From Acidimicrobiales bacterium (lineage in GTDB: Bacteria > Actinomycetota > Acidimicrobiia > Acidimicrobiales > MedAcidi-G1): 39,212 nt of DNA. The stretch lies in the NCBI GenBank assembly GCA_014240365.1, contig JAAZXC010000010.1, forward strand, positions 1 through 39,212. Direction: 5' to 3'. The notes below the pieces were generated by a model. It ran no database searches. It was not told the DNA's origin and saw only the letters and a program-made list of their open reading frames with translations. A program made the position numbers and the translations under genes. Shown one piece after another: positions 1 to 39,212 of the stretch. How positions within the stretch are numbered: position 1 is the stretch's first letter; every line of letters starts with the position of its first letter.

Positions 1-465
1 GTCGCCGACAATGACGAGTCGCACTTGCTGGTGACGTACCCTGACCCTGGCCAGTGCGCGTAGCAGGACATCGATTCGCTTCTGCCGCTGCAGGCGGGCG
101 ACGGTGAGGATCGTCGTTCCGGTCACTACGTCTGGAAGCAGGCGTTGGCGCTGCTCGTGCGACCCGTGCCGGTCCACGATGAGCGCGGCGACCGAGGAGG
201 GGAGAAGCGGCAGGGGTGCCACATGGGATCCCTGTACCCCCAGCAGCAGCGCCAGGGCGACGGCATCCAGACCGCTGCCGCCCACGTCTACACCCAGGGC
301 GATGCCGAGGAGGCCGGCGGTGGCGAGGTCCCCCCAGAGCTCCCGGTCGAACCATCCACCGGCGGTTTCGACGGCAAGGTGTCGATCCATGTCCAGGTGG
401 TCGCCCATGATGCGTCCGGCCAGGTCCACCACCGCCTGTTGGGCTTCTGAAGGTGTGAAGTCCAC
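1..465 (-). CDS. Acyl-CoA dehydrogenase, FadE27-like small partner (N-terminal part; chimeric at window edge)
   Basis: An open frame runs from a GTG at 465 to the window edge without a stop (155 codons). Residues 1 to about 120 read as the N-terminal helical domain of an acyl-CoA dehydrogenase: it starts DFTPSEAQQAVVDLA and has FDRELWGDLATAGLL. This resembles the FadE27/ChsE5 type, which pairs with a FadE26/ChsE4-type subunit in alpha2-beta2 steroid side-chain dehydrogenases. The gene for such a partner lies 5 bases upstream (471-1667), so the two form an operon. From about residue 120 the protein changes family: ILTVARLQRQKRIDVLLRAL and then VRLVIVGD are typical of the C-terminal domain of GT4 glycosyltransferases. 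The shared ILTVA stretch is where the two meet. The dehydrogenase half is trusted; the last ~100 bases (1-100) probably belong to another gene. Confidence 0.75.
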   Translation of the reverse strand, partial: MDFTPSEAQQAVVDLAGRIMGDHLDMDRHLAVETAGGWFDRELWGDLATAGLLGIALGVDVGGSGLDAVALALLLGVQGSHVAPLPLLPSSVAALIVDRHGSHEQRQRLLPDVVTGTTILTVARLQRQKRIDVLLRALARVRVRHQQVRLVIVGD

Positions 466-470
466 GGCCG

Positions 471-1667
471 CTACCGCGCCCCTGCCCGGCGACGCTGCTG
501 GCGCGGCAGACCCAGGCCGGCCATTGCGATGATGTCGCGCTGGACCTCGTTGGTGCCGCCACCGAAGGTCAGCACCCAGACGCTCCGGTAGGAGGCCTCG
601 ACTGCGTTGAGGATGCTGGTGCCCGGCGAACCCTCCGTCAGGTGACCGGTTGCGCCGATCACCTCGGTGATGAGGGTGTACACCCGGTGCATCGATTCCG
701 AGCCGTGGACCTTCACGGCGGACGAGTCGGCGGGGGTCATGTGACCGCTCGTGTTCTCGGACGCCACATACCAGTTCAGGAGGTCCAGGTGGCGGGCCAG
801 GGCACGACACTCGGCCAGCTTCACCCGGACCCACTCGTTGTCGATGACCCGCAGCCCATTGGCCGCAATTGTCGTACGGGCCCAGGCAACGGCATCGTCC
901 GTGATCCGTGCCAGACGGGCCCCGGGGAACAGCGATACCCGCTCGTGGTTGAGCTGGTTGGTTATCAGTCCCCAACCGCCGTTCACCTCGCCGACGCGCA
1001 TCGAGTCCGGGACCCGGACGTCGTCGTAGAACGTGGAGGTGGTATGGGTGCTGCCGAACGTCTCGAAGGGCTGGATCGAGAAGCCCGGATCGTCGGTGTC
1101 CACGAGGAACATGGTGATGCCCTTGTGGGCCGGGGCATCGGGATCGGTCCGGGCGGCCAGCCACACGTAGTCGGCGTTGTAGGCGAGGCTGGTGAACTGC
1201 TTCTGCCCGTTGACCACCCAGTCTTCGCCATCGCGTACCGCACGGGTACGAAGGGCGGCCAGGTCTGTGCCGGCGTCAGGCTCCGAGTAGCCGATCGAGA
1301 AGTGCATCTCGCCGGCGAGGATCCGTGGCAGGAAGAAGTCCTTCTGGGAGTCGCTGCCGAAACGCCTGATGGTGGGCCCCACCGTGTTGGTGCTCAGGAA
1401 CGGGATGGGACAACCGGCGGCCTGGGACTCGTCGAAGAAGATGTACTGATCGACCGGGGTGAAGCCCCTGCCGCCGTACTCGACCGGCCAGCCGACCCCC
1501 AGCCACCCATCAGCACCGACCTGCCTGATGAGGGCCTTGTAGTCGGTGTTCTCGGCGAACTCGGCGCTCGAGACCCTGGCCTTCACCTCCGGCGTCATGA
1601 GCTCGCTGAAGTAGGTACGCAATTCGCGTTGCAGGGCCTTCTGGTCCCCGGTGAGGTCGATGAACAC
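471..1667 (-). CDS. Acyl-CoA dehydrogenase, FadE26/ChsE4-like subunit
   Basis: A 398-residue flavoprotein of the usual family length. It oxidises an acyl-CoA thioester to the 2-enoyl-CoA in the cytoplasm. Visible motifs are the FAD-binding stretch SIGYSEPDAGTDLA (about 124-137), NGQKQFTS (153-160), the helix with HERV carrying a likely catalytic base at Glu242, and the C-terminal FGGGTNEVQRDIIA signature. The overall pattern (RELRTYFSELMTPE near the start, FFLPRILAGEMHFSIGYSEP) resembles mycobacterial FadE26, half of a heterotetramer that shortens the cholesterol side chain. The adjacent FadE27-like gene supports that reading. The start codon is GTG at 1667, 21 bases after the preceding dehydrogenase gene ends. 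The substrate is inferred; another branched or CoA-linked lipid is possible. Confidence 0.88.
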   Translation of the reverse strand: MFIDLTGDQKALQRELRTYFSELMTPEVKARVSSAEFAENTDYKALIRQVGADGWLGVGWPVEYGGRGFTPVDQYIFFDESQAAGCPIPFLSTNTVGPTIRRFGSDSQKDFFLPRILAGEMHFSIGYSEPDAGTDLAALRTRAVRDGEDWVVNGQKQFTSLAYNADYVWLAARTDPDAPAHKGITMFLVDTDDPGFSIQPFETFGSTHTTSTFYDDVRVPDSMRVGEVNGGWGLITNQLNHERVSLFPGARLARITDDAVAWARTTIAANGLRVIDNEWVRVKLAECRALARHLDLLNWYVASENTSGHMTPADSSAVKVHGSESMHRVYTLITEVIGATGHLTEGSPGTSILNAVEASYRSVWVLTFGGGTNEVQRDIIAMAGLGLPRQQRRRAGAR

Positions 1668-1688
1668 TGATTCGGCCGCTGTCAGGTT

Positions 1689-2993
1689 TCAGTTCCGGGG
1701 AATGTCCTGCCAGGGAGCACCCTTGAAGGAGTCAGGTTCCCTCGGGAGGCCCAGGACCCGTTCACCAATGATGTTGCGCTGCACCTCGTCGGTCCCACCG
1801 GCGATGCTCACGCCGGCGGCACTTATGCAGAACGAGGACCACCGTGCGGCCGCGTCCGATGAGGGGTCCATGCCGTCCCAGGCCTGGCCGGCGGTGCCGA
1901 TGATCGACATGGCCAGGTCCCGTGTGCGCCTTGCCAGGTCGGCACCGTTCAGCTTGGCGATGGAGCCCTCAGGACCGGGTACCCGTCCCGCTGCGACGCT
2001 GGACCTGATCCGCTGGCCGATGTAGCCCTTTATCTCCTCGCGTATGTGCAGGTCGGCCAGCCCCTGACGGATAACAGGATTCGAAGCCTGTCCCATCTCG
2101 CGTGCGAGGGCCGCCAGTTCCGGGCTACGTCTGGCGTTCAGGGCACCACCGCCGGCGCCGATGGAGACACGTTCGAACATGAGCATCGAAACCGCCAGAT
2201 TCCAACCCTGGTTCACCTCACCCAGGAGGTTCGCCGCAGGGATGCGTGCCTCGCTGAAAAACACCTCGTTGAAGCCTCGTGCGCCGGAGATCTGGACAAG
2301 TGGGCGCACCTCGATTCCGGGTGAGCGCATGTCGACGATGAACATGGAGAGCCCCTGGTGCTTTGGGAGCGTCGGATCCGTCCTGGCCACCACGATCCCG
2401 AAGTCGCAGTAGTGGGCCCCGGAGGTCCACACCTTCTGGCCATCCAGGATCCACTCGTCACCGTCGCGCGTCGCCCGCATGGAGAGGCCCGCCACGTCGG
2501 AGCCGGCCCCGGGCTCGGAGAACATCTGGCACCAGATCGAGCGGCCGCTGATGTTGTCGGGCAGGTAGGTGGCCTTCTGCTCATCGGTCCCAAACTGGTT
2601 CAGCATTGGGAGGCACATTCCGTGGGAGATGGCCAGCGGCCCGGTGGGCAGGCGCCATCCGGCCGATACCCGGGTGAACACCTCCTGGTGCTGGGCGCTG
2701 AGACCCGCTCCGCCGAGGTGTGTCGGGTAGGTCAGCCCGGCCAGGCGGGCCTCGACGAGGGCACCCTGGAAGGAGCGGGTACGTGCGAGCCCGTCGGCCT
2801 CACCCTCGTCCTCTGCGGGGTCGGTGATCCTGGAGCAGTGGTCTGACAGGAAGTTCTCGAGTCGGGCCGTGAACTCGGACTCCCCGTCGAAACCATCGTC
2901 GGTTCGCGCATGCGCGGTCGCCCCAGTCTCAGTCTCAGGCTCAGGCTCAGTCACGGAGGCGACCGTACCGGCAGGTTTTCTGGGGCTCGTCAT
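1689..2993 (-). CDS. Acyl-CoA dehydrogenase (single-gene type)
   Basis: A 434-residue acyl-CoA dehydrogenase with MFSEPGAGSDVAGL (158-170), GQKVWTSGAHY, a FERV helix with likely base Glu274, and the C-terminal GGTDEVQRNIIGERVLGLPRE signature. It introduces the alpha-beta double bond in an acyl-CoA using FAD and passes electrons to ETF. The frame stays open upstream into gcvP, but the family-like part begins only after residue ~40, so ATG 2993, 34 bases past the gcvP stop, was chosen; GTG 2954 is an alternative. The first 40 residues are a Pro/Glu/Thr-rich tail encoded partly by repeated CTCAGG/CTCAGT units, so the exact start is uncertain. It lies upstream of the FadE26/27-like pair on the same strand and is probably cotranscribed with it. 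The substrate cannot be read from sequence. Confidence 0.85.
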   Translation of the reverse strand: MTSPRKPAGTVASVTEPEPETETGATAHARTDDGFDGESEFTARLENFLSDHCSRITDPAEDEGEADGLARTRSFQGALVEARLAGLTYPTHLGGAGLSAQHQEVFTRVSAGWRLPTGPLAISHGMCLPMLNQFGTDEQKATYLPDNISGRSIWCQMFSEPGAGSDVAGLSMRATRDGDEWILDGQKVWTSGAHYCDFGIVVARTDPTLPKHQGLSMFIVDMRSPGIEVRPLVQISGARGFNEVFFSEARIPAANLLGEVNQGWNLAVSMLMFERVSIGAGGGALNARRSPELAALAREMGQASNPVIRQGLADLHIREEIKGYIGQRIRSSVAAGRVPGPEGSIAKLNGADLARRTRDLAMSIIGTAGQAWDGMDPSSDAAARWSSFCISAAGVSIAGGTDEVQRNIIGERVLGLPREPDSFKGAPWQDIPRN

Positions 2994-3027
2994 CCGGACG
3001 GGTGGGATTTGGCCGTCCGGTCCGGAG

Positions 3028-5910
<2,883 letters not shown>

Positions 5911-5960
5911 CTGGAGGGTCCTCTCGGTATCGGTGAACGGAGACATGGTTGGCCACCATG

Positions 5961-6140
5961 CCCCCCTCTGTCCGAAACCTGAGAGATTGACCGGACCGAA
6001 GTCCGGCTTGCCCCGTCGGTGGACCGGTATTCCGGTCACTCTCCAGAGTCGCCTATGCCTGTAGTCCTTTTGCCTGAGAGTTTCCGGGGGCGGTTGCTCC
6101 TTCGGCGGCCCGGACGGATCCGGACGCTCTTCCACAGGTT
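5961..6140 (-). promoter_or_regulatory. Tandem glycine riboswitch upstream of gcvP
   Basis: Read on the minus strand, aptamer 1 spans about 6138-6058 and aptamer 2 about 6048-5966. Aptamer 1 has P1 strands CCUGU (6138-6134) and ACAGG (6062-6058), with the conserved core CCGCCGAAGGAGCAACCG and AAACUCUCAGGCAAAAGGAC. Aptamer 2 opens with the family hallmark CUCUGGAGAG, has CACCGACGGGGCAAG and AAUCUCUCAGGUUUCGGAC, and is closed by CUCUG (6048-6044) with CAGAG (5970-5966). Tandem glycine aptamers usually activate glycine-cleavage genes when glycine is abundant. The 3' strand of the second P1 runs into the G-rich AGAGGGGGG before ATG 5946, and no terminator with a U-run follows, so control of translation is more likely than attenuation. 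Confidence 0.93.
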
Positions 6141-6250
6141 GTATGCGGCTGTCGTCACCGTACTCCCGAGTGTGTGGTTGTTTCCATGACCCTCGTCACA
6201 CAGGCCCATGGCCTCCGGCGGCGGACCGAGCTCGGCAACGGGCCGGGGAT

Positions 6251-6275
6251 TGCCTCCCCGCTGGGGACGGAGGCA
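6251..6275. other. Perfect inverted repeat in the gcvP / DUF35 divergent spacer
   Basis: TGCCTC (6251-6256) is complementary to GAGGCA (6270-6275), with an inner CCC/GGG pairing, in the spacer between the divergently transcribed gcvP riboswitch and the DUF35-thiolase operon. It could be an operator or a leader hairpin. The rest of 6141-6349 shows no gene; a TAGGAT resembling a -10 box lies at about 6287-6292. No function is assigned. Confidence 0.3.
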
Positions 6276-6349
6276 CGGTGCGACCATAGGATCGCGGAGT
6301 ACGGACCGAGACGTCAGTTCCCGAACAGTTGAGGGCCAGCGGAGAGATC

Positions 6350-6820
6350 ATGACCGGAAACACCAGACAGCGGGTGCCAGCAGTAGAGGGGTTCTTCACC
6401 ATCGGGGACGAACCGCACCTGATTGGCGGGCGCCTGGCGGACTCGGGCGGGTACTGCTTCCCTCTGCACCTGGGGGGTTCGGATCCGGGCAACTCCGCCG
6501 GCGAGGTCGAGGAGGTGGCGCTGAGTCGGACCGGCCGGATCTGGTCCTTCACCAACAGCACATATCCACCACCGCCCCCCTTCATCATCACCGAGCCGTA
6601 CGTGCCGGTTGTCGTGGCCGCCGTCGAGCTGGAGTTGGAGAAGATGGTCGTGCTCGGCCAGGTGGCTCCGGGCTGGACCGTTGACGACCTGGAGGTGGGC
6701 ATGGAGGTGGAGCTGGTCACCGGCGTGCTCCATGAGGACGAGGAATGCGAATACCTGACCTGGCAGTGGCGGCCCATCGGGGACCGGCCCGTATCCGGCG
6801 GAGGTGACTCCGATGGATGA
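6350..6820 (+). CDS. DUF35 OB-fold protein (Rv3521-like), zinc-ribbon cysteines lost
   Basis: A 156-residue protein of the DUF35 family, which partners thiolases and thiolase-like aldolases acting on CoA esters. ATG 6350 is preceded by GGAGAG at a good distance. The OB-fold part is well preserved: VALSRTGRIWSFTNSTYPPPPP, PYVPVVVAAVELELEKMVVLGQV and VGMEVELVTG. The N-terminal rubredoxin-like zinc ribbon, normally four cysteines as two CxxC-type knuckles after an HLxGxR stretch, is here LADSGGYCFPLHLGGSDPGN with one cysteine, so it should not bind zinc. The gene overlaps the thiolase gene by 8 bases, as expected for subunits of one complex. By recall it resembles Rv3521 beside ltp3/ltp4 in the mycobacterial cholesterol regulon. 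Confidence 0.82.
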   Translation: MTGNTRQRVPAVEGFFTIGDEPHLIGGRLADSGGYCFPLHLGGSDPGNSAGEVEEVALSRTGRIWSFTNSTYPPPPPFIITEPYVPVVVAAVELELEKMVVLGQVAPGWTVDDLEVGMEVELVTGVLHEDEECEYLTWQWRPIGDRPVSGGGDSDG

Positions 6821-8000
6821 GTTGGCGATTCTCGGTGTGGGAATGCACCCGTGGGGAAAGTGGGGCCGCAACTTCACCGAATACGGAGTGCACGCGGCCC
6901 ATCTGGCCCTCGCCGATGCCGCTGTGGACTGGCGCGACGTGGGCTTCGTGTCCGGGGCCATCACCATCAGGTGCGGCTACCCCGGGTACGTGTCCGGGTC
7001 CACCTTCGCCAGGGCGCTGGGCTTCACCGGAGCACAGGTGGCCAGCTCCTACGCGGCCTGTGCCTCAGGTGTCACGGCCCTGTCCGTGGCCAGGGGGCAG
7101 ATCCTCTCCGGCGCCTGTGACGTTGCACTCGTGGTCGGAGCCGACACCACCCCCAGGGGTTTTCTGGCGCCCGCCGAGGGTGACCGTCCGGATGACACGG
7201 ACTGGCTCCGGTTCCACATGGTGGGTGCCACCAACCCCGTCTACTTCGCGCTCCATGCCCGGCGGCGCATGGCCCTGTACGGAGCCACTCCCGAGGACTT
7301 CGCCATGGTGAAGGTCAAGAACAGCCGCCATGGCGTCCACAATCCGAACGCCCGCTATCCAAAGGAGTACGGGCTCGAGGACGTGGCCAACTCCCCGGTG
7401 GTGTCCGACCCGTTGCGCCTGTTGGAGATCTGCGCTACCAGCGATGGTGGCGCGGCTCTGGTCGTCAGCTCCATGGACTACGCCAGGTCGCTGGGGGTCA
7501 GGGATCCCGTGCGGGTGGCCGGGATATCCACGGTTACGCCCACCTATCCCGACACGGTCATCGACCTCCCGTACCTGGCAACGGACTCGGCTGCCGGCAC
7601 CGAGGCCCCCGATGTGGGCTTCAAGGAGTCGATCGTCGCCAGGGCCTACGAGGAAGCCGGCATGGGTCCCGCCGATATAGACGTCGCCGAGGTGTACGAC
7701 CTCTCGTCGGCCCTGGAGTTGGACTGGTACGAACATCTGGGGCTCTGCGAGGTGGGTGAGGCCGAGTCCCTGCTGCGGTCCGGCGCAACGAGCATCGGTG
7801 GGCGTATCCCGGTGAACCCGAGTGGTGGGTTGGGTGCCTTCGGAGAAGCGGTTCCAGCCCAGGCCATTGCCCAGGTCTGTGAGTTGACCTGGCAGTTGAG
7901 GGACCAGGCGGGCGGGCGCCAGGTTGAGGGGGCGAGGGTCGGCGTGACGGCCAACCAGGGCCTCTTCGGTCATGGCTCCTCGGTCCTGGTCCGGCGCTGA
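6813..8000 (+). CDS. Thiolase / lipid-transfer protein, Ltp3-like
   Basis: A 395-residue SCP-x-type thiolase fold enzyme acting on acyl-CoA. ATG 6813 was chosen because GGAGG lies 9 bases upstream; GTG 6804 is an in-frame alternative. It has GVGMHPWGKWGRNFTEYGV at the start, the nucleophile region SSYAACASG with Cys83, DVALVVGADTTP, VKVKNSRHGVHNPNARY, EVYDLSSALELDWYEHLGLC, NPSGGLGAFGEAVPAQAIAQ and the C-terminal NQGLFGHGSS. The cysteine is present, unlike in the Ltp2-type retro-aldolase, so true thiolysis or condensation is possible. The pattern closely matches what I recall of mycobacterial Ltp3 (Rv3523), a cholesterol-regulon gene. It overlaps the DUF35 partner gene upstream, and the EchA20-like gene follows after 16 bases. 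Confidence 0.9.
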   Translation: MDELAILGVGMHPWGKWGRNFTEYGVHAAHLALADAAVDWRDVGFVSGAITIRCGYPGYVSGSTFARALGFTGAQVASSYAACASGVTALSVARGQILSGACDVALVVGADTTPRGFLAPAEGDRPDDTDWLRFHMVGATNPVYFALHARRRMALYGATPEDFAMVKVKNSRHGVHNPNARYPKEYGLEDVANSPVVSDPLRLLEICATSDGGAALVVSSMDYARSLGVRDPVRVAGISTVTPTYPDTVIDLPYLATDSAAGTEAPDVGFKESIVARAYEEAGMGPADIDVAEVYDLSSALELDWYEHLGLCEVGEAESLLRSGATSIGGRIPVNPSGGLGAFGEAVPAQAIAQVCELTWQLRDQAGGRQVEGARVGVTANQGLFGHGSSVLVRR

Positions 8001-8016
8001 GGGGACGGAGATAGCC

Positions 8017-8781
8017 ATGGCACTGCATGAGACGATCGATGGTGGCGTAGCCACCATCGTCATGGACAACCCGCCGGTGAACGCCCTGGGGATCGGCGAC
8101 ACCTACGGGCTTGCCGAGATGCTCGACGGTTACAGGCGGGCCGATGATGTCAGGGCGGTGGTCCTGACCGCCGAGGGTCGGGGATTCTGCGCCGGCGTGG
8201 ACATCAGGGAGATCCAGGCCATGGACGGCCACGAAGGGCTCCTGGAAGCCAATCGGGCCTGCTTCGAAGCCTTCCGGGCGGTCTACGAGTGTGTGGTACC
8301 GGTGGTCGTGGCCGTGAACGGCTTCTGCCTGGGCACAGGCATCGGCCTGGCCGGCAACGCCGATGTGGTCGTGGCTGCAGAGGGCGCCGGCTTCGGTCTA
8401 CCGGAGGTCGACAACGGTGCCCTGGGAGCAGCAACGCACCTCATGCGCCTGGTTCCGGCACACCGCGCCCGGTGGATGCTCTACAGCTGTGAGCCGGCTA
8501 CCGCCGAGGAGCTCCATGCCTACGGCTCGGTGCTCCGGGTGGTGCCTGTCGACGAGCTTCGCCAGGTGGCGCTCGAGGTAGCCGGTGTGATCGCAGCGAA
8601 GGACCCTGCCGTTGTGCGGGCGGCTAAGGCATCGCTGAACGGGATCGACCCCGTGGACGTGCGACGCAGCTACCGCTTCGAGCAGGGGTTCACCTTCGAG
8701 CTGAACCTCATGGGATCCGGCGATGCGGCACGTGAGGCGTTCCTGCGCGGCGACCGCGACTCCAATGCCGCAGCCGACTGA
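8017..8781 (+). CDS. echA20: Crotonase-fold hydrolase, EchA20-like (steroid C/D-ring opening)
   Basis: A 254-residue crotonase-superfamily protein starting at ATG 8017, with GGAG 10 bases upstream. It has the CoA-binding stretches LTAEGRGFCAGVDIREIQ (oxyanion hole) and VNGFCLGTGIGLAGNADVVVA, then FGLPEVDNGALGAATHLMRLVP, and ends with YRFEQGFTFELNLMGSGD. This order and the details (ANRACFEAFRAVYECVVPVV) match what I recall of mycobacterial EchA20, which opens ring C of the steroid C/D-ring intermediate as a CoA ester. It follows the Ltp3-like thiolase gene by 16 bases and is probably in the same operon. The match rests on memory of the family; a generic enoyl-CoA hydratase is the fallback. Confidence 0.85.
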   Translation: MALHETIDGGVATIVMDNPPVNALGIGDTYGLAEMLDGYRRADDVRAVVLTAEGRGFCAGVDIREIQAMDGHEGLLEANRACFEAFRAVYECVVPVVVAVNGFCLGTGIGLAGNADVVVAAEGAGFGLPEVDNGALGAATHLMRLVPAHRARWMLYSCEPATAEELHAYGSVLRVVPVDELRQVALEVAGVIAAKDPAVVRAAKASLNGIDPVDVRRSYRFEQGFTFELNLMGSGDAAREAFLRGDRDSNAAAD

Positions 8782-8787
8782 ACCGGT

Positions 8788-9624
8788 GTGAGCGTGTCGG
8801 ACACGTCCCTGGTGATCATGGCGGGCGGCCTCGGAACCCGCTTCGGTGGGGTGAAGCAGCTGGCTGAGGTGGGGCCGGCGGGCGAGGCGATCCTGGACTT
8901 CACGATCCGGGACGCCCATTCGGCCGGAGTGGAGCGAATCGTGGTCATTGCCCGCTCCGACATCGACAATGACCTCAGGCGCCACCTCCGGAGGCACCAC
9001 GGCGCTGACCTGGATCTGGAGGTCGTCCACCAGGACACCTTCGGGCCGGTACGGGCCAGGCCTTGGGGCACGGGACACGCGGTGGCGGCGGCGGCGTCGG
9101 TGCTGGATGGTCCCGCCCTGGTGCTCAACGCCGACGACTACTACGGGCCGACCGGTGTGGGGAGCATCGTTGCGGCGCTGGCGGACGACCGGGCCCGGGC
9201 CGTCATGCTCGGTTTCTCCCTGGCAGGCACCCTGCCTGATACCGGAGTGGTGTCACGCGGGCTGTGTCGTCTCGGAACCGATGGCCTCCTGGACGGACTG
9301 GTGGAGACCCATGGCATCGGGTGGAGTGGCACCACCGTGACGGCTTCGGACCCGCCCGGCGAACTGGACCCCGCGGTACCAGCCTCGATGAACATCTGGG
9401 GCCTGCCGCTACACGGCGTGGACCGCCTCGTTGGCCAGTGGAAGGACTTCCACGGCCACCATAGGGAGGACGATGTCATCGAGTTCCTGCTGCCCGTGGC
9501 GCTCGACGAGCAGAGGCAGGAGGGTTCCCTGGAGATTCAGGTGCTCTCCACCACCGAAGAGTGGATAGGAATGACAAACCGCGAGGACCTCGAGGTGGTC
9601 CGTGCCGCCTTCGCGGCCAGATGA
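8788..9624 (+). CDS. Sugar-phosphate nucleotidyltransferase-like protein
   Basis: A 278-residue GT-A-fold nucleotidyltransferase. The NTP-binding signature MAGGLGTRFGGVKQL lies at residues 11-25, with LVLNADDYYG (about 112-121) providing the metal-binding aspartates and a later ASMNIWGLP. The family transfers NMP from an NTP to a sugar phosphate or related alcohol phosphate; the substrate cannot be predicted. The start is GTG 8788, only 6 bases after the EchA20-like gene, with no strong ribosome site, so it is probably read through translationally. The family is unrelated to steroid catabolism, so its place among beta-oxidation genes is odd. It may make a sugar nucleotide for another pathway, or be there by gene-order accident. 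Confidence 0.8.
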   Translation: MSVSDTSLVIMAGGLGTRFGGVKQLAEVGPAGEAILDFTIRDAHSAGVERIVVIARSDIDNDLRRHLRRHHGADLDLEVVHQDTFGPVRARPWGTGHAVAAAASVLDGPALVLNADDYYGPTGVGSIVAALADDRARAVMLGFSLAGTLPDTGVVSRGLCRLGTDGLLDGLVETHGIGWSGTTVTASDPPGELDPAVPASMNIWGLPLHGVDRLVGQWKDFHGHHREDDVIEFLLPVALDEQRQEGSLEIQVLSTTEEWIGMTNREDLEVVRAAFAAR

Positions 9625-9658
9625 CCCGACCCGCCCCACCGCCGTCTGGAGGCACTGG

Positions 9659-10633
9659 ATGTTCCTGCTCCGTTTCGACCTGAGGATCCCCCCATTCGTC
9701 GAAGGGCTGACGCCGGCCGCCCAGTATGGCGAGATGCTGGAGATGGTCCGCTGGGCTGACGGCGAAGGCTTCGCCGGGGTGGTCCTGTCGGATCACCACG
9801 GCAGCGATGACGGATTCATGAGTGCTCCGCTGGCCATTGCCGGCGTGGTCCTGGGTGCCACCAGGAACCTCTTCTGCTCGGTGTCGGCCCTGCTCCTGCC
9901 GCTTCATGACCCCCTGCGCGTGGCCGAGGACATGGCTGCCCTGGACCTCCTGGCTCCGGGCCGGCTGAACGTTGTGATCGGCATCGGTTACCGGGAGTCC
10001 GAGTTCGAGATGTTCGGTCGGGACAGGAGCCGGCGGGGGGCCGAGGCCGAGGCCGGTATCCGCACGATGCTCCGGGCCTGGGAGGGCGAGCCATTCGACG
10101 TTGATGGCCGCACGGCCTGGGTGACGCCGAGGCCGGCTTCGGATCCCCATTCCCTGCTCGCCGTGGGCGGGTCGGTGGAAGCCTCGGCGAAGCGGGCCGC
10201 CCGTCTCCACCTGCCGTTTGTTCCTGCAGTCTCGGACCAGACGCTGATGGATACGTACCTCCGCGAGTCGGCGGCCTGTGGACACGAGGCGCCTTTCTGC
10301 GCCATGCCGAGTGGGCCCGGACTGGTCATCGTCACCCGGGACCCGGATCGCCTGTGGGAGAGGATCGGACCGAACCTCGTCTACGACGCCAGCGTCTACG
10401 CCTCCTGGCAGTATCCGGACCAGCGGACCAGTTGGATGGTCGAAGCCGACGACGTGGACCAGTTGCGTGCCGCCGGACAGCACCACATAGTCACGCCCGA
10501 GGAGTGCGTGGATCTCATGCGCTCCGACGGGGTGGTCGTACTGCACCCGCTGTGCGGCGGCATCGATCCGGCCATCGGCTGGGAGTCCCTGCAGCTGGTG
10601 GCCGAAGAGGTCATGCCGGCCCTGGCCGGCTGA
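9659..10633 (+). CDS. LLM-class (luciferase-like) oxidoreductase, possibly F420-dependent
   Basis: A 324-residue TIM-barrel protein of the bacterial luciferase-like family. ATG 9659 has GGAGG 6 bases upstream. Typical blocks are the N-terminal strand MFLLRFDLRIP, AEDMAALDLLAPGRLNVVIGIGYRESEFEMFG, LLAVGGSVEASAKRAARL and a C-terminal VAEEVMPALAG. Members use FMNH2 or coenzyme F420; the fbiC gene at the right end of the window makes F420 likely to exist in this organism. It sits between the nucleotidyltransferase and EchA19-like genes in the same direction, so a redox step in the lipid pathway is a reasonable guess. No substrate can be named. Confidence 0.85.
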   Translation: MFLLRFDLRIPPFVEGLTPAAQYGEMLEMVRWADGEGFAGVVLSDHHGSDDGFMSAPLAIAGVVLGATRNLFCSVSALLLPLHDPLRVAEDMAALDLLAPGRLNVVIGIGYRESEFEMFGRDRSRRGAEAEAGIRTMLRAWEGEPFDVDGRTAWVTPRPASDPHSLLAVGGSVEASAKRAARLHLPFVPAVSDQTLMDTYLRESAACGHEAPFCAMPSGPGLVIVTRDPDRLWERIGPNLVYDASVYASWQYPDQRTSWMVEADDVDQLRAAGQHHIVTPEECVDLMRSDGVVVLHPLCGGIDPAIGWESLQLVAEEVMPALAG

Positions 10634-10655
10634 CCAGCGGACCTGAGGAGGAGAC

Positions 10656-11456
10656 ATGCCAGACCTATTGATCGAGAAGGACGGCCCGGTGGTCATCGTG
10701 ACCCTGAACCGGCCGGCTCGGCTAAACGCCATGACCCTGGCGATGTTCGCCCGACTGGCTGATGCATGGGATGAGATCGACGCCGACACCAGCGTGCGGG
10801 TCTGCATCCTGACCGGAGCAGGGGACCACTTCTCGGCCGGCATGGATCTCAGGGCAATGGCGGGTGACGCCGCCGAAGGCGACGACTACGACGTGAAGGG
10901 TCGGATGGAACGCCAGGGGTCGGACTGGATCTACGACGGGCTGCTCAAGACCCGCCACCCACGCGTTCCCGTGATCGCCGCCGTGGAGGGCAATGCCATT
11001 GCCGGCGGCACGGAGATCCTGCAGGGGACCGAGATCCGCGTGGCCGCCGAGAGCGCAACCTTCGGGGTGTCCGAGGCCCGGTGGTCGCTCTACCCGGGTG
11101 GCGGTTCTGCTGTGCGCCTGGCCCGACAGATTCCGTTCACCGTGGCCGCCGACATCCTGCTCACCGGGCGCCATATCGGCGCAGCCGAGGCGCTGCGGCT
11201 GGGACTCGTGGGGCACGTGGTCCCCGACGGAACGGCACTGGAGCGCGCCCTGGAGATTGCGGCGACCGTGGCCGCAAACGGGCCGCTGGCGATCGAGGCG
11301 ATCATGCGAACACTCCGGGGGACAGCCGGTATGACCGAGACGGAGGCATTCGAGTTCGAGGCCCCGCTCATCCGGTCGGTGTTCTCGTCCGAGGATGCGA
11401 AGGAGGGACCTCTGGCCTTCGCCCAGAAGCGGGTCCCTGACTTTCATCGGCGCTGA
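10656..11456 (+). CDS. echA19: Enoyl-CoA hydratase, EchA19-like
   Basis: A 266-residue crotonase. ATG 10656 has GAGGAGG 6 bases upstream. The oxyanion-hole motifs are [18 protein letters not shown] and [40 protein letters not shown], followed by [25 protein letters not shown] and the C-terminal [16 protein letters not shown]. The pattern strongly recalls mycobacterial EchA19, which hydrates side-chain enoyl-CoA intermediates of cholesterol, and fits with the FadE26/27-like and Ltp3-like genes nearby. It is the last gene of the plus-strand run that begins at 6350 and is convergent with the HAD gene, with 15 bases between. The function as an enoyl-CoA hydratase is secure; the steroid substrate is inferred. 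Confidence 0.87.
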
Positions 11457-11471
11457 CAGCCGGGTCCCTCG

Positions 11472-12107
11472 TCAGTCCTCCAGGCGTCCGGCGCCGCGCT
11501 CCATGCCGGGAAGCGAGGTCTGGAATTCGAAGCCGGCGGTAGCGGCGTCGCGCAGCACCATCTGCTCGCATTCGGTCCAGTCCCGTGCCCGTAGACCGGT
11601 CACGTCCTGGTTGTAGGGGGCGTCGAACAGGACCACCCTGTTTCCGCTCTCGCGTAGCGCCGCGACGTTGTGCGGAGCGTCATCGATGTAGAGGTCTGCT
11701 CCCACCTCGGGCTTGTCGCCCATGAAGCAGATGTCGCGGTAGGGGATGCGTACCCGGTCCAACCACTCGACCGTGTCGGCGATTGCAGTGGCGTGCCCCC
11801 AGTTGACGTAGAGGCGGTGCGTGATGACACGGATCCAGACGCCGGCATCGGACAGCCGCCACAGGGCTTCGGCCGCACCGGCGATGACCGACATCCAGCG
11901 CAGCATCCGGTGCTCTGAGACGGCCAGGTGGTGGAGGCGTTCGAACTCTTCGGCCGACAGGCCCCACTCGGAGAAGTCCCATGAGCGTTCAAGAGGCAGG
12001 TCGGCCTCGTCGACTCCGAGTTCGGTGGCGACCACCGAACGGAAGGCGGCGGTGTAGTCGCCGCATACCCCATCAAGGTCCACGCCGAGTACGTAGGGGC
12101 GGTTCAT
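11472..12107 (-). CDS. 5' nucleotidase-like HAD hydrolase (NT5C type)
   Basis: A 211-residue HAD phosphatase. The N-terminal GVDLDGVCGDYT supplies the nucleophile and general acid aspartates (DxD), and GADLYIDDAPHNVAALRESG gives the C-terminal acidic motif; RVITHRLY is the motif with the Thr. Layout and length match bacterial 5'(3')-deoxyribonucleotidase-like proteins of the NT5C family, which dephosphorylate nucleoside monophosphates. It lies in a same-strand series with the short-chain dehydrogenase, 39 bases after that gene's stop. Specificity is not determined by the visible residues. Confidence 0.82.
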   Translation of the reverse strand: MNRPYVLGVDLDGVCGDYTAAFRSVVATELGVDEADLPLERSWDFSEWGLSAEEFERLHHLAVSEHRMLRWMSVIAGAAEALWRLSDAGVWIRVITHRLYVNWGHATAIADTVEWLDRVRIPYRDICFMGDKPEVGADLYIDDAPHNVAALRESGNRVVLFDAPYNQDVTGLRARDWTECEQMVLRDAATAGFEFQTSLPGMERGAGRLED

Positions 12108-12146
12108 GGGCCAGACGATACTTCCGGAGCAGCTCCGTGGCCCTTC

Positions 12147-12899
12147 TCAGCCTGCGGTGACGCCGCCGTCCACCGGAATGATCGCTCCGTGGATCCGGCT
12201 GGCCTCGTCCGAGGCCACAAAGGCAATGACATTGGCCAGCTCGTCGGCATCGGCCATGTCCCTGAAGCCGATGTAGGGCTGCATGAGGGAGAAGTCGAGG
12301 TTTTCCGGCAGCGTGTAGTTGCGTGTCATGGAGGTGTCCACGCTCCCGGGCGCCACGGCGTTGATGCGTATCGGTTCCTTCATGAACTCCATTGCCAGGG
12401 AGCGCGTCATGTTCACGACGGCACCCTTGGTGGTCGAGTAGGCGACCGTGTAGGCCTGACCCATGAGGCCGGCGTTGGAGGCGATGTTCACGATGTTGCC
12501 GTTGGTGGCGATGAGATGCGGTATGGCTGCCTGACAGCACCAGAAGACACCGGAGACGTTGATTCCAATCATCCGGTTCCAGGACTCCTCGGTGGTGTCC
12601 GCAATCTGTTCGCTCCAGCAGACCCCGGCGATGTTGGCCAGCACGTCGAGTCGCCCGTGGGCCTCGACGGCCTCCTCCACCGCAGCGAGGCACGATTCGC
12701 GTACCGACACGTCACCAACGGTGGTGGTCATGGCTCCGCCAGCGGTGGCAACCTCGTCGGCGAGCGATGCGAGGCCTTCGCCGTCGCGGTCGAAGCCGGC
12801 AATGTTGGCGCCATCGGCTGCCAGGCGCAGAGCGGTGGCTCTCCCGATGCCCGAAGCGGCTCCGGTCAGCAGAGCCACCTTTCCGTCGAATCGACCCAT
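12147..12899 (-). CDS. Short-chain dehydrogenase/reductase (SDR)
   Basis: A 250-residue classical SDR. It has the nucleotide-binding TGAASGIGRATALRL (12-26), the NIAG motif (about 90), the catalytic serine in NIASNAGLMG, and YSTTKG (Tyr and Lys of the active site), then PGSVDTSMT. An acidic residue after the second strand (FDRDG) suggests NAD rather than NADP. ATG 12899 has AGAGGTG 8 bases upstream. Such enzymes oxidise alcohols, and hydroxysteroid or 3-hydroxyacyl-CoA substrates would fit the catabolic genes to the left, but nothing in the protein fixes the substrate. Confidence 0.9.
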   Translation of the reverse strand: MGRFDGKVALLTGAASGIGRATALRLAADGANIAGFDRDGEGLASLADEVATAGGAMTTTVGDVSVRESCLAAVEEAVEAHGRLDVLANIAGVCWSEQIADTTEESWNRMIGINVSGVFWCCQAAIPHLIATNGNIVNIASNAGLMGQAYTVAYSTTKGAVVNMTRSLAMEFMKEPIRINAVAPGSVDTSMTRNYTLPENLDFSLMQPYIGFRDMADADELANVIAFVASDEASRIHGAIIPVDGGVTAG

Positions 12900-12966
12900 G
12901 GTGAATACACCTCTGTCTTCCAGTATCGGGCGTTGACGGGGACCGTAGTGGCCGTGACCGACCCGC

Positions 12967-13614
12967 TCAGAGCCGGGACGGTTGGAGCCTGCGTCCCGAG
13001 GGCCCGGTGACGACAGTCGAATCGAACTCCCGACCCAGCGGGCAACGGAAGGCCACGCTGATCCTGGACGCAGCCAGCCCCGCCTTGGGCACGCAGTGCT
13101 CGAAACGGTGCTGGGTCGGACCGCCCATCACGAGCAGGTCACCGGAGGACAGGTGCCACGGGAGCGACGGACCACCGCCGCGTGGTCGGATCCGGAGCGT
13201 TCTGGGACCTCCCAGCGACACCAGCGCCACTGTCTCGTGGCCGGCGCCGGGGCGAAAACGGTCCCCATGCCAGGCCACGCTGTCGGATCCATCGCGGTAG
13301 AGGTTGGCCCAGCTGGCGATGAACCCCAGCCCGTAGTGCCGGTCCAGCATGGCGGCCATCCGGGACAGCTCCGGCGACGGCAGCGTGATCCCGGTACTGA
13401 GCCTTGGTTCCAGGACCTCGTGATCCTGGATCCAGCGCCGGTGGCTCCGCCAGGTCAAGGCCCGTCGTAACTCCAGGTACAGGTCGTCTGCGCCGGTCAC
13501 CCAACTATCGACGTGATCGATCCAGCACTCGTCGTCCAGCATCGTTCGTCGAACCCGTTCGGAGACGTCGACCAGGCCGAAGGGAAGCGTGCCGAACAGT
13601 GTTCCCTGGAGCAT
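12967..13614 (-). CDS. AlkB-like 2-oxoglutarate/Fe(II) dioxygenase (alkylation repair), SOS-controlled
   Basis: A 215-residue AlkB-family protein, predicted to remove methyl groups from damaged bases by oxidative demethylation. The iron ligands are His116 and Asp118 in WHGD and His173 in FEHCVPK; 2-oxoglutarate would be bound by Arg184 and Arg190 in RISVAFR. NLYRDGSDSVAWHGDR and SLGGPRTLRIRPRGG match ALKBH2/3-like bacterial members better than E. coli AlkB. ATG 13614 is the longest sensible start; ATG 13542 is an alternative. A perfect LexA-type palindrome (13634-13649) sits 19 bases before the start codon, and TACGGT between them looks like a -10 box, so the message may be nearly leaderless. 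Confidence 0.88.
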   Translation of the reverse strand: MLQGTLFGTLPFGLVDVSERVRRTMLDDECWIDHVDSWVTGADDLYLELRRALTWRSHRRWIQDHEVLEPRLSTGITLPSPELSRMAAMLDRHYGLGFIASWANLYRDGSDSVAWHGDRFRPGAGHETVALVSLGGPRTLRIRPRGGGPSLPWHLSSGDLLVMGGPTQHRFEHCVPKAGLAASRISVAFRCPLGREFDSTVVTGPSGRRLQPSRL

Positions 13615-13633
13615 CCCTCAACCGTAGTTGAAA

Positions 13634-13649
13634 TCGAACAAATGTTCGA
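13634..13649. promoter_or_regulatory. LexA (SOS) box
   Basis: TCGAAC-AAAT-GTTCGA is a perfect 6+6 palindrome with a 4-base centre. It matches the actinobacterial/Gram-positive LexA operator TCGAAC-N4-GTTCGA at every defined position. It lies just upstream of the alkB-like gene on the minus strand, overlapping the expected -35 to spacer region, the right place for repression until DNA damage. Confidence 0.85.
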
Positions 13650-13683
13650 GGTGCATGCTGGGCAAGAAGACCGGAAAACGACG

Positions 13684-13715
13684 AAAGCCCCGCCGCCCGA
13701 GGGCGACGGGGCTTT
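13684..13715 (-). terminator. Strong intrinsic terminator after the small membrane protein gene
   Basis: AAAGCCCCG (13684-13692) pairs with CGGGGCTTT (13707-13715), with an inner CGCC/GGCG helix and a four-base loop, flanked by A-rich and T-rich ends. Read on the minus strand it lies 15 bases beyond the stop of the gene at 13730-14050. It may also insulate the SOS-controlled alkB-like gene, whose operator lies 35 bases further on. Confidence 0.85.
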
Positions 13716-13729
13716 CTGTCAGACCTTGG

Positions 13730-14050
13730 TCAGCGCGCTACGCCCTTACCGAGTGCTGAGAGGGCGGCGTCCTTCACCGGGATGAAGGCGCAGATCGCCA
13801 GGGCGGTACCGACGTCCACGCCGAAGTCGCCCATGCCGAGGATCTCGGTGGAGCCTGCGTAGCCGAAGCCACCGACACCGCTGATCGTGACGAACAGGTA
13901 CGCCCAGATCAGGTTCAGGTTGGAGCCGACGACCGGAAGGCCGCTAAGCATCGATCCGACACCAACGGTATCGAGGATGCTGTTGAGTACTGCCAGTACA
14001 CCCTGGAAGACCATCGCCAAGATGATCAGGGTGAGAACGGTTGCCATCAT
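13730..14050 (-). CDS. Small hydrophobic membrane protein of unknown function
   Basis: A 106-residue protein not recognised from any family. ATG 14050 was chosen because AAAAGGGG stands 8 bases upstream and the residues before it are not protein-like; ATG 14047 follows immediately. Three or four membrane spans are visible: 3-22 (TVLTLIILAMVFQGVLAVLN), about 47-66 (LNLIWAYLFVTISGVGGFGY) and about 80-95 (VGTALAICAFIPVKDAA). Glycines and small residues are frequent and charged residues few. It is transcribed alone, has a strong ribosome site and its own strong terminator, and has a 160-base upstream region with repeated GTTACG units. This suggests a well-expressed, regulated single gene, for example a small channel or assembly protein, but no role can be assigned. 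Confidence 0.7.
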   Translation of the reverse strand: MMATVLTLIILAMVFQGVLAVLNSILDTVGVGSMLSGLPVVGSNLNLIWAYLFVTISGVGGFGYAGSTEILGMGDFGVDVGTALAICAFIPVKDAALSALGKGVAR

Positions 14051-14155
14051 TATGAATTCCCCTTTTGTTGAGAGACGAAACCTTGAATCCGAAACTCCGG
14101 ACTGGCTCGTTGGATGCAACGGTAAGTGAAGTTCGACGCCACTTCGCGGCAATCC

Positions 14156-14182
14156 GTAACTTATTCGTAACATCCGCGAAAG
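14156..14182. promoter_or_regulatory. Direct-repeat candidate operator (11-base period)
   Basis: On the plus strand GTAAC-N6-GTAAC-N6-GAAAG occurs with exact 11-base spacing between units. This layout is typical of OmpR/PhoB-type regulators and resembles the GlnR box (gTnAC-N6-GAAAC). It lies between the divergent small membrane protein gene and the SGNH gene, about 105 bases from the former and 12 bases from the leader peptide of the latter. The regulator is not identified. Confidence 0.35.
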
Positions 14183-14193
14183 GAAAGGTCTAG

Positions 14194-14217
14194 ATGGCTA
14201 TTCTTCCCGCCCGATGA
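14194..14217 (+). CDS. Seven-codon leader peptide candidate
   Basis: ATG 14194 opens a 7-codon frame (Met-Ala-Ile-Leu-Pro-Ala-Arg) preceded by GAAAGGAAAGG at suitable distance. Its stop overlaps the start of the SGNH gene as ATGA. The SGNH gene lacks a ribosome site of its own, so translation may be coupled through this short frame. No biological role beyond coupling is suggested by the residues. Confidence 0.4.
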   Translation: MAILPAR

Positions 14218-15380
14218 CCGGCCCGGCCAGAAGCTCCCGCCGTGGCGCAACGCGCCTGCTGGTCCTGGTGGTCACTGTGCTGGTCCTGGCGAACCTGTTC
14301 GCACCCGACGCCGCTACCGGATGGGCGGGGACCCAACCCGAGGGCTGGCGGCGAGACGTGGCCGGGGCCCTCATCCGTCCGCTGGTTCGTGTAGCCGAGG
14401 AACTCTCGCTGGATCAGCCGTTGGAGATGGTGACCGGCCTATTCGATGGTGATCCTCCTACGGTCACCTTCGCCCCGGCGACCCGTAGCGCTGTGGCCAC
14501 CACCACCACCACCACCACCACCACTGTTCAGGTGCCGCCAGTTGCGGGGGAGTCCGGAGCGATGGGGGTTTCGACGACATTGAGCCCCGCTGACCCGATC
14601 GCCCAGCCGAACGATGCCGAAGCTCCGGAGGCGACCGTTGCAGCGTCGGTGACAACCACCACTTCTGTGCCGGCGGTGGCGCCCACCACTGAAGTGGCTG
14701 ATGTATTCCCTGCGGTACGTATGGGTACGGCCGAGGATCCACTCCAGATCCTGGCCATAGGTGACTCGCTTATGCTCGACCTCCAACATGGGATGGAACG
14801 GACCCTCGACCGGCGCCCGGACGTGGCGGTCGAGGGGCGTGGTGCGCTCGGCTTCGGCTTCACCGTTCCCCACTGGGACTGGGACGAAGACGTCCTGGCC
14901 GACTACGCCGGGCTGGTCGCCGAGTTCCGTCCGGACGTCGTGGTCGTGATGATCGGCGCAAACGAGTTCGAGGGCCACGTACTGGAGGGTGAAGGTCTCG
15001 TACCCGGCTCGGATCGGTGGAGCGAGGTCCTGGCCGAACGTGCCGACGAGGCCATGTCGCGCTGGCGTGCCGACGGCGCACATGTGTACTGGTGGACGAC
15101 GCCTCGGATGCGTGACCCGAGGTTCCTCACCGATGCGCTCAACGAGGTCTGGGCATCGGCCACTGCGGCCTGGGGCGAAGCAGCCACTGACCTGGACTCC
15201 ATGGCGGTCCTGGGTGACGAAGATGGCGGGTACCGCGACCGGATGCCCGATGGCGTAGGCGGGACGGTGCTGCTCCGCAAGGCGCACGGTGTGCACTTCT
15301 TCGAGGTCGGAGCGGACCTGCTGGCCCTGCAACTCGAGCAGCGGCTCGTGGATGACGGTTGGTTGATCGCTGTCGGCTGA
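14214..15380 (+). CDS. Membrane-anchored SGNH-hydrolase-like protein with Thr-rich stalk
   Basis: A 388-residue protein. A signal-anchor (residues 14-30) is followed by a Thr/Pro/Ala-rich stalk (about 90-165) containing nine consecutive threonines (96-104, encoded by ACC repeats at about 14500-14523), then an SGNH/GDSL-like domain. Catalytic Ser185 is in AIGDSLML and VVVMIGANEFEG gives the Gly/Asn block. The C-terminal His block reads HGVHF where the family usually has DGVH, so the aspartate of the pair is replaced. This resembles DUF459-type proteins, thought to trim acyl or acetyl groups from cell-envelope glycans outside the membrane. It opens a large glycan region. Start ATG 14214 is coupled to the leader frame by ATGA. 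Confidence 0.82.
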   Translation: MTGPARSSRRGATRLLVLVVTVLVLANLFAPDAATGWAGTQPEGWRRDVAGALIRPLVRVAEELSLDQPLEMVTGLFDGDPPTVTFAPATRSAVATTTTTTTTTVQVPPVAGESGAMGVSTTLSPADPIAQPNDAEAPEATVAASVTTTTSVPAVAPTTEVADVFPAVRMGTAEDPLQILAIGDSLMLDLQHGMERTLDRRPDVAVEGRGALGFGFTVPHWDWDEDVLADYAGLVAEFRPDVVVVMIGANEFEGHVLEGEGLVPGSDRWSEVLAERADEAMSRWRADGAHVYWWTTPRMRDPRFLTDALNEVWASATAAWGEAATDLDSMAVLGDEDGGYRDRMPDGVGGTVLLRKAHGVHFFEVGADLLALQLEQRLVDDGWLIAVG

Positions 15381-15388
15381 CAGGGGTG

Positions 15389-15745
15389 TCAGCCGGGTGT
15401 CTTCCGATCCTCGTCCTCCGGCCCCCTCAGCAGGGCCACCTCCTCAGCCAGTGCCCGGATCCGTTTCTCCATGCGGGAGAGCTCGTATGAGAAGTGCATC
15501 GTCAGGAGCAGGAGAAAGCCGATGGCCAGGAGCATGAAGAGCGTGGGCTGGTACCAGATACCCAGACGGTCGGCTGCCCTGTCCAGAAGGGTGGGAACCG
15601 AGGCGGTGACGGCCAGGACCAGCCCGACCGTCAGCCACAACACGGTGTACTTGGCCTTCAGGACCTGACGCCGGACCAGGCGAACGATGACAGCCACGGC
15701 GACGATGGTGAGCGCGGCCAGTAGGGCATGGGTCTGGACGGTCAC
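15389..15745 (-). CDS. DUF2304 membrane protein
   Basis: A 118-residue protein with three hydrophobic helices (about 7-22, 35-51 and 66-84) and a charged coiled tail (SYELSRMEKRIRALAEEVALL), the layout of DUF2304. These proteins are usually encoded next to dolichol-phosphate-mannose-synthase-like GT2 enzymes, and may hold or help the transferase at the membrane. Here it overlaps the GT2 stop by a GTGA junction, the start codon being GTG 15745. It ends 8 bases from the convergent SGNH gene. Confidence 0.85.
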   Translation of the reverse strand: MTVQTHALLAALTIVAVAVIVRLVRRQVLKAKYTVLWLTVGLVLAVTASVPTLLDRAADRLGIWYQPTLFMLLAIGFLLLLTMHFSYELSRMEKRIRALAEEVALLRGPEDEDRKTPG

Positions 15746-16446
15746 GATGCAGCCCTCCGGCCACGGCTGGTCCCGCCGGCCACCAGGACGATCAGGAGTC
15801 GGACGAAGTGGTAGGCGAGGCGGAGGTTTCGGTTCGAGGCCTTTCCGCCGGCCCGGTCGTGCATCACCACAGGTACCTCACACACGGTGAAGCCGCGCCG
15901 GACAGCAAGCACGAGGGCCTCCACTGACTCCATGTACTCGACGGGGTATTCGGTTGCGAAGAGTTCCAGCAGGGGGCGGCGAAATGCCCGGAAGCCGGAC
16001 GAGGTGTCCGTGAAGGCCTGACCGCAGATCAGCCTCACCAGGCTACGCAGGAGGGCCATTGCCATACCCCGGCTGCGCCCCACCCGGTAGTCCCGGGCTC
16101 CCATGAAGCGACTCCCGATGACCATGTCGGCATCGTCCAGCCCGGCGAGGAGAGCCTCGACCTGCGATGCGTCGTGCTGCCCGTCGGCATCGAACTGGTA
16201 TGCCCGGTCGTAGCCCTGCTCCACGGCGTAGCGAAAACCCAGCCGGAGCGCTCCACCTATACCGAGGTTGAAGGGAAGGCGTAGGCATGTCGCTCCGGCC
16301 TCCCGGGCCACGATGGCTGTGCCGTCAGTTGAACCATCGTCCACCACCACTATGTCGTGGTCGGGATTCTGACGTGCCAGCCCGGCCAGCACCTCCGGCA
16401 GTGCATCGGCCTCGTTGAAGGCGGGAATGATCACCGCTGTGCGCAC
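15742..16446 (-). CDS. GT2 family glycosyltransferase (polyprenyl-phosphate mannosyl/glucosyltransferase-like)
   Basis: A GT-A enzyme of about 234 residues. It has VIIPAFNEADALPEVL at the start, VVDDGSTDGT for nucleotide binding, and FDADGQHD as the metal-binding DxD motif, then DTSSGFRAFRR, as in polyprenyl-phosphate glycosyltransferases. It probably loads a sugar from a nucleotide onto a lipid phosphate at the inner face of the membrane, supplying donors for the membrane GT-C enzymes nearby. GTG 16446 starts right at the family's usual first strand; GTG 16491, 3 bases after the upstream stop, would add 15 residues. It is coupled to DUF2304 downstream. Confidence 0.9.
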   Translation of the reverse strand: MRTAVIIPAFNEADALPEVLAGLARQNPDHDIVVVDDGSTDGTAIVAREAGATCLRLPFNLGIGGALRLGFRYAVEQGYDRAYQFDADGQHDASQVEALLAGLDDADMVIGSRFMGARDYRVGRSRGMAMALLRSLVRLICGQAFTDTSSGFRAFRRPLLELFATEYPVEYMESVEALVLAVRRGFTVCEVPVVMHDRAGGKASNRNLRLAYHFVRLLIVLVAGGTSRGRRAAS

Positions 16447-16494
16447 ACCGCCACGGTACCGCCCGCTCCCGGTTGCTGATCCCGCCGGCACCGG

Positions 16495-17442
16495 TCAGTA
16501 GGCGTCGAAGTCCAGGAACTCGAACGATGTGAGGACGATGCCGTCATCGCCGATCGGGTGACCGTCGCCCGGCGAGAGGCGGTGGAGGACGAGTCCCAGT
16601 GGGCTGGGTTGGAGACGCCTCGGCACCCTCAGGCCCGAGAACCCGATGTCTGGGTTGGCCCCCCAGTGGATCACGAACGGGGTTCGGTGGTGTCGGGCCA
16701 GGGCGGCCGCCAGAGGTCCCGACGACAGGGGTCCCTTCAACGGGTGGCGAAGCATCGCCTTGAGGAGGATGGCCACCCGGAGTGGGCCGACCATCGTCGT
16801 GCAGCTCACCAGGATGACGTCGGTGCCGATGTGAAGCGTGTAGCGGGCTCCGGGTCGAGCCAGGCGCCAACGCAGGAGATCCGAGGTCCAGACCGTGCCG
16901 TATCCGGTTGGTGGGGCCGTTGTCGGCTGGGGGAGAACCTCCTCGAGCCTTTCACCGGCGAGCAGGGCATCATCCACGTCCACGGATGTGAACCGTTCGC
17001 CACCCGGTCGAACAGCCAGCAGCCGCACCGGCAGCGGGTCGAGGGCGGACCATCCCATTGTCTCAACCATCCGGGGCACGGATTGGGCGTTGGCCACGCC
17101 CAGGATGCCGTCCAGTCCGGTGGCGATTCCAGCCCGGTAGCTGTCCTCGACCGTTCGACGGTACGTACCGCCTCCACGGGCGTCGGGGTGCACGCAGAGG
17201 TCCACGCCGAGGCCCAGACGGATCTCGCGCCCGAGGGCTGACTGGAGCCTGAGCGGGATGAGGGCGTAGTTGCCTACCTGTCGCCCGTCGGTGTCGACAC
17301 GTCCCACTGCCGCCCTGCCTTCAGGGTTGGAGCGGTAGTACCAGTCGAGATGGGAAACGCCCAGCGGCGGATCGAAGCCGAACACCTCGTTGAGCAGCGT
17401 GACCGTCGGGTTTAGATCCTCCACGATGTCCTCAGCCGCCAC
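16495..17442 (-). CDS. GNAT-fold N-acyltransferase-like protein
   Basis: A protein of about 315 residues. The middle region LGLGVDLCVHPDARGGGTYRRTVEDSYRAG resembles the acetyl-CoA-binding strand and the (R/Q)xxGxG/A loop of GNAT enzymes, followed by GLDGILGVANAQSVPRM, typical of large GNAT proteins found in polysaccharide gene clusters. A second, less recognisable half follows. GTG 17442, overlapping the upstream small gene by 11 bases, was preferred because residues before it are just the shadow of that gene. It probably acylates an amino sugar or similar acceptor. Family assignment is moderate, and substrate unknown. Confidence 0.7.
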   Translation of the reverse strand: MAAEDIVEDLNPTVTLLNEVFGFDPPLGVSHLDWYYRSNPEGRAAVGRVDTDGRQVGNYALIPLRLQSALGREIRLGLGVDLCVHPDARGGGTYRRTVEDSYRAGIATGLDGILGVANAQSVPRMVETMGWSALDPLPVRLLAVRPGGERFTSVDVDDALLAGERLEEVLPQPTTAPPTGYGTVWTSDLLRWRLARPGARYTLHIGTDVILVSCTTMVGPLRVAILLKAMLRHPLKGPLSSGPLAAALARHHRTPFVIHWGANPDIGFSGLRVPRRLQPSPLGLVLHRLSPGDGHPIGDDGIVLTSFEFLDFDAY

Positions 17443-17809
17443 GACGTCGGTCGAGGACGACAAGGCCGACGGCGACCACAACCAGGGTGCTACCGAGTAC
17501 CAGGCGGAAACGGGCCCTGCCCCCACACTCCACGGTGATGGACATCGTCGGGTCGCCCGCCACCGGCTTGGGCGAGATGTACACGTCTGCGCTGGGTGTA
17601 TCTACGCCGAAGGCGCCGATCAGCGGCGTGCGGCAGGCGACCTCGGGAGTGGACAAGGGGACCTCGGGAGTGGACTCGAACGAGAACGGCGCTCCTCCGG
17701 GGAGGGGTCTGGCGAACGGGGCTGCCGCGATCCATATTCCCAGGAGCACCATGACCAGCAGTGTCAGCCGGCGTCGTGGCGACATCTCTCGGATTGGTAA
17801 CCGGGTCAT
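17432..17809 (-). CDS. Small two-span membrane protein, unknown
   Basis: A 125-residue protein, not recognised. A hydrophobic segment (about 15-31, LTLLVMVLLGIWIAAAP) is followed by an extracytoplasmic loop with two cysteines (EVACRTPL and VECGGRA), then a second hydrophobic segment (about 103-119) and a basic end, DRRRGG. The loop carries a short duplicated STPEV unit. It overlaps the following GNAT-like gene by 11 bases, which ties it to the surface-glycan operon. A disulfide-bonded envelope protein is likely. Confidence 0.65.
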   Translation of the reverse strand: MTRLPIREMSPRRRLTLLVMVLLGIWIAAAPFARPLPGGAPFSFESTPEVPLSTPEVACRTPLIGAFGVDTPSADVYISPKPVAGDPTMSITVECGGRARFRLVLGSTLVVVAVGLVVLDRRRGG

Positions 17810-17872
17810 GGGGGGCCGAGCCTACCGGTGGTCTCGCTGGCGGTCCGTGCCGCAGATGTACCCTCGATCCCC

Positions 17873-18697
17873 ATGCCACCGGTCTCCGACGTCGACGCCA
17901 GTCGGCGCTGGTATATGTCGAAGCCTCCCCCCCGCGTCGGGTGGCTGGTCGCTGCTGTGCTCGTGGTGGCGGTGGCCATATCCATCTTCGTAGTGGCCAC
18001 CAGAGGCGACGGAGGTCTTCTTGCCGTGAGCATCGGGGACTCGGTGGCGTTCGACGCCGACCCCGGCATCCGGGCCGCCCTGGAGTCCACAGGCGACATC
18101 AGGGTCGACACGCGTTCTTTCGGTGGGGTGGGCCTGATGCGGCCGGGTTTCGACGGATACCTCGCCGAGGCACTCCTAAACGGACCCGACGTTGTCCTGG
18201 TGATGCTTGGAGGGTGGGACCTGGGGGAGATCCTCGCCGATCCGGATGCCTATTCCCAGCGCCTCGATCAGGTGGCGGATCGGATCCTCGACCGTGGGGC
18301 CACCGTCATCTGGCTGGGCATGCCACCGACCCCGCCCTCGGAGGGGATCGAAGAGGCGCGGGGGATCGCCAACGCACAGTTCGAGGCGCTCGCTACCCGC
18401 CGCTCAGGGGTGTTCTACCTGGACAGCGGGAAGGCCCTCGGGGGACCTGATGGGAGCTTCACCCGCTTCCGGGTCGGCCTGGCTGGCGTAGCGGTCCAGG
18501 TTCGCAAGGTTCGTGCCGGTCGAGATGATGGCCACCTCTGTCCCGGGGGAGCAGCCCTCCTGGGAGACATGGTCCTGGCGGCGTTGCGGCCCACGTTCCT
18601 TGTGGGCCAGGCGTCGGACAGTTGGTGGGATGGTGACTGGACCAGCGATGCCCGCTACGACGATCCACCGGGAGGCTGTGAGGCCTCCACTGGTTGA
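17873..18697 (+). CDS. Membrane-anchored SGNH-hydrolase-like protein (second copy)
   Basis: A 274-residue protein with a signal-anchor (about 22-42) and an SGNH domain: SIGDSVAF with Ser57, VVLVMLGGWDLGE where Gly-Gly-Trp-Asp stands in the usual GxN block, and DDGHLCPGGAALLGD giving the Asp-His pair. It is likely exported and acts on envelope glycan esters, or has become a binding protein given the altered GxN block. ATG 17873 is proposed; no good ribosome site is visible and ATG 17915 is an alternative. Its last 43 bases overlap the end of the convergent glycosyltransferase gene. It is only distantly like the SGNH protein at 14214 and lacks the Thr-rich stalk. Confidence 0.78.
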   Translation: MPPVSDVDASRRWYMSKPPPRVGWLVAAVLVVAVAISIFVVATRGDGGLLAVSIGDSVAFDADPGIRAALESTGDIRVDTRSFGGVGLMRPGFDGYLAEALLNGPDVVLVMLGGWDLGEILADPDAYSQRLDQVADRILDRGATVIWLGMPPTPPSEGIEEARGIANAQFEALATRRSGVFYLDSGKALGGPDGSFTRFRVGLAGVAVQVRKVRAGRDDGHLCPGGAALLGDMVLAALRPTFLVGQASDSWWDGDWTSDARYDDPPGGCEASTG

Positions 18698-20052
18698 TCC
18701 CTGCCGGTGCGGTTCGGGTGTAGGTACACCAGGAGCGCGTCGGCCGCCACGGCGGCGAGGATGACGAGTGAGGCCTCGGCCGCCGTTCTGTACCGAGTGT
18801 TGCCGAACGTGGTGGCCGCGGTGAAGGTGGCGATCGGAATCCAGGCAGCCAGTACCAGCAGCGGACCCCTGCGTCGTCGGACTATCACCATGCCCGCCAC
18901 TGCCAGAGGAACAAGTACGACGAACTGGGCCAGACCGAGCAGAGATACCGACATCGAGCGCCGGTCCACCAGGACGTCCTTGCGGAGTTGCCCTATGGGT
19001 TCGTAGACGCCCCACATGCGGCCCACCCGTGCCGGAACCACCACGGTCAGCAGACGGGACCGGTTGGCGGAGATGTACTCGGAGGCACGCTGCCTGACGA
19101 CCAGGTCCCGTTCGTACTCGCCCAGGATCTGGCCCTCCGGGCCGTAGGGGGGAGGGTTGCCGCAGGAGACCTGCCAGTAGCCGAGGTCGGACCCGTAGTA
19201 GGTCGCATCGCAGTTGGCCTGCACGAGGACGGTGCCGATGCCGTTGGAGAGGAACACGGGGGCGTCGTACGTTGCGATGTTGCGGGCGAACCACGGCATG
19301 CATATGGCCAGGGCCGCCACCCCGCAACAGGTGTAGCGAAGGATCCTCTCGCGCCACGGGAGAGCGGAGCGCACAAGCACGACTGCTGCCACCAGCGGGA
19401 GGTACAGGATCAGTTCCGCGCGGGTGAGGGCCGCCAGACCTCCCACGACCCCGAGGATCACGGCGGCGCGACGACCGGGTTCCTTCCAGAAACGTACGGC
19501 CACGAGCATCGTCGCCGTGGCCATGGCAATGGCGGCGGTCTCGGCCATCATGAGGCCGTCGTTCACCCAGATGAAGGCATATCCGGCGGAGGCGGTGGCG
19601 GCCAGCAGGCCCGTCCTCTCGGACCGGACCTCCCGGCCGAGTAGGCCCATCAGGACGATTGCCGGTGCTCCCAGCAGAACTGAGACGACCTGTTGCTGGG
19701 CGACGCTGGTGAAGCCCAGGAAGGAGAAGGTGCCGAGCAGCATCGTCCATACCGGTGGATGTCCGGCGGACGGCTCTATGTGGCCAATGGGTGTCTCCAC
19801 CACCAGGTCACCCGTTGCCAGGGGGATGACATCAAGGGCGCCGAAGTAATAGCGGTAGGGCTCCGGGAAGCCCAGGCCGTCGCCGAAGACGTTGGCGGCC
19901 AGGTGGTAGCCGGCAGCATCACCGCTCAGGGGGTTGTCGGCGGCGATGAGGATCAGGTAGGCCAGCCGGATGAGAAGGCCCAGGCAGGTGATCGCCGCCA
20001 GACGACCGTTGAATGTGGCCGGGATCCTGATCCTGCTCCTGATGTCGTTCAC
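18655..20052 (-). CDS. Multi-membrane glycosyltransferase (GT39/GT83-like), copy B
   Basis: A protein of about 465 residues with 9 or more hydrophobic helices, of the ArnT/PMT-like GT-C type, which transfers a sugar from a polyprenyl-phosphate donor outside the membrane. An acidic residue after the first helix (LSGDAAGYHLAANVF) is placed like the catalytic aspartate. Conserved loops are GHIEPSAGHPPVW and NGIGTVLVQANCDATYYG, with a second cysteine in VSCGNPP. GTG 20052 overlaps the deacetylase stop as GTGA and is preferred over ATG 20079, which lies within that gene. It is clearly a paralogue of the gene at 20933, sharing these loops in order. The two flank the deacetylase, all coupled. Confidence 0.85.
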   Translation of the reverse strand: MNDIRSRIRIPATFNGRLAAITCLGLLIRLAYLILIAADNPLSGDAAGYHLAANVFGDGLGFPEPYRYYFGALDVIPLATGDLVVETPIGHIEPSAGHPPVWTMLLGTFSFLGFTSVAQQQVVSVLLGAPAIVLMGLLGREVRSERTGLLAATASAGYAFIWVNDGLMMAETAAIAMATATMLVAVRFWKEPGRRAAVILGVVGGLAALTRAELILYLPLVAAVVLVRSALPWRERILRYTCCGVAALAICMPWFARNIATYDAPVFLSNGIGTVLVQANCDATYYGSDLGYWQVSCGNPPPYGPEGQILGEYERDLVVRQRASEYISANRSRLLTVVVPARVGRMWGVYEPIGQLRKDVLVDRRSMSVSLLGLAQFVVLVPLAVAGMVIVRRRRGPLLVLAAWIPIATFTAATTFGNTRYRTAAEASLVILAAVAADALLVYLHPNRTGRDQPVEASQPPGGSS

Positions 20053-20933
20053 CGTTGGCGGAGTCGACCGTTGGCCCAACGGCCGACCGGGCCGAGCTCC
20101 GGAGGCCGATTCGGGTGCAGGACCGGTAGTTCGCTCTCGATGAGGCCGCCGGCCACCTCGGCGAGTGGGGGAGAAACTGGCTCACCCAGCAGCCGGACCA
20201 GTTGTCGATGCATGCGCGAGCGTCCGAGCCAGGCAATGCGGCTGGCGAGGGTGCCGATGTGGTCGTGTTGGTGGAAGGCCTCGTCCGTGTCGAATTCCCA
20301 CGGATGGCAGTAGGCCCACAGGGCCTCGTTCCGAGCGGCACGGCGTAGCCCGATGCGTCTCACGGCGGCCGGAAGCAGCCGTAGGTAGGTGCCGCCAAGG
20401 TAGGGGAGGTCGATCGGGCCGAGGCGCACCATCGGACATGGGAACTCGATCGGCCCACCGGACCACCGGAAGGGCTGTCGTGGCAGCCCGGGCCATCCGT
20501 AGAGGGGGCTTGGGCCCGGAAGGACGCTGGAGGAGTAGGTGAAGCCGGCTTCGGCAATCAGTGGGACCGCCCACGCTGATGCAGGCACCAACGACATCAT
20601 GGGTGCCCGGTAGCCGGTGATCTCCTGTCCGGTGAGGTCCTGTAGGAGTGCTCGTCCGCGCCTGATGTCCGCGAGGAAGTCCTCTGGCCGCTGGGTCGGG
20701 ATGGGGACGTGGGCCCACGAGTGGAGGCCGATCTCGTGTCCATCCCCGGCGGCTCGACGTACGAGCCCGGGTCGCCGTTCGGCCAGCTCGCCGACTACGT
20801 AGATGGATGCCCGCACCTCGGCATCAGCCAGCATGTCGAGCACGAGCTCGGTCATGGCCACGACCCTTTCGGGAAGGTCGTGGCTCGGGCGGAGGTCCTC
20901 GACGTCGAGGGTGACGGTGACGGCTGGGGCCAT
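20049..20933 (-). CDS. Polysaccharide deacetylase (NodB/CE4-like)
   Basis: A 294-residue CE4 protein. Asp10 and Asp13 in TLDVED, the metal-binding histidines His71 and His75 in HEIGLHSWAH, and GYRAPMMSLVP give the classic motifs 1-3; WAYCHPWEFD is the late motif seen in XrtA/DUF3473-type deacetylases. It removes N-acetyl groups from an amino-sugar glycan or a lipid-linked precursor. No signal peptide is seen, so it may act in the cytoplasm on a precursor. It overlaps the upstream glycosyltransferase gene by one base (TGATG) and the downstream one by GTGA, so the three are translated together. Confidence 0.92.
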   Translation of the reverse strand: MAPAVTVTLDVEDLRPSHDLPERVVAMTELVLDMLADAEVRASIYVVGELAERRPGLVRRAAGDGHEIGLHSWAHVPIPTQRPEDFLADIRRGRALLQDLTGQEITGYRAPMMSLVPASAWAVPLIAEAGFTYSSSVLPGPSPLYGWPGLPRQPFRWSGGPIEFPCPMVRLGPIDLPYLGGTYLRLLPAAVRRIGLRRAARNEALWAYCHPWEFDTDEAFHQHDHIGTLASRIAWLGRSRMHRQLVRLLGEPVSPPLAEVAGGLIESELPVLHPNRPPELGPVGRWANGRLRQR

Positions 20934-22330
20934 CAGGGGAGCCTAAGTCCCGGCTCCGGTGAGCCTCGCCGCTCACGGAAGCGGGCAATGGCGACGGCGG
21001 CCAGGAGCACGAGGACCACGTCGGTGGGGACCCGGTACCGGGTGGCGCCCAGTGAGAGCGCCGCAATCAGGGTCCCTACGAGCGGCATGGCCAGCAGCGG
21101 TAGGAGCCGTTGGCCACGCCGCCTCAGCCAGACTGCTCCGACCACCGCCAGTGGTACCGATATGTAGAACTGGACCAGGCCGAGGACCGACAACCTGAAA
21201 TCCCTGCCTTCCACGAGGATGTCGGAGCGGAGCTGCTGGATCGGTGCGTATACCCCCCACAGCCGTCCGACGCGCTTTGGAATGACGTGGCTGACGAGGC
21301 GGCCGGGATGCCCGGTGAGGTAGTCAAGGCCCCGCTGCCGATACACCACCTCGCGCTCCGATTCGTCTCCCGGCGTGCCGTCGCTGCGAAGCGGTTGCGG
21401 GAGGCCGCAGTCGAACTCCCAGGATCCCTGTTTGTCGCCGTAGTAGGTGGCGTCACAATTGGTCTGGGCCAGGAGTATTCCAAGGCCGTTGGACAGCAGT
21501 ACCGGCTCCTCGAATGTCTGCATGTTGCGAACCACCCACGGCGCCAGCACCGCACCTGCCACGAGACCGATCGCCACATAGCGCATCAGTCGTCGGCGGA
21601 TGTCGATTCCCGGCGCCCGGAGGACGGGCAGTGCCACGATGGGCAGCACGAGGAGCATCTCCGCTCGAACCAGGGCGGTCAGGCCACCAGCCAGGCCCAG
21701 CAGGATGATCCACCGGGTTTCTGGCGAGTTGTATGCCCGGACGGCGCACCCCACCACGATGGCGGTGCCGACGACCACCAGGCTCTCGGACATGACCAGG
21801 CCATCGCTCAACCAGAGGCAGGCATGCACGGCGGCAATGGAGGCGGCGATCAGGCCTGTCCGCGGTCCGTCGAGGGTCCGTCCGGCCCAACCGACGGCGG
21901 CCACCCCGACTGCCCCGACGAGCGCTCCGAGCATCTGGTGGGCGGCGACGCTGGTGAAGCCCAGCATCGAGGAGAACCCGAGGACCAGGACCCACAGCGG
22001 GGGGTGGCCGGCGGTGGGCTCGATGTGGCCTACGGGCAGCGCCGTGTAGGCACTGGTGGCGATCGCCGACGGGTCGGCGGCGAACAGGTACTCCTGGGCG
22101 CCACCGTGCAGGTAGCGGTAGGGCTCTGTGAAGCCCAGGCCGTCTGCAAGCAGGTTCGCCGCCTCGTGGTAGTAGATGCCGTCGCCTGAGAGAGTGGCAC
22201 CCCGCTCCACCAGGAGGACATAGGCCACCCGTAGGAGTAGGCCGGCGAGGAAGATCAGGGAAAGGCGGCGTGTGAAGTCCGGGTGGTGCCGGTTCGCCAC
22301 CTCGTCGGGCCGCGCTGCGCTCTGCGGCAC
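20933..22330 (-). CDS. Multi-membrane glycosyltransferase (GT39/GT83-like), copy A
   Basis: A 465-residue GT-C-type membrane protein. It has an early LSGDGIYYHEAANLLADGLGF loop with acidic residues where the catalytic base of this class sits, GHIEPTAGHPPLW, a run of alternating hydrophobic helices, and NGLGILLAQTNCDATYYG with a partner cysteine in FDCGLPQ. The same loops occur in copy B at 18655-20052, so the genes arose by duplication. It probably uses polyprenyl-phosphate sugars made by enzymes such as the GT2 at 15742. It starts 2 bases after the flavoprotein gene ends. Confidence 0.86.
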   Translation of the reverse strand: MPQSAARPDEVANRHHPDFTRRLSLIFLAGLLLRVAYVLLVERGATLSGDGIYYHEAANLLADGLGFTEPYRYLHGGAQEYLFAADPSAIATSAYTALPVGHIEPTAGHPPLWVLVLGFSSMLGFTSVAAHQMLGALVGAVGVAAVGWAGRTLDGPRTGLIAASIAAVHACLWLSDGLVMSESLVVVGTAIVVGCAVRAYNSPETRWIILLGLAGGLTALVRAEMLLVLPIVALPVLRAPGIDIRRRLMRYVAIGLVAGAVLAPWVVRNMQTFEEPVLLSNGLGILLAQTNCDATYYGDKQGSWEFDCGLPQPLRSDGTPGDESEREVVYRQRGLDYLTGHPGRLVSHVIPKRVGRLWGVYAPIQQLRSDILVEGRDFRLSVLGLVQFYISVPLAVVGAVWLRRRGQRLLPLLAMPLVGTLIAALSLGATRYRVPTDVVLVLLAAVAIARFRERRGSPEPGLRLP

Positions 22331-22332
22331 AG

Positions 22333-23814
<1,482 letters not shown>

Positions 23815-23909
23815 CAGGTGGGGGCGTTGTGCGCCAGCGGCATCATGACCACCGGGTGCCGACCGAGCGTACCGGACTGTTCCGTAGGCCGAAGGTACGA
23901 TCAGCGGCC

Positions 23910-25427
23910 GTGGAGGAGGCCCGTCGGAATCGCTGGATCACCGTGGTGGTCGTCGTGTCGGTTATCGGTGGCATCGTTCTGCGGTTCCTACCGGCGTCGC
24001 CCATGTGGCTGGATGAAGCGATATCGGCATCCCTGGCCGGGGAGGCCGACAGGGGTTGGTCGCATCTTGCCGAGGCCCTCCGCCACGACGGCCACCCGCC
24101 GCTCTACTACGTGCTGCTTGCCCTCTGGACCAACGTGGTTGGCGAAGGCGATGCTGCGGTCAGGTCGTTCTCAGGTGCCCTGGGCGTCGCATCCCTGCCA
24201 CTCGTGTGGCTCGTGGCACGGCGCCATCTGGATCGGACAGGAGCGCTGCTGGTCCTAGGGGTGATGGCCTCCAGCCCGTTCGCAATCCGCTACTCCACCG
24301 AGGCACGGATGTACCTGCTGATCCTCGTGCTCCTTCTGCTCGGCCACCTGGCAATCGTGAGAGCCTGGGATTCACCTTCGGTGGGGCGCCTCGCAGGGCT
24401 CTCAGCGGTGGTCGCCGCCCTGCTTCTCACGCACTACTGGTCGTTCTTCCTCGTGGCGGTCGTAGGGGTCGGGCTTCTCGAGAGTGGTCGCCGTGGGGCC
24501 CGGGACCGTGCGTTCAAGATGGCAGGGGCCGTTGCCGCAGGATGCGTTGCCTTCATTCCGTGGTTGCCGGTCTTCCTGGACCAGTTGATGCACACGGGCA
24601 CGCCGTGGTCGCCGGCACCTCGACCCACGGTCGTGGTCGCCCTCACCCTGGAGGCGTACGGCGGCGGCCGGGGCTCGGAGGCCCTCCTGGTAGCTGTGGT
24701 GCTCTGCGTGCTGGTGGTCCTCGGTCTCGGAACCCGGGATGCCTCGGGTGGGGCGGTGATCGGCTGGACCGACCGGGGTTGGCTACGGGTGGCGGCAGGC
24801 ATCGGCGTGATGACGATGCTTCTGGGAGCAGCGGTGAGCCTTGCGACCGACACCGCGTTCCAGGGCAGGTATGGGGTGTTCGCCCTCGTGCCGGTGGTGC
24901 TCGCCGCTGGTATGGGCCTGTGGCGGATTCCCGGCGGAGGAGTCGTTGTGGCCCTTTCACTCCTCGTCCTCCTCTCCGGCATCTCGGTAGCCCGTGAGCT
25001 GAGCCGGGACCGGACTCAGGTGGGCGTGGTGGCCGAGGCGATACTGGAGGACGGCGCCGGCGAGGACCTGGTGGTCTTCTGCCCGGACCAGTTGGCCCCG
25101 GCCGGATACCGGCTTCTCTCCGAACACCTCACGACCCTCGCGTATCCGATGCTTGACGACGGTCGACGCGTCGACTGGTCCGACTACGCCGAACGCAACG
25201 GAGCCGTCGACGTAGCAGAGGTTGCCGACGCCATTGCGGAGCGCTCCGATACCGGTTCTGTGGTCTGGCTGGTCTGGATGGACGGCTACGAGACCTTCGA
25301 CGCACAGTGCGGGAAGCTCCGCCTGGAGCTGGCGGAGCGTCTGGGCCACCCGACCAAGGTGGTGCGCGCCGATGGCGACGCCTTTGACGATGCGGCCAAC
25401 CTTTCCCGCTTTCCGGTAGCGCCATGA
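23910..25427 (+). CDS. Membrane glycosyltransferase, GT39/PMT-like
   Basis: A protein of about 505 residues with many hydrophobic helices. SPMWLDEAISASLA after helix 1 carries the Asp-Glu pair typical of the catalytic site in this class, and HDGHPPLYYVLLALW and PFAIRYSTEARMYLL are hallmarks of Arn-T/mannosyltransferase-like GT-C proteins. A soluble C-terminal tail of about 140 residues follows the last helix. GTG 23910 begins the protein-like part; the frame stays open further upstream but the residues there do not look coding. The stop overlaps the next gene's start as ATGA, so the two are coupled. It probably adds a sugar to an exported glycan. Confidence 0.86.
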   Translation: MEEARRNRWITVVVVVSVIGGIVLRFLPASPMWLDEAISASLAGEADRGWSHLAEALRHDGHPPLYYVLLALWTNVVGEGDAAVRSFSGALGVASLPLVWLVARRHLDRTGALLVLGVMASSPFAIRYSTEARMYLLILVLLLLGHLAIVRAWDSPSVGRLAGLSAVVAALLLTHYWSFFLVAVVGVGLLESGRRGARDRAFKMAGAVAAGCVAFIPWLPVFLDQLMHTGTPWSPAPRPTVVVALTLEAYGGGRGSEALLVAVVLCVLVVLGLGTRDASGGAVIGWTDRGWLRVAAGIGVMTMLLGAAVSLATDTAFQGRYGVFALVPVVLAAGMGLWRIPGGGVVVALSLLVLLSGISVARELSRDRTQVGVVAEAILEDGAGEDLVVFCPDQLAPAGYRLLSEHLTTLAYPMLDDGRRVDWSDYAERNGAVDVAEVADAIAERSDTGSVVWLVWMDGYETFDAQCGKLRLELAERLGHPTKVVRADGDAFDDAANLSRFPVAP

Positions 25428-26521
25428 CCGGGGGCCGGCTGGGCCTGGTTCGTACCGAGCTCCTGGTCGTGCTGCCCGCCTGGATCACGGCGCGCCTCCT
25501 TGTAGCGGCCGCGTGGGTGGCCGTTCGACTAGCGGGGTCCGGCAGCGGGCCCCGGCCGGTCGACCGTGGCCTCCTGGCGTGGGATGGCGACTGGTACCAG
25601 TCGCTCGTGGTGCATGGCTACGACGGGGTTGCGGCCGAAGGGGTGCGGTTCTTTCCGGGATTCGTTCTGGTCGGCCGCCTCGCCGATGCGGTTCTTCCGG
25701 GCGGGCCCGGCGTGGCGCTCGTGGTCCTGGCGAACCTCTCGGCATTTATGGCAACCATGCTCCTGTACCGGCTGGTGCTCCTAGAGACGGGAAGGCGGAT
25801 CATGGCTCGCCGGGCTGTCTGGGCGCTCTCGCTGTTCCCGCCGGCATTCGTCCTGGTGTGGGCCTATGGGGAGGGCCTGTTCCTCGCCCTGGCGATCGGC
25901 GTCCTGCTGTGTGCCCGTCGTGAGAGGTGGCTGGCGGTTGCCCTGCTGGCGTTGGCCGCTGGGCTGGTGCGTCCGACGGGTGCCCTCCTTGCTGTACCTG
26001 TTCTGGGGGCTGTCTGGCGTCCCACGGAGTCATCCGGTCGACTCCCTGAGCGGATCGCCGCTGTGGCAGGCGGCCCTGTCGGCGTTGGCATTTTCGTCTG
26101 GTGGTCCTCGGCGCACTTCGGCGAGGCGTTCATGCCACTGAACGTGCAACGCAGCCTCAGAGGCGACCCGGTGAACCCAGTGCGCCGGCTGGTGGACGGC
26201 ATCGGGGAGGTATTCGGGGGCGAGGCCATGGGCGATGGCCTCCACATCGTCGCAGTCGCAGCGCTCCTCGTCCTCCTGGTGGTGCTGGTCAGGAACTGGC
26301 CTCTGCGTTATAGCGCCTTTGCCGCATCGTGCCTCGTGGTCGCCCTTGCTGCCGACAACCTCAACAGCCTCGAGCGCTATGCCCTGAACGGGGTGCCGTT
26401 CGTGTTGGCGGTTGCCACCCTGGCCTCAAGGCGTCGCCTGGGCCCCCTGGTGATGGCCGTATCGGCGACGACGATGCCGATACTGGCTGCCATGGCCTGG
26501 TGGGGCTCCTACGTACCATGA
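25424..26521 (+). CDS. Mannosyltransferase-like membrane protein, PIG-V type
   Basis: A 365-residue multi-span membrane protein. WDGDWYQSLVVHGYD followed by RFFPGFVLVGRL matches the luminal catalytic loop of PIG-V-like mannosyltransferases, and ALSLFPPAFVLVWAYGEGLFLAL is the next conserved block. Like its upstream neighbour, to which it is coupled by ATGA, it would use a polyprenyl-phosphate-mannose-type donor outside the membrane. It is the last gene of the surface-glycan region; a 784-base stretch without genes follows. Confidence 0.88.
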   Translation: MTGGRLGLVRTELLVVLPAWITARLLVAAAWVAVRLAGSGSGPRPVDRGLLAWDGDWYQSLVVHGYDGVAAEGVRFFPGFVLVGRLADAVLPGGPGVALVVLANLSAFMATMLLYRLVLLETGRRIMARRAVWALSLFPPAFVLVWAYGEGLFLALAIGVLLCARRERWLAVALLALAAGLVRPTGALLAVPVLGAVWRPTESSGRLPERIAAVAGGPVGVGIFVWWSSAHFGEAFMPLNVQRSLRGDPVNPVRRLVDGIGEVFGGEAMGDGLHIVAVAALLVLLVVLVRNWPLRYSAFAASCLVVALAADNLNSLERYALNGVPFVLAVATLASRRRLGPLVMAVSATTMPILAAMAWWGSYVP

Positions 26522-27305
26522 GCTGGGCGCCGACATCTGGCGCCGCGGCCACCCAGCCGAGGGCCGGGTGGGCCCCGGGACGCGAAAATGGCCCCGAGTA
26601 GCCTCCCGGCGAACCGGTCAACTCCTCGGAGCCACTTCGTCGTTCCACTTCCACCCGTCGGATCGTCACGTCAGACGATCCGGGGCCCGACCCCTAAGGG
26701 TCTGACCCTGATCCGAAGGCCGGAGCGTCCGTCAACGCTTCGTCCCCGTACCCAGCTCGACCACCGGTTCCCGAGGGAACCGTGGCCCATCGTGTCTCTC
26801 CGATGCCCGACGGCGCCGGAGTGACCCGATCGACCTGGCACTCCGAGTCCGGTCCCACCGTCGATCCACCCCGTCGCCCGTCGGCGGCGGAGTGACCAGC
26901 GGTGGTCCGGGCCCGGCTGGGGTTCCGTCCGGGTGGTTCGACGGTCCGCCCGGAGGCTTCTCGTCGTCCCGCCCGGCCTCGACACCCATGTGCCGGTAGC
27001 CGAACCGCTGGTCCCTCGCGGGCCCAGCGTGGTTGCGGTCCTCCCCGAACACGCTCTGGAGGCTTCCCCAGGTTCTCGATCCTCCTCGCTTCGCCGGAGC
27101 CAAGGCCCCAGTTCCGTCTGGCTGATCGGTTCTCCGGTTCCGGATCTCCTCGCCGTGTTCGGCGTGGAGGCATGGTGCACGGATGGCGGCCCGGAATCAA
27201 GGGGATAGGAGGTAATCCCCAGATCCCGAGGGGATTTCCCCAGAGTTGCCAGCGGCCTCCACAGGTTCGTCCACAGGAGTGCCTGAAATCAGTCCGTGTC
27301 CAGCC
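26522..27305 (+). ncRNA. 784-base intergenic region with dense hairpins; candidate large structured RNA
   Basis: This gap lies between two convergent genes and has no credible gene: frames on both strands are open only because of high GC and give Arg/Gly/Ser/Thr-rich nonsense. It is crowded with stems. Examples are 26522-26557 (GCTGGG with CCCAGC around GGCGCC/GGCGCC), 26594-26629 (CCGAG/CTCGG enclosing CCGG-CGAA-CCGG), 26659-26682 (perfect 9-base stem, 6-base loop), 26761-26785 (10 pairs with one bulge, CGAG loop), 26929-26953 (8 pairs), 27003-27034 (12 pairs with a bulge and one mismatch), 27146-27169 (9 pairs) and 27201-27220 (6 pairs). Two stems need U-G pairs that form only if the plus strand is transcribed, so + is the preferred strand. 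No match to RNase P RNA, tmRNA or SRP RNA was seen. Neither a promoter nor an end is clear. Confidence 0.4.
27258..27277. repeat. TCCACAGG direct repeat, 12-base period
   Basis: TCCACAGG occurs at 27258-27265 and again at 27270-27277, separated by TTCG. The core TCCACA is that of DnaA boxes (TTGTCCACA), but the first bases do not match, and no dnaA or dnaN gene is near. It lies at the edge of the hairpin-rich region, just downstream of the CopD-like gene. Confidence 0.4.
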
Positions 27306-27704
27306 TCAGGTGACGAGGACGGCGCCGGCGAACAGCGCGCCGAGAGCGGCCAGGCCACCGAGGGCTCCGGTGGCTCCCCGCAGTGCTGGACTCTTCGTGG
27401 CTGAGTGGATCGCAGCTGCTGCACCGGACAGTCCGACCAGGAGGAGCTTCACCAGGAGGGCCCTGAGATAGGTCGTGTCGCGTTCTGCCAGGTCGACGGC
27501 CCACAGGCTCCAGAGTCCGGTGGCGATCGCCAGGCCGAAACAGGGCCACGCCACGCGTGCGAACCGGGCGGCAGCCAGACGGGGGGCATCGGGTCCCAGA
27601 GACCTGAGCAGCGGCAGGAGGCCCACCATGAGTATCTGGCCGCCGATCCACCCGGTCACGCCCAATAGGTGGAGGAAGATGCGGATGCTGTCGACGTCGA
27701 CCAT
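27306..27704 (-). CDS. CopD-like small membrane protein
   Basis: A 132-residue protein with four membrane helices. The start RIFLHLLGVTGWIGGQILMVGLLPLLR, with a helix-1 histidine and a Trp-Ile-Gly-Gly turn, is typical of the CopD-like / copper-resistance D domain, and WPCFGLAIATGLWSLW and LRALLVKLLLVGLSGAAAAIH follow the family layout. These proteins bind heme or copper in some cases, but the function of such short members is not established. ATG 27704 starts a monocistronic gene, 37 bases downstream of the phosphodiesterase gene's stop on the same strand. Confidence 0.72.
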   Translation of the reverse strand: MVDVDSIRIFLHLLGVTGWIGGQILMVGLLPLLRSLGPDAPRLAAARFARVAWPCFGLAIATGLWSLWAVDLAERDTTYLRALLVKLLLVGLSGAAAAIHSATKSPALRGATGALGGLAALGALFAGAVLVT

Positions 27705-27741
27705 GCCGGCAGTCTGCCTGTCGGAGGTGCCGGCATCGCGT

Positions 27742-28509
27742 TCAGGCCACCCAGTCCTCCCGGTCGATGAGGACGGACCTGAGCAGGGTCGGCTGGTCGG
27801 TCATGAGGCCGTCAACCCCGAGGTCCAGGAGCCTGTGCATCTCGGCGGGGTCGTCAATGGTCCAGACGTGTACCTGCATGCCCCTGGCGTGTGCGTGGTC
27901 CACGAACCGACGGTCCACGAGGGGGATGCCTCCCTGTCTCACCGGAACCTGGAGGCAGTGGGCTGCCGGCCGGCCGGTGGGCAGCCCCAGGCTGGACAGG
28001 CGGACCCGAGCCACGGCCAGGGGACCGGCCGAGGTGCAGAGCCCCGGTCCCAGGAGAGTCCGGCAGCGCCGTAGCCGTCGATCGGAGAATGAACCGAGGC
28101 AGACGCGGTCCAGGGCGTCATGTTCCTTCAGGATCTCAACGAGCGGGTCGACCACCCGATCGTCCTTAGGGTCAATGTTGATCCGAACGCCGGGGAATGC
28201 GGTGAACAGGTCGGCCAGCAGCGGTATCGGCTCGGTGCCGCCGATGCGGGCCTCGGCTACCTCGGACCAGGAGAGCTCCGCTATGCGACCGGACCTGTCG
28301 GTGACACGATCCAGGGCCACGTCGTGGAAGGCCAGCACCGTCCCATCGGCGGTGGCGTGGACGTCGGTCTCCAGATACGTGTAGCCGAGGCCGACAGCGT
28401 GGCCAAATGCAGCCAGGCTGTTCTCCGGATGGGCTTCGGTGCCGCCACGATGGGCAAAGGCCAGGGTGCCCGGATGGTCAAGATACGGATGGGGATTCCG
28501 GTCGTGCAT
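27742..28509 (-). CDS. Glycerophosphodiester phosphodiesterase
   Basis: A 255-residue TIM-barrel GDPD enzyme, hydrolysing glycerophosphodiesters to glycerol 3-phosphate and an alcohol. The N-terminal FAHRGGTEAHPENSLAAF supplies the catalytic His-Arg and Glu, YLETDVHATADGTVLAFHD the metal-binding Glu-Asp and second His, and VHVWTIDDPAEMHRLLDLGVDGLMTDQP is the characteristic C-terminus. ATG 28509 was chosen; the frame upstream to 28761 is only the reverse of the pyruvate kinase gene. It lacks a signal peptide, so it acts in the cytoplasm. It is divergent from pyruvate kinase over 91 bases. Confidence 0.92.
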   Translation of the reverse strand: MHDRNPHPYLDHPGTLAFAHRGGTEAHPENSLAAFGHAVGLGYTYLETDVHATADGTVLAFHDVALDRVTDRSGRIAELSWSEVAEARIGGTEPIPLLADLFTAFPGVRINIDPKDDRVVDPLVEILKEHDALDRVCLGSFSDRRLRRCRTLLGPGLCTSAGPLAVARVRLSSLGLPTGRPAAHCLQVPVRQGGIPLVDRRFVDHAHARGMQVHVWTIDDPAEMHRLLDLGVDGLMTDQPTLLRSVLIDREDWVA

Positions 28510-28600
28510 CCAGATGACGGTAGTGCGATGCGCACGTGGGGCCAGCGGTGTCCTCCATGTTGGCCGGGGTGGCCCGATACCTGATCTGTATGGTGGGCTG

Positions 28601-30037
28601 ATGGCACGTCGTACCAAGATCATCGCCACCATCGGGCCCGCTTCAGAGGATGAGGGGACCATACGTGGGTTGATCCGCGCCGGAATGGACGTGGCTCGCC
28701 TCGGTTTGGCCCACAACACGATCGACGAGGCGGCGTCCCGGATGGCCAATATCCGGCGCATAGCGGCTCTGGAAGGTCGCTACGTGGGCATTCTCGTGGA
28801 TCTGCCGGGGCCGAAGGTCCGTGCAGCTCCATTCGGGGCCGAACCGGTGGCACTCGTCGAGGACACCGAGGTGCAGCTTCGTATCGGGAGCACCGGGAGC
28901 AATGTATTCGACATCGAGGTGGACTACGAAGGCCTGCTCACCGACGTGGAGCCCGGAGACCGCCTCAGCATGGGCGACGGACGGGTGATCCTCGAGATTC
29001 TGGACACCATCGGTGATCGTCTCACCGCCCGGGTGGCGCACGGAGGGGTCCTGAACGGCAGCCCGGGCCTGCACATACCCTCTGATCGGCTCTCCATGAC
29101 GGCACCCACAGCGGAGGACCTCATAGCAGTCGAGCGGTTCCTTGAACTTGACGTGGACATGATCGCCCTCTCATTCGTACGGTCCGCCGAGGACCTGGCC
29201 CGATTGCCTGTGCCGCCGCATCCGGAAGGCCCGATCGTGGTCGCCAAGATCGAGACGAGGGCAGCCATTGACGACCTGCCCGCGATCATCGCGGCTTCGG
29301 GGGCCGTCATGGTCGCCCGTGGCGACCTTGGGAGCGAATGCAACATCGAGGAGTTGCCGATCCTCCAGAAGGAGATCATCAGGCAGTGCATCGCCCTGGG
29401 TAGACCGGCGATCACCGCTACCCAGATGCTCGAGACAATGGTGACGAACCCCGAGCCCACCAGGGCTGAGGTGTCCGATGTGGCTAACGCCGTCTGGGAC
29501 GGATCCAGCGCCGTGATGCTCTCGGGGGAGACCGCCATTGGCGTGGATCCGGTGAACGTGGTCCAGACCATGGCCCGCATTGCCGAGCGGGCCGACCGGG
29601 CGTTCGACCATCTTGCCTGGATGTCCGAACTGTCCGATCTGCGAATGACGGATACGGATGATCCGGACACCTCCATCACCGATGCGATGACCCAGGCCAC
29701 AGCGCGTGCCATTCACGAGCTGGGTATCAAGACCATCCTGTGTATCTCAGGTAGTGGTTTCACCATTCGTTCGATGGCCCGGTTCCGCCCGTCGGCACGC
29801 ATCCTCGGCCTGAGCTCCAACGAGAGGACGGTCCGCCAGCTGACGCTCAGCTGGGGGACGGAGCCGATCCACCTGCCGGAACAGGGAGACATCGGGAAGC
29901 GTGTCACCGCCGCCCTCGTGGCAGCGCGTGATCAGGGCGATGTACCCGCCGGTGAGCTGGTCGGCGTCCTGGCCGGAACAGACGTGAAGTCACGCTCCAC
30001 GAACGTCCTGAGGATTGAGCGGGTCCCCGAGGCCTGA
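28601..30037 (+). CDS. pyk: Pyruvate kinase, divergent (altered K+ site)
   Basis: A 478-residue enzyme of normal length, converting phosphoenolpyruvate and ADP to pyruvate and ATP. ATG 28601 has GGTGGG 5 bases upstream. Motifs are KIIATIGPAS (6-15), VDLPGPKVR (66-74), VVAKIETRAAI with the catalytic lysine, MVARGDLGSECNIEELPILQKEII, and ATQMLETMVTNPEPTRAEVSDVANAVWDG followed by MLSGETAIG. Near the N-terminus the usual RLNFSHG is RLGLAHN: Arg33 is kept, but the Asn and Ser that bind monovalent cation are Gly35 and Ala37. The DLGVEI motif is also changed to DLGSEC. It is probably active but with different cation needs; a specialised paralogue is possible. Confidence 0.92.
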   Translation: MARRTKIIATIGPASEDEGTIRGLIRAGMDVARLGLAHNTIDEAASRMANIRRIAALEGRYVGILVDLPGPKVRAAPFGAEPVALVEDTEVQLRIGSTGSNVFDIEVDYEGLLTDVEPGDRLSMGDGRVILEILDTIGDRLTARVAHGGVLNGSPGLHIPSDRLSMTAPTAEDLIAVERFLELDVDMIALSFVRSAEDLARLPVPPHPEGPIVVAKIETRAAIDDLPAIIAASGAVMVARGDLGSECNIEELPILQKEIIRQCIALGRPAITATQMLETMVTNPEPTRAEVSDVANAVWDGSSAVMLSGETAIGVDPVNVVQTMARIAERADRAFDHLAWMSELSDLRMTDTDDPDTSITDAMTQATARAIHELGIKTILCISGSGFTIRSMARFRPSARILGLSSNERTVRQLTLSWGTEPIHLPEQGDIGKRVTAALVAARDQGDVPAGELVGVLAGTDVKSRSTNVLRIERVPEA

Positions 30038-30051
30038 GCCCGGCTATGCGC

Positions 30052-30366
30052 TCAGGCGGAACCGCAGTTGGGGTTCAGCTCAGCGGGGATCACCAGGGGT
30101 TGTCCGAACACGGAACACGAGCAGGCCGCCGCGCAGTCGGCAAGGTTGGTCCGCTGTTCCCAGAGACCGATGGACAATGCCGCCAGGAGAACCACCACGA
30201 CCGCCCTCAGGGCGAGTCGCCGGATGACCCGCAGCGCCAGGAACAGAGCGATCAGGGCCGCCACAATGGCTACGGCGGAGGCGGATCGGACCAGTTGGGG
30301 ATCCGCCCATGCTGGTAGTTCGACGAGCTCCGGCAGCTCGAAGCGATCCAGTAGGTCGGTTGGCAC
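30052..30366 (-). CDS. Small membrane protein with a Cys-rich C-terminal loop
   Basis: A 104-residue protein from GTG 30366. Two adjoining hydrophobic helices (about 28-45 and 53-68) are followed by an extracytoplasmic tail with CAAACSCSVFGQPLVIPAELNPNCGSA, holding four cysteines. It is convergent with pyruvate kinase (14-base gap) and divergent from the DUF3151 gene. I do not recognise a named family; the Cys-rich tail suggests a disulfide-bonded or metal-binding surface loop. Protein-like helices and the conserved-looking tail argue that it is real. Confidence 0.6.
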   Translation of the reverse strand: MPTDLLDRFELPELVELPAWADPQLVRSASAVAIVAALIALFLALRVIRRLALRAVVVVLLAALSIGLWEQRTNLADCAAACSCSVFGQPLVIPAELNPNCGSA

Positions 30367-30407
30367 CGGCAGAGGTTAGCGGTCCGGTGGCCGGCCAGAG
30401 GGCCGGG

Positions 30408-30413
30408 TATCCT
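30408..30413 (+). promoter_or_regulatory. Candidate -10 box for the DUF3151 gene
   Basis: TATCCT stands 8 bases before ATG 30422, close to the TAnnnT form common in actinobacteria. Transcription would then start at or next to the start codon, giving a leaderless message, which fits the absence of a ribosome site. No clear -35 box is seen. Confidence 0.3.
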
Positions 30414-30421
30414 CGGTTGCC

Positions 30422-30883
30422 ATGAGTATGGACAGACCGATCAACCTTGCCGGCAGTGGCCCACCGGAGACGATTCTGAGCCCTGAACCGGCCGAAGCCG
30501 ACGACCTTCTGGGCCTCGCCGCCCAACTGCAGGTGGATGATCGTCGATCTGCCGTGGCGGCGGTCGTAACGAGGTGGCCCCGCCATCTGGGGGCATGGGT
30601 GATGCTTGGCGATCTCGGCCGCGACACGATCGAGTCCTACGCCTCGTACCGCGTCGCATACCACCGTGGGTTGGACACCCTGCGGCAGAGCGGCTGGCGG
30701 GGATCGGGGTTCGTCAGGTGGGAGCACCCCACGAACCGGGGGTTCCTGAGTGCCGTCGCGGGCCTGGCACGGACGGCTGGTGTGATCGGTGAGATCGACG
30801 AGGAGCAGCGCTGTGAGTTGTTCCTCCGCCAACTGGATCCCGCCTGGCCCCCGGTGAATGCGCCGTCCGGCGAGACTGGCTGA
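30422..30883 (+). CDS. DUF3151 family protein
   Basis: A 153-residue soluble protein. RWPRHLGAWVMLGDLGRDTIESYASYRVAYHRGLDTLRQSGWRGSGFVRWEHPTNRGFLSAVAGL is the family signature, followed by IGEIDEEQRCELFLRQLDP. DUF3151 proteins are widespread in Actinobacteria and of unknown function. There is no ribosome site; a TATCCT box 8 bases upstream suggests leaderless expression. The mobA-like gene follows 9 bases later, so the two are probably cotranscribed. Confidence 0.88.
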   Translation: MSMDRPINLAGSGPPETILSPEPAEADDLLGLAAQLQVDDRRSAVAAVVTRWPRHLGAWVMLGDLGRDTIESYASYRVAYHRGLDTLRQSGWRGSGFVRWEHPTNRGFLSAVAGLARTAGVIGEIDEEQRCELFLRQLDPAWPPVNAPSGETG

Positions 30884-30892
30884 GCCGCCACG

Positions 30893-31465
30893 GTGACCCG
30901 GTCGCTGGTCGGCACCGTGGGTGGTGCGGTCCTGGCAGGTGGTTCCAGCAGCAGGATGGGCCGCGACAAGGCCTTCCTGGAGGTTGCTGGAGTTCCGATG
31001 CTGTCTTCCGTGGCCGGTGTCCTTGATGGGGTGGTGGACGCAGGAGTGGTCGTTGTCGGCGGAGACGCCGATGGCGTCCGGACCCTCGGGCTGACCAGCG
31101 TGGCGGACAGGTTCCCGGGTGACGGACCACTGGGAGGAATCCTCACTGCTCTCAATCACTTCCGTGGAGGCTGCGATCACGTTGTGGTCCTGTCATGTGA
31201 TCTCCCGCAGGCGTCCGAGCGGAGCGTGATGGCACTGCTGGCTGCCGTAGGCGAGACCCCGGCGGTGATCGTGCCGGTGCTCGGTGGACGGAGACAGTGG
31301 ATGCACTGCTGCTGGCCTGTTGTGGCCCTGGGCCTTCTGGAGACGGCATTCGCCGCGGGGGAGCGGGCACCTCGAAGAGCGTTGGGTGGCATGGCGGTGG
31401 TGGAGGTGTCCGGTCTGGACCCCGCCTCACTACGTGACGTCGACACGCCCGAGGACCTGGACTAG
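30893..31465 (+). CDS. mobA: Molybdenum cofactor guanylyltransferase-like protein
   Basis: A 190-residue MobA-like nucleotidyltransferase from GTG 30893. GGAVLAGGSSSRMGRDKAFL is the NTP-binding signature, VVVLSCDLP the metal-binding strand, and ASLRDVDTPEDLD the C-terminal motif. MobA transfers GMP to molybdopterin to form the bis-MGD precursor. GRRQWMHCCWPV resembles the MobA acceptor-binding region better than the CTP-using MocA group, but MocA-like activity is not excluded. No other molybdenum-cofactor gene is nearby. Confidence 0.8.
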   Translation: MTRSLVGTVGGAVLAGGSSSRMGRDKAFLEVAGVPMLSSVAGVLDGVVDAGVVVVGGDADGVRTLGLTSVADRFPGDGPLGGILTALNHFRGGCDHVVVLSCDLPQASERSVMALLAAVGETPAVIVPVLGGRRQWMHCCWPVVALGLLETAFAAGERAPRRALGGMAVVEVSGLDPASLRDVDTPEDLD

Positions 31466-31530
31466 TCGGACCGCACTGGCCGGTAGGGTGCGCGACGGCT
31501 GGAACTGGATGCCCGATCCGGGAGTGGAAC

Positions 31531-31851
31531 GTGGACGTGCCGGAGATCGATGTGGATGAGTTGGAGCACCGGCTGGCGGCCGGCGCAACGCTCGTGGACG
31601 TCAGGGAACCCGACGAGTACGAGCAGGTACGTGTGCCGGGTGGGATCCTCGTACCCCTCCAGAGCGTGCCGGAACGACTTGGTGAGGTGCCCAGCGACGG
31701 GACCTTCTACGTGATCTGTGCAAAGGGCGGCCGGAGCATGGCGGCAGCGGAGTTCCTGAGGGCCGAGGGCCGCGATGCCGTCAACGTGGCCGGAGGAACA
31801 ACGGCCTGGGTCGAAGCCGGCCTGCCCACCGAGTCGGGGAGCCCGGCCTGA
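31531..31851 (+). CDS. Rhodanese-domain sulfurtransferase
   Basis: A 106-residue single-domain rhodanese. LVDVREPDEYEQVRVPGGILVPL gives the N-terminal CH2A-type motif and ICAKGGRS the active-site loop with Cys63, which carries persulfide sulfur; VAGGTTAWVEAGLP is the end signature. GTG 31531 has GGGAG 6 bases upstream. A TAGGGT box at 31484-31489 could be the -10 element. The stop overlaps the start of RNase D in the motif CTGA. Sulfur transfer could serve tRNA thiolation or cofactor synthesis; the adjacent mobA-like gene fits the latter loosely. Confidence 0.9.
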   Translation: MDVPEIDVDELEHRLAAGATLVDVREPDEYEQVRVPGGILVPLQSVPERLGEVPSDGTFYVICAKGGRSMAAAEFLRAEGRDAVNVAGGTTAWVEAGLPTESGSPA

Positions 31852-33011
31852 ACAGGCGGTCCGGTCCGACGTACCGCCTGGTCACCGATCAGGCGGAGTT
31901 CGACGATCTGATCGGGACCCTCGCCGGGCAGGAACGCATAGCGGTTGATACGGAGTTCCATCGCGAGAAGACCTACTTCCCCCGGGTGGCCCTGATACAG
32001 ATCGCCTGGCAGGGTGGCCTTGTCCTGTTGGACCCTCTGGAGCTGGACCTGGCAGCACTTGCCGGTCTTGTTGAGTCCGATCTGCTGGTGGTCATGCACG
32101 CCGCCGGTCAGGATCTGGAGGTATTCGACCGAGTCTGCGGAGCCGTGCCGTGGAACCTGTTCGACACGCAGTTGGCTGCCGGCTTCATGGGGATGTCCTC
32201 TCCGTCCCTGGCTTCGCTGCATGAACGTGAGCTCGGACTCCAACTGCCGAAGGGAGACCGCCTCACCGACTGGCTGGTCCGGCCGCTCACCCGCTCCCAG
32301 ATGGACTACGCCGCATCCGATGTTGCCAACCTGCTGGAGATCCATGACCTACAGGTCGCGCGTCTGTCCTCCGATGGGCGACTGGAGTTGGCGGAGCAGG
32401 AGTGCCGCGAGATGCTCGAACGTGAGCGCGGTCGACGCGTCCCCGAGGACGCCTGGCAGCGGATCAAGGAGGCTCGCCAACTCCGGGGCGAGGCCAGGGA
32501 CGTCGCACGCTCGGTGGCCGCGTGGCGTGAACGACGTGCGGCAGAGGTTGATATTCCTGTTCGTCACGTCCTGCCGGATCTCGGGGTCGTGGCTGTTGCA
32601 CAGCGCAGGCCCGGTGCCGTTGCGGACCTGAAGGGGGTCCGCGGGCTGGATGGCCGTCACCACAAGGGTGCTGTCGGCGAAGGAATAGTCGCAGCCGTGG
32701 CCGCAGCAGCCGACCTTCCGCCGGTGAAGCTCGATCCCCGCCGGTCCGGCGGGGGCGGTGACATCCGCGCTGGCGTGACCCTGGTTTCGGCATGGGTGGC
32801 CCAGCTCTCACGCAACCTGGACCTGGATCCGACGCTGGTCGGGACGCGCAGCGACATCGAGGCACTGGTACGGGGCGATGAGGACTGTCGAATGACCAGC
32901 GGGTGGCGCCATGAGATCGTGGGCGGTCCGGTTGATGACCTCCTCAGCGGCCGGGCGTCGCTCGCCTTCGATGGGCTTGGCGGCCTGTTGCTCGAACCCC
33001 GGGGAATCTGA
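31848..33011 (+). CDS. rnd: Ribonuclease D (DEDDy 3'-5' exonuclease with HRDC domain)
   Basis: About 387 residues. The DEDDy residues are Asp34 and Glu36 in VDTEFHREKTYFPRVALIQ, Asp89 in MHAAGQDLEVF, and Tyr154 and Asp158 in YAASDVANL; an HRDC-like helical domain follows (from about 205). It trims the 3' ends of tRNA precursors. The frame has no ATG, GTG or TTG ahead of the first catalytic motif. The first in-frame GTG (31986) lies inside the exonuclease domain and would delete Asp34 and Glu36. CTG 31848, overlapping the rhodanese stop as CTGA, is therefore proposed as the start, giving a protein that begins NRRSGPTYRLVTDQAEFDDL, as family members do. Confidence 0.85.
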   Translation: MNRRSGPTYRLVTDQAEFDDLIGTLAGQERIAVDTEFHREKTYFPRVALIQIAWQGGLVLLDPLELDLAALAGLVESDLLVVMHAAGQDLEVFDRVCGAVPWNLFDTQLAAGFMGMSSPSLASLHERELGLQLPKGDRLTDWLVRPLTRSQMDYAASDVANLLEIHDLQVARLSSDGRLELAEQECREMLERERGRRVPEDAWQRIKEARQLRGEARDVARSVAAWRERRAAEVDIPVRHVLPDLGVVAVAQRRPGAVADLKGVRGLDGRHHKGAVGEGIVAAVAAAADLPPVKLDPRRSGGGGDIRAGVTLVSAWVAQLSRNLDLDPTLVGTRSDIEALVRGDEDCRMTSGWRHEIVGGPVDDLLSGRASLAFDGLGGLLLEPRGI

Positions 33012-33114
33012 GGGCATTACGCCCCCGGAGGTCAGGCGGCGCCCAGTCTTCGGGTCTCTTGGTAGGTAGGGTGCCTGATCGTTCCATGATGCATTTCGAC
33101 CTGAAGGGTCCACC

Positions 33115-33315
33115 GTGAAAAAGGGCCGGCACCGCCGTTACGAGGAAGCAAGGGCGTTGAAGCAGAACCAGGACCTGGACCTGGATTCGATCTTCGACAG
33201 TCTCCGGGTCGACGACCAGGAGGACACGACGGAGTCCCCGGCCGACGATGGCTGGCAGGCAGATGCAGACGAGGACGGAGCGGAGTCCCTGGAGGAATCC
33301 ACCGACACCGCCTGA
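33115..33315 (+). CDS. Small charged protein, unknown
   Basis: A 66-residue protein from GTG 33115, with AAGGG 7 bases upstream. A basic N-terminal helix (KKGRHRRYEEARALKQ) is followed by a very acidic tail rich in Asp, Glu and Ser. The layout is reminiscent of the small actinobacterial DUF3073 proteins but the match is not convincing. A TAGGGT box at 33067-33072, like the one before the rhodanese gene, may be its promoter. It is convergent with the chloride-channel gene, 13 bases apart. Confidence 0.6.
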   Translation: MKKGRHRRYEEARALKQNQDLDLDSIFDSLRVDDQEDTTESPADDGWQADADEDGAESLEESTDTA

Positions 33316-33328
33316 CAGTGGCGGCGAC

Positions 33329-35077
33329 TCAGCCGCCCGTCTCGTCCAGGATCTCGTCCAGCTTGAGAATGTCGTCGGCTGAAACCATGCCGATGAAAGC
33401 GCCATCGGCGTCCGTCACGGCAAGGACGTCCACGTCGGCCGTCTCCATGGCTACGACTGTGTCCCGCAGCGACCAGCTGGGTCTTGCCGAGATGTGCTCC
33501 TCGGGCAGCAGAGACCCAACTGTGGTGTCGTCCCACTCTGAACGTTCGATCGTGGAGACCTCGGTGAGGCTGATCATTCCGAGGTAGAGGCTTCCGTCCA
33601 CGACCGCCACGGACCGCTCGCGTCGACCCAGCACGTGTAGGTACATGAACTCGGCCACGGTGGCGTCAGGTGGAACCGTCATGACGTCGGTGTCCAGGGC
33701 CGAGGTCACGGGCAGGGTGAAGCGGCGTTCCAGGTGTCCAAGACGCACGCTGTGCTGGTGTTCGGCCACAGATGATTTCCCGGCAACGAGCTGGCTGACG
33801 GCAGCGGCCACGAGTGCCGGCACCACGAAGGACCCGCCCGTCGATTCAGCCACGAACATCACGGCTGAGATCGGGGCGCGGTAACCGGCGCCCAGGAACG
33901 CCGCCAGTCCCAGCGTCGGGTAGAGGCCGGGCCTGTCGGATCCAAGCAGCTGGCCGGTGAACTGGCCCAGGATCACACCCTGAACGGCGAGCGGGATGAA
34001 CAACCCTCCGACGCCTCCGGCAGCCAGGGTCACGATGGTGGCCGCCATCCGTAGGCCGAACAGGAGGGCTATGAGGCCCAACCCGTTGGATGGGTTGACG
34101 ACCCAGCCCATTGCCTCGAAGCCGGGGCCGATCGTGAGGGGCGCATCGAACAGGAAGTCGGCGGCGAACGCCAGACCGGCCAGTGCGGCGCCACCGAGGA
34201 GGACCCTCGGGACGAACTGGTCTGTCTTGGACTGTGTCTTGGCCCACCGAACGAGCCATGCCATCGACCGGCCGCCCAGCCCGGCGAATATGCCCAGCAG
34301 GATGGCACCGAAAACATCGTTCACCTGGACGGTGGTGAACAGGTTGGCCAGATCCGCAGCCTCGAACCAGACGATCCTCTCCGACGAGGCGATGGACAGT
34401 TCGTTGACATTCAACCCGATCCGGTTCAGTGGGTCGTTCAGGAACGGGATCACCGACTCGTGCCCGATGAGGTTCACGTATACGACGTAACTGGTCGCAG
34501 CCGCCAGCAGGGATGGAAGCAGGGCCCGACGGTTCACGTCGTCGCGATACGGGGCCTCCATGGCGAACAGCACACCGGTGGCCGGTGCCTTGAAGACGGC
34601 AGCCACGCCGGCGGCGGCGCCGGCCGTGAGGAGGATCTTGACGTCATCGCGCCGCAGCCAGCGGCGGAAGCGATCCCGCACACCCAGTCCGATGGCTGAT
34701 CCTGTATAGATGGATGGGCCCTCGAGCCCGAGCGCACCGCCCAATCCGATGGTCGTTATCCCGGCCAGGAGTTTGAGCGGGAGGTCGCGGAGGGGAAGGT
34801 TCGGGGAGCGTTCGTGGAATGCCCGATTGAACTCGTCTGATGTGGATGCGGTCATGGAGCGTCCGGCGTAGCGCAGGATCAGGCTCGCCAGGATCAGGCC
34901 CAGGCCGGGTGCGAGGACGATCTGCCAGAGCGGGCGTTGCAGGACTCTTTCAAGCAGGACGGTGGCCGAGACGTATTCGAAACCGGCGATGACTATCGCC
35001 ACGAGGGCTCCGGTGCCTATGGCCAGCGCCAGCACGGGGGTGTCGCCGCGTGTGGCGATGGTGCGGAGCCGATTCAC
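33329..35077 (-). CDS. ClC-family chloride channel/transporter with C-terminal CBS pair
   Basis: A protein of about 582 residues: roughly ten to twelve membrane segments (16-460) and two CBS domains (about 475-582, with DTDVMTVPPDATVAEFMYL and VVAMETADVDVLAVTDADGAFIGMVSADDIL). GGALGLEGPSIYTGSAIG holds the gating glutamate Glu119, and GGVGGLFIPLAVQG is the GxFxP-type motif. The first ClC selectivity motif GSGIP is missing; the equivalent stretch reads RSMTASTSDEFNRAFHE. GTG 35077 with GGAAG upstream was chosen because earlier residues do not look coding. Conducts or exchanges anions; the CBS pair may sense nucleotides. Confidence 0.88.
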   Translation of the reverse strand: MNRLRTIATRGDTPVLALAIGTGALVAIVIAGFEYVSATVLLERVLQRPLWQIVLAPGLGLILASLILRYAGRSMTASTSDEFNRAFHERSPNLPLRDLPLKLLAGITTIGLGGALGLEGPSIYTGSAIGLGVRDRFRRWLRRDDVKILLTAGAAAGVAAVFKAPATGVLFAMEAPYRDDVNRRALLPSLLAAATSYVVYVNLIGHESVIPFLNDPLNRIGLNVNELSIASSERIVWFEAADLANLFTTVQVNDVFGAILLGIFAGLGGRSMAWLVRWAKTQSKTDQFVPRVLLGGAALAGLAFAADFLFDAPLTIGPGFEAMGWVVNPSNGLGLIALLFGLRMAATIVTLAAGGVGGLFIPLAVQGVILGQFTGQLLGSDRPGLYPTLGLAAFLGAGYRAPISAVMFVAESTGGSFVVPALVAAAVSQLVAGKSSVAEHQHSVRLGHLERRFTLPVTSALDTDVMTVPPDATVAEFMYLHVLGRRERSVAVVDGSLYLGMISLTEVSTIERSEWDDTTVGSLLPEEHISARPSWSLRDTVVAMETADVDVLAVTDADGAFIGMVSADDILKLDEILDETGG

Positions 35078-35210
35078 GGGGTTCTTCCTACACCCTCGGG
35101 TGGATGGATCCTCGGACGCCCACCCGGACCCGGCCGGTTGTCCACGCCCCTGACGGAGGCGGCAGACTGGGTGCATGCGTCGGGTGTCACGAAGATCACG
35201 GGATCCCCTG

Positions 35211-36629
35211 ATGAGCGACCTGGTTGCCGCCCTTGACCCGGAGAGGGTGCAGGTAGGCGATGTCGCCCGGCGCCTCTACAGCAGGGATGCCTCGGTGCTA
35301 CGTGGCGGGCGGGCCGGCGTGATCTGCTTTCCCGTGACCACCGCTGAGGTGTCGGCGTGCGTGGTGGCCGCTGTGGCCCACGGCCGCGACTTCGTGGTGC
35401 GTGGTGCAGGAACTGGACTGGCGGGTGGAGCGGTGCCCTGTGACGAGCCGGTCATGATCGTGCTCACCCGCATGGACCGCATCCTGGAGGTGGACGAGTC
35501 GCGACGGCTGGCATGGGTGGAGCCGGGGGTCGTGAACCTGGACCTCAGCCGGCATCTGGGCGGCACCGGCCTCCACTTCGCCCCGGATCCCTCCAGCCAG
35601 CAGTCCTGCACGATCGGCGGGAATGTCGCCAACAACTCCGGAGGCCCGCACTGCCTGTTGTATGGGGTGACCAGTGCCCATGTCCTGGCCGTGGAGGTCG
35701 TCCTGCCTGATGGTGAGGTGGTGGTGCTGGGCAATGAGGAGGGCGACTCTGTCGGCTACGACCTGCGGGGGGCCTTTGTGGGTGGGGAGGGAACCCTCGG
35801 GATAGCGACGCGGATCTGTGTCCGCCTGACCGAGGATCCACCGGAGGTGGCAACCCTCCTACTGGACTTCATGAGCGTGGGCGCTGCCGCCGAGACCGTC
35901 AGCGCCATCATCGCCGCTGGAATGATCCCGGCCGCCCTCGAGATGATGGACCAGCGGGTGGTGGAGGCCGTCGAGCCATTCGTGAACGCCGGATATCCGA
36001 CCGACGCCGCCGCTGTGCTCATCGTGGAACTCGACGGGCAGCCGGCCGGTGTGGCCGACGAGATCATGCGTATCGGGGAACTGGCCAGCACCCATGGAGC
36101 ACGGTCGGTGCGTGTTGCGGCCGACGAGGGGGAGCGGGAACGAATCTGGAAGGGACGAAAGAGTGCCTTCGGGGCCATCGCTGTGATCAAACCCGACTAC
36201 TACCTGAACGACACGGTGATACCCAGGACCAAGCTGGCCGAGGTGGTCGAGCGCATATACGAGATCGTGGAGGAGCAGGACCTCATTGTCATGAACGTCT
36301 TCCATGCGGGAGACGGAAACCTCCACCCGCTACTCCTATTCGACGCCAGGGAGGAAGGGGTGATGGAGCGCGTGCTGGCTGCCGGGGAGGAGATCGTGCG
36401 TGTTTCGGTGGCTGCCGGTGGGGTCCTGTCCGGTGAGCACGGCATCGGGCTGGAGAAGAAGCGCTTCATGTCACTGCAGTTCAGCCCCGCCGACCTGGAG
36501 GTCCAGAGCCGGTTACGGGCGGCGTTTGATCCGGACGGTCGCGCCAATCCGGCCAAGGTACTGCCGAGCGGCGCCTCGTGTGGCCACGTGACCAGCCTCG
36601 GCCGCCTGCCTGAGGGGACATGGGTATGA
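35211..36629 (+). CDS. glcD: Glycolate oxidase, FAD-binding subunit GlcD
   Basis: A 472-residue FAD-linked oxidase of the VAO/PCMH fold. VVRGAGTGLAGGAVP binds FAD pyrophosphate, CTIGGNVANNSGGPHCLLYGVTSAHVL follows, and the C-terminal domain has NVFHAGDGNLHP with conserved His residues and GEHGIGLEKKRFM. It oxidises glycolate (or D-lactate-type 2-hydroxy acids) to the 2-oxo acid. ATG 35211 begins the family's usual N-terminus. The stop overlaps glcE as ATGA, and glcF follows the same way, so GlcDEF form one complex from one operon. D-lactate dehydrogenase activity cannot be ruled out, but the three-gene order favours glycolate. Confidence 0.93.
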   Translation: MSDLVAALDPERVQVGDVARRLYSRDASVLRGGRAGVICFPVTTAEVSACVVAAVAHGRDFVVRGAGTGLAGGAVPCDEPVMIVLTRMDRILEVDESRRLAWVEPGVVNLDLSRHLGGTGLHFAPDPSSQQSCTIGGNVANNSGGPHCLLYGVTSAHVLAVEVVLPDGEVVVLGNEEGDSVGYDLRGAFVGGEGTLGIATRICVRLTEDPPEVATLLLDFMSVGAAAETVSAIIAAGMIPAALEMMDQRVVEAVEPFVNAGYPTDAAAVLIVELDGQPAGVADEIMRIGELASTHGARSVRVAADEGERERIWKGRKSAFGAIAVIKPDYYLNDTVIPRTKLAEVVERIYEIVEEQDLIVMNVFHAGDGNLHPLLLFDAREEGVMERVLAAGEEIVRVSVAAGGVLSGEHGIGLEKKRFMSLQFSPADLEVQSRLRAAFDPDGRANPAKVLPSGASCGHVTSLGRLPEGTWV

Positions 36630-37516
36630 CCGTCGGAGATGGCCGCATGGAGGCCTTCCGTTCCGAGGTGGGTGACTCCGGTGCGGTCTGCGTGAGGGGA
36701 GGTGCCACCCGTTGGGGGGTCGGCGGCGGATCCGCTGGTGCACGCGAGGTGTCGGCACCCGTCGGGATAATGGCCCTGGAGCCCGCCGAGATGACGGTCA
36801 TGGTCGGGGCCGGCACCACCCTCACGGAGTTGGCCGGTGAGTTGGCGGTACACGGCCTGGAGGTCGGCATGGATGGACCGCAGGGTTCGACGGTGGGAGG
36901 TGCCCTGGCTGTGGGCCGAAGTGCGTTGCGTCGGCGAAGGGTTGGGCAGATCGCCGACGTCCTCCTCCAGGCGGACTGCGTGGGAGCTGACGGTGTGGCC
37001 TTCACCGCCGGGGGCCCGACCGTGAAGAACGTGACCGGCTACGACCTCTGCCGACTCCTCGTCGGGTCGCTGGGAACCCTTGCTCTCGTGGGGCGGGTCA
37101 TCCTGAGAACTCGTCCCGTGCCCGTCTGCTCGGTCTGGTTGGCCGGAGAGGTGGAGCCCGACCTGGTCTTGGAGGCCACCTACCGGCCGGCGAGTGTCCT
37201 GTGGGACGGCGCCCGGACCTCGGTGCTGCTGGAAGGACACGGAGCGGATGTGGACCAGATGGTCGAGACGCTGGCGCGCCTCGGTCTGGCGGCTGCGGAA
37301 CCACCCGTACTGGCGCCGGGTCGGGGGCGTTGGAGCGGACTATTGCCAGATGGCGGGGTGCTGGAGGTCGGCGCCGGGGTGGTCCACCAACCCGACGACT
37401 CCGGCCCGCCGATCGTGTCCGAGGGCGTCCTCAACCTTGCGGCGCGGATGCGGGCGTCGTTCGACCCTTCGGGTCGACTGAATCCGGGTCGGGACCCATA
37501 CTCGAGGGCGGCATGA
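36626..37516 (+). CDS. glcE: Glycolate oxidase, FAD-binding subunit GlcE
   Basis: A 296-residue shorter paralogue of GlcD containing the FAD-binding half: VRGGATRWGVGGG, TVMVGAGTTLTELAGELAVHGLEVGMDGPQGSTVGGALAVG, and PTVKNVTGYDLCRLLVGSLGTLALV, which is typical of GlcE. The C-terminal MRASFDPSGRLNPGR matches the family end. Start ATG 36626 overlaps the GlcD stop (ATGA); ATG 36620 is also in frame. It forms the heterotrimer with GlcD and GlcF. Confidence 0.93.
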   Translation: MTVGDGRMEAFRSEVGDSGAVCVRGGATRWGVGGGSAGAREVSAPVGIMALEPAEMTVMVGAGTTLTELAGELAVHGLEVGMDGPQGSTVGGALAVGRSALRRRRVGQIADVLLQADCVGADGVAFTAGGPTVKNVTGYDLCRLLVGSLGTLALVGRVILRTRPVPVCSVWLAGEVEPDLVLEATYRPASVLWDGARTSVLLEGHGADVDQMVETLARLGLAAAEPPVLAPGRGRWSGLLPDGGVLEVGAGVVHQPDDSGPPIVSEGVLNLAARMRASFDPSGRLNPGRDPYSRAA

Positions 37517-38697
37517 CTGTCCTCGGCCCTCTTGGCCTTTCAGGTGATTCCCTTGCCGCCTGTGTGCAGTGCGGCCTCTGTCTGCCGCACTGCCCCACGT
37601 ATCGGGTGACCGGCGACGAGAGCCGTTCGCCGCGTGGCCGGATCTCGTTGATGGCTGCAGCGGAGCTCGAAGGAGCTCCCATGGACAGCGAGTGGTTGGC
37701 ATCCATGTCGACTTGTGTTCAGTGTCTGGGGTGTGAGACGGCGTGTCCTTCGGGGGTGCCGTTCGAGGAGCTCATCTCCAGGACACGTGCTGTCATGTCC
37801 AGCAACCGCCGGCCGCCACTCAGGATCCGACTCGGCCTCCGTCTGCTTGGCCGGCCCCGACTGCCCAGATGGGGGGTGAGCGTCCTGGCGGTGGCCCAGC
37901 GGCTTCACCTGGTTCCACGGACCGGCCTTCTGCCGGCCCGCCTACCCCTGGGCGGCCGCCACCGCCGATCGGCGCCCGGTGGTGACCTGCTGGTCTTTAC
38001 GGGCTGCGTGATGGATGCCTGCCAACCTGAGATCCATGACGCAGTGGAGGATGTCCTGGTAGCGGGGGGCCGCAGCGTTGAACGCACCGGGGCGGCCGTG
38101 GGTTGTTGCGGGGCGCTGCACGCCCACGCTGGTCTGCACGAGGAGGCGGTTGCCCGGGCAGGGATGGTTATCGCGGCACTGCCCGGAGATCGGCCCATCC
38201 TCGTGGATTCGGCCGGGTGTGGCGCTGCGTTGAAGCGCTACGGGGGACTCCTTGGGACGCCGGCTGCTGCAGCCTTCTCAGCCAGGGTCTTCGACGTGCA
38301 CGAATGGCTGGCCGCGAATATGGAGGTACTGCCGGAACCGTCGGGCCGATCAGCTGAACCGGTGGTGGTCCAGGATCCGTGCCACCTACGCCACGCCCAG
38401 GGTGTCCACGGTGCGGTCCGCGACGTGGTGGGCCCCTACGCCACCCTTGTCGAGCTGGATGACGAGGGCCTCTGCTGTGGAGCCGGGGGAGCATTCCAGA
38501 TGATGGAGCCGGAACTGGCCACCGAGGTGCGCGGGCGCAAACTGGCCGCCATTGGACGTGCCTTCGAACGGTCTGGGGCCCGTACGGTGATCAGCGCCAA
38601 CCCCGGCTGTGCCATGTACCTCGAAGCCGCCGGACTGGAAGTGAGGCACCCGATGCAAGTTGTCGCAGAGGCACTGGAGGATCGCCTTGGCCGGTGA
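37513..38697 (+). CDS. glcF: Glycolate oxidase, iron-sulfur subunit GlcF
   Basis: A 394-residue protein beginning at ATG 37513, which overlaps the GlcE stop (ATGA). Two ferredoxin-type clusters CVQCGLCLPHCP and CVQCLGCETACP bind 4Fe-4S centres. Two CCG domains follow (GCVMDACQPEIH with VGCCGALHAHAG, and DPCHLRHAQG with GLCCGAGGAFQMM), as in heterodisulfide-reductase-like electron carriers. It carries electrons from GlcD/E toward the membrane quinone pool. The last ~11 bases overlap the TTG start of the next small gene. Confidence 0.94.
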   Translation: MTVLGPLGLSGDSLAACVQCGLCLPHCPTYRVTGDESRSPRGRISLMAAAELEGAPMDSEWLASMSTCVQCLGCETACPSGVPFEELISRTRAVMSSNRRPPLRIRLGLRLLGRPRLPRWGVSVLAVAQRLHLVPRTGLLPARLPLGGRHRRSAPGGDLLVFTGCVMDACQPEIHDAVEDVLVAGGRSVERTGAAVGCCGALHAHAGLHEEAVARAGMVIAALPGDRPILVDSAGCGAALKRYGGLLGTPAAAAFSARVFDVHEWLAANMEVLPEPSGRSAEPVVVQDPCHLRHAQGVHGAVRDVVGPYATLVELDDEGLCCGAGGAFQMMEPELATEVRGRKLAAIGRAFERSGARTVISANPGCAMYLEAAGLEVRHPMQVVAEALEDRLGR

Positions 38698-38890
38698 GTT
38701 CGCCGAGCTCAGGGCCCGCTTGGAAGCCATCTCCGAGGAGATGTCCGACCTTGCGATAATGCGCCTGCGCGAGTCGATCGATGCGGGCGGCACCGAGTTG
38801 CCCGTCGACGAGCGGAGGCTCACCCGGGCGCGCCGTGCGGTGGACAAGGCGGTGCATCTGCTGGACGAGCCCGACGACGCCGGTTGGTGA
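38687..38890 (+). CDS. Small helical protein downstream of glcF
   Basis: A 67-residue protein from TTG 38687, with GGAGG 6 bases upstream inside glcF. It is all-helical in look: EFAELRARLEAISEEMSDLAIMRLRESID, a short GGTELPV link, then DERRLTRARRAVDKAVHLLDEP. Not recognised. Overlap with glcF suggests cotranscription. It is convergent with fbiC, ending 26 bases from it. The strong ribosome site and regular helices argue that it is real. Confidence 0.62.
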   Translation: MAGEFAELRARLEAISEEMSDLAIMRLRESIDAGGTELPVDERRLTRARRAVDKAVHLLDEPDDAGW

Positions 38891-38916
38891 TACGTCCGTC
38901 AGCGTCACAGGGCGGA

Positions 38917-39212
38917 TCAGATGCTCACCAACGGGATGAGGGTTCGCCCGTCGTCCTCCCGGACCACCTTGAGAGAGTGACCTCGCTCCACCCTCCCGTA
39001 GATGGTCGTGCGCTGTTCGAGTGTCCGACCCAACGGAGCCACCAGGCCCTCGAGGTCCTCCTGACGGACCTGCTGTCCGTGCTGGGCGCCGGCGGCACGC
39101 GAGATGTTCTCGTCTATGAGGGTCCCGCCAAGGTCGTTCACCCCGGCCTGGAGCAACTGTCGGACTCCGTCGAAGCCGATCTTCACCCACGAGGCCTGGA
39201 TGTTGTCGATGA
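38917..39212 (-). CDS. fbiC: FO synthase, CofH-like C-terminal end (partial)
   Basis: The last 98 residues of a radical-SAM enzyme of coenzyme F420 synthesis; the start is outside the window. IDNIQASWVKIGFDGVRQLLQAGVNDLGGTLIDENISRAAGAQHGQ is the characteristic CofH/FbiC C-terminal region, followed by a final LEGLVAPLGRTLEQRTTIYG. The family joins the 5-amino-uracil ribityl precursor and tyrosine to make the deazaflavin FO. Whether this is fused FbiC or separate CofH cannot be seen; in actinobacteria it is usually FbiC. F420 would serve the LLM-type oxidoreductase at 9659. Confidence 0.9.
   Translation of the reverse strand, partial: IDNIQASWVKIGFDGVRQLLQAGVNDLGGTLIDENISRAAGAQHGQQVRQEDLEGLVAPLGRTLEQRTTIYGRVERGHSLKVVREDDGRTLIPLVSI

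Follow-up and report, generated by a model that had tools for sequence, protein, structure and literature searches.

An intergenic spacer of an Acidimicrobiales bacterium, analysed within a stretch of 39,212 nucleotides (the window), very probably holds a minus-strand gene for a structured non-coding RNA of approximately 585 nt; based on comparative sequence analysis, we put the probability that its identity, strand and architecture are correctly assigned at about 0.88. The predicted gene spans 26580–27165 on the minus strand, a conserved block with a consensus structure, and its 5′ end (~27165) and 3′ end (~26580) were placed from the promoter and the terminator. The RNA appears to be a member of a previously undescribed RNA family of the Acidimicrobiia, of a general kind that is already known; its promoter is unusual, and its 3′ module is fixed to an unusual degree. 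Neither Rfam 15 nor the literature searched yielded an account of such an RNA. An earlier note on this DNA had proposed a new large, ornate non-coding RNA in the spacer, a proposal now supported by conservation, covariation, a promoter, a terminator and absence from Rfam.

Large structured bacterial RNAs are few, and several have proved to be central machines. The RNA described here is conserved across much of an abundant and mostly uncultured actinobacterial class, the Acidimicrobiia, for which no reported 6S or Ms1 RNA was found in the literature. The family can be tested for at once in existing marine metatranscriptomes, and its promoter signature is so regular (10.6-bp period) that the activator can be sought directly.

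The locus and its conservation

The spacer lies between a PIG-V-like gene at 25424–26521 on the plus strand and a CopD-domain gene at 27306–27704 on the minus strand (PF05425), beyond which a GDPD gene is found at 27742–28761 on the minus strand. Pfam assigned no family to the PIG-V-like protein, and its name is taken from the earlier note. According to the ORF listing, the length of 784 bases previously given for the convergent spacer is exact (26522–27305). Its abundance of stems is likewise far above chance, with single-sequence folding z-scores of −5.6 (plus strand) and −8.6 (minus strand) relative to shuffled sequences, and GGTTC, noted before as occurring at least six times, is found seven times where a dinucleotide Markov model predicts 1.6 (0.15% of simulations reach seven).

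The region 26580–27243 is conserved, in whole or in part, in 20 of 24 genomes of the same genus or family, with 69–94% identity in blastn; the earlier note had named conservation in relatives as something on which its proposal depended. The PIG-V-like and CopD-like flanks are retained around the RNA in most same-family genomes, and the gene is vertically inherited. Two relatives (L020 and L028) lack approximately 250 bases of internal sequence as whole blocks, and the RNA body is therefore modular. The whole spacer had originally been put forward as the RNA candidate, which holds for ~26580–27275 (the RNA gene and its promoter) and fails for the first 58 bases at 26522–26579, which are unconserved in same-family genomes. 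These 58 bases comprise a G+C-rich inverted repeat straight after the PIG-V-like stop codon, outside the RNA, and partial copies of 27–50 bases occur elsewhere in the same genome and in relatives; it may represent a dispersed terminator or a palindromic repeat.

The conserved stretch does not behave as a coding sequence. Between the studied genome and its nearest relative, each codon phase has received a similar number of substitutions (24/24/25), and most of the indels seen in more distant relatives have lengths not divisible by three, which largely refutes a decayed or unrecognized protein gene and leaves the conserved reading frame, raised earlier as a possible objection, without foundation. 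Minus-strand ORFs of 168–169 amino acids do exist, and a protein gene might be read from them, but at such a G+C content long open frames are present in all six frames and differ between relatives, making this explanation the least credible of those considered.

Strand and secondary structure

Transcription had been thought to proceed from the plus strand, as some stems of the studied sequence carry U-G pairs on that strand (26929–26953 and 27071–27101). Both of these hairpins are absent from the consensus fold, and across relatives the evidence points to the minus strand. The consensus energy is −369 for the minus strand and −299 for the plus strand, compared to −206 ± 6.5 and −182, respectively, in column-shuffled nulls. 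Counted on structures predicted without G-U pairs, the ratio of G-U to A-C cells is 236:112 on the minus strand and 129:223 on the plus strand. Among the hairpin loops read on the minus strand are UUCG, GCAA and numerous Y(GNCG)G loops; a hairpin that runs into a U-rich stretch (U7 in the homolog L035, as in a classic terminator) reads in the same direction, and so does a TTGA(C/T)-N17 promoter upstream of the first domain. As energies, G-U excess, loops, terminator and promoter all indicate the minus strand, the earlier inference fails, and an RNA made from the plus strand is very improbable.

A consensus structure was predicted with RNAalifold from an alignment of 15 genomes (A2), giving 161 pairs at −196 kcal/mol, 46 of them with two-sided compensatory changes. 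In this alignment 96.7% of cells at paired positions can pair, compared to 31–53% for slid partners, and 137 two-sided cells were observed versus 46 after shuffling. The covariation score of 0.247 (0.158 shuffled) was not reached by any of 500 shuffles, and 29 compensatory events could be placed on branches of the tree, versus 0–3 for slid and 1.9 for re-paired partners. The minimum-energy fold of the studied genome alone, a control that cannot have borrowed covariation from relatives, still gave 24 compensatory events versus 2.5 (maximum 7 in 300). The covariation check suggested in the earlier note thus came out positive in the shuffle, slid-partner and branch-level tests and negative per pair: a home-made, R-scape-like G-test on a mixed alignment of 23 sequences yielded no individually significant pair, probably due to a few independent clades dominating the set. 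Even there, structure pairs accounted for five of the top 100, where ~0.1 would be expected.

The fold comprises three domains. D1 (27043–27164, minus strand; helices 1–7) is one long irregular hairpin, in which the 5′ end at 27164–27154 pairs with 27053–27043, some 110–120 nt downstream; its closing helix displays a compensatory change in the short homolog L024, as read by eye. A duplicated hairpin in D1 was seen in one family member (L076). D2 (26642–27041, minus strand; helices 8–25) is a multibranched domain with many local hairpins; the domain is closed by the long-range helices 27041–27029/26654–26642, 27006–26996/26764–26754 and 26994–26990/26841–26837, and large parts of it are missing in L020 and L028.

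D3 (26583–26639, minus strand) is the near-invariant 3′ hairpin CCGAG-R-AGYYGA..loop..RAGGCUA-CUCGG, which serves as both intrinsic terminator and family signature. The covariance model built from it (R1) has 22 pairs, with 97% pairing, and 28 cells with two-sided changes compared to 7.9 after shuffling. Its sequence is conserved beyond what pairing needs (model columns A17, G18, the G-A tandem and GCUAC), suggesting that D3 is a protein-binding site. The hairpin is followed by the U-rich tail AUUUUCGCGU at 26580–26589 (minus strand); that the tract in the studied genome amounts merely to AUUUUCGCGU counts as a weak point of the assignment. On the RNA strand of family members, Y(GNCG)G tetraloops recur, with 83 found among 530 simple hairpins, and these uncommon loops may represent a recurring motif for binding or contact.

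The promoter and its phased boxes

Upstream of D1, a −35 element (TTGATT, 27195–27200, minus strand; pattern match 27196–27242) corresponds to homologous TTGAC elements in relatives and is separated by 17 bp from a −10 element at 27172–27177 (minus strand). The latter, CACCAT, is poor in the studied genome, another weak point of the assignment; relatives have CATGAT, AAGAT or TATTGT. Further upstream of the −35 element lie boxes that read TGTGGA or TGGGGA and then mostly A/T. Four are present on the minus strand here, namely TGGGGATTA (27213–27221), TGGGGAAAT (27234–27242), TGTGGAGGC (27255–27263) and TGTGGACGA (27267–27275), at −21, −42, −63 and −75 from the start of the −35 element, respectively. 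In 51 non-redundant loci 126 such boxes were counted, compared to 3.5 in shuffled sequences, and they are positioned in phase with a period of ~10.6 bp (Rayleigh R 0.90; the maximum of 5000 nulls was 0.31). Within the studied genome, two phased boxes occur together with TTGAY only at the RNA locus.

The boxes resemble DnaA boxes, exemplified by TGTGGATAA near dnaA in relatives, which raises the alternative that conservation here reflects a DNA element such as a replication origin or a site bound by DnaA, the folds being secondary. In two single-contig genomes, dnaA is located 1.0–1.4 Mb from the RNA locus, which is therefore not the origin, and no GC-skew switch is found in the window; these two results rule out a replication origin. 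Moreover, compensatory pairing that tolerates G-U across ~580 nt is an RNA signature, and we regard the DNA-element explanation as highly unlikely.

For the RNA gene, the most credible reading is that a single, independently transcribed and trans-acting structured RNA of ~585 nt would be produced from the minus strand of the spacer. Transcription would start from a sigma70-like promoter and end at the conserved hairpin D3. Upstream of the promoter, two to five TGKGGA boxes share one face of the DNA helix and are probably read by an activator that uses DnaA-like boxes. In the RNA, D3 is predicted to bind a protein, and D1 together with the expandable D2 may constitute the body of a ribonucleoprotein particle. 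A more far-reaching and rather speculative version is that of a class-wide RNA family with a promoter read by DnaA or a factor recognizing DnaA-like boxes that are stacked along one helix face, an output thereby tied to replication or growth state, and a body that resizes several-fold around a fixed 3′ hairpin binding an essential partner.

Distribution and variation of the family

Scanning genome contigs for the exact pattern returned 42 loci, nearly all labelled as marine Acidimicrobiales, MedAcidi or Ca. Microthrix MAGs. With the D3 model R1 at ~40 bits or more, approximately 60–70 of 397 genomes of the order were matched, as well as other orders of the class; the studied locus scores 81.4 bits at 26583–26639 (minus strand), directly before the U-rich tail, as a single high-scoring copy. 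In many of the families represented among these 397 genomes D3 was not matched, reflecting either loss or divergence. On inspection, loci from other orders of the class share the CCCCGAGRAG...CUACUCGGGG hairpin; they have a TTGAC promoter, their bodies are ~200–280 nt long, and phased boxes were not found at them. A phylum-wide search gave only weak matches outside the class; the locus L198, from another class, is a possible member, its hairpin and promoter both being plausible. One locus labelled Gammaproteobacteria (L059, contig PBFS01000001.1) carries the RNA next to a GDPD-like gene in a MedAcidi-type arrangement and is probably a mislabelled MAG.

Across the family, the RNA bodies range from ~150 to 720 nt. 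Short forms of ~200–270 nt consist of the D1 rod, a hairpin and the terminator; in those of family f36, with D1, one hairpin replacing D2, and D3, 83 pairs were found, 14 of them with two-sided change. At the locus L194 (genome G286), the RNA body contains near-identical tandem modules, GCTCGACACCGAGCAC...GGGTCGGG, several hundred bases upstream of D3, which suggests growth of the RNA through tandem duplication. No viral contig was found to carry the signature, and a viral origin was rejected on that basis.

Possible functions and comparison with known RNAs

The RNA gene follows the CopD-domain gene in the same orientation, its first box ~30 nt and its start ~140 nt from the CopD stop codon, and the RNA could on this account be a long structured 3′ UTR or terminator of the CopD mRNA that acts in cis. 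However, a separate promoter lies between the two, and CopD is missing in L035 and L056, where GDPD precedes the RNA. Based on reading of the sequence ends, the upstream neighbor is a GDPD gene in several families and a lytic transglycosylase gene in others, and in some families a divergent gene lies upstream. A role in cis is accordingly improbable, and because the flanks change between families we infer that the RNA acts in trans. The most likely function would be that of an RNA-protein particle with a housekeeping regulatory role, and the RNA is expected to be highly expressed, abundant and stable.

The comparison with Rfam that the earlier note recommended matched no family, giving only chance-level hits in the spacer up to E 10, and the family members tested gave no match at E 0.05 or at the gathering score. 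The sole Rfam hit in the window is a glycine riboswitch aptamer of a known family (RF00504, 63 bits; 6052–6144, minus strand). Hits to F6 and to microRNAs (E 0.3–10) are at chance level. The weak F6 hit (RF01791, a mycobacterial sRNA) falls on D3 and scores 21.5 bits (E 0.46), far short of the cut-off of 46. The AGYYGA/RAGGCUA part conserved inside D3 has no counterpart in the F6 consensus, and any G+C-rich hairpin would probably serve. As stated before, no RNase P RNA, tmRNA or intron is recognizable in the spacer. The studied genome has its RNase P RNA (RF00010) on another contig (233 bits), ruling out that identity, and tmRNA was rejected since both ARAGORN and Rfam were negative at the locus, with no tRNA-like ends or tag frame. 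ARAGORN found no tRNA or tmRNA in the spacer and no tRNA in the whole window. Separate tmRNA genes score above the cut-off in many relatives and none does so in the incomplete assembly of the studied genome (G000), in which dnaA was not found either; relatives have both genes, and their absence here is probably due to assembly gaps.

Among large ornate RNAs, OLE, GOLLD and ROOL had previously been named for comparison. The likeness is one of size and ornateness; homology is not supported, as their covariance models gave no match in the spacer region up to E 10 and none in other members. The new RNA is like OLE in being ~600 nt, ornate and chromosomal, and differs in its taxa and in that no Oap-type gene was recognized next door. 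It shares with GOLLD a fixed 3′ module combined with a variable 5′ part (the 3′ part of GOLLD being conserved or universal, PMC12286853), and its multibranched fold and recurrent GNCG-loop hairpins would suit a scaffold, either self-assembling or bringing proteins to a membrane or particle. In contrast to the phage, prophage and tRNA-island context of GOLLD and ROOL, the new RNA occupies a conserved chromosomal locus with retained flanks, without tRNA arrays, and members of ~150–250 nt could hardly build such cages. Scaffold-type behavior is thus conceivable and rather unlikely.

The leading specific guess, still tentative and itself unlikely to be right, is that the RNA fills the niche of 6S and Ms1, with D1 mimicking a promoter bubble and binding RNA polymerase; this proposal concerns function and is compatible with the preferred explanation of the locus. 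In favor of it are the housekeeping-type promoter, the possible promoter-like rod in D1 and the composition of the short forms. Against it, the 6S model RF00013 matches neither the locus nor other members, and unlike 6S the new RNA is much longer and its 5′ and 3′ ends are not paired with each other: the 5′ end pairs inside D1 and the 3′ end forms a separate hairpin, so that the 6S-type whole-molecule rod with a central bubble is not seen. Ms1 is an RNA of Actinobacteria that binds the RNA polymerase core. It is ~300 nt in length, with a long hairpin containing a bubble, weak sequence conservation and HAD-IB hydrolase/oxidoreductase flanks (PMC4191392, PMC9130861), and the 2022 survey of Ms1 does not mention Acidimicrobiia (PMC9130861). 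The new RNA differs from Ms1 in its length range up to 720 nt, its flanks (PIG-V-like, CopD and GDPD instead), its near-invariant terminator hairpin and its phased upstream boxes. It resembles Ms1 in being a single intergenic gene with its own sigma-A-type promoter and a long irregular hairpin, whose architecture is kept with weak sequence conservation.
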